In this document: positions 1 through 37,829 of the stretch, in pieces | Position numbering within the stretch: the first letter of the stretch is position 1 | Layout: every line of letters starts with the position of its first letter | IMG/VR virus record: IMGVR_UViG_3300044695_001704 | Span: 1-37,829 of that record | DNA from: a virus | Length of the DNA: 37,829 nt | Direction: 5' to 3' (one strand) | Translations under genes and position numbers: made by a program | Notes under the pieces: generated by a model | Told to the model about the DNA's origin: nothing | The model's input: the letters and a program-made list of their open reading frames with translations, nothing else | Database searches by the model: none

Positions 1-87
1 AATATGGACGATCATCAAGTCAGATACGTCATTAGATGGATAAGAAGAGTAGAAAAAGCACATGGCATTGGAGGTGGTAATGAGTAA
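1..87 (+). CDS. 3' end of the gene that wraps across the window ends
   Basis: Frame 1 is open from the first base to a TAA at 85-87. It encodes 28 residues ending in EKAHGIGGGNE. This tail is shared with the next two genes (EKEHGIGGGE, EKAHGITGGGE), so it is the C-terminus of a member of the same small family. The rest of the gene is the open frame at the right end (37616-37829). Joining the ends directly puts the two parts one base out of frame; letting the terminal A be shared restores one frame. The bases encoding the three glycines (GGAGGTGG, 70-77) are also the Shine-Dalgarno of the next gene, whose ATG (80) overlaps this stop. Function unknown. Confidence 0.7.
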   Translation, partial: NMDDHQVRYVIRWIRRVEKAHGIGGGNE

Positions 88-502
88 AGAAAGAGAGTTA
101 CTGAAGAAGGTATTAGCAACGGGGTGGCTAGATCACACGTTAAGTTGTGAAGTAGAAGCAATTCTTACATTACCTGAGCCGATTAAAGAAAGAGAGGTAT
201 CAGGAAAGATTATATCTACAGATGATGCGTGTAATTGGAATCTTACAGTAGGTGCTTTAAAAGACTACGATCATGTGTATGTCAATGGGATTAGGTATGT
301 AGAGTTCCAACCTGAACCTTTAACACCTCGACAAGGGCTAGAAGAATATAAAAAAGGATACTATCAAGCAGAGTTGGATTTGAAACGTGAGCCTTTAACC
401 GATGAAGCCGTCTGCAAGATATTATTAAAGAAAGAATGGAAAGGTTTTGTTGAGCTGGTTCGTATTATAGAAAAAGAACATGGTATTGGAGGTGGGGAAT
501 GA
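80..502 (+). CDS. Modular phage protein with N-terminal ELL/EI..LL and C-terminal REPLT...HGIGGG motifs
   Basis: This is a 140-residue soluble protein of unknown function. The start at 80 is chosen because GGAGG (70-74) lies five bases upstream; an earlier ATG at 62 has no such site. The N-terminus (MSKERELLKKV, then a leucine-rich helix ending near LPEP) resembles that of the wrapping gene (MSIERELLRRI ... LLAQPEQEP). The C-terminus (REPLTDEAV ... RIIEKEHGIGGGE) matches both neighbours. From memory, a helical tail of the type RxPLTDEEI...FARAIEAAHGI is widespread in hypothetical proteins of proteobacterial phages, with no settled role. The gene overlaps its neighbours at both ends and appears translationally coupled. 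It is a paralogue within a tandem array. Confidence 0.85.
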   Translation: MSKERELLKKVLATGWLDHTLSCEVEAILTLPEPIKEREVSGKIISTDDACNWNLTVGALKDYDHVYVNGIRYVEFQPEPLTPRQGLEEYKKGYYQAELDLKREPLTDEAVCKILLKKEWKGFVELVRIIEKEHGIGGGE

Positions 503-759
503 GTAAACCAGCGGCATTTATTATGGTAGAAGGTGGACGAACTTGGCTTAGAGCTAGTGCTGAAACCGAAGAAGCAATACGAACAGGCTTTATCATGGAG
601 AGTGTACCTTTATATACAACACCACCAAAACGTGAGCCTTTGAGTGACGATGTAATAGCAGATTTATGGGGGGATAAATATGCTGGTAAAACTTTTATGG
701 TTCGTAACTTTGCAAGAGCAATAGAAAAAGCACACGGCATAACTGGAGGTGGGGAGTGA
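499..759 (+). CDS. Second tandem paralogue with REPLSDDV...ARAIEKAHGI tail
   Basis: This is an 86-residue protein whose second half (KREPLSDDVIADLW, then FARAIEKAHGITGGGE) is the array's shared C-terminal module. The first half (MSKPAAFIMVEGGRTWLRAS) differs from its neighbours, so the module is combined with different N-termini. The ATG overlaps the previous stop in an ATGA junction, and the GGAGGTGGGG just upstream serves both as Shine-Dalgarno and as the glycine codons of the preceding protein. The coding end again contains GGAGGTGGGG, which serves the next start at 756. Function unknown; no enzyme motif visible. Confidence 0.85.
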   Translation: MSKPAAFIMVEGGRTWLRASAETEEAIRTGFIMESVPLYTTPPKREPLSDDVIADLWGDKYAGKTFMVRNFARAIEKAHGITGGGE

Positions 760-869
760 TAGTTTCTATAGGGTTGTTAACGGTAGCTATATGTATTTGC
801 TCATGGCGTATAGGGGAGCTAACAAAGCTATTGAAAAAGCACACGGCATTGGAGGTGAATGATGAATAA
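756..869 (+). CDS. Small GTG-start membrane protein overlapping a displaced copy of the tail module
   Basis: This is a 37-residue frame starting with GTG at 756, six bases after GGAGG (745-749) and overlapping the previous TGA. The first 17 residues (IVSIGLLTVAICICSW) would form one transmembrane helix, followed by a basic tail. The DNA at 827-862 in another frame reads AIEKAHGIGGE then stop, which is the array's shared C-terminal module without a long N-terminal part. Either this small membrane protein is real and the repeat was carried in for its ribosome-binding site, or the locus is a decayed array member. The start and Shine-Dalgarno favour expression. Confidence 0.5.
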   Translation: MIVSIGLLTVAICICSWRIGELTKLLKKHTALEVNDE

Positions 870-1149
870 CATAAAAGAACTAACAGAACTATATGGCGTA
901 ACTGCAAAAACACCAGATAGCTTAAATATATTTATAACCGAGGTTTATAGTCATGGCTATCATGACGGTAAAGAGTTTTCACCTACACCTATATCACTAC
1001 GTGACCACTTTGCTGGTTTGGCTATGCAAAGTTATATAGCTATTTATTGTAATAAGGGAATCTCTGATTGCCCAGATGATGACCAAATTGCAGAGTATTC
1101 TTATCACCAAGCTGATGCAATGATCGCAGAGAGGAATAAAAATGATTAG
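862..1149 (+). CDS. Conserved phage protein with LRDxFAxxAMQ motif
   Basis: This is a 95-residue protein; 862 is preferred over the ATG at 859 because it lies six bases after GGAGG (851-855). The central ISLRDHFAGLAMQSYIA and the C-terminal YSYHQADAMIAERNK match, from memory, a very common small phage module (LRDYFAAKAMQ ... AYxIADAMLxAR). That module is found as a stand-alone protein or C-terminal domain in many proteobacterial phages. Its function is unknown. It follows the array genes and overlaps the next small gene by 8 bases, so it belongs to the same operon. Confidence 0.85.
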   Translation: MNNIKELTELYGVTAKTPDSLNIFITEVYSHGYHDGKEFSPTPISLRDHFAGLAMQSYIAIYCNKGISDCPDDDQIAEYSYHQADAMIAERNKND

Positions 1150-1285
1150 CGAAAAAGAAATAGAAGAATACATAAATTCATTAAGGTCATCAACAGTTAG
1201 TGAAGAATACTATTCTGAAGAATGGGAAGAAGGTTTTGAAGATGGCGTACGATGGTTAGAAAAACAACTGGAGGAAAAACAATGA
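1142..1285 (+). CDS. Small acidic protein, unknown function
   Basis: This is a 47-residue, very glutamate-rich frame (MISEKEIEEY ... EEWEEGFEDGVRWLEKQLE), probably helical. It overlaps the previous stop and the next ATG (ATGA at 1282), as expected for a compact phage operon. A purine-rich AGAGAGG lies upstream at about 1129. The segment EEWEEGFEDGVRW resembles short EGFxDGxxW helices in other phage proteins, but I recognise no defined family. Confidence 0.7.
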   Translation: MISEKEIEEYINSLRSSTVSEEYYSEEWEEGFEDGVRWLEKQLEEKQ

Positions 1286-1383
1286 GTAAAGGTTCAGCAC
1301 CACGTCCTATAAATGATAGGAAAAAGTTTGAAGAAAATTGGGATAAGATATTTGGAGATAAAAAGAAAGAGGAAAAGAAATGA
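1282..1383 (+). CDS. Conserved 33-residue MSKGSAPRP phage protein
   Basis: This is a 33-residue protein beginning MSKGSAPRPINDRKKF and containing NWDKIFG, followed by a lysine/glutamate tail. From memory, very similar miniature proteins (MGKGSAPRPFSV...F..NFDRIFG) occur in a large number of unrelated proteobacterial phages, always uncharacterised. GGAGG at 1270-1274 lies seven bases before the ATG, and the gene overlaps both neighbours by four bases. Despite its length the family match makes it a confident gene. Confidence 0.85.
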   Translation: MSKGSAPRPINDRKKFEENWDKIFGDKKKEEKK

Positions 1384-1631
1384 AAAACATAATATTAATT
1401 TTATTACTAATTCCAACTATAGTGTTTGCTTGTGATGATGATAATAACTATCAGTTAGCAGAAGAAGCAAGAACAAGCAGGATAACTAACGAATTACGCC
1501 AACAACGACAACATGCGGATTATAACGCTTATGTAAACGAACTTAACCAAGAACAACAAATACGTCAAGAAAGAAACAACGCTTATCAAACACAAATGAT
1601 CTTGCTTGATGGTCAATTTGTTCGTAAATAA
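1380..1631 (+). CDS. Exported or lipoprotein-like protein with glutamine-rich helix
   Basis: This is an 83-residue protein with a signal peptide: MKNIILILLLIPTIVFA, then C18. Cleavage could be by signal peptidase I after VFA or, less typically because of the phenylalanine, at a lipobox VFAC. The mature part is a charged, glutamine-rich helix (RQQRQHADYNAYVNELNQEQ), suggesting a periplasmic coiled coil. It is the last rightward gene before the convergent junction. A role at the cell envelope during infection is possible, but the sequence does not show which. Confidence 0.75.
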   Translation: MKNIILILLLIPTIVFACDDDNNYQLAEEARTSRITNELRQQRQHADYNAYVNELNQEQQIRQERNNAYQTQMILLDGQFVRK

Positions 1632-1658
1632 AAAAAGGGAGTTGGTTAAACAACTCCC
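1631..1658 (-). terminator. Rho-independent terminator of the leftward virion operon
   Basis: A perfect 8-bp stem GGGAGTTG / CAACTCCC (1637-1644 and 1651-1658) has a six-base loop. Read leftward it is followed immediately by a run of seven T. Read rightward it has no T tract. It lies between the convergent units and ends the leftward one. Confidence 0.8.
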
Positions 1659-1676
1659 AAAGCTACAGAGCGCAAA

Positions 1677-1814
1677 CTATTTTTTCCTTTTAGCTTTATC
1701 AGCTTTTACAAACTCTTGAGCAACATCAACTGGTATCTTGACTTTCTTTGCAAACTTAGGATTATGTGCTGCTGCTTGCATTAACTTTTCTTGTGCTTTT
1801 GATTTTGATGGCAT
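1677..1814 (-). CDS. Conserved small basic protein (MPSKSKAQ...NPKFAKKV)
   Basis: This is a 45-residue lysine-rich protein: MPSKSKAQEKLMQAAAHNP, then FAKKVKIPVDVAQEFVKADK. From memory this matches a family of 45-70 residue phage proteins (SxxQxxFMxAxAHNPxFAKKxGIPxxVAxEFxxAD) found next to virion genes in many phages. Its basic character suggests nucleic-acid or capsid association, which is inference. GGAG lies eight bases before the start. It is the last gene of the leftward operon, directly before the terminator. Confidence 0.85.
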   Translation of the reverse strand: MPSKSKAQEKLMQAAAHNPKFAKKVKIPVDVAQEFVKADKAKRKK

Positions 1815-1826
1815 TATCTATTCTCC

Positions 1827-3821
1827 TTATTTATTTTGATATTGTGTTAATGCGCCATACAAAGCATTACGACCAGCAGCCGATTTCATATCAGTAGTTG
1901 GAGATAATTTATACTTTCGCATCAACATAGCTGCATATGCAGGGTCTAATTCTGCTTTCGCTAATATATCAGCAATCTCACCAGTTCTTCCAGTAACATT
2001 TGATAAGCCTCTTGTTACTGGACGTAAAATATTAGATAAGATTCCAGGTTGATCTTTAACATCAGAACCAAGTAATGCTCTAGTAACATCATCAGAAATT
2101 AATTCATTCATTTTAAGGTTTTGCATAGTATTTGATGCTCTAGCAATACCCATGCTTCCTCTTGTTCCTGCGGTTGCTGCTCTTTGTGCATTTTCAAAAA
2201 TAGCTTGCTGATTAGGTGATAACTTACTCATTGCTTTTTCATTAAGAATTTGAGTTCTTAAGTTAGCAGCAGACAATGGAAATACCTCTTCTTGAATACC
2301 TGTTCTATTACTAATAATTGGTGTTTTATTAGTTGCTTGGTTAATCATTTTTTCAGCTTGTTTAGATTGATTAAGTTGTCTTACACCAATAGCTTGTGTT
2401 TTTAAGAATTTACCAAATTCTGATTCAGTATTTGTTAATGATTTTGCTAGTTCTGTTTTTACATTATTCAAAGCTGTTCCTGATTTTGCAATTTGCATTG
2501 AAGCAGGATCATCATATTTTCCACGCAAAGCATCATCAATATACTGTTTAAAATTATAAACTTCATTAAACCCAACATCTCCTTCAGGTATTTTCTCTTT
2601 AATACTTTGTAATGCACCTTCAATAGCTGGATTTCCTTTGTTCTTAAGTAGTGCGTTATCAATAGAATTTATTACATTATCAATATTAGTTGGTAAGTTT
2701 CTATCTCTCATAGGCTTAGAAACCGTATTAACAACATCATATAGATAATCTTGTTTTTTAGTTATGCTTGCATCAGAACCAATAGTTCTATTAACATAGT
2801 CTTTTAATGATTTGGCATTGTTAAATAAACGCTCACTTAATATTGTGGATGAATTAGGATCATTTTCAACAAACCTTGCCAATGCAGATATGCCAGCGTT
2901 TCCTGCAATATCTGATGTTTTTGGTTGAAAGCCAGCAATAGGTTTAACACCCTGCACGCCACCAGTTTCTAATAAGTTAGCAACAGTACCAGCTTCAGCA
3001 CCAGCTTGACGATTTAATAACCTACCTGCCAATGGTTCTAATGTGCCAAAACTACTTTGTCCTGTCCTTAATACCGCTCTCGATGTTGGAGCAGCCATTC
3101 CTAATACGCTACCAGCTCCAAGTCCAGTCAACATTCCAAAAAGACTTTGCTCCCATTCTGGCAATCCTTTTTCTTTTGCCTTTTCAGTAGCATATTTTGA
3201 TAAACCAGCAGTTATTGCAGTTGCTTTTGGAGCATTAGACCCAATCATTGTAGCTGCCATTGATGGAATGGATTTAATTTTGCTTAACATTCCTAATGGA
3301 ACAGCAAATCCAGATATAGTTCTTGCAACTTCCATTGGAATTGCTTGCTCATTAGTAGGTTGTGGTAATCCTAAATAATCAGCTAACTTAGTACCATACT
3401 GTTGAGTATTTATACTTTCTGGTGGTGTTAATGGAGTTACAACTTTATTTTCAGGCATGCCAATATTGCCTAAAGCACTAATTGCATTATAAATACCAGC
3501 AGGAGCTCCAGCGACACCCTCTAACATAGCACGTCCACCAAGACCAAACATAGATGATTTAGGTTTGTTTTCTTGTGCAGTTGGTGTGCTAGCAACAGTT
3601 TTTAATGGCAGATCATACTTATCAGGAGATACCCATCCTTTACCATTCCAAACATTACCACCTAAAGTATCACCAGCCTGTAGGTTGGCTTCTTCAACTT
3701 GCTTTCCACTATAATCAGTTCCTTGTGCAGCTAATTCTTTTGCAAACTTTGTGGCATACTCTGTATCGCCTCTTTGTTGCGCTAGATAAAATGCTTTTTG
3801 TAAATCACCATAGGAACTCAT
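1827..3821 (-). CDS. Large internal virion/ejection-type protein
   Basis: This is a 664-residue protein, the largest after the portal. Its N-terminus (MSSYGDLQKAFYLAQQRGDT) is followed at about residues 95-260 by a glycine/alanine-rich, partly hydrophobic stretch with membrane-active character. The C-terminal 350 residues look like long helices. There are no enzymatic motifs. Position after the tail genes, overlap by four bases (ATGA) with another internal protein, and composition resemble podoviral internal or ejection proteins that form a conduit for DNA entry. This functional call is by context and composition. Confidence 0.6.
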   Translation of the reverse strand: MSSYGDLQKAFYLAQQRGDTEYATKFAKELAAQGTDYSGKQVEEANLQAGDTLGGNVWNGKGWVSPDKYDLPLKTVASTPTAQENKPKSSMFGLGGRAMLEGVAGAPAGIYNAISALGNIGMPENKVVTPLTPPESINTQQYGTKLADYLGLPQPTNEQAIPMEVARTISGFAVPLGMLSKIKSIPSMAATMIGSNAPKATAITAGLSKYATEKAKEKGLPEWEQSLFGMLTGLGAGSVLGMAAPTSRAVLRTGQSSFGTLEPLAGRLLNRQAGAEAGTVANLLETGGVQGVKPIAGFQPKTSDIAGNAGISALARFVENDPNSSTILSERLFNNAKSLKDYVNRTIGSDASITKKQDYLYDVVNTVSKPMRDRNLPTNIDNVINSIDNALLKNKGNPAIEGALQSIKEKIPEGDVGFNEVYNFKQYIDDALRGKYDDPASMQIAKSGTALNNVKTELAKSLTNTESEFGKFLKTQAIGVRQLNQSKQAEKMINQATNKTPIISNRTGIQEEVFPLSAANLRTQILNEKAMSKLSPNQQAIFENAQRAATAGTRGSMGIARASNTMQNLKMNELISDDVTRALLGSDVKDQPGILSNILRPVTRGLSNVTGRTGEIADILAKAELDPAYAAMLMRKYKLSPTTDMKSAAGRNALYGALTQYQNK

Positions 3822-5002
3822 GGTTTTTCCCCTATTGATTTTAAATAATCAGTATGCGATAAATTAGAATTTCCTGTTGATGATGGAGAATATGATCCAT
3901 AATCTTTTGGATAAAATTCTTTAGGTATTCCAAGCAACAATCCTTCTATTGCAGTTTTTCTTGCTGCAGCCTTTTGATCTAATAACTCCTGTGGATCATT
4001 TGGTCTTGGAAAATATTGTCTTTCTCCAGTTGAAAATTCAGTATCACCAATAACAGCTCCAGATTCAGGTCTTAATACAGAATTAAGAAGTTGGAGTTGA
4101 GCTTGCAAAACCTTTTGATCGTTTGTATCTAAATTAGCATAAGCTAAATCATCTACAAATGGCACATTTTCTAAAAATCTTGCAGCTTTTACAGCTGCTG
4201 GGCTGTAATTAGTACCAACTTCAGACAAAATCTTATCTGCTTTTATCATTCTTGTAGCAAAGTCTAAATCTTTTCTTTGCCAATCTTTTAATTCAACTGG
4301 TGCAGGTGCTTTGCTAATAACACTAATACCTCCTTGTGGATTAACTTGTGCAACATCTTTTTCATTAAGACCAATTTCTTTGTTTTGCGCTGGTGTTAAT
4401 ATATTACCCATAGCACCTGTAGCACCAGTATTAATATTAATACCACCATCTGCTTTGTATGGTTCTCCAACTGGTACAGGTTGGTTATTAGCATCAAGAT
4501 AGAAATTAACTTTATAACCAGGTTTATTAGGAACACCCATAGAATGTAGAGCAGGTTGAGGAGTTGGTTTTGACAAGTTAGTTATCATATCAAAACCTTG
4601 AGATGCTAATACTTTGTCAGGAAGACCAGCAAGACCAATAGCAAATTCTGGCATGGTTATTTGTCCACCCATTAATCCTGTTCCTTTAGTTGGCATTACT
4701 GCACCCCTAAATGGTATTGGAATATTATTACCAGCAGTTCCTTTAGTACCAATCAATTCACGCAATTTTGCAAATGAATCTTCCTGTTGCTTTTCTTGTC
4801 GTCTATTAGCAGAAACTTGAGCAATCTCACTTAAACTCGGAGGATTCCAGTATTGAGCTTGTTCAGGAACTTTTGCAACAGGTTGGTTGTTACTTTGCAT
4901 TAGATATGAAAGCATCTCGCCAAGACCTGAGCTTGAATTTTGTTGAGGTTGTTGTCGCTGGACAATATCACCTCTTAACATATCAACAATATTAAATGCC
5001 AC
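3818..5002 (-). CDS. Internal virion protein with LRPESGAVI...YFP motif
   Basis: This is a 394-residue protein. The C-terminal third holds LLNSVLRPESGAVIGDTEF followed by RQYFPRPNDP and QKAAARKTAIEGLL. From memory this motif set recurs at the C-terminus of large internal/ejection proteins of many podoviruses, where it accompanies a lytic transglycosylase. No transglycosylase motif is visible here. The middle is proline- and glycine-rich, and the N-terminus is glutamine-rich. It overlaps both neighbours and is probably packaged in the capsid and ejected with DNA. Confidence 0.65.
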   Translation of the reverse strand: MAFNIVDMLRGDIVQRQQPQQNSSSGLGEMLSYLMQSNNQPVAKVPEQAQYWNPPSLSEIAQVSANRRQEKQQEDSFAKLRELIGTKGTAGNNIPIPFRGAVMPTKGTGLMGGQITMPEFAIGLAGLPDKVLASQGFDMITNLSKPTPQPALHSMGVPNKPGYKVNFYLDANNQPVPVGEPYKADGGININTGATGAMGNILTPAQNKEIGLNEKDVAQVNPQGGISVISKAPAPVELKDWQRKDLDFATRMIKADKILSEVGTNYSPAAVKAARFLENVPFVDDLAYANLDTNDQKVLQAQLQLLNSVLRPESGAVIGDTEFSTGERQYFPRPNDPQELLDQKAAARKTAIEGLLLGIPKEFYPKDYGSYSPSSTGNSNLSHTDYLKSIGEKP

Positions 5003-5541
5003 TACGCACCTCCCATTAATCTTCTAAATAATGACATCATATCTTCGTTTGGATGAATAGCACCAGGCATTTGAGGCATAGTAGCTTGTGGAATACCTGT
5101 CTGTGGAAGTTGTGCTACACCAACAGAAGTCATTGGCTGTCTTTGTTGTTGAGGTTGCTGCTGTTGCATAACCTGTTGCATCATCTGCCCATACATGGGG
5201 TCATTAGGTTGTGCAGCAGATAGTCCGGCAGATGTATCTTGTGGTGTAACCCACTTTTCCCATTTTTTACCACTACTACCTGTACTTGGAGTTGATACGG
5301 CAGCACCTTCAACTGGTGACATCATAGGATTAGTGACTGTTGGTGATCCAGTCATGTGTTGACCAAATTGGGTTTGTGGCAATACAGCACCTGCAACCTG
5401 TCCAGACATTGCGCTATTAGCACCACCCATTTTACTGCTGCCCTTACTTAATAAATCCATTAATCCACCGCCACTTGCTCCAGCCGATCCTGCTCCACTC
5501 TTAAATAATTCAGACAACATTGGTATTAATTGTTCCCACAT
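5002..5541 (-). CDS. Low-complexity Gly/Ser/Gln/Met-rich virion-associated protein
   Basis: This is a 179-residue, strongly biased protein: a glycine/serine-rich first half and a run of methionine and glutamine residues near residues 115-140. The helix MWEQLIPMLSELFKSG at the start may anchor it to a partner. No domain recognised. It sits between the glycosyltransferase-like gene and the internal virion proteins and overlaps the next gene by one base. Composition resembles small flexible internal virion proteins; the role is inferred from position only. Confidence 0.6.
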   Translation of the reverse strand: MWEQLIPMLSELFKSGAGSAGASGGGLMDLLSKGSSKMGGANSAMSGQVAGAVLPQTQFGQHMTGSPTVTNPMMSPVEGAAVSTPSTGSSGKKWEKWVTPQDTSAGLSAAQPNDPMYGQMMQQVMQQQQPQQQRQPMTSVGVAQLPQTGIPQATMPQMPGAIHPNEDMMSLFRRLMGGA

Positions 5542-5543
5542 AA

Positions 5544-6308
5544 CTATTCCTTATTAATTGTTGATAAAAAGAAATCATGCTGCTCTCTCCATATCCCTTT
5601 AAGCTCTTGAGGGCTTTCAATAGATAAGCGATGAATCTCATGTAGTCTTGGATTGTTGTGCCTTTTTGCTATTATGTTTAGATGACTACCACAAAATATA
5701 TGGTCAAAACAATCATTTTGTTTTTCTGTAAATATTTCAATATCACTATACAAACATTCAAAAACTTGGCCAAACGTGTCCCACATTGTCCAGTTGCCAT
5801 TTACTTTAAGCGTTGTATATTTTATTAGGTCAGTACAATATTTATTTTCCAGTGCATTAATTTTGTTTATTAACAGTTTTACACAAGGTATATACAAGAA
5901 TGAAGTGTGTATTCTTGGTTTAGTTATAGTATCGGTATATTCATCAAAGAACTCAGGCACTAGTCTACCAGCCAGCAATTTATTGGTAGTAAATAGTTCT
6001 ACGTTTTTCCAAAAAATTACATCAGGATCAATTATATATACTTGAGCGTCATCATTTTCACAGTTTAAAATATACCTTAAATAATCACGGTGAAGCACTT
6101 GATTTTCCAATTTAACAAATTGTGCATTAACACTATGCGCTGCTTTTTCTATCTCAATAACAGCATCAGTAATACTATTGTTATCAATTACTATAATTTC
6201 AGCAGTTGGGAACCCGATACGAATACTTTTAAATACAAGCAATGAACCATATAACTGATTTATATCCTTGCAAAATGTTAATACATATACTCTTTTTGAA
6301 ACACTCAT
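5544..6308 (-). CDS. Glycosyltransferase-like protein (GT-A type)
   Basis: This is a 254-residue protein. The first half looks like a Rossmann-type GT-A fold: strand IIVIDNNS (38-45), and DPD (94-96) inside VYIIDPDVIFW, placed like the metal-binding DxD of nucleotide-sugar transferases. A WTMWDTFGQ segment and a His/Asn-rich C-terminus follow. Such enzymes move sugars from nucleotide sugars onto proteins or glycans; the substrate here is unknown. Its place among tail/internal genes, next to a cupin, suggests it modifies a virion protein or host surface glycan. The family is recognised by pattern only, and remote homology would need checking. Confidence 0.6.
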   Translation of the reverse strand: MSVSKRVYVLTFCKDINQLYGSLLVFKSIRIGFPTAEIIVIDNNSITDAVIEIEKAAHSVNAQFVKLENQVLHRDYLRYILNCENDDAQVYIIDPDVIFWKNVELFTTNKLLAGRLVPEFFDEYTDTITKPRIHTSFLYIPCVKLLINKINALENKYCTDLIKYTTLKVNGNWTMWDTFGQVFECLYSDIEIFTEKQNDCFDHIFCGSHLNIIAKRHNNPRLHEIHRLSIESPQELKGIWREQHDFFLSTINKE

Positions 6309-6316
6309 AAACAGTA

Positions 6317-6772
6317 TTACACCTTGTATTGCGTTGAGCCATCAGCACCGTACCATTCTTCGCCAGCGCTAGAAGGTAGAGTGCCATTGATGTATTTTTG
6401 AACTGAATAAAAGGTAGCGCCAGCTTTACCAAAAACACCACCATGCCATGAGGTAGGTAGTATCCTGATAGGCATCATTGAACCTTCCATCTCTGAGCTA
6501 TAAAACTGACCATTATTTTCAAAGACTACATCGCCAGAATTGAAAACCTCATAACTATCCATATTCGGATGAACATGCAGTTTTATTTCAGTATTAGGCG
6601 GCACATGAATCAACTGAACTTGATAGACATCACTTCGATAGACATTAAAAAGTGTGACTGTTTTTCCTAGATCATCTTTATAGGTATAAATTGGATCATC
6701 AAGGGGTATATTGAGTGGTCTACCATTGCTAAACCACCAATTTAGAAAGCTAGTTAAGTCATCGTATATCAT
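6317..6772 (-). CDS. Cupin-fold protein
   Basis: This is a 151-residue single-domain cupin. KLHVHPNMDSYEVFNSGD supplies H66, H68 and E75 in the first cupin box, and H110 in TSWHGG fits the second, giving a complete candidate metal site. Cupins include isomerases, dioxygenases and binding proteins, so the reaction cannot be named. Its ATG overlaps the previous gene's stop, and that gene's terminal glycine codons (GGTGGTGG) provide the Shine-Dalgarno. Adjacent to a glycosyltransferase-like gene, it could make or modify a sugar used on the particle; that is inference. Confidence 0.7.
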   Translation of the reverse strand: MIYDDLTSFLNWWFSNGRPLNIPLDDPIYTYKDDLGKTVTLFNVYRSDVYQVQLIHVPPNTEIKLHVHPNMDSYEVFNSGDVVFENNGQFYSSEMEGSMMPIRILPTSWHGGVFGKAGATFYSVQKYINGTLPSSAGEEWYGADGSTQYKV

Positions 6773-7608
6773 TTTCCACCACCACCGCCCATACCCATCG
6801 CACTACTATTACCAGAACTGCTGCCTGAACTAAGTACAGTTGGTGATCCTAAAGCATTTGCATAGTTACTAATGTTTTGCCACGGCATCATGCCAGGAGC
6901 AAAAGAACCCATACCAAGATTTTGCATATTCTGACCCATACCTAAAGCACCAGTAGACACGCCTTGTTGCTGACCTAACATGTTTGACATTAGTTGTTGT
7001 CTAGCAAGAGTTCCTTGGTCTGCTTGTTGTGCAATGTTAAGTTTGTTTTGCAAATCTTTATCAAAAGTATTATAACCAACATCTGCTAAATTCTTTTGCA
7101 GGTTGCTGTTAATATCATACATTCCTTGAGAAGTAGCAGTGCCATGCCTTGAACCACCAGACATGCCTGAAGCTGTTGCCCTCGCATCAAGATTAGATAG
7201 CATATTAGCAGTTGCTCTATTGGCATCAGCAGCATAACCAGCTTTCATTGCATCAGCATAGGTATTACCCTGTCCACCCATCATCTGGGAATAGATGCTT
7301 TGTGTGTTAGTTGGAGCATTTAACGATTGCTGTAATGACTCAGAAAGCCTATTGGCATTATCCATGCCTTGATATACACCACCACCTAACTGGTTTTGCC
7401 ATGCTGGCATTGCAGCTTGGTTTGTTTGGTTAATGTAATCTTGCGCTCCACCCATTTGCTGATTAATGGTATTTCCAACATTACCATAAGTGCCTGCTGC
7501 TGCATTGTACATTTGAGTAAGCGCATCAGATTGCCACTTAGGAATCTGTTGCTTAAAATTACTTTGGTTACTTGCGTTGCTTTGACTATAATTTCCACCA
7601 CCTGACAT
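6769..7608 (-). CDS. Gln/Asn/Gly-rich virion-associated protein
   Basis: This is a 279-residue protein rich in Q, N, G, A and M, with a predicted helical centre (NLQKNLADVGYNTFDKDLQ) and a glycine-rich C-terminus. The opening MSGGGNYSQSNASNQSNFKQ is disordered. From memory, similar proteins with YNAAAGTYG...QMGGAQDYI patterns occur next to internal virion genes of freshwater and Bcep22-like phages. A structural or ejection role is likely, but no catalytic feature is present. It is followed directly by the overlapping cupin gene. Confidence 0.6.
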   Translation of the reverse strand: MSGGGNYSQSNASNQSNFKQQIPKWQSDALTQMYNAAAGTYGNVGNTINQQMGGAQDYINQTNQAAMPAWQNQLGGGVYQGMDNANRLSESLQQSLNAPTNTQSIYSQMMGGQGNTYADAMKAGYAADANRATANMLSNLDARATASGMSGGSRHGTATSQGMYDINSNLQKNLADVGYNTFDKDLQNKLNIAQQADQGTLARQQLMSNMLGQQQGVSTGALGMGQNMQNLGMGSFAPGMMPWQNISNYANALGSPTVLSSGSSSGNSSAMGMGGGGGK

Positions 7609-7623
7609 GTTATTCCCCTAGAT

Positions 7624-8037
7624 TTAAAGTGATTTACCTGTTACTACATACTTCTGTGTCATACCGTAACGGTTCCATAATCGGATGATTGACTCACGAC
7701 CTGAACCTTCCAGATAAGTTGCACCATTTAATTTCAAAATTTCTTCAAACTGGTTAAATGTATCTTTATTTGTAACACATTTACCACCAATTGCAACAAC
7801 AAAAGCAACACGATTAGTTGGCCTATTAAAATAAGATACAACTAATGCGCCATGTACTTTTTCATTATCATCGGTTGCAATAATTAATTGCCAGTTACCT
7901 TGTGTTAGCATAACTTTTATTTCTGCCGTGTCATAATCGCCAGCAGAATATGACAATGCAGACTCAATAAAATGTTCTACATATGGCCATGTTTGGTTGA
8001 CATAATTAGTATGTACTGCTAATACTTTTAATTTCAT
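7624..8037 (-). CDS. GNAT-like N-acetyltransferase family protein
   Basis: This is a 137-residue protein with a plausible GNAT layout: N-terminal helices with the stretch YVEHFIESALSYSAGDYD, then WQLIIATDDNEKVHGALVVSYF (central strands), a long helix, and GSGRESIIRLWNRYGM near the end. From memory, proteins of this kind sit beside tail genes in many podoviruses and are annotated as acetyltransferases, but a clear acetyl-CoA Q/RxxGxG/A loop is not obvious here. It may be catalytically degenerate. The target, if any, is unknown. Confidence 0.5.
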   Translation of the reverse strand: MKLKVLAVHTNYVNQTWPYVEHFIESALSYSAGDYDTAEIKVMLTQGNWQLIIATDDNEKVHGALVVSYFNRPTNRVAFVVAIGGKCVTNKDTFNQFEEILKLNGATYLEGSGRESIIRLWNRYGMTQKYVVTGKSL

Positions 8038-8038
8038 A

Positions 8039-8740
8039 CTACTGGCCTACATAAGTCATAGTTGCTACGTTAGATGCAGTTGATGGTCTAGTTGGTGAAG
8101 TTCCTGCTGCGTATGCTTGTATAGTAACACCAGCGTGTGTTGTAGACCACCAGATTTCAACATATTGACTTGCAGTTAATCTAACAAAGAAGTTCCAGCC
8201 ATTAATGCTATGTCCTTCTATACCACCATGCCTATTGGGTACAGAAATATATCCTGTAGAACCCGCAACATCTGTGCCATTTATACGCAACCAAATACTA
8301 ACGTCCTGTAATGAATTATCTGTATTTTGAAACTGCGTACTAAATTGCAAATTATATAAGCCACTATATGCAACTGTTATCCTTGATCCACTAACCATAC
8401 TGACATTGCTACTATAATCAGTAGTATTAAATGTCATAGCATTAGCTGTGTTGGCTGTAACAGTATGTGATACGGTATCTTCAAAAGCGCCATAAGGAGT
8501 AGATGACATGGAAGAAAGCGATGTCCAGCCATATGAAGTATAAACCCATGCGCCTTCATAAGTAATACTTGGTAAAATAGCATTAGCAAAATAATAAATC
8601 TTGCCGACATGTGGCTTTGTTGGTAATGCTGTCAATATGCTTAAATTACCCAGATCATCAGCCTTGTAGTTGACTGATGTTAGTTGCCTTACTAAATACT
8701 CTTTAAGTTCTGGCGATGTTGTAAAAGGAGGTTGTTCCAT
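8039..8740 (-). CDS. C1q/TNF-like jelly-roll virion protein
   Basis: This is a 233-residue protein. Residues 80-233 have the C1q/TNF pattern: YSGLYNLQFSTQFQN, WLRINGTDV, then SINGWNFFVRLTASQYVEIWW. This beta-sandwich is common in trimeric phage surface proteins. The N-terminal 75 residues probably attach it to the particle or a partner. It overlaps the preceding nozzle-like gene by one base. It is likely a receptor-binding or decoration protein, though the host ligand cannot be inferred. Confidence 0.65.
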   Translation of the reverse strand: MEQPPFTTSPELKEYLVRQLTSVNYKADDLGNLSILTALPTKPHVGKIYYFANAILPSITYEGAWVYTSYGWTSLSSMSSTPYGAFEDTVSHTVTANTANAMTFNTTDYSSNVSMVSGSRITVAYSGLYNLQFSTQFQNTDNSLQDVSIWLRINGTDVAGSTGYISVPNRHGGIEGHSINGWNFFVRLTASQYVEIWWSTTHAGVTIQAYAAGTSPTRPSTASNVATMTYVGQ

Positions 8741-10302
8741 TATCTTACCCCATTAATTACATATTCTATGTCCAAACCACTTAAAGTAAATGGTAATAAA
8801 CCAGTTGACTTAATGCGCCATGACAGTAGCTTTCCAGTAGTTCTAATATCTACTTTACGCATAGTCTTAGGATTGAATAATACTTCAGGTTTCCAACGTA
8901 CTGCACCACCTACAAAATCTTGTGATCCAAGTTGAATACTAACTGATTCATTAGATGTTAAGTGTGGGTATACACTTTGTGTTGTTGTTACCACTTCCTG
9001 CCCTTCTAAGGCAAAACTAAGCCTTTCTAGCAACGTATTTTGAACAGTAGTGTTATCGTCTAGCTCTAGTGAAACTATTGCGCTATTGACGTTATTTGTA
9101 CTTACAATCGTTTTAGAGAATACTGATGTTGGATCATATGTCCAAACCCTTGATGATGTGTCCCAAGTGTCTGATATATTGCTCCATAATAAAGGTGTTG
9201 CAAGATTCACACCAAATGTCAATCCTGTTGTTGATGAAGGTATATTGCGAATTGAAGTAGTACCGTCAACGTAGTTAAATATAAACGCAATGTTAGGTAG
9301 CTTATTTCCTACTTCTGGAATACAAAACCATATCTCTTTGGTAATAGGATTGGTTAAAGCAAATGAATTAGCAAAATAAGTTGTATCAATGTTGTTAGTT
9401 AATCGTGTTTTTAACTGTTTATTTAATATAGACTGTATAGAGTTTCCATCATTAGATAATATATCGCCATCAGATAAAAAGTAATGTGATCCATTGGCTT
9501 CTGCTACACAGTTTTTAGCCAACAATCCATGATTAGTCGTTAATACTTGACGTTGCCAAATAAACTCTCCACCAACATAATTTAATAAGTTAATTCCTCT
9601 TTCTGAATAAAGAATAAAACTATCTCTTAATGTTTTACCATCTACCAGTGCGCCCATGTCGCCACCAACAGATGCTTTCCCAGCTATGGCAGATAAGTCT
9701 GACTCGTCCCAAGTATAAGGTAGACCATTTACATCAGCAGGATTGCTCCAGCGGTAAGTTGATGGAAGTGTTGTTCCTCCTTCTGACAGATTAAGAGCAA
9801 ATAAAAAGTCTTTATGCGATCTTATAACATTTGCGCTGTAACCTTTTGCTTGCCATGTATGAGTTGGATCAAAATTAAGAGGTTTAAGTATCTGTGTTGT
9901 TTGTTGTGGCGACCAATATTCTGGATAATGCTGTCTATTATTAACAATCGGAATACTTCCAAGCATACATCCCTGCCAATACAACTCTCCATCTGTACTA
10001 ATACCAGGATAGCCAGTTGCAGAAGTTATCGCTGTCCATGCTGAACCGTTATATACCCATGCTGCTGACTGCCCTAGTAGCACATAAAAATTACCGCTTG
10101 CCACATTGACTGACATGATTAAACCTGCCTTAAAATTGGCTGGTGGTGTAGCCAATGTTTTAGACATGTTTGATGATTTAATCTTGTTATTTAAAAGCCT
10201 GTAATTTGTCCCGTAAGTAAATACTTCAGGAGGAAGATCACAAGGTTCTAAGTCAAAATTTACATTTTGTGCGCCTAAATTATTAATCTTTAATAATGGC
10301 AT
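8740..10302 (-). CDS. Tail nozzle / packaged-DNA stabilisation-type protein
   Basis: This is a 520-residue protein of repeated beta motifs (SFILYSERGINLLNYVGGEF, then GSHYFLSDGDILSND and KEIWFCIPEVG). The arrangement resembles the beta-propeller tail hub/nozzle family of podoviruses with P22 gp10-like function, closing the tail tube after packaging. Bcep22-like phages carry proteins with similar motifs, by recollection. It lies next to the adaptor-like and fibre genes, as expected for tail assembly. Family assignment is by pattern and context. Confidence 0.6.
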   Translation of the reverse strand: MPLLKINNLGAQNVNFDLEPCDLPPEVFTYGTNYRLLNNKIKSSNMSKTLATPPANFKAGLIMSVNVASGNFYVLLGQSAAWVYNGSAWTAITSATGYPGISTDGELYWQGCMLGSIPIVNNRQHYPEYWSPQQTTQILKPLNFDPTHTWQAKGYSANVIRSHKDFLFALNLSEGGTTLPSTYRWSNPADVNGLPYTWDESDLSAIAGKASVGGDMGALVDGKTLRDSFILYSERGINLLNYVGGEFIWQRQVLTTNHGLLAKNCVAEANGSHYFLSDGDILSNDGNSIQSILNKQLKTRLTNNIDTTYFANSFALTNPITKEIWFCIPEVGNKLPNIAFIFNYVDGTTSIRNIPSSTTGLTFGVNLATPLLWSNISDTWDTSSRVWTYDPTSVFSKTIVSTNNVNSAIVSLELDDNTTVQNTLLERLSFALEGQEVVTTTQSVYPHLTSNESVSIQLGSQDFVGGAVRWKPEVLFNPKTMRKVDIRTTGKLLSWRIKSTGLLPFTLSGLDIEYVINGVR

Positions 10303-10307
10303 TAGGA

Positions 10308-11330
10308 TTACTCGTACATTATGTTAGCTGATCCAGCATCAAACACTTGAGTGCCATTTATATAAAACCGAATTGCAGTTAAAGTTGCAGGTAACCCTAT
10401 TGATGCAGATGTAAAGCATAATCGTGCAGCGTTTGTTTGAGAGCCTACAAATGTCCCTACCCATGTATTTCCCGTCATTAAAGTTAATGTTAAACATCCC
10501 TGATAAGAATCTGCTGCTACCGCAGTGCCACCAGTAAGATTTATCCCTGCTGAAATTAATGAAGCGCTGGGAGTTGATTGAAACATATCAGTAGCCCCCG
10601 AATAACCAGAGGTTGCATAAGTAGTAGCACCATAACCTAATTGTATTAAAGGTGGTGCAGTTCCATTTGTAGAAAGTCCTGTACACATTATTGTAATGCG
10701 CTTAGCCCAGCTTGGAATACCAGTAAATGATACTGTTGCACCTGAAAGACTTTGCGCTGTACTTGATATTAAAGGCGCATAAGTAGCCGTTGCTGAGTTG
10801 CCTGTACAAGTTGTAGAGGTGGTGGCATTAGTCGCATTGGTAGCATTAGTCGCACTGTTAGCTGTTGCTGAGTTTCCTGTAAAACCAGTGCTATTAAACT
10901 GCCCTACAGTAACACCATTACATCTAACATTCATTACGCCATCAGATGCCCATGACATGCCTGTATCTTGTAATGCATCAGAGTTAAACATAAATCCTGC
11001 GTCTGCAAGTAATGTTGTTCCTGATACATAACTATTTCCAGCTACATGTAGTTTCTGAGCAGGACTAGCTGTGCCAATACCAACATTTCCAGAACCATCT
11101 GCATGTACATTAGCAACAAGGTTTCCAATACCACTATTGTGAAGTGAATTTAACTCAGCCTCAGTTGCTGTAATGGCAGTATTAAATCCAGTTCCAATAG
11201 AGCCAGGAAACTGTGCCTGTAGAACTGATTTTATTAATCTTATATGGTTATCACCCTGATTAACTGGGTCAGTTTCGGTTGGGTTTGATGTAATAAAACT
11301 TGATATAGTTGTACCTGCTTCTAAGCCCAT
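10308..11330 (-). CDS. Tail fibre-type protein
   Basis: This is a 340-residue protein from the ATG at 11330; an upstream ATG at 11372 would overlap the adaptor gene by 37 bases and lacks support. The N-terminus (SNPTETDPVNQGDNHIRLIK) is the attachment-type motif seen at the start of many phage fibres. A GNVGIGTASPAQKLHVAG repeat follows, then an N/A/T-rich low-complexity stretch. A beta-rich C-terminal domain occupies about the last 140 residues. Unlike the other fibre it has no peptidase S74 chaperone domain. Probably a host-recognition fibre or spike. Confidence 0.7.
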   Translation of the reverse strand: MGLEAGTTISSFITSNPTETDPVNQGDNHIRLIKSVLQAQFPGSIGTGFNTAITATEAELNSLHNSGIGNLVANVHADGSGNVGIGTASPAQKLHVAGNSYVSGTTLLADAGFMFNSDALQDTGMSWASDGVMNVRCNGVTVGQFNSTGFTGNSATANSATNATNATNATTSTTCTGNSATATYAPLISSTAQSLSGATVSFTGIPSWAKRITIMCTGLSTNGTAPPLIQLGYGATTYATSGYSGATDMFQSTPSASLISAGINLTGGTAVAADSYQGCLTLTLMTGNTWVGTFVGSQTNAARLCFTSASIGLPATLTAIRFYINGTQVFDAGSANIMYE

Positions 11331-11335
11331 AATAT

Positions 11336-11956
11336 TTACCCTGGGAAAGTAGTTAAAGAAGTGCCTGACCAAGTAGACTTGGAATCATTGTTTGTTATTT
11401 CACTTAATGCTTGATTAAATCTAGCGTCCCACATAGTGGCTGAGTTTGCATCTTTTATGAAGCTATTAATCTCAACTAATAATCCAAAAATATAAGCATC
11501 TGGATTGGAGTCAGAAAGCCAGTTGGTTGTTATGCTAGTTGATAATGGTGGCAATGTTTGAAAGTAATCAATCTCTAGTGAATGAGTATTATCATAAAAA
11601 GGTTGTACATGAATATCTCCAGAAATAACGGTATAGCATGGAAATTGTGTTTCACCATTGTTAATAATGTTCGCCATCTGTTCTGGATTGACTTGCAACA
11701 AAGTTACTCTACTTTTTGAGTTATTATTATCAATAACTTTAATAGAGCGCATAACAGAATAGTTGATTGGCAATGAATAATATTCAGTTGTGCTGTTCAT
11801 TGGTGTTGTAGCTCTGCATGACATATCAAGCGTCATAAGAAGCCTATTAATACGAGCCTCAGTAACACGCATAAATAGATCAATGCGAGATGTCACCTCT
11901 GTATCTTGCCTATCAGCATAACCAAGCGTTAAACTTACAATGTCTGCATAATTCAT
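11336..11956 (-). CDS. Head-tail adaptor-like protein
   Basis: This is a 206-residue protein beginning MNYADIVSLTLGYADRQDTE, with a helix RIDLFMRVTEARINRLLMTL, a beta-rich centre and a helical C-terminus (YIFGLLVEINSFIKD). This is the arrangement of the podoviral adaptor family (P22 gp4/gp6-like), which docks under the portal. It lies among tail genes in the same operon. Evidence is motif resemblance and context, so the exact adaptor class is uncertain. Confidence 0.6.
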   Translation of the reverse strand: MNYADIVSLTLGYADRQDTEVTSRIDLFMRVTEARINRLLMTLDMSCRATTPMNSTTEYYSLPINYSVMRSIKVIDNNNSKSRVTLLQVNPEQMANIINNGETQFPCYTVISGDIHVQPFYDNTHSLEIDYFQTLPPLSTSITTNWLSDSNPDAYIFGLLVEINSFIKDANSATMWDARFNQALSEITNNDSKSTWSGTSLTTFPG

Positions 11957-11959
11957 TTT

Positions 11960-12571
11960 TTAATTCCAAGTTGCAGTTGGTGGTGTTTGTTTTGTCCATA
12001 CTGATGAAGTATTATCGTCCTGACAAGTCCATACATCAACAAAATCCTCTCCTATCTCCCAGTTACCAATAAATATCTTTCTTCTTGATGTAAAGCCTAC
12101 ATAATTATATTCACCATTAATGGCATAGACTTTAAAAGCTTTAAGTAAACTTGCATTATTGCCTGTATAGTTATAAACGCCATTTAATGCTGTCAATGTT
12201 TGAGAGAAAACAGAATTCATGCCTGTATAAGCATAAGTTCCATGTAATGCGCTTAAACTTCTATTAACCAATAAATCTGATGTTAATCCTATATAGGTAT
12301 AAGATTTATTTTGTGTTACTAAATCAAGTCCAGCAAAAGGTAATTCTGAAAAAGCAATCGTCCTATTTACTGCGCTGGTTGCTGTTAAGTTTCTATTAAC
12401 AAGTAAACTGCTTGCCGATCCTGTATAGTTATAAACACCATTTAATGCAGTTATGCTTCTATTATTAAGAATATTAGCGTCTAATCCTGCGTATAAATAA
12501 TTTCCATACGATGTTGTATTATGCTCAAAATCAGAAAATGAAGATTGCGCAAAAGCGGTTAGCCCAAACAT
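11960..12571 (-). CDS. Protein with repeated ALNGxYNYTG units
   Basis: This is a 203-residue protein built from about six degenerate repeats of 20-35 residues centred on NGVYNYTG / HGTYAYTG / NGEYNYVG, interspersed with LLVNRxLxA. This pattern suggests short beta-hairpins stacking into a fibre or solenoid. The C-terminus (DFVDVWTCQDDNTSSVW) is different and probably a cap. It overlaps the spanin gene's stop by one base and precedes the adaptor gene. Likely a virion surface or tail component; no family with a known role recognised. Confidence 0.6.
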   Translation of the reverse strand: MFGLTAFAQSSFSDFEHNTTSYGNYLYAGLDANILNNRSITALNGVYNYTGSASSLLVNRNLTATSAVNRTIAFSELPFAGLDLVTQNKSYTYIGLTSDLLVNRSLSALHGTYAYTGMNSVFSQTLTALNGVYNYTGNNASLLKAFKVYAINGEYNYVGFTSRRKIFIGNWEIGEDFVDVWTCQDDNTSSVWTKQTPPTATWN

Positions 12572-13050
12572 TATTTAGTTATCCCACAATTATTATCCAC
12601 CACAAACTTTTGACATATTTTAGCATACTCTGCTACTTGGTCTGCTCTGTAGGCTTCAGACTTGAGAAATTCCGTAAGTTCGTTTGAAAGTTCGTATCTA
12701 TTTTCATCTGATTCAATAACGACTTGGGAACTATTACTTTTTGTTGTGGCGCAACTACTACTTTTCCTACCGCTGTCGTACATCCGCACAGACTTAAAAG
12801 AATCACGTTGACTATTGAGTGCATTGATCGCTGATACATTAGCATCCTCCAAATCTTTGTTAAGTTTTAAAGCTTCATCATGAGCTTTGGTAGCCTTCTC
12901 AGTCAGCGTCGCAAGCTGTAGTTCTGCTTCTCTATTCTGTGCAGTTATACTATCAGACATGTGCTGAATTTCAGCTTTACTTATCTGGTGCGAAACACCA
13001 TAGCCAGAAGCAAAACTTGCAACAAGGATGGCTATGATGATATATGGCAT
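12571..13050 (-). CDS. Rz: Inner-membrane spanin (Rz-like)
   Basis: This is a 159-residue protein with one N-terminal transmembrane segment (YIIIAILVASFASGYGV) and a long charged periplasmic coiled coil (NREAELQLATLTEKATKAHD ... LNKDLEDAN). It carries cysteines near the C-terminus. This is the classical i-spanin layout: with an outer-membrane partner it fuses the two membranes at the end of lysis. The partner is encoded inside this gene in another frame. It follows a holin candidate and lies downstream of the lysozyme, so the lysis genes are in one operon. Confidence 0.8.
   Translation of the reverse strand: MPYIIIAILVASFASGYGVSHQISKAEIQHMSDSITAQNREAELQLATLTEKATKAHDEALKLNKDLEDANVSAINALNSQRDSFKSVRMYDSGRKSSSCATTKSNSSQVVIESDENRYELSNELTEFLKSEAYRADQVAEYAKICQKFVVDNNCGITK
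12633..12839 (-). CDS. Rz1: Outer-membrane spanin lipoprotein nested inside Rz (Rz1-like)
   Basis: This is a 68-residue frame wholly inside the i-spanin gene. The ATG at 12839 is six bases after a perfect GGAGG, which decides the start. Residues 8-20 form a short signal sequence, SIVNVILLSLCGC, with lipobox L17-C18-G19-C20, so C20 would be lipidated. The mature part of about 49 residues includes APQQKVIVPKSLL; it is less proline-rich than lambda Rz1. Known Rz/Rz1 pairs are often overlapping or embedded like this. The lipobox plus ribosome-binding site make it a convincing overlapping gene. Confidence 0.75.
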   Translation of the reverse strand: MYQRSMHSIVNVILLSLCGCTTAVGKVVVAPQQKVIVPKSLLNQMKIDTNFQTNLRNFSSLKPTEQTK

Positions 13051-13211
13051 CAGTCTTTCAACATCACGCCAAGACCGCCAGCAACTCCGCCAGAAAGTAA
13101 CAATAACTGGTCTATAGGCTTACCCAGAAAGATAAAGACTGCACCTATAACGGCTGTAATTACCCAAATAAGCCCTCTTTTAGTTGAAGCTTCTGACCAA
13201 TCTATTTTCAT
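13050..13211 (-). CDS. Small two-helix membrane protein, holin candidate
   Basis: This is a 53-residue protein from ATG 13211, starting MKIDWSEASTKRGLIWVITA. Two hydrophobic segments (LIWVITAVIGAVFIFLG and LLLLSGGVAGGLGVML) are separated by a short loop. It sits immediately upstream of the spanins and overlaps them by one base, typical for a class II holin. A longer start at 13247 would run into the preceding gene and is less likely. Another small membrane protein lies near the lysozyme (16416-16655), so which is the holin is not settled. Confidence 0.7.
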   Translation of the reverse strand: MKIDWSEASTKRGLIWVITAVIGAVFIFLGKPIDQLLLLSGGVAGGLGVMLKD

Positions 13212-13212
13212 A

Positions 13213-13368
13213 TTACTCAGCAACCTCTTCTTTAGGTAATGCATCAACTTGAGGCACAGCTTGTACTTTTATCTTTTCTACAAGTTCTGCAACCTGCACA
13301 TAAGGAGCTTGTCCCAATGCTTGTAGGATTAAGTTTATTTCTTGTACTGATAATTCTAGGTTAATCAT
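13213..13368 (-). CDS. Conserved 51-residue phage protein (LxVQEINLILQALGQxP)
   Basis: This is a 51-residue protein beginning MINLELSVQEINLILQALGQ. From memory, near-identical helical openings (LTVEEVNLILxALGxxPxxxV..LI..I..Q) occur in many short proteins of podoviral virion operons, of unknown function. The ATG overlaps the previous gene's stop by one base. The C-terminus is acidic (PKEEVAE). It lies between the fibre partner and the holin candidate. Confidence 0.8.
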   Translation of the reverse strand: MINLELSVQEINLILQALGQAPYVQVAELVEKIKVQAVPQVDALPKEEVAE

Positions 13369-13697
13369 TAGGCTACCCAAGGTAAAGGTGGTGTTACGAT
13401 TGTTGGATTTATTTGAGCTTCAATTTGGCTTGCTACGTTTGCTTCATATGAAGCAACTTGTTCTGCGCCTAATGATGCTTTAGCCCAAGCAACTACTTTA
13501 TCTAAAGTTAAGTCAGCATAAGGCACATAATTAGATTTAGCAGGATCAACTTCAAAAGATGCTGTACCATATACTGAACCTGTGTAAGTGCCGTCTGTAG
13601 CTGTTAAAGTCCAGTGTGCTACAACAACATAATCAAGCATACCATTTACGTCAGGTTTGCAGTTCAGTGCTACAATATTCCAAGTGTTTGTAATCAT
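13368..13697 (-). CDS. Conserved virion-operon protein (TWTLTATDGTYTGSVYG)
   Basis: This is a 109-residue protein. The first half is beta-rich (TWNIVALNCKPDVNGMLDYV, then HWTLTATDGTYTGSVYGTAS). The second is a helix KVVAWAKASLGAEQVASYEA with a hydrophobic proline tail, TPPLPWVA. This resembles, from memory, a family of 100-130 residue proteins commonly downstream of phage tail fibres. It may be a fibre-associated or assembly factor; the role is unproven. It starts one base after the S74 fibre ends, consistent with co-translation. Confidence 0.7.
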   Translation of the reverse strand: MITNTWNIVALNCKPDVNGMLDYVVVAHWTLTATDGTYTGSVYGTASFEVDPAKSNYVPYADLTLDKVVAWAKASLGAEQVASYEANVASQIEAQINPTIVTPPLPWVA

Positions 13698-13698
13698 T

Positions 13699-15549
13699 TT
13701 ATAATCCTGCTTTAGTTAGTCTTGCTGTTAATGCTTCAATGAGGGTTTGTTGTTCTTGGATTGCGGCAGTCAAGGTTGCCACAAGGAACGATGTGTCAAT
13801 ACCTTGATATTGAGGATTACCTTCCGCATCTACAGCATCTTTTCCACCTGTTACAGCATGAGGACATACTTCTGCTAATTCGTGAGCAATAAAACCTTGA
13901 CCATCAGAGCCGTCAGCTTTCCATTTCCAATTTACTGGTTTAAGTTGTGCAACAGTATTCAAAGCACCAACCATTGGCTCTACATTGTCTTTTAAACGAT
14001 AATCTGATGATGTGTTATATGCAACATTACTTCCGCTAGAACTAATAGTACCAATTTCAGCACCAGCATTATTAAATGACATCATGTAGCCATTTGTTCC
14101 AGTATTTCTTAAAGCAATAACAGGATAAGAACCTGTTGATGTTATAAATGAAGCAATACCAGCAGTAAGTTGCGCTCTAAATGTTTCGCCACCACGAATT
14201 AATTGTGATGTGCAATTAAACATAGGTACGCCATTAGAATCAATGCGCATGCGTTCTACATCTTGCGTTGAAAATCGAATAAGACTACCCAGAATTGATA
14301 ATGGATAGTTTGCTGTGATCGGATAATTGTATGAATCAATACGGTTTTCCGAGCCAAGATTTCTTAAGAGCAATCCAGCAGAACCTGTGTAACTTACGAA
14401 ACTATCTCCAGCGACAGTAAGTTTAGCAACAGGACTACTTGTATTGATCCCCACGTTGCCTGAGGAGTCGATGCGCATACGTTCTGTGTTGTTGGTACTA
14501 ACTGTAATAGCTTTATTCTCGCGATTATTAATAGCCAATACCCCAGTACCATCAAGCCCTATATAAGTTCCGTTTGTAGGGTAAGTTGGAGAATTAAATG
14601 TTACTCCAGCAAATTCTGTTCCAGCTATATTGAGTTTTCCACTAGGACTACTTGTCCCAATCCCCACGTTGCCGCCATAAGGTTGGATCAATAAATCCCC
14701 AGAAGCTGCGCCATTTGCGCTAACTTGCAACTGTGGGAAATCACTAGTTCCTGAAGCAATGGCAAGTGAATACCCTGAAGTGGATTTTGGAACTACAACC
14801 AAAGACGCATCTGAATATGCTGTAGCAAGTGTTGTGGCATTTGTTGCAAGCCCTGTTATTTGCAATTTTGCGTTAGTTCCAGCAGCAGGAACTACGTTGA
14901 TACCTACCTTACCAGACGCATCTTTATAGACTTGACCTGAGCCGATGTTCAGTATGTCAGTAGAGCCTGTAAGAGTTCCTGCATAAGTTGGCGATGTCAA
15001 TGTTGGATTTGTTGCAAATACGGCTTTACCAGTCCCTGTTTCATCGCTTATTGCAAGTGCTAGTTGAGCAGAAGTAAAAGACCCTAAAGATGTTGCATTG
15101 CCTGAAGAAGTTACAGCACCTGTAAGATTGGCGTTAGTAGTAACATTACCAGAAGTTAAGCCAGAAGCAGTACCTGTAATATTAGTGCCAACAAATGCAG
15201 CAGGAGTTCCAAGTCCTATAGCGTTTCCACTAGCGTCTAGCCAAACACCTTTTTCAGCAGGGTAAGTTACAAATACATCTTTAACACCAGCTGTAAATAC
15301 AACTAATGCTCCACCATTTGATGATGCCAATACCGTTGTTCTAGCAAGTGTATTTCCAGAGGTTGAATAAGTGCCAATACCAACTTCCCAGTTAGAGCCA
15401 AACTGATCTGAAATACAATAATAAGTAGTATTGCCATTGCCAACAACAGAAAAAGGTTGAAATCCAATGCTAGAGCCTAATAAAGTAGCTGTTCCTGTGC
15501 CTACAACAATAGTTGTTTCTTTAACACGATCTTTTAATGCAAGAGCCAT
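13699..15549 (-). CDS. Tail fibre/spike with C-terminal peptidase S74 chaperone
   Basis: This is a 616-residue protein. The N-terminus (MALALKDRVKETTIVVGTGT) carries a particle-attachment motif. Several GNVGI(G/N)TSSP..KL repeats fill the shaft, and the last 103 residues are an intramolecular chaperone: SSDYRLKDNVEPM (serine and lysine of the self-cleaving dyad at about 515 and 519), NWKWK, GFIAHELAEVCP and a C-terminal coiled coil. Such domains trimerise the fibre and then cut themselves off. It is likely the main receptor-binding protein and is followed by small fibre-associated genes. Confidence 0.85.
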   Translation of the reverse strand: MALALKDRVKETTIVVGTGTATLLGSSIGFQPFSVVGNGNTTYYCISDQFGSNWEVGIGTYSTSGNTLARTTVLASSNGGALVVFTAGVKDVFVTYPAEKGVWLDASGNAIGLGTPAAFVGTNITGTASGLTSGNVTTNANLTGAVTSSGNATSLGSFTSAQLALAISDETGTGKAVFATNPTLTSPTYAGTLTGSTDILNIGSGQVYKDASGKVGINVVPAAGTNAKLQITGLATNATTLATAYSDASLVVVPKSTSGYSLAIASGTSDFPQLQVSANGAASGDLLIQPYGGNVGIGTSSPSGKLNIAGTEFAGVTFNSPTYPTNGTYIGLDGTGVLAINNRENKAITVSTNNTERMRIDSSGNVGINTSSPVAKLTVAGDSFVSYTGSAGLLLRNLGSENRIDSYNYPITANYPLSILGSLIRFSTQDVERMRIDSNGVPMFNCTSQLIRGGETFRAQLTAGIASFITSTGSYPVIALRNTGTNGYMMSFNNAGAEIGTISSSGSNVAYNTSSDYRLKDNVEPMVGALNTVAQLKPVNWKWKADGSDGQGFIAHELAEVCPHAVTGGKDAVDAEGNPQYQGIDTSFLVATLTAAIQEQQTLIEALTARLTKAGL

Positions 15550-15558
15550 TATAATTCC

Positions 15559-15975
15559 TTAAGTTATTTGAAACACGCCATTGACCGAATCAAGTACGAT
15601 CTGCACTGTTTCAGAAGCTGAAATAAGTTGGCTTGAGCCATAATCCCAAAAACCTATTGGAATATTCAGTGTTGAGTTATAAAGAATCGCATAGCGATAA
15701 GTAAATCCTGCGCCTGTTGCTGTCCAAATAGCTGGACTTGCAAGCACAAGTTTAAATATTCCACCAGACTGAGATGATGATGTTGTAGCACAAGTATTAC
15801 CACCTGCTGTATATCCACCAGATGTAGGTAAGTCTGTTGTGCCAGCTACAAATGTTGTATCAGAAATGTTGATAGTATTTGCTAATGCTACCTTCCAAAC
15901 ATCTGTTCCTGCATTTGTTCCTTCTACCAGTGACTCAACTCCAGCAGTGTATTTTGTGTAAACCGATATAGCCAT
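15559..15975 (-). CDS. Beta-rich virion-operon protein, fibre-associated
   Basis: This is a 138-residue protein with alternating polar strands and no membrane segment. YAILYNSTLNIPIGFWDYGS and the C-terminal QIVLDSVNGVFQIT resemble, from memory, a group of 120-150 residue tail-associated proteins in podoviruses and siphoviruses. It lies between lysozyme and the S74 fibre in the same operon. A structural or fibre-connecting role is likely; no catalytic residues are evident. Confidence 0.65.
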   Translation of the reverse strand: MAISVYTKYTAGVESLVEGTNAGTDVWKVALANTINISDTTFVAGTTDLPTSGGYTAGGNTCATTSSSQSGGIFKLVLASPAIWTATGAGFTYRYAILYNSTLNIPIGFWDYGSSQLISASETVQIVLDSVNGVFQIT

Positions 15976-15984
15976 TATAATTCC

Positions 15985-16416
15985 TTACATCAATAATAAG
16001 TCAGCTTCTAATTGCCTTCTTTTAACTAAACCATTAAGAATAGTTCCATTACTCTTATTCCATTTCTTGATCTCTGTTGATGCAGAAACCCAGTTACCTT
16101 TATCAACCCTTAGTTTTAATGTTGATTTATTGTAATTCGTTATGCCTAAATTATAAACAAAATCCGCTATTGCAGCTTGTTTCTCCATGTTAGCAGTTGA
16201 TAGTATTGGTGAAGACTTAATCGCTTCATTAAAAGCCTGTAATGCGGTTTTAATTATATCTTCATCAGCTTGTTGCTGTGTCCATGTCATTCCTTCTTTG
16301 ATTCCTTTTGTCTGACCATATCCTATAGTCCATATTCCTGCTGGGCATTTATAAGATTTTAATTTGCAACCTTCTGAATCTTTTATTAATTTTATTAATA
16401 TTTCTAATGCACTCAT
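15985..16416 (-). CDS. Endolysin, GH24 (T4-type) lysozyme
   Basis: This is a 143-residue muramidase. SEGCKLKSYKCPAGIWTIGY carries the GH24 triad at E15, C24 and T30 (spacing 9 and 6). Cysteine replaces the usual aspartate at the second position, as also seen in some family members. IADFVYNLGITNYNKSTL and GLVKRRQLEADLLL are the conserved C-terminal segments. It cleaves peptidoglycan glycan strands at lysis. There is no signal peptide or N-terminal anchor, so release depends on a holin. It overlaps the coiled-coil membrane gene by one base. Confidence 0.9.
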   Translation of the reverse strand: MSALEILIKLIKDSEGCKLKSYKCPAGIWTIGYGQTKGIKEGMTWTQQQADEDIIKTALQAFNEAIKSSPILSTANMEKQAAIADFVYNLGITNYNKSTLKLRVDKGNWVSASTEIKKWNKSNGTILNGLVKRRQLEADLLLM

Positions 16417-16655
16417 TAATTCTTGCTCGTTAAATATACAATAAAAGCAAAAATAGCTGAAACACTAAACACTACACCTCCAAAAAATCCCTTATTATTA
16501 TGAGTGGTTTTTTGAAGTTCATCTAATATTAAAAATATTCTATCAGATCGTCTACGTGATTCCTCACGGTCATGATGTATGTCATTAAGCAATGCTTCTA
16601 TTTGCTGTTCTACTTTAGCTACTCTGCAATTAATGTCAGGCATATAAGCACTCAT
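16416..16655 (-). CDS. Coiled-coil protein with C-terminal transmembrane helix
   Basis: This is a 79-residue protein. Residues 10-50 form a charged coiled coil (CRVAKVEQQIEALLNDIHHD) and residues 55-76 one transmembrane helix (GFFGGVVFSVSAIFAFIVYL). Phage proteins with this plan next to lysozyme (haemolysin XhlA-like topology) often act in lysis as holin accessory or antiholin, which is my inference. It overlaps both neighbours by a few bases. Confidence 0.7.
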   Translation of the reverse strand: MSAYMPDINCRVAKVEQQIEALLNDIHHDREESRRRSDRIFLILDELQKTTHNNKGFFGGVVFSVSAIFAFIVYLTSKN

Positions 16656-16924
16656 GAAGTTAATGTAATATTAACGATAGTACCAGGTGATACATTAGTG
16701 TATGCAGCTACACTTTGAGCTGTTACTAATCCTGTTGTTAATGTAACTGTTCCTAGTTCCAAGCTAGCAGACAATAAAGCATTGGTAGCTTGAGCTAATG
16801 TCATGCCAATTAATGTTGGTGTAACTATTTGAGGCTTTCCCAATCCTTTTAAGCTTAATCTTCCTTCATCTGGATTTTTACTTCCTATCCATACGTTTCT
16901 TGCAAAATCAAGGAACTTAGCCAT
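16652..16924 (-). CDS. PASTA-like domain protein
   Basis: This is a 90-residue protein. After MAKFLDFARNVWIG, residues 32-90 follow the PASTA pattern: IVTPTLIGMTLAQATNALLS, a G-T-V-T turn, and SPGTIVNITLTS at the end. PASTA domains bind muropeptides or uncrosslinked peptidoglycan in bacterial kinases and PBPs. Single copies occur in phage structural operons, where they may touch cell-wall material or simply be a small scaffold. It overlaps both neighbours by one to four bases. Located between capsid and lysozyme genes. Confidence 0.65.
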   Translation of the reverse strand: MAKFLDFARNVWIGSKNPDEGRLSLKGLGKPQIVTPTLIGMTLAQATNALLSASLELGTVTLTTGLVTAQSVAAYTNVSPGTIVNITLTS

Positions 16925-17247
16925 CAGTGCTTACCTTGAACTAGGCACATCTTCCCTTCTGTTGACTTTAGAAATCTATTCATCTCTTGACCTGCAATTT
17001 GGCTGTCTGGACTGTTAAGATCGTATCCATCTCTTAATGCTTTCTCAAACATAATGAATGGTATAGATGCTACCATACGACCAAAAGATTCTCCACTTTG
17101 TTTACCTAAATCATGTAAAGCACCTTGATTCTTTCTTAACTCAGCATTGCGTTCAAGGATAATCTTTTCAGTAGGTTGTGTTGTAACATGAGTAACTGTA
17201 TTGCTTTGAGCATCATAGTGCATGTCACTTTTAATTACACTATCCAT
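16924..17247 (-). CDS. Conserved capsid-module protein of unknown function
   Basis: This is a 107-residue mainly helical protein. Segment ILERNAELRKNQGALHDLGK followed by SFGRMVASIPFIMFEKALRD resembles a family of about 100-residue proteins downstream of the major capsid protein in Bcep22-like phages, from memory. The C-terminus FLKSTEGKMCLVQGK is also typical of that group. No motif for an enzyme. Likely a minor head or head-completion protein by position, with moderate confidence. Confidence 0.7.
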   Translation of the reverse strand: MDSVIKSDMHYDAQSNTVTHVTTQPTEKIILERNAELRKNQGALHDLGKQSGESFGRMVASIPFIMFEKALRDGYDLNSPDSQIAGQEMNRFLKSTEGKMCLVQGKH

Positions 17248-17250
17248 TGC

Positions 17251-17415
17251 TTACACCTTTTGTACAAATTCTGATAATGCTTCTGCTTCTGCTAAAGATA
17301 CTTCACCTTCAGCGTTTGGTGCAATAACACCACTTTCAAAACTAATTGGATCAGTCCAAATGTTTTTAATTTTAATTGTTTTTGGTTTTACTTCTTTTTC
17401 TTTTGTTGTAGCCAT
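17251..17415 (-). CDS. Small capsid-module protein (54 residues)
   Basis: This is a 54-residue protein starting MATTKEKEVKPKTIKIKNIW, with a beta segment ISFESGVIAPNAEGEVSLA and a short C-terminal helix. Proteins with an N-terminal lysine-rich arm, then IxFxSGxIxPGxxGxxxxxE, are common next to capsid genes, from memory. GAGGAA lies seven bases before the ATG. It comes directly after the MCP terminator, so its expression depends on read-through or a separate promoter. Confidence 0.75.
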   Translation of the reverse strand: MATTKEKEVKPKTIKIKNIWTDPISFESGVIAPNAEGEVSLAEAEALSEFVQKV

Positions 17416-17427
17416 GTTTATTCCTCA

Positions 17428-17459
17428 GATAAAAGAAAGCCCACCTTTTACAGTGGGCT
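17428..17459 (-). terminator. Intrinsic terminator/attenuator after the major capsid gene
   Basis: A perfect 7-bp GC-rich stem (AGCCCAC / GTGGGCT, 17438-17444 and 17453-17459) has an 8-base loop and is followed leftward by TTCTTTTAT. It sits eight bases beyond the major capsid stop inside an otherwise continuous operon. Partial termination would make capsid mRNA more abundant than downstream messages. Confidence 0.75.
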
Positions 17460-17466
17460 ATCAATA

Positions 17467-18528
17467 TTAAGCAGTTACAGCAGATGCAATGGTAATATCA
17501 CCAATGATTGCGTGTGACTTCTCAGTGTTACAGATCAATGTCCAATCAACAGACATTTGACGGTTTTCTGCAAGACCAGTTTTAGCCAATTCTTCAGTTC
17601 TGTAGCCTTTTAAGTAAGACATAGCTAAGTATGAAGGATCAAGGATAAATACGTCAGCAGATACACCAGAAGAAGCATAAACACCAGTTGTAGAACCAGC
17701 TGTGCCAGTGTAAGGAATTTGTAAACGGTTTGGAACTAATTTCAAAGTACCAAAGTCAGTTACAAATACGTTTACAGCACCCATTGCAGTTGCAGCAGAA
17801 GCAGATTTACCTTGATCTGACATCAATGTTGCTACACGAGCAGATGAAGTAAATAAATACTCGCTGAATCTACGAATAACACCAGGTACTGACATCATGA
17901 TAGTTGGATCGCCACCTTGTGAGTAAACAGATTGAACTGCATCACGAACAAGAGTTTCAGTCAACGCTCTGGCAGTACCATAAGTACGTTTTAGAGTTAC
18001 ACCTGAAGATTGAAAACCACCAACTGCACCAGTTGCACCAGCAGAAAAGTTAGTAGTCAACCAAGATGGTAAGCCACCAGCATTACCAGCAGCAGAGCCA
18101 GTATCAGCAAAAGATGCTTGGTTAGTCAAGGCAATAGCTTCAACGTCACGACGCAACTCTTGTTGTCTACGCATCATTTGGTAGCTCAACTCTTTAGTAC
18201 GACCAATCACATCAGAAGAATCTGCTCTGAAAGATGTACGAACAACTTTAGTAGAAATTTGGTGATGATTACCAACACGCAAACCAGTAACAGTGTTGTT
18301 ACCTGAAGCATCTGAGCCGTCAATAACAGCGTTAGTTAAGTTTGGTGCAGAAAGTGCATCAGTTGTCCATTCTTTGTATGGATTGCCTGAAGTTTCAGTG
18401 CCAATCGCATCAGTAAATGGTAATGGGATTTTAGAAATATCCCAGATCTGGTTCATGACATCTTCACGGATTAAACCGCCACGAACAACACCTTTAAGTG
18501 TTGCTGCATCTAAGTTAGCTGTACTCAT
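17467..18528 (-). CDS. Major capsid protein, SU10/DUF5309 type
   Basis: This is a 353-residue protein. KEWTTDALSAPNLTNAVIDG, VGNHHQISTKVVRTSFRADS and MRRQQELRRDVEAIALTNQ match the SU10-type major capsid family (HK97 fold, DUF5309), from memory; length fits that family. It forms the icosahedral shell. It follows the scaffold gene and is followed by a strong hairpin. There is no evidence of an N-terminal delta-domain protease system; a separate scaffold is present upstream instead. Confidence 0.85.
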   Translation of the reverse strand: MSTANLDAATLKGVVRGGLIREDVMNQIWDISKIPLPFTDAIGTETSGNPYKEWTTDALSAPNLTNAVIDGSDASGNNTVTGLRVGNHHQISTKVVRTSFRADSSDVIGRTKELSYQMMRRQQELRRDVEAIALTNQASFADTGSAAGNAGGLPSWLTTNFSAGATGAVGGFQSSGVTLKRTYGTARALTETLVRDAVQSVYSQGGDPTIMMSVPGVIRRFSEYLFTSSARVATLMSDQGKSASAATAMGAVNVFVTDFGTLKLVPNRLQIPYTGTAGSTTGVYASSGVSADVFILDPSYLAMSYLKGYRTEELAKTGLAENRQMSVDWTLICNTEKSHAIIGDITIASAVTA

Positions 18529-18548
18529 TTCGATACCCTTTTAAAAAA

Positions 18549-19637
18549 TTAATTATATAATCCACCGAGCAACTCTGCTACGGCATCAGTTTCAGCGTTA
18601 CGTTTTTGATAACCATTAGAAGATTTTGCAATCTTTGTTAGTTTATCAAGTTTAGTAACTGATTTAGTTGTCTTGCCTGTACTCTTTTGATACTTTGGTA
18701 AATTCACATCAAGTTTGGTCTTAACATTCTTTATGCTTGAACGATACCTCATGGCATCTTTGATAACCTCAAGCATCCTAGCATCTTGTATTCCACCAAA
18801 CTCTTCTTGTGTAAAACCATAAGCATCTGCTACAAAATCAGTCATCTCTACTAAAGCCTTTTTGAATACTTCAGGTTTTGCCCATGAAGGATTTTTCTCT
18901 AAGACCTTATCAGCCTGACTTTTAATATACTCTTGTTGAATAGCCTGTTGTTCTGCGGTCATTTGTTGACCAATGCCCTGCATTTCATTATTTACTGCAC
19001 TTGAAATTTGTTCTATTTCACTATTGCGTAAATTGAAATCTTGAACCATTGCAGCGTATTCGCCAGGATTATCAACTCTAAGTCTATTCCAATCAACATC
19101 CTTATAACTCCCCATTAAGGTATCTTTAAGATGCTGTGTCAGTTTATTAACTGTTTCTATTTTGCTTACATACTCATTAGCAACAGCGTTCTTAATGCTA
19201 TCAAAATCTCGCCTTTCATCAGCAAGTTGTTTTGATTTATTAGTATTGCTCTTATTGCTTTGGTATCCAGCAATTAAGTCTTTAACTCCAACCGTACTTA
19301 CCTTTCCATCAACCTTTACATTGATTCCAGCTAAGTTACCTTCTTCATCAAGGACTACATTTTTTTCATCAATGCCAAGGGTATTTGCCCAAGTGACATC
19401 TTCATCAGACTCAGTTTCTTCAACATCATCTGTTTCCTCATTATCTGCATCATCTCCTTCATCTTGGGTAGAATCGTCTGGTTGGGTATCATCCTCCTCT
19501 GATTCTTCAATTTCTGGTTTCTTAACAGATTCTTTTTCTGGTTCACCTGATAACAGGTTAGCAATTTGATCCACCATATTTACGCTTCCAGCTTCACTCG
19601 AAAGTTCAGCCGTTGAAGTAGTAGCTTGGTCTGACAT
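18549..19637 (-). CDS. Scaffolding protein
   Basis: This is a 362-residue protein. Residues 45-100 are extremely acidic (PEIEESEEDDTQPDDSTQDE), followed by a short folded segment (NVVLDEEGNLAGINVKVDGK) and long charged coiled coil. A basic C-terminus (KSTGKTTKSVTKLDKLTKIA) would bind the capsid interior. Position between portal and major capsid genes, and this charge pattern, fit an internal scaffold that exits during maturation. The rightward frame over the same DNA (19162-19569) is only an antisense shadow of the acidic repeats. Confidence 0.75.
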   Translation of the reverse strand: MSDQATTSTAELSSEAGSVNMVDQIANLLSGEPEKESVKKPEIEESEEDDTQPDDSTQDEGDDADNEETDDVEETESDEDVTWANTLGIDEKNVVLDEEGNLAGINVKVDGKVSTVGVKDLIAGYQSNKSNTNKSKQLADERRDFDSIKNAVANEYVSKIETVNKLTQHLKDTLMGSYKDVDWNRLRVDNPGEYAAMVQDFNLRNSEIEQISSAVNNEMQGIGQQMTAEQQAIQQEYIKSQADKVLEKNPSWAKPEVFKKALVEMTDFVADAYGFTQEEFGGIQDARMLEVIKDAMRYRSSIKNVKTKLDVNLPKYQKSTGKTTKSVTKLDKLTKIAKSSNGYQKRNAETDAVAELLGGLYN

Positions 19638-19639
19638 TT

Positions 19640-19876
19640 TTAATTTCCTTTTTGTAGTTGAGCTAATCGCCCAGTTTCTATATCTGAAGTTATATCATTC
19701 TCAATAATTTGTAATGCCTTTTGTTGAGCCTTTATCAATTTTAAACTTTCTATATCATCTGTAAACAAAAACTGACTATATAAATCTGCATTTTTCTTAA
19801 TAATATAATCAGCCAAGTAATTTGAGTAAGCCCTGCTTGCTCTATTACCTAACTCTATCTCATCTTCAACCGTCAT
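19640..19876 (-). CDS. Small helical protein overlapping the portal end
   Basis: This is a 78-residue helical protein. ATG 19876 (MTVEDEIELGNRASRAYSNY) is preferred; starts at 19900 and 19909 also exist and would overlap the portal gene more. It ends two bases before the scaffold start. Proteins of about this size with a helix-rich LGxRAxxAYxxxxxxxI pattern sit between portal and scaffold in related phages, from memory, with no known role. No motif beyond helices visible. Confidence 0.65.
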   Translation of the reverse strand: MTVEDEIELGNRASRAYSNYLADYIIKKNADLYSQFLFTDDIESLKLIKAQQKALQIIENDITSDIETGRLAQLQKGN

Positions 19877-22022
19877 ACATATTGTTCCTGTTCTGCTCAT
19901 AATTAACATCTTGAGATGTATTTGATGATGCTTCCAACTCTGTTAATTTAAGTGCTGTTTGAGCATACAATTGGTCATACTTGAACTTTATATCCTCTAA
20001 ATCTTTTTCAGCTATCTGAACAGCCTTAGCTTTGTCTAATTCAGCCTTTAACTGTTCCAACTGAATCTGAAATGATTGCTTCTCCATTTCACGTTGATGC
20101 TTACCTAACTCAACCTGACCTTTGATAGCAACATTCTGCATCTGCGCTTCTGCTGTAGTCGTTGCTGACTTAGCCAATTCAGCTTGCATACGCATTTGTT
20201 CAAGTTGCGCCTGTTGCGCTTCCTGCTGTTGTTGCTGTTGTGTTTGTTGCGCTTGTTGTGCTGCTTGTTGACCTTCTTGGCTTGATGGATCAACAAAATA
20301 CTTGTTAGCTGAATCTAATCCTGAGAACTTACAAAAGTCATCTATAGTTGCGTATATTTTGGTAGGATTAGTTAATACTTGACCTGGTATTGCCATGACC
20401 TTTTCTTGCAACATCTGAACTTGTTGTATGGCTGCAAGTTTAGCTCTAGTGTCACCAGTTCCAGTTCCAACACGCACAGAACTCTTTGTTCGCTCTTCCC
20501 ACTCGGCTGGATTAACCTTTACCCATTGCCCACGAAACTTAAAGTCTTGTACTGTATCAACGTGCATGGTAACAAGATCACGAATCTTATTGCATAAAGG
20601 CTTGATACCAGTTTCACAAATAACACGAATGATTAAGCCAACCAGTTCTTCTTTAGCGTTCATCATACGCTCAACACCTTGTGAGCCAACTGCATTGCCA
20701 ATATTTTCAGGTGAAGCAGTCCCATCTCCAGACACGCCTGTACGACCTGCCTTAACTTCATCAAGATACTGCATCATACTAAATGCTGCATCGCCAATAG
20801 CAGGTGTTTGCAACGGCATTATTGCATCAGTTCTTTTTACTCGGATTAATCCACCAGGTCTTGACACTAATAAATCATCAAGATTTACTTGACCTTCAAG
20901 AACAACATTGCGCTGGTTGTTTTGCAAATACATGTTATCCATAATGTTACGGATAATTGCGGTCTTATTGTCTTGGATAGACTTCAGGCGGTCATAGATT
21001 GATAGCCCTTGGAACTTGTGTGACATCAATATCGCTGTGGTGCTAATCCAAGGTAAACTATCTATTTCTTCCATGCTTAAAATAACAGTTGGAGTTTCAA
21101 CTCCTGCAACTGTTACTTTCATTAATTCAGCTATTCCATCGCCATTGACATCAAGCTTTAGATAACACTCAGTAACCTCTACTAATCTGTTAGCATCATC
21201 TGAACTTAATACTGATGGAACTTGTGTTGGTTCATTCTGATAATTAAATCTATATGCAGACCTAAGCAAATCAGAGCTAACTAAGTCTTCAATGTCTTCA
21301 TCTTTGTACCCTTCTTCTCTTAGATCAGAAAGTGTCTTGTTGACAATGTGACATGTAAATCTAGCATTAGCTAAACTGATATTGTTATGTTGTGTGTTAA
21401 CTCTGAACTCTTCAGGAGCAACAGGATCAATACAAATCTTTCCACATTTTTCAGTAACTTTAATCTTTGCACTGTATGTAGTAGGCTCTTGTTCTAATGG
21501 ATTTTCTGATTGACTTTCATCTTCAGTTAATTCCAATATCTCACTATCTTCATCTAACAAAGCAACAGCTAACTGATCTTCTGTTAATCCTGAATAGTTG
21601 TATGTGGTTATCTTTTCATCATCTTCATAATAAACTTTTAACATTCCATTGCGTTGCATAAGTGCATCTTTCACAAATTGATGGATTAAAGTAAACCCAT
21701 CATTTTGCTTCATCAATACATCATATACATATTCTGATTCAATTTGTGCCTGTAATTCATCTCCTTCATTGACAGGATCAAAAACCACCACCTCATTATT
21801 CTGAGTAAATGATTTCATAATCTGAGGCATTATCCACTCAATAGCATCAGCAACATCTGTTGATACCAATGAGCTACGCCCTTCCTGTTCATTACCTAAT
21901 GGAAGCCCAAGATAATATCTTAAAGGTTCTTGTAATGCAGAAGATGAAGTTGTCGTAATATCGGCATTAGCCATTTCATTCTGGATAATTGCCAATATTT
22001 CTGAATCAGTCATTTTTGCCAT
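19866..22022 (-). CDS. Portal protein
   Basis: This is a 718-residue protein. DVADAIEWIMPQIMKSF near residue 55, the acidic wing (ESEYVYDVLMKQNDGF), SLPWISTTAILMSHKFQG and a Gln-rich C-terminal coiled coil (570-690) match P22/Bcep22-type portals, from memory. It makes the dodecameric ring through which DNA is packaged and ejected and which binds terminase. Length fits a large podoviral portal with a long C-terminal barrel. The C-terminal QQAQQAQQTQQ tract is low complexity. It directly follows a small basic gene after TerL. Confidence 0.85.
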   Translation of the reverse strand: MAKMTDSEILAIIQNEMANADITTTSSSALQEPLRYYLGLPLGNEQEGRSSLVSTDVADAIEWIMPQIMKSFTQNNEVVVFDPVNEGDELQAQIESEYVYDVLMKQNDGFTLIHQFVKDALMQRNGMLKVYYEDDEKITTYNYSGLTEDQLAVALLDEDSEILELTEDESQSENPLEQEPTTYSAKIKVTEKCGKICIDPVAPEEFRVNTQHNNISLANARFTCHIVNKTLSDLREEGYKDEDIEDLVSSDLLRSAYRFNYQNEPTQVPSVLSSDDANRLVEVTECYLKLDVNGDGIAELMKVTVAGVETPTVILSMEEIDSLPWISTTAILMSHKFQGLSIYDRLKSIQDNKTAIIRNIMDNMYLQNNQRNVVLEGQVNLDDLLVSRPGGLIRVKRTDAIMPLQTPAIGDAAFSMMQYLDEVKAGRTGVSGDGTASPENIGNAVGSQGVERMMNAKEELVGLIIRVICETGIKPLCNKIRDLVTMHVDTVQDFKFRGQWVKVNPAEWEERTKSSVRVGTGTGDTRAKLAAIQQVQMLQEKVMAIPGQVLTNPTKIYATIDDFCKFSGLDSANKYFVDPSSQEGQQAAQQAQQTQQQQQQEAQQAQLEQMRMQAELAKSATTTAEAQMQNVAIKGQVELGKHQREMEKQSFQIQLEQLKAELDKAKAVQIAEKDLEDIKFKYDQLYAQTALKLTELEASSNTSQDVNYEQNRNNMYDG

Positions 22023-22023
22023 C

Positions 22024-22089
22024 TTAGCAGCCTTTTTTCTTACCAGGCATCATTGGAGATGGAGCTTTTTTTGATTTAGACTTAGCCAT
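22024..22089 (-). CDS. Miniature basic protein between TerL and portal
   Basis: This is a 21-residue frame, MAKSKSKKAPSPMMPGKKKG plus C, with a GAGG seven bases before the ATG; it ends one base before the portal start. From memory, similar tiny Lys/Pro-rich proteins (MAKKxAKxAPxMPGKKK) are conserved at this position in many phages. It may be real or mainly a translational leader for the portal. Confidence 0.55.
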   Translation of the reverse strand: MAKSKSKKAPSPMMPGKKKGC

Positions 22090-22105
22090 TTTTAATCCTC
22101 TGTTG

Positions 22106-23371
22106 TTAAATTATACCGCTTTGTATATATGAATAATCTAATGCTCCAGAACTCCAAGAATCATTAGTCATATTCTGTTCAGCCATTGCAAGATACCTAA
22201 AACAATCAGCTCCGTGAGATGAATCATCATGAAGTGGTGCGCCAAATGTACCTGTACTTTGGTTTTGTGTTCTTCTATAGCGTTTGATTTGATTAAGTAA
22301 CTCTGAAGCTTTCTTATCAATCCAAACTCTACCAAACATCATCCTTGCCATCTTGATTCCTTCCTCGATGTCCTCACGTCCTAAAACATTAACACTTCTT
22401 CCTAATGCCATTAATATTTCTTCAGTAGACTTTCCAGACTTAAAATCTCTGCTACGTCCATCGTGAGGAATATAATCTGTGCCGTAATTGTAACCCTTTG
22501 ATCTTAATTCATCAATATAACTATCTAAAGTACGATGTGAATCTTCAATATAATCAATAATCCTTACTTCACCAGAACCTGATCTCTGCACCATCATTAT
22601 AGACATAGAATCGTTCCAACCTAAATCCCATACTGTATGAACCTTCAATAGTGGATCGTATGGAGCATTGCCTAGTCTTTTTTCAAGATGAAGTTTAGTT
22701 ATCTCATTAACGTAAATAGCACCTTCAACAGCAGGACGACATTCTCCATCCCAAACTGTTTTATATCCTTCAGGATCACGCTTTAACCAGTTTATTCTTT
22801 CCTTTTCAAGCTCCTCTGGAAACCAAGGATTATCAGAATAGTTGCATTTTATAACAACAGCTTCTTCATTATCTGTCAATACAAATCTAACATACGTTTC
22901 ATCAGTATCTAACTCTGGATTGAAGGTAATCCATATTTCGCTATTAGGCTTTCTAATCGTTGGTATTAAAACATCCCATGATTTTTTAGTACAAACCTGA
23001 GCTTCTTCAACCCAACATATATCAACACCTTCAAAAGACTTTAAGTTTGTAATGCCTTGTTGACGAATACCTGCAAAACTAAACTCAGAACCATTAATCC
23101 CGATTATCTTTGTTTCAAGCACTGTAAACATATGCTGTAAACCAAGTATATCAATCTGATCCTTAAGCAACTTATGTACTGATTCTTGTATAGACTTTTG
23201 TGTTTCACGAGCGCACAGAACTCTTATCGGTTCATTAACTGACTTAATAATTAATGCTCTTGCAACACTCCAACTTTTACTTGAGCCACGTCCACCATAA
23301 ATGACTTTATATCGTTTTGGCTTAAATATGTCTTTAAGAATTGGAGGAAACTTTGCCTTAATCGTCGCCAA
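22106..23371 (-). CDS. terL: Terminase large subunit
   Basis: This is a 421-residue packaging ATPase-nuclease. Walker A GGRGSSKS is at 26-33, and Walker B VDICWVEEA at 116-124 includes the catalytic glutamate. WITFNPELDTDETYVRFVL is the coupling-type motif, and the C-terminal RNase H-like nuclease begins near VWDLGWNDSMSIM. Later acidic/histidine segments (DGRSRDFKSG, HDDSSHGADCFRYL) continue that domain. It belongs to the Terminase_3 (PBSX-like) type. It pumps DNA through the portal and cuts it. It overlaps the small-subunit gene by 14 bases. Confidence 0.9.
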   Translation of the reverse strand: MATIKAKFPPILKDIFKPKRYKVIYGGRGSSKSWSVARALIIKSVNEPIRVLCARETQKSIQESVHKLLKDQIDILGLQHMFTVLETKIIGINGSEFSFAGIRQQGITNLKSFEGVDICWVEEAQVCTKKSWDVLIPTIRKPNSEIWITFNPELDTDETYVRFVLTDNEEAVVIKCNYSDNPWFPEELEKERINWLKRDPEGYKTVWDGECRPAVEGAIYVNEITKLHLEKRLGNAPYDPLLKVHTVWDLGWNDSMSIMMVQRSGSGEVRIIDYIEDSHRTLDSYIDELRSKGYNYGTDYIPHDGRSRDFKSGKSTEEILMALGRSVNVLGREDIEEGIKMARMMFGRVWIDKKASELLNQIKRYRRTQNQSTGTFGAPLHDDSSHGADCFRYLAMAEQNMTNDSWSSGALDYSYIQSGII

Positions 23372-23654
23372 ATGAAACCTCTATCCTGTGGACTATTGCT
23401 CCACCATCCGCACCAGTTACAGTGTTATCAGTTCTTGCTAACTTTGGAACATGATATTCAATAACACTTTGAAACAACTGAAACGCACGTTCTGGATTTG
23501 TTTCAGCCACTTGGTCAAGCCATCCGGTTAATCTATGTGCATTGCCATCAACAAAATCTGCAATAGCTTGTCTTGCTTGTACAGTTGCAACATTTTGCAC
23601 ACCCTTTTGACGACCACCTGTTTTTTCTCCACCTGCTTTTCCTAATGTTGCCAT
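23358..23654 (-). CDS. terS: Terminase small subunit
   Basis: This is a 98-residue protein from ATG 23654: MATLGKAGGEKTGGRQKGVQ, then helices ARQAIADFVDGNAHRLTGWL and NPERAFQLFQSVIEYHVPKL. The G-rich basic N-terminus and ALxxFxxxxEYxxPKLAR segment are typical of small terminase proteins of Terminase_3-type phages, from memory. It recognises phage DNA and recruits TerL. An upstream ATG at 23723 would overlap the preceding gene and is less likely, though the only strong AAGGAG lies about 26 bases upstream of 23654, so the start is not fully certain. Confidence 0.8.
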   Translation of the reverse strand: MATLGKAGGEKTGGRQKGVQNVATVQARQAIADFVDGNAHRLTGWLDQVAETNPERAFQLFQSVIEYHVPKLARTDNTVTGADGGAIVHRIEVSFGDD

Positions 23655-23701
23655 ATCTAATTTTGTCTTTTTTAGACAACTCCTTATCTTAAAATTAGTT
23701 A

Positions 23702-23830
23702 TTAAAAATACTGCGATTTCCAATTAATAAACGCCACCTTTGGTGACTCACCATAAGCAACTCTATCTGCACTATAACATTTCCAGTAATTGCCAACCCA
23801 TTTAATCTTTGGTTTTGTAGCTTTGTTCAT
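23702..23830 (-). CDS. Small conserved Trp/Cys-containing protein
   Basis: This is a 42-residue protein: MNKATKPKIKWVGNYWKCYS, then GESPKVAFINWKSQYF. The layout W-x-C ... G-x-(S/T)-P-x-x-A-(F/Y)-x-x-W matches, from memory, short phage proteins with RWVCxG...GFGxTPxxAYxxW. Function unknown. AAGG precedes the start. It overlaps the gene at 23802-23885 and ends 47 bases before TerS, which argues against the longer TerS start. Confidence 0.7.
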   Translation of the reverse strand: MNKATKPKIKWVGNYWKCYSADRVAYGESPKVAFINWKSQYF

Positions 23831-23885
23831 CTGCCTTAAACCTTATAATCTTCTTTCTATTCTTGTTGCTTGTTTTTAATGCCAT
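23802..23885 (-). CDS. Tiny basic protein, tentative
   Basis: This is a 27-residue lysine-rich frame beginning MALKTSNKNRKKIIRFKADE. It overlaps the following gene by 29 bases, and its ribosome-binding site (AAGG about 12 bases upstream) is weak. It fills an otherwise empty gap in a tightly packed operon, which is the main argument for it. No family recognised. Confidence 0.35.
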   Translation of the reverse strand: MALKTSNKNRKKIIRFKADEQSYKTKD

Positions 23886-23893
23886 TTTAGCAA

Positions 23894-24051
23894 TTACCTT
23901 TGATGTTGAATACTCATATCATATAACGGTCTATCTAGTCCACAATCTATGCAAGTTTTTTTCTCCAGCTTACATAAATAGCCCAATTTGGATGTTTACA
24001 TATAGCAACCTGTTTTGGCGCACTGAATAAGTTAATTGGTGGAAATCTCAT
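23894..24051 (-). CDS. Zinc-ribbon-like small protein, read through a -1 frameshift at A7
   Basis: From ATG 24051 the zero frame gives 34 residues and stops at 23947-23949. Just before the stop lies A AAA AAA (23962-23956), a canonical -1 slippery heptamer. A -1 shift there continues the protein to 52 residues: QVAICKHPNWAIYVSWRKKT, then CIDCGLDRPLYDMS. C18, H20, C34 and C37 then form a plausible metal site, and PLYDMS is unlikely to be a chance tail. Either the shift is programmed or one A was lost in sequencing or mutation. The ATG overlaps the previous stop (ATGA). Function unknown. Confidence 0.55.
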
Positions 24052-24278
24052 TTTAGCTCATCCTCTTCCATCATATCCTGCCAACGCCCCAAAGCATCAA
24101 TAGCTTCTTGAACATCTTGTTCAATGTCCTTTGCTCCTCTATCACCAGCGCACAACAACTTTTTAATTGCATGTTGCAGACATGGATCAGTAACACCGTA
24201 CAATGAAAGTACACGGTAAACATCAACAGCATTTAAATGAACTGTATTTTTAAAATAATGATTGTATGTATTTTTCAT
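24048..24278 (-). CDS. Conserved phage protein (DVYRVLxLYGVTDPCLQHAIKKLL)
   Basis: This is a 76-residue protein; ATG 24278 overlaps the endonuclease stop (ATGA). HLNAVDVYRVLSLYGVTDPC followed by LQHAIKKLLCAGDRGAKDIE and EAIDALGRWQDM closely matches, from memory, a widespread family of 75-100 residue proteins in Burkholderia, Bordetella and other proteobacterial phages, always near early or packaging genes. Its role is unknown. It is an argument for a beta- or gammaproteobacterial host range. Confidence 0.85.
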   Translation of the reverse strand: MKNTYNHYFKNTVHLNAVDVYRVLSLYGVTDPCLQHAIKKLLCAGDRGAKDIEQDVQEAIDALGRWQDMMEEDELK

Positions 24279-24778
24279 ATTTTTTTGTTTTCTACCCAAA
24301 ATAGATGACTCTCTCTTTTAGCTTTTAAATAAGCTTCATAAGCCTCTTTTGCAGTGTTGAAAAGTCCTAAGTGTATTCGTTTTTTATTTACCATTATTTG
24401 TGATTGCCATTTTTTAACTCGTTTATACCAATGAACACCCCTTAACCCTGATGTGTTATCAATTCTTGGACTTGAAACATTTTGCATATTTTCTTGATCT
24501 GTAGCTAATCTTAAATTAACTATACGATTGTCGTCTTTAACTTCATTAATATGATCTAAATCATTTTCAGGTAATTCTCCGTATACGTATAACCATGCAA
24601 GACGGTGTGATAGATATAATTTCTTATTAGTTCTAATTTGAATATATCCATCTTTGCGTTTAGTTCCTGAAACCGAATTAGCTTTAACGCATCCTTTACT
24701 TACCAGCCAAGTAAACAAACCAGTTTCATGGTCATAAGATAAAAGTTCTTTAAGTCTTTGTTGTGTAAGTTCTGTCAT
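24275..24778 (-). CDS. HNH endonuclease with AP2 DNA-binding domain
   Basis: This is a 167-residue protein from ATG 24778, eight bases after AAGGAA. An N-terminal part (ELTQQRLKELLSYDHETGLF) is followed by the HNH core LSHRLAWLYVYG...LDHINEVKDDNRIVNLR, then an AP2/ERF-like domain (SGLRGVHWYKRVKKWQSQIM and HLGLFNTAKEAYEAYL). This domain set defines stand-alone phage homing endonucleases that cut DNA and bias inheritance of the site. It lies beside the terminase genes, a frequent place for them. An HNH nuclease aiding packaging is a less likely alternative. Confidence 0.85.
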   Translation of the reverse strand: MTELTQQRLKELLSYDHETGLFTWLVSKGCVKANSVSGTKRKDGYIQIRTNKKLYLSHRLAWLYVYGELPENDLDHINEVKDDNRIVNLRLATDQENMQNVSSPRIDNTSGLRGVHWYKRVKKWQSQIMVNKKRIHLGLFNTAKEAYEAYLKAKRESHLFWVENKKI

Positions 24779-24871
24779 TTGAAAATTCCTTAAGCATAGA
24801 ATTATTAAGCGAAAAGTTATGTGGCAACCTTGCTTAAGGGTGTTCATCTTCGATTGACTAGCCACAGTTTT

Positions 24872-24900
24872 ATTATAACATTTTTATAAACGCATAACAG
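24872..24900 (-). promoter_or_regulatory. Candidate leftward promoter before the HNH/terminase segment
   Basis: The leftward strand has a consensus -10 TATAAT (24872-24877) and, 17 bases upstream, CTGTTA (24895-24900), a poor -35. It lies about 94 bases before the endonuclease start and just after the stop of the preceding gene. It could give independent expression of the endonuclease or packaging genes. Confidence 0.35.
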
Positions 24901-25021
24901 TAACAAATGCTTTAATTCTAACCATTGTTTTAACTAACTCAAGAAATTCATTTAATTCTTTTTCTACATGCATCCTGTTAATCTTGTCCGCCATATAATA
25001 GAAATATTCAGTATCATCCAT
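24884..25021 (-). CDS. Small helical protein of unknown function
   Basis: This is a 45-residue frame: MDDTEYFYYMADKINRMHVE, then KELNEFLELVKTMVRIKAFV. It is predicted all-helical with an amphipathic centre. The start overlaps a 17-codon frame ending at 25014, and only a weak purine stretch precedes it. No family recognised; listed because it fills the operon with good codon structure. Confidence 0.5.
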   Translation of the reverse strand: MDDTEYFYYMADKINRMHVEKELNEFLELVKTMVRIKAFVTVMRL

Positions 25022-25063
25022 CATTTCTTCTCATTATTAAATATAATCCGTATAAAACCGCAA

Positions 25064-25165
25064 TCATCTAAACACCAACCTAACAATGCCCACCAACAAT
25101 ATAAAAAAATATACCACCAATACAAACGGCAACAAATACCACGATACAACGTAATCTTTTTTCAT
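25064..25165 (-). CDS. Single-pass small membrane protein
   Basis: This is a 33-residue frame, MKKDYVVSWYLLPFVLVVYF and a further hydrophobic segment, almost entirely one transmembrane helix with a basic C-terminus (RLVFR). Its ATG overlaps the stop of the upstream gene (ATGA), as for neighbouring genes. Small membrane proteins of this type are common in early phage operons and often modulate host membrane functions, but nothing identifies a target here. Confidence 0.5.
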   Translation of the reverse strand: MKKDYVVSWYLLPFVLVVYFFILLVGIVRLVFR

Positions 25166-25296
25166 AATTTAAGTCCATCTCTTTCTTGTTGAAATCTACC
25201 ATCATGTAACACCACCTTGTCATTAATCTTAATTGCTTTTGCTTGTACTGTAAAAACTTCTTCAAGCTCTTTTATAAACTCTAATATTTCTTCCAT
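25162..25296 (-). CDS. Small helical protein downstream of the repeat cluster
   Basis: This is a 44-residue frame: MEEILEFIKELEEVFTVQAK, then INDKVVLHDGRFQQERDG. An N-terminal acidic helix precedes a short beta part. It begins directly after the TATACC repeats, with no clear Shine-Dalgarno, and overlaps the next small membrane gene by four bases. An overlapping 61-codon frame (25080-25265) in another phase is judged a shadow. Function unknown. Confidence 0.5.
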   Translation of the reverse strand: MEEILEFIKELEEVFTVQAKAIKINDKVVLHDGRFQQERDGLKL

Positions 25297-25302
25297 AAAA
25301 AT

Positions 25303-25418
25303 AATATACCAGTCATATACCACATACCCCCCCTATAGGGGGGGGGTATGGTAGGTATATTTTTAGACTCAATCATATACCTGTCATATACCATAGGTAT
25401 TTAGCGGTAGGTATATTT
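25303..25418. repeat. TATACC iteron-like cluster with palindrome (origin or operator candidate)
   Basis: Two copies of ATATACC(A/T)GTCATATACCA (25304-25322, 25375-25393) each place two ATATACC words exactly 11 bp apart. Two copies of GGTAGGTATATTT (25350-25362, 25406-25418) carry the inverse word. Between them, 25323-25350 is a near-perfect palindrome CATAC(7)TATAG(9)TATG. Further copies lie inside the helicase gene's 3' end (CATATACCA at about 25539; palindromic GGTATATACC at 25571-25580). Helical-phase repeats beside a primase-helicase gene suggest binding sites of an initiator or regulator. Confidence 0.65.
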
Positions 25419-27308
25419 CTAAACATACCACCAAAAATCCCCGTTATTTCCTATAAGTTTTTGTTTTAAAAGAGATTCTCTGCAACGTGCAAAATCTTTT
25501 GATACGTTATCAGCTCCCTTAAAAGCGTCCTTAACAAACATATACCACTCATTAAAAGTTACAGTGGTATGGTATATACCTTTTTCATCCATAACACAGT
25601 CTTTTTTACCATGAGCCTCTAATGACTCAACCAAAGCATCAATAGTTTTCTGTTGATTTTTTGTTAATTCTTTTTCCTTCTTAGCAACACCTTGATACTC
25701 TAAATAAACACTGGTTATCTGCTTATCATCATCAGCGTCATAAAAAACATCTCCTTCTAATTCTACTTCTTTAATAATAAAACTCATATCAGTACCAAAT
25801 CCAAAGTCTTTTGACTTGGTGCAACTAAAAGTAATGCCATCACCATTCTTGGTGACACAAAACTCTGCGTCCATTGCAGCTTTAATAGATGATGATCCTC
25901 TTGATCTTCCTTTATCGCCATGTCCACTATGGTGAACTGTTACAATTGCAGCATCTAAACGTCTGGCAAGTAATTCTATAGACTTAAAATACAATGCCAT
26001 ATCTTCAGAGCTGTTTTCATCGCCAACCATGTTTCTGTGCAACGTATCAATAATAATAATATCAGGTTTAAAATCTAACTCTGCTACTATTTTTAATATT
26101 TCATCAGCTTCTTTACTATCTAATAAATTAATAGAGCGTCTGCTTAATCGTATATTTTTTGGTGGTTCTCCATATTTTTGTGATAATGCTTTGAAACGCA
26201 TTGAAGCACCACGCAAACCTTCACCCATAATGATTAAAGTTTTTAATTCTTCTTTTATCTTATGACCATGCCAGTTTCTACCTGTAGCAGCACAAAAAGC
26301 CCAATCCATAGCAAATAAACTTTTACCTGCACCTGACTCACCAAAAAGAAGATTCATTGATCCACGTTCAAGTATGCCCTTAATTAACCAATTAGGCTTC
26401 TTGATGCTTGCCATCATATCTTCAATGGTGATAAACAAACCTTCCTGCTTTACTTTTCCAAATACAATGTCACGAACTGCATCAATACCTTTTTCTGACA
26501 TCATGTCGTTGAAATCACCATCTATTGAAGGTAATACAATATCAACGCCACATTCTTTTGCTTTACTCATGCCAATACCAGAACTATCATTGTCTGCACA
26601 AATAACTATTTTCTTGCCAATGTACCGGCTTGCAATCATTTGTGTTACTGGCTTAAGATTTCCAGCGTTAAATGCTATACAGACAGCAAGATTGGTGGCT
26701 TGGTGTAAACTATCCGCAGTTGCAAATCCTTCTGCTATTAATAAAGTTTCAGATGCAATCGGATCTCCTATCCAGCAATGACCTCCAGCCATCTTACCGC
26801 CAGAATGAAACCTTTTAGCACCATCACTAAATATTGATTGTACGGACTGAATTTCTCCGTCTGCACCATATACAGGAATAATAAGTTTTCCGCCAAACAT
26901 ACGAGCCATATTTGGACGTATGCCCTTGTTAGTAAGATAATCATGGCTTACTACTTGAACTGCATTATCAAATAATACCTGCGCCTCCTTTGCAGCTATA
27001 GAATAAGCAGCATCACGTTCAGCTATTGCTTTACGTTTAGCTTCTTCAAACTGCTGACGCATGGCTTCCTGCTCATGTATGTCTGGAACATAATCACGTT
27101 TCTCATGCCATTGGTGTTGCTCTCCACTACGCCAACAACCAAATACAGCACCACGAGCATCATCAAATACATGAACCCAACCTGACCTATCGTTGCGCTT
27201 ACCGTTGGTGGAGAATCTTGTTACCTTACCAACTGCTATATTAGGAGGAGGTTCATAACCAACTGCTCTAATTGCATCACATAACTCAGGCAACATTGAA
27301 ATAGTCAC
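25419..27308 (-). CDS. Primase-helicase: TOPRIM domain plus RepA/DnaB-like ATPase
   Basis: This is a 629-residue replication protein. Residues 140-285 form a TOPRIM domain: E193 in LLIAEGFATAD and DND at 239-241. Residues 310-500 are a RecA-like hexameric helicase: Walker A GESGAGKS (323-330), Walker B DIIIIDTLHRN (D421) and VHHSGHGDKGRSRGSS. A C-terminal helical part follows. It would unwind and possibly prime DNA while host polymerase does the synthesis, as no phage polymerase is present. The start is GTG at 27308 or ATG at 27296; both lie inside the upstream HTH gene's end. Confidence 0.85.
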   Translation of the reverse strand: MTISMLPELCDAIRAVGYEPPPNIAVGKVTRFSTNGKRNDRSGWVHVFDDARGAVFGCWRSGEQHQWHEKRDYVPDIHEQEAMRQQFEEAKRKAIAERDAAYSIAAKEAQVLFDNAVQVVSHDYLTNKGIRPNMARMFGGKLIIPVYGADGEIQSVQSIFSDGAKRFHSGGKMAGGHCWIGDPIASETLLIAEGFATADSLHQATNLAVCIAFNAGNLKPVTQMIASRYIGKKIVICADNDSSGIGMSKAKECGVDIVLPSIDGDFNDMMSEKGIDAVRDIVFGKVKQEGLFITIEDMMASIKKPNWLIKGILERGSMNLLFGESGAGKSLFAMDWAFCAATGRNWHGHKIKEELKTLIIMGEGLRGASMRFKALSQKYGEPPKNIRLSRRSINLLDSKEADEILKIVAELDFKPDIIIIDTLHRNMVGDENSSEDMALYFKSIELLARRLDAAIVTVHHSGHGDKGRSRGSSSIKAAMDAEFCVTKNGDGITFSCTKSKDFGFGTDMSFIIKEVELEGDVFYDADDDKQITSVYLEYQGVAKKEKELTKNQQKTIDALVESLEAHGKKDCVMDEKGIYHTTVTFNEWYMFVKDAFKGADNVSKDFARCRESLLKQKLIGNNGDFWWYV

Positions 27309-27456
27309 TCAGTCTTTTAATTAAATCATAAGGAATAATCTTCAATTTATTATTGGCAAACTTCCACAATACATTATATTTAATGCCAGTATTCTTTGAT
27401 AGATAAGTTAAGTTTAAAGGTTGCAGTTTTTTTATGATTTCTTCTGGTGTGAACAT
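27286..27456 (-). CDS. Small helix-turn-helix DNA-binding protein (Cro/XRE-like)
   Basis: This is a 56-residue protein: MFTPEEIIKKLQPLNLTYLS, then KNTGIKYNVLWKFANNK and IPYDLIKRLSDYF. The pattern I-KKLQ-L-LxxLSKxTGIxxNxLWxxxN-Kxx-IPxxxxxRLSDYF is that of compact phage/plasmid XRE or Cro-type HTH proteins. It is the first leftward gene after the divergent promoters and precedes the primase-helicase, which it overlaps by 23 bases. It probably binds the symmetric control region; regulation is inferred from position. Confidence 0.75.
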   Translation of the reverse strand: MFTPEEIIKKLQPLNLTYLSKNTGIKYNVLWKFANNKLKIIPYDLIKRLSDYFNVA

Positions 27457-27468
27457 TATTTTTTTCCC

Positions 27469-27564
27469 TTTGTTAAAAATTATTTTGTTTTAGGTGTTGC
27501 AATTCTAAATTATTTAAGTAAAATGTGCAACGGAATTAGAGAAAAAGATTTTTAACAAAGGAGA
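27469..27564. promoter_or_regulatory. Divergent promoters framed by a 13-bp inverted repeat carrying both leaders
   Basis: CTTTGTTAAAAAT (27469-27481) and ATTTTTAACAAAG (27552-27564) are perfect inverted copies, 70 bp apart. Each ends at the Shine-Dalgarno of a divergent gene, so both mRNAs start with the same leader. Between them lie TTGCAA (27497-27502), 16 bp, TAAAAT (27519-27524) rightward, and TTGCAC (27530-27525), 17 bp, TAGAAT (27507-27502) leftward. The overlapping promoters would compete for polymerase. Confidence 0.65.
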
Positions 27565-27570
27565 AATACC

Positions 27571-28329
27571 ATGAGCATACTAAGCTCTATTGCTAAACCA
27601 GATGATCGTTCGATCATTTGCACTATAACAGGTGATGCAGGATTGGGTAAAACCAGTTTAGCTGCCACCTTTCCAAAACCAATCTTTATTCGTGCAGAAG
27701 ATGGTTTGCAAGCCATACCAACAGCAACAAGACCTGATGCTTTTCCATTATTATCAAATGTAGATATGTTGTGGGAACAACTAACTGCATTAATCAAGGA
27801 AGATCATGATTATAAAACATTGGTTATTGATAGCGTCACTCAGCTTGATAATTTGTTCACAAATCACATTGTTGATACTGATCCTAAAAAGCCCAGAACG
27901 ATTGCCCAAGCACTTGGAGGTTATGGTGCTGGCTTCCAAGCGTTATCAAGTTTGCATGGCAGGGTTCGTAAAGCTGCTGGCATACTTAATGAAGTCAAGG
28001 CTATGAATATAGTATTTATTGCACATAGTGAAACAGAAACAATAGAGTTGCCAGACCAAGATCCTTATACAAGATACAACATCCGTATGCAGAAGAAGTC
28101 TGTTAGCCATTTTATAGATAATGTCGATATGGTGGCTTACCTAAAACTAGAAACTCATACCTTTGGTGATGGAGAACGCAAAAAAGCATTATCTGATGGA
28201 ACAAGAATATTAGTTTCTTATGCAACAGCAGCAAATATATCTAAAAACCGTTTTGGAATTGAAAAAGATTTGATTGTACAAAAAGGTATCAATCCTTTAA
28301 TTGAGTTAATACCTTCTATAAATAAATAA
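27571..28329 (+). CDS. Sak4-like RecA-fold recombination ATPase
   Basis: This is a 252-residue protein. Walker A is GDAGLGKT (21-28), Walker B TLVIDSVTQ (D87), and IAHSETETI is the later sensor-type strand. The pattern ITGDAGLGKTSLAATFPKPI with FIRAEDGL and VSYATAANISKNRFGI matches the AAA_24/Sak4 group of phage single-strand annealing and RecA-core proteins. AAAGGAG precedes the start. As first rightward gene it is probably early, acting with the SSB-like protein and YqaJ exonuclease in homologous recombination and DNA repair. Confidence 0.85.
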   Translation: MSILSSIAKPDDRSIICTITGDAGLGKTSLAATFPKPIFIRAEDGLQAIPTATRPDAFPLLSNVDMLWEQLTALIKEDHDYKTLVIDSVTQLDNLFTNHIVDTDPKKPRTIAQALGGYGAGFQALSSLHGRVRKAAGILNEVKAMNIVFIAHSETETIELPDQDPYTRYNIRMQKKSVSHFIDNVDMVAYLKLETHTFGDGERKKALSDGTRILVSYATAANISKNRFGIEKDLIVQKGINPLIELIPSINK

Positions 28330-28345
28330 CCCAAAAAGATAAACG

Positions 28346-28354
28346 TGTTATAAT
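28346..28354 (+). promoter_or_regulatory. Extended -10 promoter candidate for the HNH gene
   Basis: TGTTATAAT (28346-28354) matches an extended -10 (TGnTATAAT) in the 53-base gap before the HNH gene. No -35 is evident. A 9-bp AT-rich inverted repeat (AAAGATAAA ... TTTATCTTT) surrounds it. An own promoter would fit a mobile endonuclease gene. Confidence 0.4.
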
Positions 28355-28382
28355 TTATTTTTATCTTTATGGATTTTTTAAA

Positions 28383-29060
28383 ATGAAAACTTGTAAAAAA
28401 TGTAATATAGAAAAGCATTTAGATTTATTTTATAAAGCTAAAAGCAATAAAGATGGTTATAACAACGTTTGCGCTGATTGTGTTAAAGAAAAAGTTAATA
28501 AGTATAGATTAGATAACATTGAAGCTATTACTGAAAAAAAAGCTCAATATTATAAAAAAAATACTGAAAGATTAAATGCTAAAAGCAAAGCATGGTATGA
28601 GAAAAATAAAGATCATGCTTTGCAATTATCTAAGATTTGGCAACAAAACAATCCAGAAAAAAGAACTGAAATACAAAAGAAATATTACTTAAATGGCGGT
28701 AAAGAAAAAAAACTAGAATGGCATGAAAAAAATAAAGATAAAAGAAGTCTTTATTACAAAGAATATAGAAAAAATAACATAAATGATATTAGAAGAAATA
28801 ACAGTAAATATCAAAAACAAAACCCAAAAAAAGGGTTGCATAGATGCAGATTAAGACAAATGCAAAAATTAAATGCAACTCCTTTGTGGGCTGATTTAAA
28901 TGAGATAAAAGAAATATATAAAAATTGTCCGAAAGGAATGCATGTTGATCATATCATTCCAATTAAAGGAGAATTAGTATGTGGACTCCATGTTATTAAC
29001 AATCTTCAATATTTAACAGCTTCTGATAATTTATCAAAAGGCAATAAATTTACAACATAA
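28383..29060 (+). CDS. HNH endonuclease with N-terminal zinc-binding CxxC pairs
   Basis: This is a 225-residue protein. C4/C7 and C30/C33 (CKKCN ... CADCV) bind zinc. A lysine-rich helical linker with repeated KKNxE-type segments follows. The C-terminal HNH core begins near residue 187 (MHVDHIIPIKGELVCGLHVI, then NLQYLTASDNLSKGNK). It is more AT-rich than its neighbours and lies between two recombination genes with its own promoter-like element, consistent with an inserted free-standing homing endonuclease. A structural or packaging role is unlikely here. Confidence 0.85.
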   Translation: MKTCKKCNIEKHLDLFYKAKSNKDGYNNVCADCVKEKVNKYRLDNIEAITEKKAQYYKKNTERLNAKSKAWYEKNKDHALQLSKIWQQNNPEKRTEIQKKYYLNGGKEKKLEWHEKNKDKRSLYYKEYRKNNINDIRRNNSKYQKQNPKKGLHRCRLRQMQKLNATPLWADLNEIKEIYKNCPKGMHVDHIIPIKGELVCGLHVINNLQYLTASDNLSKGNKFTT

Positions 29061-29075
29061 CTTAGGAATAAAAAA

Positions 29076-29585
29076 ATGAGTAACTTTTGGACAACAAGCG
29101 ACAACCAAGAAATTACAACAAATGGTGAATTCACCTCTGGTGGCATGATTGAAAACATACCAGACAATACAACTTGTTTGGCTATGATTGACGAGGCTGG
29201 ATTAGCTGAATATCAAGGTGATGAATACATCAGTCTGCGATGGGTAATAGCTGAACCTGCTATTTACAAAGGACGCAAGATATTTCAAAAAGTGCGTGTA
29301 TTTGATGTTGACTCTAAAAAAGCAGATAAAGCTAAAAAGATGTTGGCAGCTATTGATGCAAACTGCGGTGGTAAGTTAGCACAGTCTGATGAATCCCCAA
29401 ATGACACGGCAATGGCTAAAGCATTACTGCATAAACCAATGTTGATAAAAGTAATGGTATGGGATTTAGAAGGTAAAACTGGTAATTGGGTGGCTTCTGT
29501 AGCTCCACGCAAAGGTGCTACACAAGTTAAAGAAGAAAAGTCAGCAGAGCCAAGCATTGTTGATATTGATTCAATCCCCTGGTAA
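29076..29585 (+). CDS. SSB-like single-stranded-DNA-binding protein candidate
   Basis: This is a 169-residue protein. Residues 30-125 form a beta-rich domain with a helical insert (DEYISLRWVIAEPAIYKGRK, IFQKVRVFDVDSKKADKAKK). The end is an acidic tail finishing VDIDSIPW, very like the D-D-I-P-F tip with which SSB proteins recruit partners. It sits between Sak4-like ATPase and YqaJ exonuclease, the usual place of phage SSB-like proteins (DUF669 and similar). It likely coats ssDNA for the recombination set. Family naming is uncertain, the tail and context are clear. Confidence 0.65.
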   Translation: MSNFWTTSDNQEITTNGEFTSGGMIENIPDNTTCLAMIDEAGLAEYQGDEYISLRWVIAEPAIYKGRKIFQKVRVFDVDSKKADKAKKMLAAIDANCGGKLAQSDESPNDTAMAKALLHKPMLIKVMVWDLEGKTGNWVASVAPRKGATQVKEEKSAEPSIVDIDSIPW

Positions 29586-29594
29586 ATAACAAAC

Positions 29595-29631
29595 GCACAT
29601 GGATGTGCATTTCTAACTACAACTATAAGAG
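29595..29631 (+). promoter_or_regulatory. Leader element copy A: hairpin plus TAACTACAACTATAAGAG
   Basis: A perfect GCACAT/ATGTGC hairpin (29595-29608) with a two-base loop is followed by ATTT and then TAACTACAACTATAAGAG (29614-29631), just before the next start. The 15-base core TAACTACAACTATAA recurs at 36099-36113 in the same position relative to another ATG. It could be an attenuator with a restart of transcription or translation. Confidence 0.5.
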
Positions 29632-29639
29632 TAAATAAA

Positions 29640-29957
29640 ATGACTGAAAAAAATGTAAACAGATTGACTCAAAAACAAGTTTGGGAAATTTCAAAAAAAA
29701 TAGAAGCAGATATTGAGTTGTACAGAAATGTTGAATACAAGTCTATTGCTGAATCAATGGAATTAATATTTGATTATGAAATTACTATATCAAATATCCA
29801 GCACATTAAAGAAGTAACTGGATTGCAAATTGGCAGACCTTCAAAAAGACATCTTTCAACAGCTCAAGAAGATATTAAGGCAATCGCAAATTTATTACTT
29901 GGAGTTAAGAATTTTGAAAATAACGCCATGTTGTTGGCTATTGTTAATAAAATATAA
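29640..29957 (+). CDS. Probable small DNA-binding regulator, helical
   Basis: This is a 105-residue protein: RLTQKQVWEISKKIEADIEL, then YKSIAESMELIFDYEITISN and IQHIKEVTGLQIGRPSKRH. The middle reads like a helix-turn-helix (SIAESMELIFDYEITISNIQ) with a basic stretch after it. Similar phage proteins (RLTKxQ...L..WL......S.xE.A..A...LGF.VT..NI) are thought to be regulators, from memory. It is preceded by leader element copy A. Function unproven. Confidence 0.6.
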   Translation: MTEKNVNRLTQKQVWEISKKIEADIELYRNVEYKSIAESMELIFDYEITISNIQHIKEVTGLQIGRPSKRHLSTAQEDIKAIANLLLGVKNFENNAMLLAIVNKI

Positions 29958-29968
29958 GGATATTATTT

Positions 29969-30832
29969 ATGGAACAACAACGTACAGAAGAATGGTTTAA
30001 AAAAAGAAATGGTCGTGTAACTGGAAGTAATGTCGGTGCAATTCTAGGATTTTCACCATTCATGAAGCCAGAAGATGTTATGCGTAATATGGTGCGTCAA
30101 TATCATGGCTACCCAAGTGAGTTTACCGGTAATGTTGCGACTAGCTATGGAACGTATAACGAACCCAATGCTTTAGCTGATTACGAATTGAAGTTTAATA
30201 CAAAAGTCGTAGAAACTGGTTTTCATACTTTTGAAGATTGGCTTGGAGCATCACCAGACGGTTTGATTGGGGACAATTTATTGATAGAGATTAAATGCCC
30301 ATATGGGTTGCGTGACAAGAACCCACCAGAATTTAAAAGCATAGACTACCAAACGCATTACTGGTTACAGATACAAATCCAATTATTTGTTACTGGTCGC
30401 CAATGGTGTCATTTTTACCAATGGTCTGCACACGGTTACATGCTTGAAACAGTGCAATTTAATCCATTAGCTATTGAAGAATATTTACCAAAATTAAAAG
30501 ACTTCTACAATGAATATCTTGTTGAGCGTGAACTACCGCAGGCAAAAAAGTATCTTGAAGAAAAACGCCAACAAGTTAGGTGCGAAGGACAAGTTGATCG
30601 CTATTTAATGTTAGCAGAGCAAATAAAAGAGCTTGAAGCAGAAAAGAAAAGATTGTTGGATGAAATAGTTAAGTTAGCAGATGGTAAGGATAGTGAAATT
30701 AATGGTCACAAACTAACACAAGTACACCGTGAAGGCGCTATATCCTACGCTAAAGCCATAAAAGAGCTAATGCCTGATGCAGACCTAACTAAATACCAGT
30801 CTGCTCCTAGTAGTTATTGGAGATTGACATGA
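29969..30832 (+). CDS. YqaJ/lambda-Exo-type recombination exonuclease
   Basis: This is a 287-residue protein. RTEEWFKKRNGRVTGSNVGA starts the YqaJ fold. E65 in GTYNEPNALA, D97 in GASPDG and E107-x-K109 in LIEIKC form the PD-(D/E)xK active site, and the motif YWLQIQIQLFVTG follows. A C-terminal coiled coil (LAEQIKELEAEKKRLLDEIV) probably assembles the ring. It resects DNA ends to give 3' strands for the Sak4-like protein. Its stop overlaps the ATG of the PP-loop gene (ATGA), linking the recombination set to the odd cassette that follows. Confidence 0.9.
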   Translation: MEQQRTEEWFKKRNGRVTGSNVGAILGFSPFMKPEDVMRNMVRQYHGYPSEFTGNVATSYGTYNEPNALADYELKFNTKVVETGFHTFEDWLGASPDGLIGDNLLIEIKCPYGLRDKNPPEFKSIDYQTHYWLQIQIQLFVTGRQWCHFYQWSAHGYMLETVQFNPLAIEEYLPKLKDFYNEYLVERELPQAKKYLEEKRQQVRCEGQVDRYLMLAEQIKELEAEKKRLLDEIVKLADGKDSEINGHKLTQVHREGAISYAKAIKELMPDADLTKYQSAPSSYWRLT

Positions 30833-32130
30833 GAACTTATAACAGAAATAAGAATGTTTGGGATGCAGGCGTAGAAAGATTAGATTTTATATTTAATAAT
30901 TTTGAAAGAATATATATTTCATTTTCAGGTGGCAAAGATTCTGGAGTAATGCTTAATTTTGTTTTGAAATATATGAGGGAAAAAGGAATAACAAAAAAAA
31001 TAGGTATTCAAATTTTAGACAATGAAGCAAATTATGAATTGTCTGTAGAGTTTATGCACAGAATACTTGATTCAAATAGAGATTTGCTTGAAATTTATTG
31101 GTGTTGTTTGCCAATAACGCTTCCTTGCACAATAAGTTCGTATGCAGTTGAATGGCAATGCTGGGGTAATAGAGATAAAGAAAGATGGATACGTCCTATG
31201 CCAAAACAAGATTACATTGTTAATTTTGAAAATCATAATTTTCCATTTTTTGAAGAAGATATGCCATACGATAAATTCTGGGATGGATTTTCAGAATGGT
31301 ATTCACAAGGCAAAACTTGCGCAAATTTAATTGGAATTAGAACTGTTGAAAGTTTAAACAGGTTTAGAGCAATTATGAATCAACGCAAGGAAACATTAGG
31401 CGGTCAAATGTGGACAAAAAAGAATACTGAACATTCTTATAATTGTTACCCCATTTATGATTGGAGAACAGAAGATGTTTGGACGGCTAATTATATATAT
31501 GATTGGGATTACAACAAACTTTACGATATTTTTTATAAAGCAGGTATTCCAGTTCATAGAATGAGGGTTGCGTCTCCATTTATGTCTGAGTCTAAATCTA
31601 GTTTAGGCTTGTATCGAGTTATTGATCCTCATACATGGGCTAAATTATGTGCCAGAGTACAAGGTGCTAATTTTATAGCAACTTATGGAAAACAACTTAA
31701 TTACAATACTTTTAAACTTCCAGAAGGCCATACATGGAAATCATTTGTTAAATTTTTATTAGCAACTTTACCGGAGGAAGTTTCTATAAATTTTAAAATG
31801 CGGTTTGTTCAGTCTATAAAATACTGGGGTAGAGTTGGGCAAACCGTATCAGACAGCACTTTAAAACAACTAAGAGAAAGTAACCGTATAAAGATAAAAG
31901 AAAACGGATTAACTCCTCATGGAAGAAAAGACAAAATTAGAGTGATAATTAAAAAATACCCAGACCATACTGATGATATAAGAAATAATAATAGTGAAAT
32001 TGCGTCATGGAAACGATTTGCAATTACTATTTTAAAAAATGACCATACCTGTAAATACATGGGATTTGCTCCAACAAAAGAACAAACATTGAGACAACGT
32101 AATATTATGGAAAAATATAAAAAATTATGA
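30829..32130 (+). CDS. IbrA-like PP-loop ATPase / PAPS-reductase fold with DUF3440
   Basis: This is a 433-residue protein from ATG 30829; GGAG lies about seven bases upstream, and ATG 30817 is inside the exonuclease. SFSGGKDSG (SGGKDS 33-38) is the PP-loop that binds ATP in PAPS reductase/ATP-pyrophosphatase enzymes. CCLPITLPCTISSYAVEWQC and DWRTEDVWTANYIYDWDYN are family segments, and RMRVASPFMSESKSSLGLYR begins the DUF3440-type region. IbrA pairs with ParB-like IbrB in mobile elements; their reaction is unproven. Here an ectC gene separates them. The C-terminal RFAITILKNDHTCKYMGF recurs in a small downstream protein. Confidence 0.85.
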   Translation: MRTYNRNKNVWDAGVERLDFIFNNFERIYISFSGGKDSGVMLNFVLKYMREKGITKKIGIQILDNEANYELSVEFMHRILDSNRDLLEIYWCCLPITLPCTISSYAVEWQCWGNRDKERWIRPMPKQDYIVNFENHNFPFFEEDMPYDKFWDGFSEWYSQGKTCANLIGIRTVESLNRFRAIMNQRKETLGGQMWTKKNTEHSYNCYPIYDWRTEDVWTANYIYDWDYNKLYDIFYKAGIPVHRMRVASPFMSESKSSLGLYRVIDPHTWAKLCARVQGANFIATYGKQLNYNTFKLPEGHTWKSFVKFLLATLPEEVSINFKMRFVQSIKYWGRVGQTVSDSTLKQLRESNRIKIKENGLTPHGRKDKIRVIIKKYPDHTDDIRNNNSEIASWKRFAITILKNDHTCKYMGFAPTKEQTLRQRNIMEKYKKL

Positions 32131-32510
32131 AAATAATTAAATTGCATGAATTAAAAGGAACAGAAAGAGAAGTTAAATGCCCAAAAGGAGGTTTTTTAAG
32201 CAGAAGGTTTTTGCTTGAAAAAGACAATATGGGGTTTTCTGTAACAAATACAATAATACCTCCAAATGGAGAGCAAAATTGGCATTATAAAAATCATCTT
32301 GAAGCTTGTTATTGCATAAAAGGACATGGGTGTATTACAAATAAAAATACAGGAGAAAAGCATAGGATATTGCCTGGCACAATGTACGTTCTTGATAACA
32401 ATGATCCGCATTCATTTATAGCTTTTTCTACAGTAGAGCTGCTATGCGTATTTAACCCTCCATTAACAGGACTTGAAGTCCACAATAAGGATAATTCATA
32501 TGACATTTAA
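32127..32510 (+). CDS. ectC: Ectoine synthase homologue (EctC), lone copy in a phage
   Basis: This is a 127-residue cupin matching EctC over its whole length: ELKGTEREV near the start, MGFSVTNTIIPP, WHYKNHLEACYCIKGHG, PGTMYVLDNNDPHSF and CVFNPPLTGLEVHN. EctC cyclises N-gamma-acetyl-diaminobutyrate to ectoine. E59, Y87 and H95 align with the iron ligands reported for EctC, and E117/H119 with other active-site residues (from memory), so it looks functional. No ectA or ectB is present; solitary EctC proteins may act on other substrates. It overlaps both the IbrA- and IbrB-like genes, hence is part of that unit. Confidence 0.85.
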   Translation: MKIIKLHELKGTEREVKCPKGGFLSRRFLLEKDNMGFSVTNTIIPPNGEQNWHYKNHLEACYCIKGHGCITNKNTGEKHRILPGTMYVLDNNDPHSFIAFSTVELLCVFNPPLTGLEVHNKDNSYDI

Positions 32511-33027
32511 ATCTCCAGTTTATAACGTACTTTGCGTTCCATTTAGCCAAGTAACTGCAAATGATTACAACCCTAATGCAGTTGCTCCACCTGAAATGGC
32601 TTTATTAGAAACATCAATATGGGAAGATGGATATACGCAGCCAATTGTTACTTATTATGATGATACAAAAGACATTTACATTGTAGTAGATGGTTTTCAC
32701 CGCTATTTAACAATGAAAAATAGTGAGCGCATAAGAGAGCGTGAAAATAACATGCTGCCAATTGTTGTAATTAAAAAAGAACTTGGCGACAGAATGGCAT
32801 CTACTATCAGACATAACAGAGCTAGAGGATCTCATAATATTGAATTAATGAGTACTATAGTTTCTGAGCTTGTTGAAATGGGGAAAGGAGATTTCTGGAT
32901 ATGTAAACATATTGGAATGAGCGTTGATGAGCTATTAAGATTAAAACAAATAACTGGCGTTGCTGCTTTATTTCAAAATCGTAGTTTTTCTGATAGTTGG
33001 GAAGCAGATGAAGAAGAATGGGCTTAG
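32500..33027 (+). CDS. IbrB-like ParB/sulfiredoxin-fold protein
   Basis: This is a 175-residue protein from ATG 32500. NDYNPN (21-26), EDGYTQPIV, VVDGFHRYL (62-70) and IRHNRARGSHNIELM (103-117) give the complete ParB N-terminal/Srx nucleotide-binding fold. A helical C-terminal part (LVEMGKGDFWICKHIGMS) reads like a DNA-binding HTH and ends in acidic EADEEEW. IbrB-type proteins partner IbrA PP-loop enzymes. Here the ectC gene is inserted between the pair with overlapping ends. A role as a nucleotide-dependent switch or nuclease is possible; no experiment links it to ectoine chemistry. Confidence 0.85.
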   Translation: MTFKSPVYNVLCVPFSQVTANDYNPNAVAPPEMALLETSIWEDGYTQPIVTYYDDTKDIYIVVDGFHRYLTMKNSERIRERENNMLPIVVIKKELGDRMASTIRHNRARGSHNIELMSTIVSELVEMGKGDFWICKHIGMSVDELLRLKQITGVAALFQNRSFSDSWEADEEEWA

Positions 33028-33391
33028 GATTTATCATCCTTGGTGGCTATGGGAGTGCTATAAAGCAGGATTTTATAGCACTATTCCACCTGATGGAAAA
33101 ACAAAAGAACAGTGCAAAGAAGAATATGCAATTTTTTTATCAGATATTGAGTTGTTTAATTATTCAATGGATGAAGTAATAAAAACATGGAAATATTCTT
33201 CAGAGCATTTTTTATCTAATCCAAGTATAAATAGAATAGCTTGGCTTGGGCAGTCATCAATGTGTTTGGCAAATAAAATACCAAGCACATTTAAAAGTGG
33301 CTTCTTTTTATTAAATGATTATCAAAAAATAGAAGCAAACAATGCAGCAAGGATAAAATTAAATGATTGGGAAAATACAAGATTATATTAA
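33008..33391 (+). CDS. IbrA/IbrB-associated protein (HPWWLWECYKAGFY)
   Basis: This is a 127-residue protein from ATG 33008: RIYHPWWLWECYKAGFYSTI, PPDGKTKEQCKEEYAIFLSD, then FLSNPSINRIAWLGQSSMCL. From memory, proteins with WECxxAGFY ... SNxxINRxAWLGQAxxC follow IbrA/IbrB genes in other phages, so it appears to be a standing partner of this system. No catalytic motif is known; the conserved aromatic and cysteine residues suggest a binding function. It overlaps the IbrB-like gene by 20 bases and the next gene by 29 bases. Confidence 0.75.
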   Translation: MKKNGLRIYHPWWLWECYKAGFYSTIPPDGKTKEQCKEEYAIFLSDIELFNYSMDEVIKTWKYSSEHFLSNPSINRIAWLGQSSMCLANKIPSTFKSGFFLLNDYQKIEANNAARIKLNDWENTRLY

Positions 33392-33590
33392 TAAATGGAA
33401 AGAACAGGGTTATCCAATAGATATTCCTGATGAAGTTCCTGTTGAATTAATGAAAAATAACTTAGCTCCATCATACAAAGCTATAGCAATAGCTATTTTA
33501 AAAAACGATCATGGTTTATTAACGCTTGGCAATACAGCAAAGCCATCAAAATGGTATTCTTTTTTTAAACGTATTGAACTAAGTAATTAA
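33363..33590 (+). CDS. Small DUF3440-tail-like protein closing the IbrA/ectC cassette
   Basis: This is a 75-residue protein: IQDYINKWKEQGYPIDIPDE, then YKAIAIAILKNDHGLLTLGN and KPSKWYSFFKRIE. The piece AIAIAILKNDHGLLTLG resembles the C-terminus of the IbrA-like protein (FAITILKNDHTCKYMG), so the domain exists both fused and free in the same cassette. Such small proteins accompany IbrA homologues in phages, from memory. It ends exactly where the helicase ATG begins, so the cassette is co-translated with the replication genes on both sides. Confidence 0.75.
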   Translation: MIGKIQDYINKWKEQGYPIDIPDEVPVELMKNNLAPSYKAIAIAILKNDHGLLTLGNTAKPSKWYSFFKRIELSN

Positions 33591-35374
33591 TGATTATGAA
33601 ACTCCGCCCCTACCAACAACAAGCGCATGATGCTGCTATAGACTGGATAAAGAAATGTACTGACCCATGCGTATTAGAATTGCCAACAGGGAGTGGCAAA
33701 TCTTTAATTGTTGCAGCAATAGCCAACACATTGCACCAAGTTAGTGGTGGAAAGCATATATTATGCCTTGTACCATCAAAAGAGCTGTTAGAACAAAATG
33801 CAGAAAAATACCGAGATACTGGCAATGAATGTAGCTTGTTTAGCGCCAGCGTTGGGGAAACGTGTTTAAAACATCCAGTTGTTTTTGGCACACCTGTTAG
33901 CGTCAAGAATAAAATACACAGATTTGGTTCTAAATTTTGTGCTGTTGTATTAGATGAAGCGCATCGCATAACACCAACGGTAAAAAGTATTATTGAATCT
34001 TTAGTTTCCTGTAATCCTAATCTGCGTGTGATAGGTCTTTCAGCTACTCCATACAGGCTTGGTGATGGATATATATATAGAATGGATGAGAATGGCAATG
34101 CTTATGGAAATGATAAAACTAAGAACCCTTATTTTACTGCAAGAGTATTTACTGTTTATGCCAGAGATTTAATACAGCAAGGATACTTAACAAAACCTGT
34201 CATTGGTGCAATTAATTCAGGTCATTATGAAACCCTGGATATGCAACTTAATAGCATGGGTAAGTTTGCAAAAGCAGATGTTGATAGAGCTTATCATGGT
34301 CAAGGAAGGCTCACAAGTGCGATTGTAGGTGATATTGTTTCGCAAGCAGTAGATAGACAAGGTGTAATGATTTTCTCTGCGACAGTACAACATGCTCACG
34401 AGGTTATGCAGTCTTTACCACCAAGTTTATCTTGCATAGTTACAGGAGAAACACCTAAGTTGGAACGTGAACAAATACTGCGAAAATTCAAAGCTAGGCA
34501 ATTAAAATATTTAGTTAATGTTTCTGTGCTTTGTGTTGGCTTTGACTGTGTACACGTTGATTTAATAGCTATTTTAAGAGCTACAGAGTCAGTTAGTTTG
34601 CTCCAACAAATAATCGGCAGAGGATTGCGTATTGATAACAATAAAGATGATTGTTTGATACTGGATTATGCTGAAAATATTAGTCGTCATTGTCCTGATG
34701 GTGACTTATTTAATCCTGAGATAGAAGCATCAGGTGATTACGGAGCTGGTGAACCAATCAAAGCTAGATGCCCACAGTGCAATGCTAATAATGAATTTGC
34801 GCCAGTGCTTAATGAAGCAAAGCATGAAGTTGATGTTAATGGTTATTTTATTGATCTTGAAGGCATACGATTAGAAACAGAATATGGAGAGATGCCAGCG
34901 CATCATGGAAGAAGATGCTTTGGTGAGGTATTTAATAAAACTATTAGAAAACTTGTTAGATGTGATTATCGTTGGACGTTTAAACCATGCCCACATTGTG
35001 AAGAAGAAAATGATATTGCTGCACGTTATTGTTGCAGTTGCAAGGGAGAACTAATTGACCCAAATAGTAAGTTAGTAGCAGACTTCCAAATGAAAAAGAA
35101 AGACCCGACGCAAATCCAAACAGATAAGGTTGTTGCAATGCGAGCAACTCCCACACTAAGCAAAGCAGGGAACGAGTGCATAAGAGTTGATTTTATAACT
35201 GAATATAGATCATTTCCTGTTTGGTTTACGATGAAAATGCAGAGTAGCTATGATGCATTTATGAAGTTTACAGATAATGGTTTTACAACACCAAATACCA
35301 TCACATATAAAAAGAGTGGTGATTTCTTTAAAATTTACGACTACAACAGGACAGCTGATGAAGTTCCACAATGA
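33590..35374 (+). CDS. SF2 DEAD/DEAH-box helicase with zinc-binding C-terminus
   Basis: This is a 594-residue helicase. Q-type start LRPYQQQAHDA, Walker A PTGSGKS (32-38), DEAH (122-125), SATPYR (151-156) and motif VI QIIGRGLR (340-347) are all present. The C-terminal part carries C394/C397 and C467/C470/C481 or 482/C484, likely zinc ribbons contacting DNA. Relatives (RadD/RecQ-like SF2 proteins in phages) act in replication or recombination. ATG 33590 is used; 33596 (second Met) is possible. It overlaps the nuclease gene that follows. Confidence 0.9.
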   Translation: MIMKLRPYQQQAHDAAIDWIKKCTDPCVLELPTGSGKSLIVAAIANTLHQVSGGKHILCLVPSKELLEQNAEKYRDTGNECSLFSASVGETCLKHPVVFGTPVSVKNKIHRFGSKFCAVVLDEAHRITPTVKSIIESLVSCNPNLRVIGLSATPYRLGDGYIYRMDENGNAYGNDKTKNPYFTARVFTVYARDLIQQGYLTKPVIGAINSGHYETLDMQLNSMGKFAKADVDRAYHGQGRLTSAIVGDIVSQAVDRQGVMIFSATVQHAHEVMQSLPPSLSCIVTGETPKLEREQILRKFKARQLKYLVNVSVLCVGFDCVHVDLIAILRATESVSLLQQIIGRGLRIDNNKDDCLILDYAENISRHCPDGDLFNPEIEASGDYGAGEPIKARCPQCNANNEFAPVLNEAKHEVDVNGYFIDLEGIRLETEYGEMPAHHGRRCFGEVFNKTIRKLVRCDYRWTFKPCPHCEEENDIAARYCCSCKGELIDPNSKLVADFQMKKKDPTQIQTDKVVAMRATPTLSKAGNECIRVDFITEYRSFPVWFTMKMQSSYDAFMKFTDNGFTTPNTITYKKSGDFFKIYDYNRTADEVPQ

Positions 35375-35780
35375 TATACCCGTGTTTGGCAATAAAGAGT
35401 TTAGAGGTGAATGTCCTTCTGAAGCTGCTGAAGCAGTAACATTTTTTGCAAAGTTAAGACGAGAATATCCAGATAGTTATGGAAAGATTGCTACGCACAT
35501 TAGGAATGAAGGATTGCGAACTTTCTACCAGGCAACTAAACAAAAGAGTGAAGGAATGGTGAAAGGCGCACCAGATATTATTATTCCAGCAAGCGTTGCG
35601 TTCGTTTGTGAATTAAAACGACAAGATCATACACGTTCAAAATGGCAGGATGGACAGGTTGAATACCTGCTGGAAGCCCAGAAACAGGGAGCTTTCGTTT
35701 GTATTGGATTAGGTTATGTTGGAGCATATGAAGCATTTATTTTCTGGAAAGATAAAAAATCTTTACATTCTGTAAAATAA
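35358..35780 (+). CDS. VRR-NUC type nuclease
   Basis: This is a 140-residue protein from ATG 35358, inside the helicase's last codons. MKFHNDIPVFGNKEFRGECP, then HIRNEG, and the active site MVKGAPDIIIP (D73), VCELKRQDHT (E85, K87) and WQDGQVEYLLEAQ (Q100) match the VRR-NUC PD-(D/E)xK family, which cuts branched or flap DNA structures. In phages it commonly follows a SF2 helicase. Together they probably process recombination or replication intermediates. An upstream in-frame ATG at 35277 is judged spurious because it lies deep within the helicase. Confidence 0.85.
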   Translation: MKFHNDIPVFGNKEFRGECPSEAAEAVTFFAKLRREYPDSYGKIATHIRNEGLRTFYQATKQKSEGMVKGAPDIIIPASVAFVCELKRQDHTRSKWQDGQVEYLLEAQKQGAFVCIGLGYVGAYEAFIFWKDKKSLHSVK

Positions 35781-35826
35781 ATATTATTATTTACCCAACT
35801 TAACAAGAAATACAAAGGGGAATAAG

Positions 35827-36072
35827 ATGGCTACTAAAACTTATAGAATAGAAAACATTTCTAAAACAACAACATTGATTACTTTAGAAATTCAAGGAAA
35901 GCACAATATGGATTGCGCTGGCTGGTATATTAGAAACGGAGAAATAATTTCTAAAAGATGGGATAACCAACCAGCATACACATTATCAGCATCTAAGTTA
36001 AAAGAAGCAATACGCATTAATGGCTTTCTTAACTATCCAAATCAAGGTTTTTATCCAATCATTGCACAATAA
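35827..36072 (+). CDS. Small beta-rich protein, unknown
   Basis: This is an 81-residue protein: TYRIENISKTTTLITLEIQG, CAGWYIRNGEIISKRWDNQP, then a helix SASKLKEAIRINGF. AAAGGGG precedes the ATG. I recognise no family. The strand-rich opening and one cysteine do not indicate catalysis. It stands slightly apart, with 46-51 bases of non-coding DNA on either side, and the downstream gap contains leader element copy B. Confidence 0.65.
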   Translation: MATKTYRIENISKTTTLITLEIQGKHNMDCAGWYIRNGEIISKRWDNQPAYTLSASKLKEAIRINGFLNYPNQGFYPIIAQ

Positions 36073-36082
36073 CAACCACCGC

Positions 36083-36117
36083 CTCAAGGACGTGGCATTA
36101 ACTACAACTATAAAGAG
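36083..36117 (+). promoter_or_regulatory. Leader element copy B: weak hairpin plus TAACTACAACTATAAAGAG
   Basis: TAACTACAACTATAAAGAG (36099-36117) shares its first 15 bases with copy A at 29614 and again stands directly before a start codon (36124). It follows GTGGCATT, also resembling the hairpin end of copy A and of the terminator at 36613. Possibly a mobile regulatory module combining an attenuator and a leader. Confidence 0.45.
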
Positions 36118-36123
36118 AACGAC

Positions 36124-36348
36124 ATGAATAAAAACACAATGATAGCAATAGCATTAACAGCATCTTTTATTTCAGGTGGAGTAGCAATTAGTAAATTTTC
36201 TACTAATGACTCAAACATAATCCACAAGACTAGAAGCGGAGCATTTATTATCCAAAAGAACATCAAAGGTGAAGAGCAGATTTACCAAGTGCTAGAGTTA
36301 CCTAGCAATGTCCCTTCATTTGTAGCACCAAACAAAGGTGAATTCTAA
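36124..36348 (+). CDS. Membrane-anchored or exported small protein
   Basis: This is a 74-residue protein with N-terminal signal/anchor MNKNTMIAIALTASFISGGV; SGGVA could be followed by cleavage, or it stays as an anchor. The remaining part contains a beta pattern GAFIIQKNIKGEEQIYQVLE. No family recognised. Preceded by leader element copy B. It overlaps the next ATG by one base (36348). Confidence 0.65.
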   Translation: MNKNTMIAIALTASFISGGVAISKFSTNDSNIIHKTRSGAFIIQKNIKGEEQIYQVLELPSNVPSFVAPNKGEF

Positions 36349-36596
36349 TGGAAGATCAATTTGATAAAATAATAACTGATATGCGTATAGATCAGTCGCT
36401 TGGTGGCATTTTAATAGCACAAGCCTTTGTAGACTATTGCCAAGCATTAATAAACGCTCAAATCGCAGAAACAGACGGTTCTGATTTATTTGGAATGTTA
36501 GAGAATGCAACATTATCACCAAAGTACACCAGTATTAATCTTTTAGTTCAAAAGGCAATGGACTGGAAAGCTAATAACTTAATTTGCAATTCCTGA
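36348..36596 (+). CDS. Small helical protein, unknown
   Basis: This is an 82-residue protein: MEDQFDKIITDMRIDQSLGG, then ILIAQAFVDYCQALINAQIA. It is mostly helical and acidic. Not recognised. It ends 17 bases before a strong terminator, so it closes a transcription segment. Coding overlap with the previous gene suggests coupled translation. Confidence 0.65.
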   Translation: MEDQFDKIITDMRIDQSLGGILIAQAFVDYCQALINAQIAETDGSDLFGMLENATLSPKYTSINLLVQKAMDWKANNLICNS

Positions 36597-36612
36597 GGGG
36601 AAGCAACCACTC

Positions 36613-36640
36613 GCCAGCCGTAAAAAGCTGGCATTTTTTT
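36613..36640 (+). terminator. Rho-independent terminator after the early block
   Basis: A perfect 6-bp stem GCCAGC / GCTGGC (36613-36618, 36627-36632) with an 8-base loop is followed by ATTTTTTT. It lies between 36596 and the next start at 36651. It separates the recombination block from the regulator and array block, which must have read-through or its own promoter. Confidence 0.85.
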
Positions 36641-36650
36641 GGATAAGATT

Positions 36651-36764
36651 ATGAAAGACTATAAAAATAAACCAATACACACATTCACTAAGCACCAAGA
36701 AATACAAATTTGGTGTTTGATTGCAGCAGGAATTATTTTAGCTATTGAGGCATGGTTACAATGA
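36651..36764 (+). CDS. Small single-pass membrane protein
   Basis: This is a 37-residue frame: MKDYKNKPIHTFTKHQEIQI, then a transmembrane segment WCLIAAGIILAIEAW. It starts ten bases after the terminator's T run, and its stop overlaps the next ATG (ATGA at 36761). The overlap and hydrophobic helix support a real gene; no family known. Confidence 0.6.
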   Translation: MKDYKNKPIHTFTKHQEIQIWCLIAAGIILAIEAWLQ

Positions 36765-37222
36765 CACCAGAAGAACGCAAAGAAAAGCAAAGAGTTAGAA
36801 TGTTGGAATATTATCACAGGAATAAGAAAGCTATAAATGTAAGAGTTGTTGCAAAACGTAAATCAGATAAATTGAAAGAACTAAATGTTGTTGTGAAAAT
36901 AAATCAAAAGAACATAACCAAGAAAGAAATAATGGCATTAATTGGTGTTACAGCATTAGTGCTGGATAGAATTATCAAGGATAAAAAATATTGTATGCCA
37001 AAACAGGTTGCCACGCATATTGATGGCACTGTGTTGTTTAACAGAGCTGAAATAATGGAATGGTTACCATACGCTCGTGAAGCTTGCGCTTTTATTAAAA
37101 AAACTAAACCAATAAAATTAACTGGCATGGCAGCTTCAATAGTTGAGTTCATGCGTCGCAGTAAAGACATGGAATTGTATTGTGATGAAATTAGACGCAG
37201 AGGTAAAAATGCGAGAATTTGA
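36761..37222 (+). CDS. Basic DNA-binding protein with AlpA/MerR-like HTH
   Basis: This is a 153-residue protein; ATG 36761 overlaps the previous stop and is preferred over 36752. The N-terminus is very basic (RKEKQRVRMLEYYHRNKKAI). Residues 49-100 read NITKKEIMALIGVTALVLDR, then a short wing with THIDGTVLFNRAEIMEWL, the look of a winged HTH of the excisionase/MerR type. A C-terminal helix (AASIVEFMRRSKDMELYCDE) follows. Possibly a regulator of the downstream array. It overlaps the next HTH gene by 14 bases. Confidence 0.65.
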   Translation: MTPEERKEKQRVRMLEYYHRNKKAINVRVVAKRKSDKLKELNVVVKINQKNITKKEIMALIGVTALVLDRIIKDKKYCMPKQVATHIDGTVLFNRAEIMEWLPYAREACAFIKKTKPIKLTGMAASIVEFMRRSKDMELYCDEIRRRGKNARI

Positions 37223-37454
37223 TTGGGCAGTAATGATATTAAAACTTGAACAAGAAGGTTTATCCCAAGCAGAGATTTCAAGACGAACAGGAATATCAGC
37301 AGGAACATTATCACCAATTAAGACGGAACTTAAAGAAGCTCCAAAGGGTTGGAATGATGCAATGAACTTGTTAGATTTATATATAAAAATAATGGGCAGC
37401 AATGTACCTAGAATTGGAGATTATTATGAAGATGAAGTATCCACTGCCGAATGA
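37209..37454 (+). CDS. Helix-turn-helix regulator
   Basis: This is an 81-residue protein from ATG 37209, six bases after AGAGG. LEQEGLSQAEISRRTGISAG followed by TLSPIKTELKEAPKGW is a clear XRE/sigma-like HTH (GLSQAEISRRTGIS). An amphipathic helix NDAMNLLDLYIKIMG completes it. The longer in-frame start at 37143 would lie in the previous gene. Two adjacent HTH genes here may time expression of the downstream small-gene array; no operator is evident. Confidence 0.75.
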   Translation: MREFDWAVMILKLEQEGLSQAEISRRTGISAGTLSPIKTELKEAPKGWNDAMNLLDLYIKIMGSNVPRIGDYYEDEVSTAE

Positions 37455-37626
37455 AAACGCACGCTGCTTAGGAAGTAACTGCGATAAGAAACAAAACTGT
37501 GCCAGATATTTAAGTATAGAAATTGATACAAAAGATCATTTTTGGCACGGAGATTTTAAGAAAGAATTAAAACAACATGAGTGTGATTTTTTTATAGATT
37601 TTAGGGGGAATTATTATGAGCATTGA
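37426..37626 (+). CDS. Cysteine-rich small phage protein
   Basis: This is a 66-residue protein from ATG 37426, seven bases after GGAG. ARCLGSNCDKKQNCARYLSI and HECDFFI give four cysteines in the pattern C-x4-C-x5-C ... C, typical of small metal-binding phage proteins with CLGxxCPxxxxCxRY...CPxFI, from memory. Function unknown. The next gene's ATG (37616) lies inside its end, and the purine tract GGGGGAA serves as that gene's ribosome-binding site. Confidence 0.75.
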   Translation: MKMKYPLPNENARCLGSNCDKKQNCARYLSIEIDTKDHFWHGDFKKELKQHECDFFIDFRGNYYEH

Positions 37627-37829
37627 AAGAGAGTTGTTAAGAAGAATATCGAGCCATAGTGAGTCTAGGATACCTCTACATTTTATTAAAGAAATTCAAC
37701 AACTACTCGCCCAACCTGAGCAAGAGCCTGAGCCTCTTTTAGCAGAAACAAAGATTGAATGGTATGGGAAAGGGTTTAGACAAGGGGTCAATGAGTTTGC
37801 ACCACCCAAACCCTTAACAGAAGATGTTA
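37616..37829 (+). CDS. 5' part of the gene that wraps across the window ends
   Basis: 71 codons are open from ATG 37616, with AGGGGGAA ten bases upstream: MSIERELLRRISSHSESRIP, LHFIKEIQQLLAQPEQEPEP, ending KPLTEDV with one base left over. ELLRRI...EIQQLLAQPEQEP and PLTEDV correspond to the array paralogue at 80-502 (MSKERELLKKV ... REPLTDEAV). The frame at base 1 supplies the missing HGIGGG tail, one base out of register. Joined, the protein would be about 100 residues. From memory, LLAQPEQEP with a PLT..ARAIEAAHG tail is a typical phage hypothetical protein. Confidence 0.75.
   Translation, partial: MSIERELLRRISSHSESRIPLHFIKEIQQLLAQPEQEPEPLLAETKIEWYGKGFRQGVNEFAPPKPLTEDV

Follow-up and report, generated by a model that had tools for sequence, protein, structure and literature searches.

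Five overlapping genes in a phage recombination operon

The window, i.e. the whole 37,829-nucleotide stretch of viral DNA that was analyzed, contains five genes at positions 30829-33590 that overlap head-to-tail on the plus strand between two context genes identified by family matches: a YqaJ-type exonuclease (29969-30832, plus strand), part of the phage recombination operon, and an SF2 helicase (33590-35374, plus strand). The first of the five encodes IbrA (30829-32130), a PP-loop ATPase of the PAPS-reductase family carrying a DUF3440 domain, as determined by profile matches; by ORF coordinates it overlaps by 4 nt the gene for an EctC-type cupin (32127-32510; PF06339 and NF009806 matches), which in turn overlaps by 11 nt the gene for IbrB (32500-33027), a protein with a ParB/Srx-fold NTP-binding domain, a DGFHR motif and a predicted KorB-like HTH DNA-binding domain. 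The last two encode small proteins of 127 and 75 aa. p127 (33008-33391; 20 nt of overlap with IbrB) is predicted to be all-alpha (AF2 pLDDT 95.9) and has no Pfam, PHROG or PDB-sequence match and no convincing PDB-fold match. p75 (33363-33590; 29 nt of overlap with p127) is a stand-alone copy of the DUF3440 C-terminal end of IbrA, as evidenced by its matches to that end of the family (E 5e-4) and to an IbrA HMM (54 bits). Promoter-like sites in the region do not exceed their count in shuffled sequence. The ORFs, overlaps and families of this run are those that the original prediction had described from the sequence; the duplication of the IbrA C-terminus in p75 is an addition to it.

Recurrence of the module among phages

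The original prediction would have been refuted had EctC lain beside IbrA and IbrB in no other genome; the three were found together in 128 non-redundant phage or prophage loci, and the claim is not refuted. All five genes are present in 119 of the 128, in six gene orders and always on one strand; five genes recurring in 119 non-redundant loci is more than chance, and chance adjacency is thereby ruled out. The carriers are many phages that are mutually unrelated. EctC and IbrB are fused in a single ORF in 35 other loci, including gp104 of Mycobacterium phage Gaia, and GenBank already carries the name 'ectoine synthase/ParB multidomain protein' for a product of the module. Among the commonest real neighbors is a helicase cluster (26 of 115 loci, at a median distance of 15 nt). 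Phage Gaia (gp103-107) and Pseudoalteromonas phage XCL1123 (QGJ84328-84331) have the same five-gene module as the window, known there by annotation alone, with p75 of XCL1123 unannotated; our search gave no described function or system for these two modules, and a literature search found no published description of an EctC-IbrA/IbrB system.

The viral EctCs found here on contigs that are long enough nearly all adjoin IbrA, and a scan of IMG/VR with a canonical EctC query returned only EctCs adjoining IbrA, with no other kind. The EctC of MT835761, a human faecal 'phage', was left out; it adjoins an aminotransferase and resembles bacterial ectoine DNA. The EctCs and IbrAs among the matches listed in a plasmid search are of different types. 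A rule that EctC, p127 and p75 occur either all together or not at all was nearly true of the first 144 loci and was given up on later counterexamples: p127/p75 are present in six loci that lack EctC and absent from three intact EctC loci, and thus their link to EctC is not a strict one.

Residues, folds and optional partners

The EctC of the window scores above cut-off with both PF06339 (151 vs 27 bits; E 2e-44) and NF009806 (153.6 vs 128 bits). In the numbering of P. lautus EctC, the iron ligands are kept almost throughout the phage proteins (Glu57 and Tyr84 in 114/114, His92 in 113/114), and Ser23, Arg25, Thr40 and Tyr52 are invariant across about 113 of them; the protein of the window retains every one of these residues and has Phe in place of Trp21. 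A ring-closing active site in the phage EctCs is well supported, and the cyclization that had been predicted has indirect support from the intact catalytic residues and from the EctD-like enzymes that join the module. Trp21 is found in 0 of 113 phage EctCs, which have F, G, M or L there, and only the protein of locus L073 has any Trp around this position; this Trp is required for full activity on N-gamma-ADABA, and the Trp21-to-Ala mutant of P. lautus EctC has 9.7% of its activity left (PMC6344544). In a tree with 11 bacterial EctCs, the phage proteins share one side of a 100/99 branch. Loss of Asn38 was dropped as a diagnostic of phage EctC because bacterial EctCs also have His and Thr there, and Cys59 was dropped as a phage-only residue, being common to orphan EctCs of bacterial biosynthetic clusters. 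Like many phage EctCs, these orphans have T38 and Cys59, but they keep the Trp, shifted by two positions, and adjoin PKS/carrier-type genes, not IbrA/IbrB. With the EctABC(D) pathway the module shares the EctC fold, the iron and catalytic residues and, in four loci, an EctD-like hydroxylase; it differs from the pathway in that Trp21 is lost, that EctC is fused or linked to IbrA/IbrB, that phage EctC branches apart from the tested bacterial EctCs, and that a profile search for EctA (TIGR02406) or an EctB-type aminotransferase (PF00202) found neither in 37 records that carry the module, many of which are incomplete.

IbrA combines a PP-loop/PAPS-reductase domain (PF01507) with DUF3440 (PF11922; E 5e-60, 202.8 bits vs a cut-off of 25 bits). 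The PP-loop, SGGKDS, is invariant in the 184 IbrAs aligned, and Cys93 and Cys408 are near-universal. EctC-linked IbrAs have four further cysteines, Cys92 (124/127), Cys100 (127/127), Cys111 (124/127) and Cys274 (127/127), where non-EctC IbrAs mostly have V/I, T, P and V, respectively; the IbrA of the window has the EctC-clade set, and in a quick tree the EctC-bearing IbrAs form one clade (SH-aLRT 100). From Cys92/93/100/111/274 we predict that IbrA may hold an iron-sulfur cluster. Relative to the IbrA/IbrB pairs known from prophages and plasmids, IbrA here is 35-45% identical, with the same PP-loop and Cys93/Cys408, and IbrB is 55-65% identical, whereas the two-gene versions lack EctC and the Cys92/100/111/274 set, and nearly all lack p127/p75. 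The PADLOC matches of IbrA are weak and partial, to BrxP and to DndC (E 1e-7, residues 167-235 only).

IbrB belongs with the ParB-like proteins of PHROG 2159 (E 2.5e-74). Its structure model, of moderate confidence (pLDDT 77.6), matches ParB, Noc and KorB (Z 10-11; for the ParB N-domain, Z about 10 at 2 Å over 85 residues) and the KorB operator domain (Z 7.8, 1.8 Å over 57 residues). The GERRxRA motif, with which ParB-type partition CTPases bind CTP, is absent from IbrB, which instead has an invariant DGxHR that aligns with the DGxHR of SerK and SbnI. Some phage annotations describe IbrB as co-activating the expression of prophage genes.

Beyond what had been predicted, IbrA/IbrB may be joined by an EctD, an O-methyltransferase or, in loci lacking EctC, a GNAT-like protein. 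The EctD-like hydroxylase lies within the module in four loci (L023, L025, L074 and L092), and an IMG/VR scan with an EctD alignment recovered L023, L025 and L074 only. TIGR02408 is the best family match of these enzymes, three of which score 173-285 bits, below the equivalog cut-off of 336.5; the match to a VsEctD profile has E 6.5e-90, WHSDFETWHxxDGMP is intact in all four, and three of them have Trp instead of the Phe with which the 17-residue signature opens. Two of these loci also carry a MycE-like O-methyltransferase: L074, and L023, where it lies within the EctC-IbrB fusion. GNAT-like neighbors are found in 23 of 58 IbrA/IbrB loci without EctC, and no locus has EctC and the GNAT-like protein together; we rely on these counts alone, since a Fisher test of EctC against GNAT takes no account of how the loci are related.

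A candidate nucleic-acid modification system

That IbrA, EctC, IbrB, p127 and p75 form one biochemical system, as had been predicted, is strongly supported because the five genes co-occur, in permuted orders and with EctC-IbrB fusions, and because the EctC-linked IbrAs fall in one clade with co-gained cysteines. We consider it evenly balanced whether this is a phage-borne hypermodification system in which IbrB keeps the system on DNA, IbrA activates, and EctC cyclizes a tethered, likely nucleic-acid-borne substrate. IbrB, with its ParB/sulfiredoxin-fold NTP-binding domain and KorB-like HTH, would anchor the system on DNA; IbrA would use ATP for carbonyl activation, or for N or S group transfer, on the target; and EctC would then form an ectoine-like cyclic amidine, acting not on free N-acetyl-diaminobutyrate but on a tethered analogue, most likely one borne by nucleic acid. 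p75, as a spare DUF3440 end, and p127 may be accessory subunits. In some phages the ring may be hydroxylated by the EctD-like dioxygenase and methylated by the MycE-like enzyme, and in EctC-less IbrA/IbrB loci the GNAT-like protein would often replace EctC. We infer the sequence of the reactions, the kind of substrate and nucleic acid as the target, DNA being suggested as target by the IbrB fold, the IbrB fusion and the replication/recombination setting. A more specific scheme, which we put forward tentatively and which would make this a novel class of hypermodification of nucleic acid, has IbrA/IbrB attach to a base a side chain with an amine or acyl group and EctC close an ectoine-like tetrahydropyrimidine on the polymer, with the EctD- and MycE-like enzymes hydroxylating and methylating it and the GNAT-like protein finishing the side chain in EctC-less systems.

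The Dnd phosphorothioation and Dpd 7-deazaguanine systems of DNA modification are built like the module, pairing a ParB-superfamily protein with an enzyme that activates nucleotides or exchanges bases (PMC10853773, PMC12839542). The IbrA-DndC match is weak, however, and extends over some 70 residues; neither DndD/E nor TGT was seen among the constant module genes, and no DndD/E in the frequent neighbor clusters. The same pairing, together with the DndC matches, favors a role in defence or counter-defence, in which phage DNA is marked to escape restriction or rivals are attacked, but the constant members include no nuclease or other effector, and PADLOC (library dated 2023) gave no match for EctC, IbrB, p127 or p75; such a role seems to us rather doubtful. 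Defence names a purpose, not a mechanism, and agrees with the modification reading, so our confidences in the two overlap.

Alternatively, IbrA, IbrB and EctC could make a free ectoine-like metabolite (a signal, cofactor or precursor), the ParB part serving only to regulate or channel. In the known pathway EctC and EctD both work on small molecules, and EctC relatives that have the active-site features T38/Cys59 in common with phage EctCs occur in plasmid biosynthetic clusters, next to genes for PKS, acyl-CoA dehydrogenase and carrier proteins. We nonetheless find this route unlikely: the fusion partner of EctC has a predicted KorB-like DNA-binding domain, enzymes that would make the substrate were not found in the 37 records, and the genomic setting is one of DNA replication and recombination.

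Cupin plus HTH is a common design of regulators, and EctC could be the ligand-sensing cupin of a DNA-binding EctC-IbrB, with IbrA/IbrB acting on gene expression, as the co-activator annotation and the KorB and Noc matches of the IbrB model would suggest. We regard this as improbable, given that the complete iron/catalytic set is kept in more than 110 divergent EctCs, beyond the needs of a sensor, that the module can also include EctD and a methyltransferase, and that the ATP-binding PP-loop of IbrA is invariant.

Least probable of all is that phage-made ectoine (and hydroxyectoine) shields the host from salt, as viromics papers interpret viral ectoine synthase or ectoine-related genes (PMC13079714, PMC13288924): a suitable host lets a solitary EctC make ectoine (PMC5924519) and EctD-like genes lie in the module at four loci, but the module data speak against an osmolyte gene, with EctA or EctB-type genes in none of the 37 module-bearing records, Trp21 gone throughout the phage EctCs, EctC fused to IbrB and near-obligately linked to IbrA, and no other kind of EctC in the IMG/VR scan. 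EctC could make ectoine from a host-supplied substrate, which counts against the modification reading.

The chemistry of the module is probably an undescribed decoration of nucleic acid rather than production of ectoine as an osmoprotectant. IbrA/IbrB pairs are widely distributed among prophages and plasmids, and orphan EctC proteins have been named as an open problem (PMC5924519, PMC6344544); the module joins this problem to that of IbrA/IbrB chemistry, and Gaia (M. smegmatis) and XCL1123 (Pseudoalteromonas) are cultured carriers available for testing. Among the viral genes counted as auxiliary metabolic genes, those for 'ectoine synthase' and some of those for 'PAPS reductase/cysH' may be neither.

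A recurrent five-gene phage module

Genes for IbrA (a PP-loop/PAPS-reductase-family protein with DUF3440), EctC (an ectoine-synthase homologue), IbrB (a ParB-type protein), p127 (127 aa) and p75 (75 aa) follow one another at 30829-33590 of the window, an IMG/VR virus record of 37,829 bases, with head-to-tail overlaps, flanked by a YqaJ exonuclease and an SF2 helicase. The EctC matches PF06339 at 2e-44, scores above the cut-off of the NCBI ectoine synthase model and is alignable over almost its full length with solved EctC structures. p75 is a stand-alone copy of IbrA's own DUF3440 C-terminal end; p127 could be assigned to no family, and its predicted structure is confident and all-helical, with no convincing match in the PDB. 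An HNH-type endonuclease gene lies at 28383-29060, between a Sak4-like annealing protein and a single-strand binding protein.

IMG/VR scans directed by EctC, IbrA and two-gene IbrA, one bacterial-genome scan and two cultured phages (Mycobacterium phage Gaia and Pseudoalteromonas phage XCL1123) gave 193 non-redundant loci, a count that takes in close relatives, about 10 of them from the window's own lineage. IbrA, EctC and IbrB occur together in 128 of the 193; the full five-gene set is present in 119 of these 128 in six gene orders, IbrA-EctC-IbrB-p127-p75 accounting for 92 (an EctD-like gene is inserted in three of these) and the remainder being permuted, with all module genes on one strand wherever strand was checked. 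Most of the nine loci short of five genes are truncated by a contig end; L055, L058 and L250 are intact EctC loci that lack p127 and p75. With IbrA alone as query, EctC was present in every non-redundant locus except L127, where the gene separating IbrA from IbrB codes for a 1-Cys-type peroxiredoxin (3868-4614) instead of EctC, the rest of the module being typical; IbrB itself is modelled with a sulfiredoxin fold.

Several loci carry further peculiarities. Four divergent phages have insertions, at different points of the module, that encode related small proteins, GIY-YIG-like at their start (YKITYPNGKIYIGQD) (L051, 6509-6841; L033, 6666-6980; L149, 1391-1663; Gaia gp105, 6890-7264 of L014); these may be homing elements or functional nucleases. 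The helicase and YqaJ genes recur as inverted partial copies at 5942-8100 of L007, perhaps an assembly chimera. In XCL1123 (MN313256.1; L015, 8930-9485) the p127 start is annotated too late and p75 is unannotated; tblastn located the latter at 9282-9485 of L015.

EctC and its putative tailoring enzymes

EctC and IbrB share a single open frame in 35 loci, among them Gaia gp104 (GenBank name 'ectoine synthase/ParB multidomain protein'), and these fusions are scattered over several parts of an EctC tree in which the phage proteins split from 11 bacterial EctCs with branch support of 100/99. The iron ligands Glu57, Tyr84 and His92 (P. lautus numbering throughout) show little or no variation across about 113 phage EctCs, and the same holds for Ser23, Arg25, Thr40 and Tyr52; none of these proteins keeps Trp21, in place of which most have Phe or Gly. 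In P. lautus EctC, Trp21 is a substrate-contacting residue, and changing it to Ala leaves 9.7% activity (PMC6344544). With the ring-closing machinery kept and a substrate contact altered, the simplest reading of these sequences is that phage EctC would act on a different substrate.

T38 and Cys59 are common to phage EctCs and the EctCs of biosynthetic clusters, for which the acid end is likely carrier-bound. On plasmids L183, L186, L187 and L190, EctC homologues with the same T38/Cys59 lie within biosynthetic gene clusters that include PKS, tryptophan-type, ketosynthase and halogenase genes.

An EctD-like dioxygenase is inserted between IbrA and EctC in L023, L025 and L074, and follows an EctC-IbrB fusion in L092, an Acidobacteria MAG contig. 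The best family for these proteins is ectoine hydroxylase (E 8e-51 to 6e-85, under the equivalog cut-off), their profile matches VsEctD at 6.5e-90, and an IMG/VR scan with the EctD alignment recovered only the three viral loci. L074 has, after EctD, a methyltransferase related (E 3e-27) to MycE and to demethylmacrocin O-methyltransferase; in L023 such an enzyme lies within a single frame, flanked by the EctC part and the IbrB part. The natural reading is that the substrate would be cyclised, hydroxylated and methylated, probably in that order.

IbrA, IbrB and the two-gene systems

The IbrAs near EctC form one clade (SH-aLRT 100 in a quick tree). Cys92, Cys100, Cys111 and Cys274 are present in 124-127 of 127 EctC-linked IbrAs, versus mainly V/I, T, P and V in IbrAs without EctC; both groups have Cys93 and Cys408 almost without exception. 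The extra cysteines may form a redox or iron-sulfur site gained together with the EctC chemistry. Cysteine dioxygenase belongs to the cupin family. Cysteine-dioxygenase-like and PAPS-reductase-like genes (20 and 23) are reported to lie near each other in the M. abscessus prophage prophiGD21-3 (PMC8092301), possibly a further cupin and PP-loop combination.

The AF2 model of IbrB (pLDDT 77.6) matches ParB/Noc N-domains (Z ~10, 2 A, 85 residues) and sulfiredoxin (Z 9.8), and its residues 98-154 match the KorB operator-binding domain (Z 7.8, 1.8 A). Its DGFHR motif aligns with the DGxHR of SerK and SbnI and not with the ParB CTP motif. From these model matches and the motif alignment we infer that IbrB is probably an NTP-using, DNA-binding protein.

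Among the 58 IbrA+IbrB loci without EctC, 23 encode a GNAT-like protein, some 140 aa long (L096-L099, L101-L108, L114, L115, L117, L200, L207, L210, L213, L218, L220, L233 and L237), an assignment significant for L233, L237 and L218 and extended to the others by shared profile; none of the 128 EctC loci encodes it. It lies mostly immediately upstream of IbrA or between IbrA and IbrB, and is fused to p75 in L200. Since p127 and p75 are also present in six loci without EctC, they are older than EctC or independent of it. In Fusobacterium phage phiFN37 (L018, 9754-11039), a second ParB-like gene adjoins a queuine tRNA-ribosyltransferase (TGT) gene close to IbrA/IbrB, resembling the Dpd pair.

A proposed hypermodification route

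The original prediction that these genes form one biochemical system is well supported, as is the retention of EctC's ring-closing active site. The target is probably a nucleic acid, because of the IbrB fold, the EctC-IbrB fusions and the replication/recombination setting; the rivals would make the module a metabolite route or, with IbrB's predicted DNA binding in mind, a regulator. A third would make EctC an osmolyte gene, as two viromics papers interpreted viral ectoine synthase or ectoine genes (PMC13079714, PMC13288924). Neither EctA nor an EctB-type aminotransferase was found in 37 module-bearing records, many of them incomplete, and canonical EctC as query returned only three viral contigs, each of which has IbrA adjoining EctC, so that no classical ectoine synthase was seen in IMG/VR at that sensitivity. 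No description of EctC with IbrA/IbrB was found among the open-licence papers searched.

The best reading of the module is a hypermodification machine, in which IbrB would carry the system onto DNA, IbrA would use ATP to activate the target, and EctC would act on a tethered substrate, closing an ectoine-like ring on it.

Follow-up and report, generated by a model that had tools for sequence, protein, structure and literature searches.

A conserved phage gene module linking a specialised EctC-like cupin to IbrA-like and ParB-like proteins

IbrA and IbrB, which have been called coactivators of prophage gene expression and which we take to be YbdN and YbdM of E. coli, are a PP-loop protein with a DUF3440 domain and an adjoining ParB-like protein. 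A PP-loop domain is also present in asparagine synthetase. Ligase logic of the PP-loop type is found in phage DNA hypermodification by CmoA-CmoX-CmoY. In that pathway glycine is joined to the 5-carboxymethylcytosine of phage DNA by a ligase resembling asparagine synthetase, and ParBc-domain proteins are often encoded nearby (PMC12783734, accessible text). Dnd phosphorothioation combines a PAPS-reductase-like enzyme (DndC) with a partner of the ParB superfamily (DndB), as set out in the available part of PMC10853773. In ectoine synthase (EctC) of P. lautus, iron is bound by E57, Y84 and H92, and Trp-21 and Asn-38 are listed among the substrate-contacting residues; Trp-21 is described as invariant across 437 EctC proteins of ect clusters and as required for activity, with 9.7% left in the W21A mutant (PMC6344544, accessible text). 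The same text states that the role of orphan EctC proteins, encoded apart from such clusters, is unclear.

The DNA analyzed here (referred to as the window) is a stretch of 37,829 nucleotides of viral origin (IMG/VR record IMGVR_UViG_3300044695_001704), in which genes for an EctC-like, an IbrA-like and a ParB-like protein lie side by side. The EctC-like protein resembles EctC of P. lautus (5ONM–5ONO) and S. alaskensis (5BXX) in its fold (Z 19–20), its length, the three iron ligands and the equivalents of Ser-23, Arg-25, Thr-40, Tyr-52 and Phe-106. However, the phage proteins differ from EctC in that Trp-21 is replaced, Val is changed to Cys after the iron-binding Glu, the ectA/ectB context is absent, and the gene is linked to IbrA and linked or fused to ParB. 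The IbrA-like protein, in turn, is not an asparagine synthetase.

Comparative analysis showed that phages share a conserved module with a specialised EctC-like cupin. A search of openly available journal papers found no description of an IbrA-EctC-ParB module. Our main reading, to which we assign a probability of about 40%, is that the cupin is an iron-dependent, ring-closing enzyme in a phage modification pathway that is encoded by the five genes and probably directed to DNA.

Genetic organization of the module

The features of the region are summarized in Table 1. The EctC-like ORF overlaps the IbrA gene by 4 bases and the ParB gene by 11 bases, and all five module genes overlap in a chain. 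The preliminary description of this DNA had reported a full-length EctC-like protein, and an intact 127-aa ORF is indeed located exactly there; its designation as a "lone" ectC is misleading, since the ORF overlaps the IbrA and ParB genes and is part of a conserved five-gene module.

Table 1. Predicted genes of the module and of the DNA directly adjacent to it (positions refer to the window).
Feature	Position	Strand	Evidence
YqaJ/RecE-type exonuclease, overlaps IbrA; context, not a constant part	29969..30832	+	PF09588 7e-21; related gene in 9/92 loci
IbrA-like, 433 aa, PAPS-reductase superfamily PP-loop ATP-pyrophosphatase + DUF3440	30829..32130	+	DUF3440 4.9e-60; PAPS_reduct 1.4e-9; phrog_2302 1.9e-106
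EctC-like cupin, 127 aa	32127..32510	+	PF06339 E 2.2e-44; pLDDT 94.2; top fold matches EctC
ParB-like, 175 aa, ParB/sulfiredoxin domain, then KorB/ParB-like DNA-binding helical domain	32500..33027	+	phrog_2159 1.2e-74; KorB fold match
X150, 127 aa, small conserved protein	33008..33391	+	homologue in 88/92 representative phage loci
Y75, small, resembles C-terminal part of DUF3440	33363..33590	+	DUF3440 5.1e-4; phrog_15645 3.3e-5
Superfamily 2 helicase, next gene downstream of Y75; neighbour, not a fixed member	33590..35374	+	ResIII 5.8e-24; DEAD 9.9e-17; related ORF in 11/92 loci

The IbrA-like protein contains an SGGKDS loop and, as judged from 83 relatives, near-invariant Cys residues at positions 92, 93, 100, 111, 274 and 408. 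In contrast to the enzyme of Dnd systems, it is only weakly similar to DndC (1.3e-7) and scores far below the cut-off of the corresponding family (TIGR03183, 21.8 bits vs 290.4). A search of solved structures with the IbrA profile gave no match, and a search of a defence library gave weak matches to DndC and BrxP only. The DGFHR motif of the ParB-like protein is invariant among 75 relatives. The model of this protein is moderately confident (pLDDT 77.5) and matches KorB (8QA9) with a Z score of 13.3 over 143 residues, the nucleotide- and DNA-binding parts both being covered; weaker fold matches were obtained with Noc (9.5), sulfiredoxin (Z 9.5) and serine kinases.

X150 belongs to no Pfam or PHROG family. 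Y75 is conserved 3′ of X150 in most loci; its profile matched 89 of the 92 representative loci, a count that was set aside, as the profile included one X150 protein (of L015) and also matches the end of IbrA. A frameshift or sequencing error behind these two small ORFs was ruled out, since the two-ORF layout repeats in L013 and elsewhere. The helicase was likewise dismissed as a fixed partner on account of its low frequency (Table 1), and contamination of the window with host DNA was excluded by the presence of the module in isolated phages.

Elsewhere in the window, a second cupin-like protein with weak WbuC and PCO_ADO matches is encoded at positions 6317–6772, on the opposite strand and far from EctC. 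Positions 24275–24865 (minus strand) encode a protein with HNH_3 and AP2 domains, typical of free-standing homing endonucleases, and a further HNH-like ORF is located at positions 28383–29060.

The EctC-like cupin and its active site

The window ORF is a member of the ectoine synthase family, scoring 151.2 bits against PF06339 (Ectoine_synth; cut-off 27) and 153.6 bits against the NCBIfam ectoine synthase subfamily NF009806 (cut-off 128). The solved chains nearest to it are ectoine synthases (5ONM, 5ONN, 5ONO and 5BXX). An AlphaFold2 model, built from an alignment of 76 phage relatives, had a mean pLDDT of 94.2 and a pTM of 0.86. Its best EctC match gave a Z score of 20.4 (rmsd 0.8, 113 aligned residues), further solved EctC structures gave 18.9–19.0, and other cupins 13.6 and below. 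Membership in a different cupin family, which the preliminary description had named among the outcomes that would speak against it, was thereby ruled out. Between near relatives of the gene, dN/dS is about 0.04–0.08.

In a sequence alignment with P. lautus EctC, residues E59, Y87 and H95 of the window protein occupy the positions of E57, Y84 and H92, which bind iron (ligand list from the accessible text of PMC6344544), and the five further positions named above are retained. Trp-21 is replaced by F23 and Asn-38 by T40. The active-site residues had initially been considered intact; this holds for the metal site (E59, Y87, H95) but not for the substrate pocket, in which these two replacements occur. 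Two other residues highlighted at that stage, E117 and H119, sit in the lid, and Phe-106 is the only ligand contact in the C-terminal part that the available text of PMC6344544 names. Asn-38 was dropped as a diagnostic residue, and its change carries little weight, because some operon-encoded EctC proteins have His at this position.

Among 92 phage representatives, the equivalents of E57, Y84, S23, R25, T40 and Y52 were found in every protein and that of H92 in 91, the exception being L042. The Trp-21 equivalent is missing from 91/92, where Phe, Gly, Met or Leu takes its place. Only L074 has a Trp close to the expected position; the phage proteins were scored with a looser pattern than the other sets. 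This Trp is kept in 30/30 operon EctC proteins and in 89 of 91 orphans, and in neither of two proteins from module-bearing MAGs; here "operon" denotes an EctB-like frame on the same strand not more than 2.5 kb away, and since some loci have only about 1.5 kb of flanking DNA, some "orphans" are possibly mislabelled. Two positions after the iron-binding Glu, every one of the 92 phage proteins and 85/89 orphans have Cys, whereas 30/30 operon EctC proteins have Val; a Cys-x-Cys motif after this Glu is invariant in the phage cupins. As 91/92 phage proteins lack the Trp implicated in ring closure, they may catalyse a reaction other than that of EctC, or none. Taken together, the window protein is likely to be an active iron enzyme with an altered substrate.

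Distribution and ancestry of the module

Scanning of a viral collection with an EctC profile yielded 78 contigs, of which 77 carry ParB and 73 IbrA (both in 73, ParB only in 4, neither in 1). The single negative contig, L038, which was counted as a miss, is a likely assembly chimera in which EctC is fused to the start of ParB and followed by a repeat of an upstream gene (L038:4735–5534). From the phage loci, 92 non-redundant representatives were chosen. L016 (MT835761.1), although deposited as a phage, was left out, because an EctB-like ORF upstream of its EctC gene suggests that the contig is bacterial.

ParB is present in 91 of these representatives, IbrA in 89 and X150 in 88. The gene order is IbrA-EctC-ParB in 82, other orders occur in 7, and 3 are incomplete. 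All IbrA and ParB matches (184/184) lie on the EctC strand, with median gaps of 12 and 14 bases, respectively. EctC and ParB share a single reading frame in 23/92 representatives, and 7 changes between the fused and the split state were counted among the 52 phage sequences of the tree described below. Mirror-tree correlations, calculated from 83 of the 92 loci, were significant but modest (0.27–0.48). The module was also identified in three isolated phages, namely mycobacteriophage Gaia, with EctC and ParB fused, phage Nebkiss and Pseudoalteromonas phage XCL1123; the existing annotation of the Gaia gene product is "ectoine synthase/ParB multidomain protein".

When loci were seeded with ParB, EctC was found in 79 of the 80 closest of 368. 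A different picture was obtained with IbrA, and it is here that the module departs from IbrA/IbrB. Of the IbrA homologues in 40 annotated phage records, 4, at about 67% identity, form a distinct group that is accompanied by EctC, whereas the other 36, at about 42% identity or less, are without it. EctC is therefore not needed for IbrA/ParB in general, which counts against DNA-directed ring closure. In Fusobacterium phage phiFN37 (L324), IbrA-ParB is accompanied by a second ParB-like gene that adjoins a queuine tRNA-ribosyltransferase gene, an arrangement resembling DpdA/DpdB.

One of the suggestions of the preliminary description was a neofunctionalised enzyme that works together with IbrA/IbrB. 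The partnership itself is strongly supported by the near-universal IbrA/ParB linkage, the repeated EctC-ParB fusion and the single phage-specific clade. The fusion, together with loss of the catalytic Trp, would also suit a sensor or scaffold, a non-catalytic cupin that controls ParB/IbrA through binding of a ligand or metal; binding is the role of many cupin domains. This explanation appears very unlikely, as the iron ligands, and most positions that contact the substrate, vary little or not at all among 92 divergent proteins, and some loci contain EctD-like companions (see below).

The relationship to bacterial proteins was analyzed with a tree of 122 EctC sequences (52 from phages, 2 from module-bearing MAGs, all 30 operon proteins and 38 orphans drawn at random). 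One branch with an SH-aLRT support of 99.9 separates the 54 phage and MAG-module proteins from the 68 bacterial ones in this quick tree of 130 columns, whose inner detail is weak; the phage proteins thus form a clade of their own. Because of this split, the phage branch looks old and diverse rather than like a recently acquired host osmolyte gene. Among the best 80 of 447 bacterial genome loci, the module was found in 2, on MAG contigs L160 and L173. In a plasmid search (118 records), the 30 matches listed are all on bacterial plasmids (27 named ectoine synthase and 3 without a gene name).

The nearest cellular relatives of the phage proteins are bacterial orphan EctC proteins. They resemble the phage proteins in the Cys-x-Cys after the iron-binding Glu (85/89), in frequently having Thr in place of Asn-38 and in lacking an ect operon, but differ in keeping the Trp (89/91), in falling outside the phage clade and in having other neighbours. 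Reading of the adjacent sequences by eye pointed to ketosynthase-like, ligase-like, transglutaminase-like, Rieske-like and acyl-CoA dehydrogenase-like ORFs. One orphan locus (L196) contains two tandem EctC copies.

Inserted genes, precursor genes and the proposed reaction

Inspection of the module gaps across phage loci revealed an EctD-like dioxygenase gene exactly between IbrA and EctC in three cases (L024:4150–4995, L026:4120–5001 and L075:3598–4446). The encoded proteins share with EctD the stretches WHSDFETWH (retained in all three) and DGMPRMR, and the closest solved relative, as determined for the L024 protein, is EctD 3EMR. They differ from EctD in being lodged inside the IbrA-EctC-ParB module and in scoring below the TIGR02408 equivalog cut-off of 336.5 bits (173, 285 and 189 bits for L024, L026 and L075, respectively). 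When the viral collection was searched with a profile of these EctD-like proteins, no contigs other than these three were obtained, which corresponds to 2 of 41 module-bearing records plus L024. L024 and L075 also contain a methyltransferase-like domain (with a weak family match for L024 only, the likeness in L075 having been noted by eye), which in L024 separates EctC from ParB within a single ORF. Such methyltransferases presumably resemble small-molecule O-methyltransferases. Between IbrA and EctC of another locus (L101:2491–3555), a weak match to the DGQHR domain, which we assume to belong to the ParB superfamily, was observed.

The absence of ectA, ectB and ectD from the window, reported in the preliminary description, was borne out: the window record contains no match to TIGR02406, PF00202 (the EctB class) or TIGR02408. 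Moreover, neither EctA (TIGR02406) nor a class-III aminotransferase (PF00202) was detected in any of the 41 module-bearing viral records, the window included, with phage records alone being considered. With EctD-like genes in module loci and EctA/EctB-class genes absent, a ring-acting enzyme therefore recurs where the makers of the free precursor are missing.

These data bear on the other suggestion made initially, that of an auxiliary metabolic gene with which the phage converts host N-acetyl-diaminobutyrate to ectoine for osmoprotection. It is compatible with membership in the ectoine synthase family, the iron ligands and the three EctD-like hydroxylases, and one paper interprets a viral ectoine synthase in this way (PMC13079714, accessible text). 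It is nonetheless poorly supported and, in our view, highly improbable, because 0/41 records carry ectA or an EctB-class gene; in addition, Trp is lost in 91/92 phage proteins but kept in 30/30 operon EctC proteins, and the constant partners, IbrA and ParB, have no known osmolyte role. A lone osmolyte gene was rejected as the main reading on these grounds. Overall, what the preliminary description observed was partly confirmed, and its interpretation partly supported.

The EctD-like genes and methyltransferase-like domains that adjoin EctC, as well as the metabolic ORFs seen by eye beside bacterial orphans (ketosynthase-like, ligase-like and others), would also fit a soluble product, a cyclic amino acid similar to ectoine and perhaps bearing hydroxyl or methyl groups, that acts in signalling or counter-defence or as a cofactor; IbrA would then ligate a free substrate, and ParB would have a regulatory role. 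We consider this rather unlikely, since the repeated EctC-ParB fusion links the enzyme to a protein of DNA-binding type, and the module is not regularly accompanied by a transporter gene or a biosynthetic cluster.

In one locus (L113:3256–4005), a 1-Cys peroxiredoxin occupies the EctC slot, between IbrA and a ParB of the sulfiredoxin superfamily. This replacement is easier to reconcile with redox or sulfur chemistry than with ring closure and counts against the main reading. In such a scheme, sulfur would be transferred as in Dnd systems and the cupin would act on a sulfur or redox intermediate, with no ring being closed. Membership of IbrA in the PAPS-reductase/DndC superfamily, its near-invariant Cys residues, the sulfiredoxin-like fold of the ParB model (Z 9.5) and the invariant Cys-x-Cys of the phage cupins are in line with it. 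The scheme nevertheless seems distinctly unlikely, given that the Cys-x-Cys is common to bacterial orphan EctC proteins (85/89), which are without IbrA, that L113 is a single locus, and that the EctD-like partners point to ring chemistry.

DNA-directed ring closure is favoured on the basis of the IbrA/ParB linkage, the EctC-ParB fusions, the retained iron ligands, the low dN/dS (0.04–0.08), the EctD-like and methyltransferase-like insertions, the KorB/ParB-like fold of the ParB model, the weak DndC similarity of IbrA, neighbours of DNA type and the CmoA-CmoX-CmoY precedent. Genes upstream of the module include, apart from the exonuclease of the window, those for a sliding clamp (L160), a clamp loader (L035), DnaB (L087) and a helicase (L059). 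In the proposed mechanism, IbrA would activate a carbonyl or carboxylate at the expense of ATP and then attach an amine-bearing group, and the ParB-like protein would bring the complex to DNA, presumably in preference to RNA, protein or a small molecule as target. The EctC-like enzyme, acting on a substrate larger than free acetyl-diaminobutyrate, would let the amine attack an amide carbonyl held by Fe(II), with elimination of water, to give a cyclic amidine (ectoine-like) ring; X150 and Y75 would have roles in the same pathway. In some phages an EctD-like dioxygenase may hydroxylate the ring and a methyltransferase may tailor it further. By analogy with the glycine-adding ligase described above, we infer that a diamine amide on a carboxymethylcytosine-like handle would be a natural substrate for ring closure of EctC type, for which removal of the Trp could make room.

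In one record (L035:1–1391; record G195), genes for a CmoA-like protein and a C5 DNA methyltransferase adjoin each other about 2.3 kb upstream of IbrA, and they resemble the gene pair of the carboxymethylcytosine pathway. Unlike CmoA-CmoX-CmoY systems, the window record contains no match to CmoA or a C5-methylase, and among the 41 module-bearing records, which are possibly incomplete, CmoA occurs in 1 (below the cut-off) and C5-methylases in 8 (6 over the cut-off), the latter not being taken as an enrichment. A known acyl handle on DNA is therefore not generally present, which counts against the DNA-directed reading, as do the weak linkage of the superfamily 2 helicase (11/92) and the occurrence of EctD-like genes in 3 loci only, below the equivalog cut-off. 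The most explicit form of this reading, which we regard as unlikely in its full detail, is that an ectoine-like cyclic amidine is built on phage DNA: IbrA would join a base that carries an acyl handle to a diamine (e.g. 2,4-diaminobutyrate), with guidance from the ParB-like protein; the EctC-like enzyme, whose Trp would have been lost to accommodate such a bulky substrate, would close the ring, and the EctD-like enzyme and methyltransferase would tailor the product, which may serve as camouflage against host defences. If the DNA-directed reading is true, the module would represent a new class of DNA decoration.

The results call for caution in reading viral genes for ectoine synthase or PAPS reductase as auxiliary genes of osmolyte or sulfur metabolism (cf. 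the accessible texts of PMC13079714 and PMC10232697). The existence of a large phage-specific EctC branch with constant partners makes the function of an orphan EctC testable in the culturable phages Gaia and XCL1123, and suggests that viruses have adapted ectoine-type ring-closing chemistry to a different job, perhaps the decoration of their own DNA.
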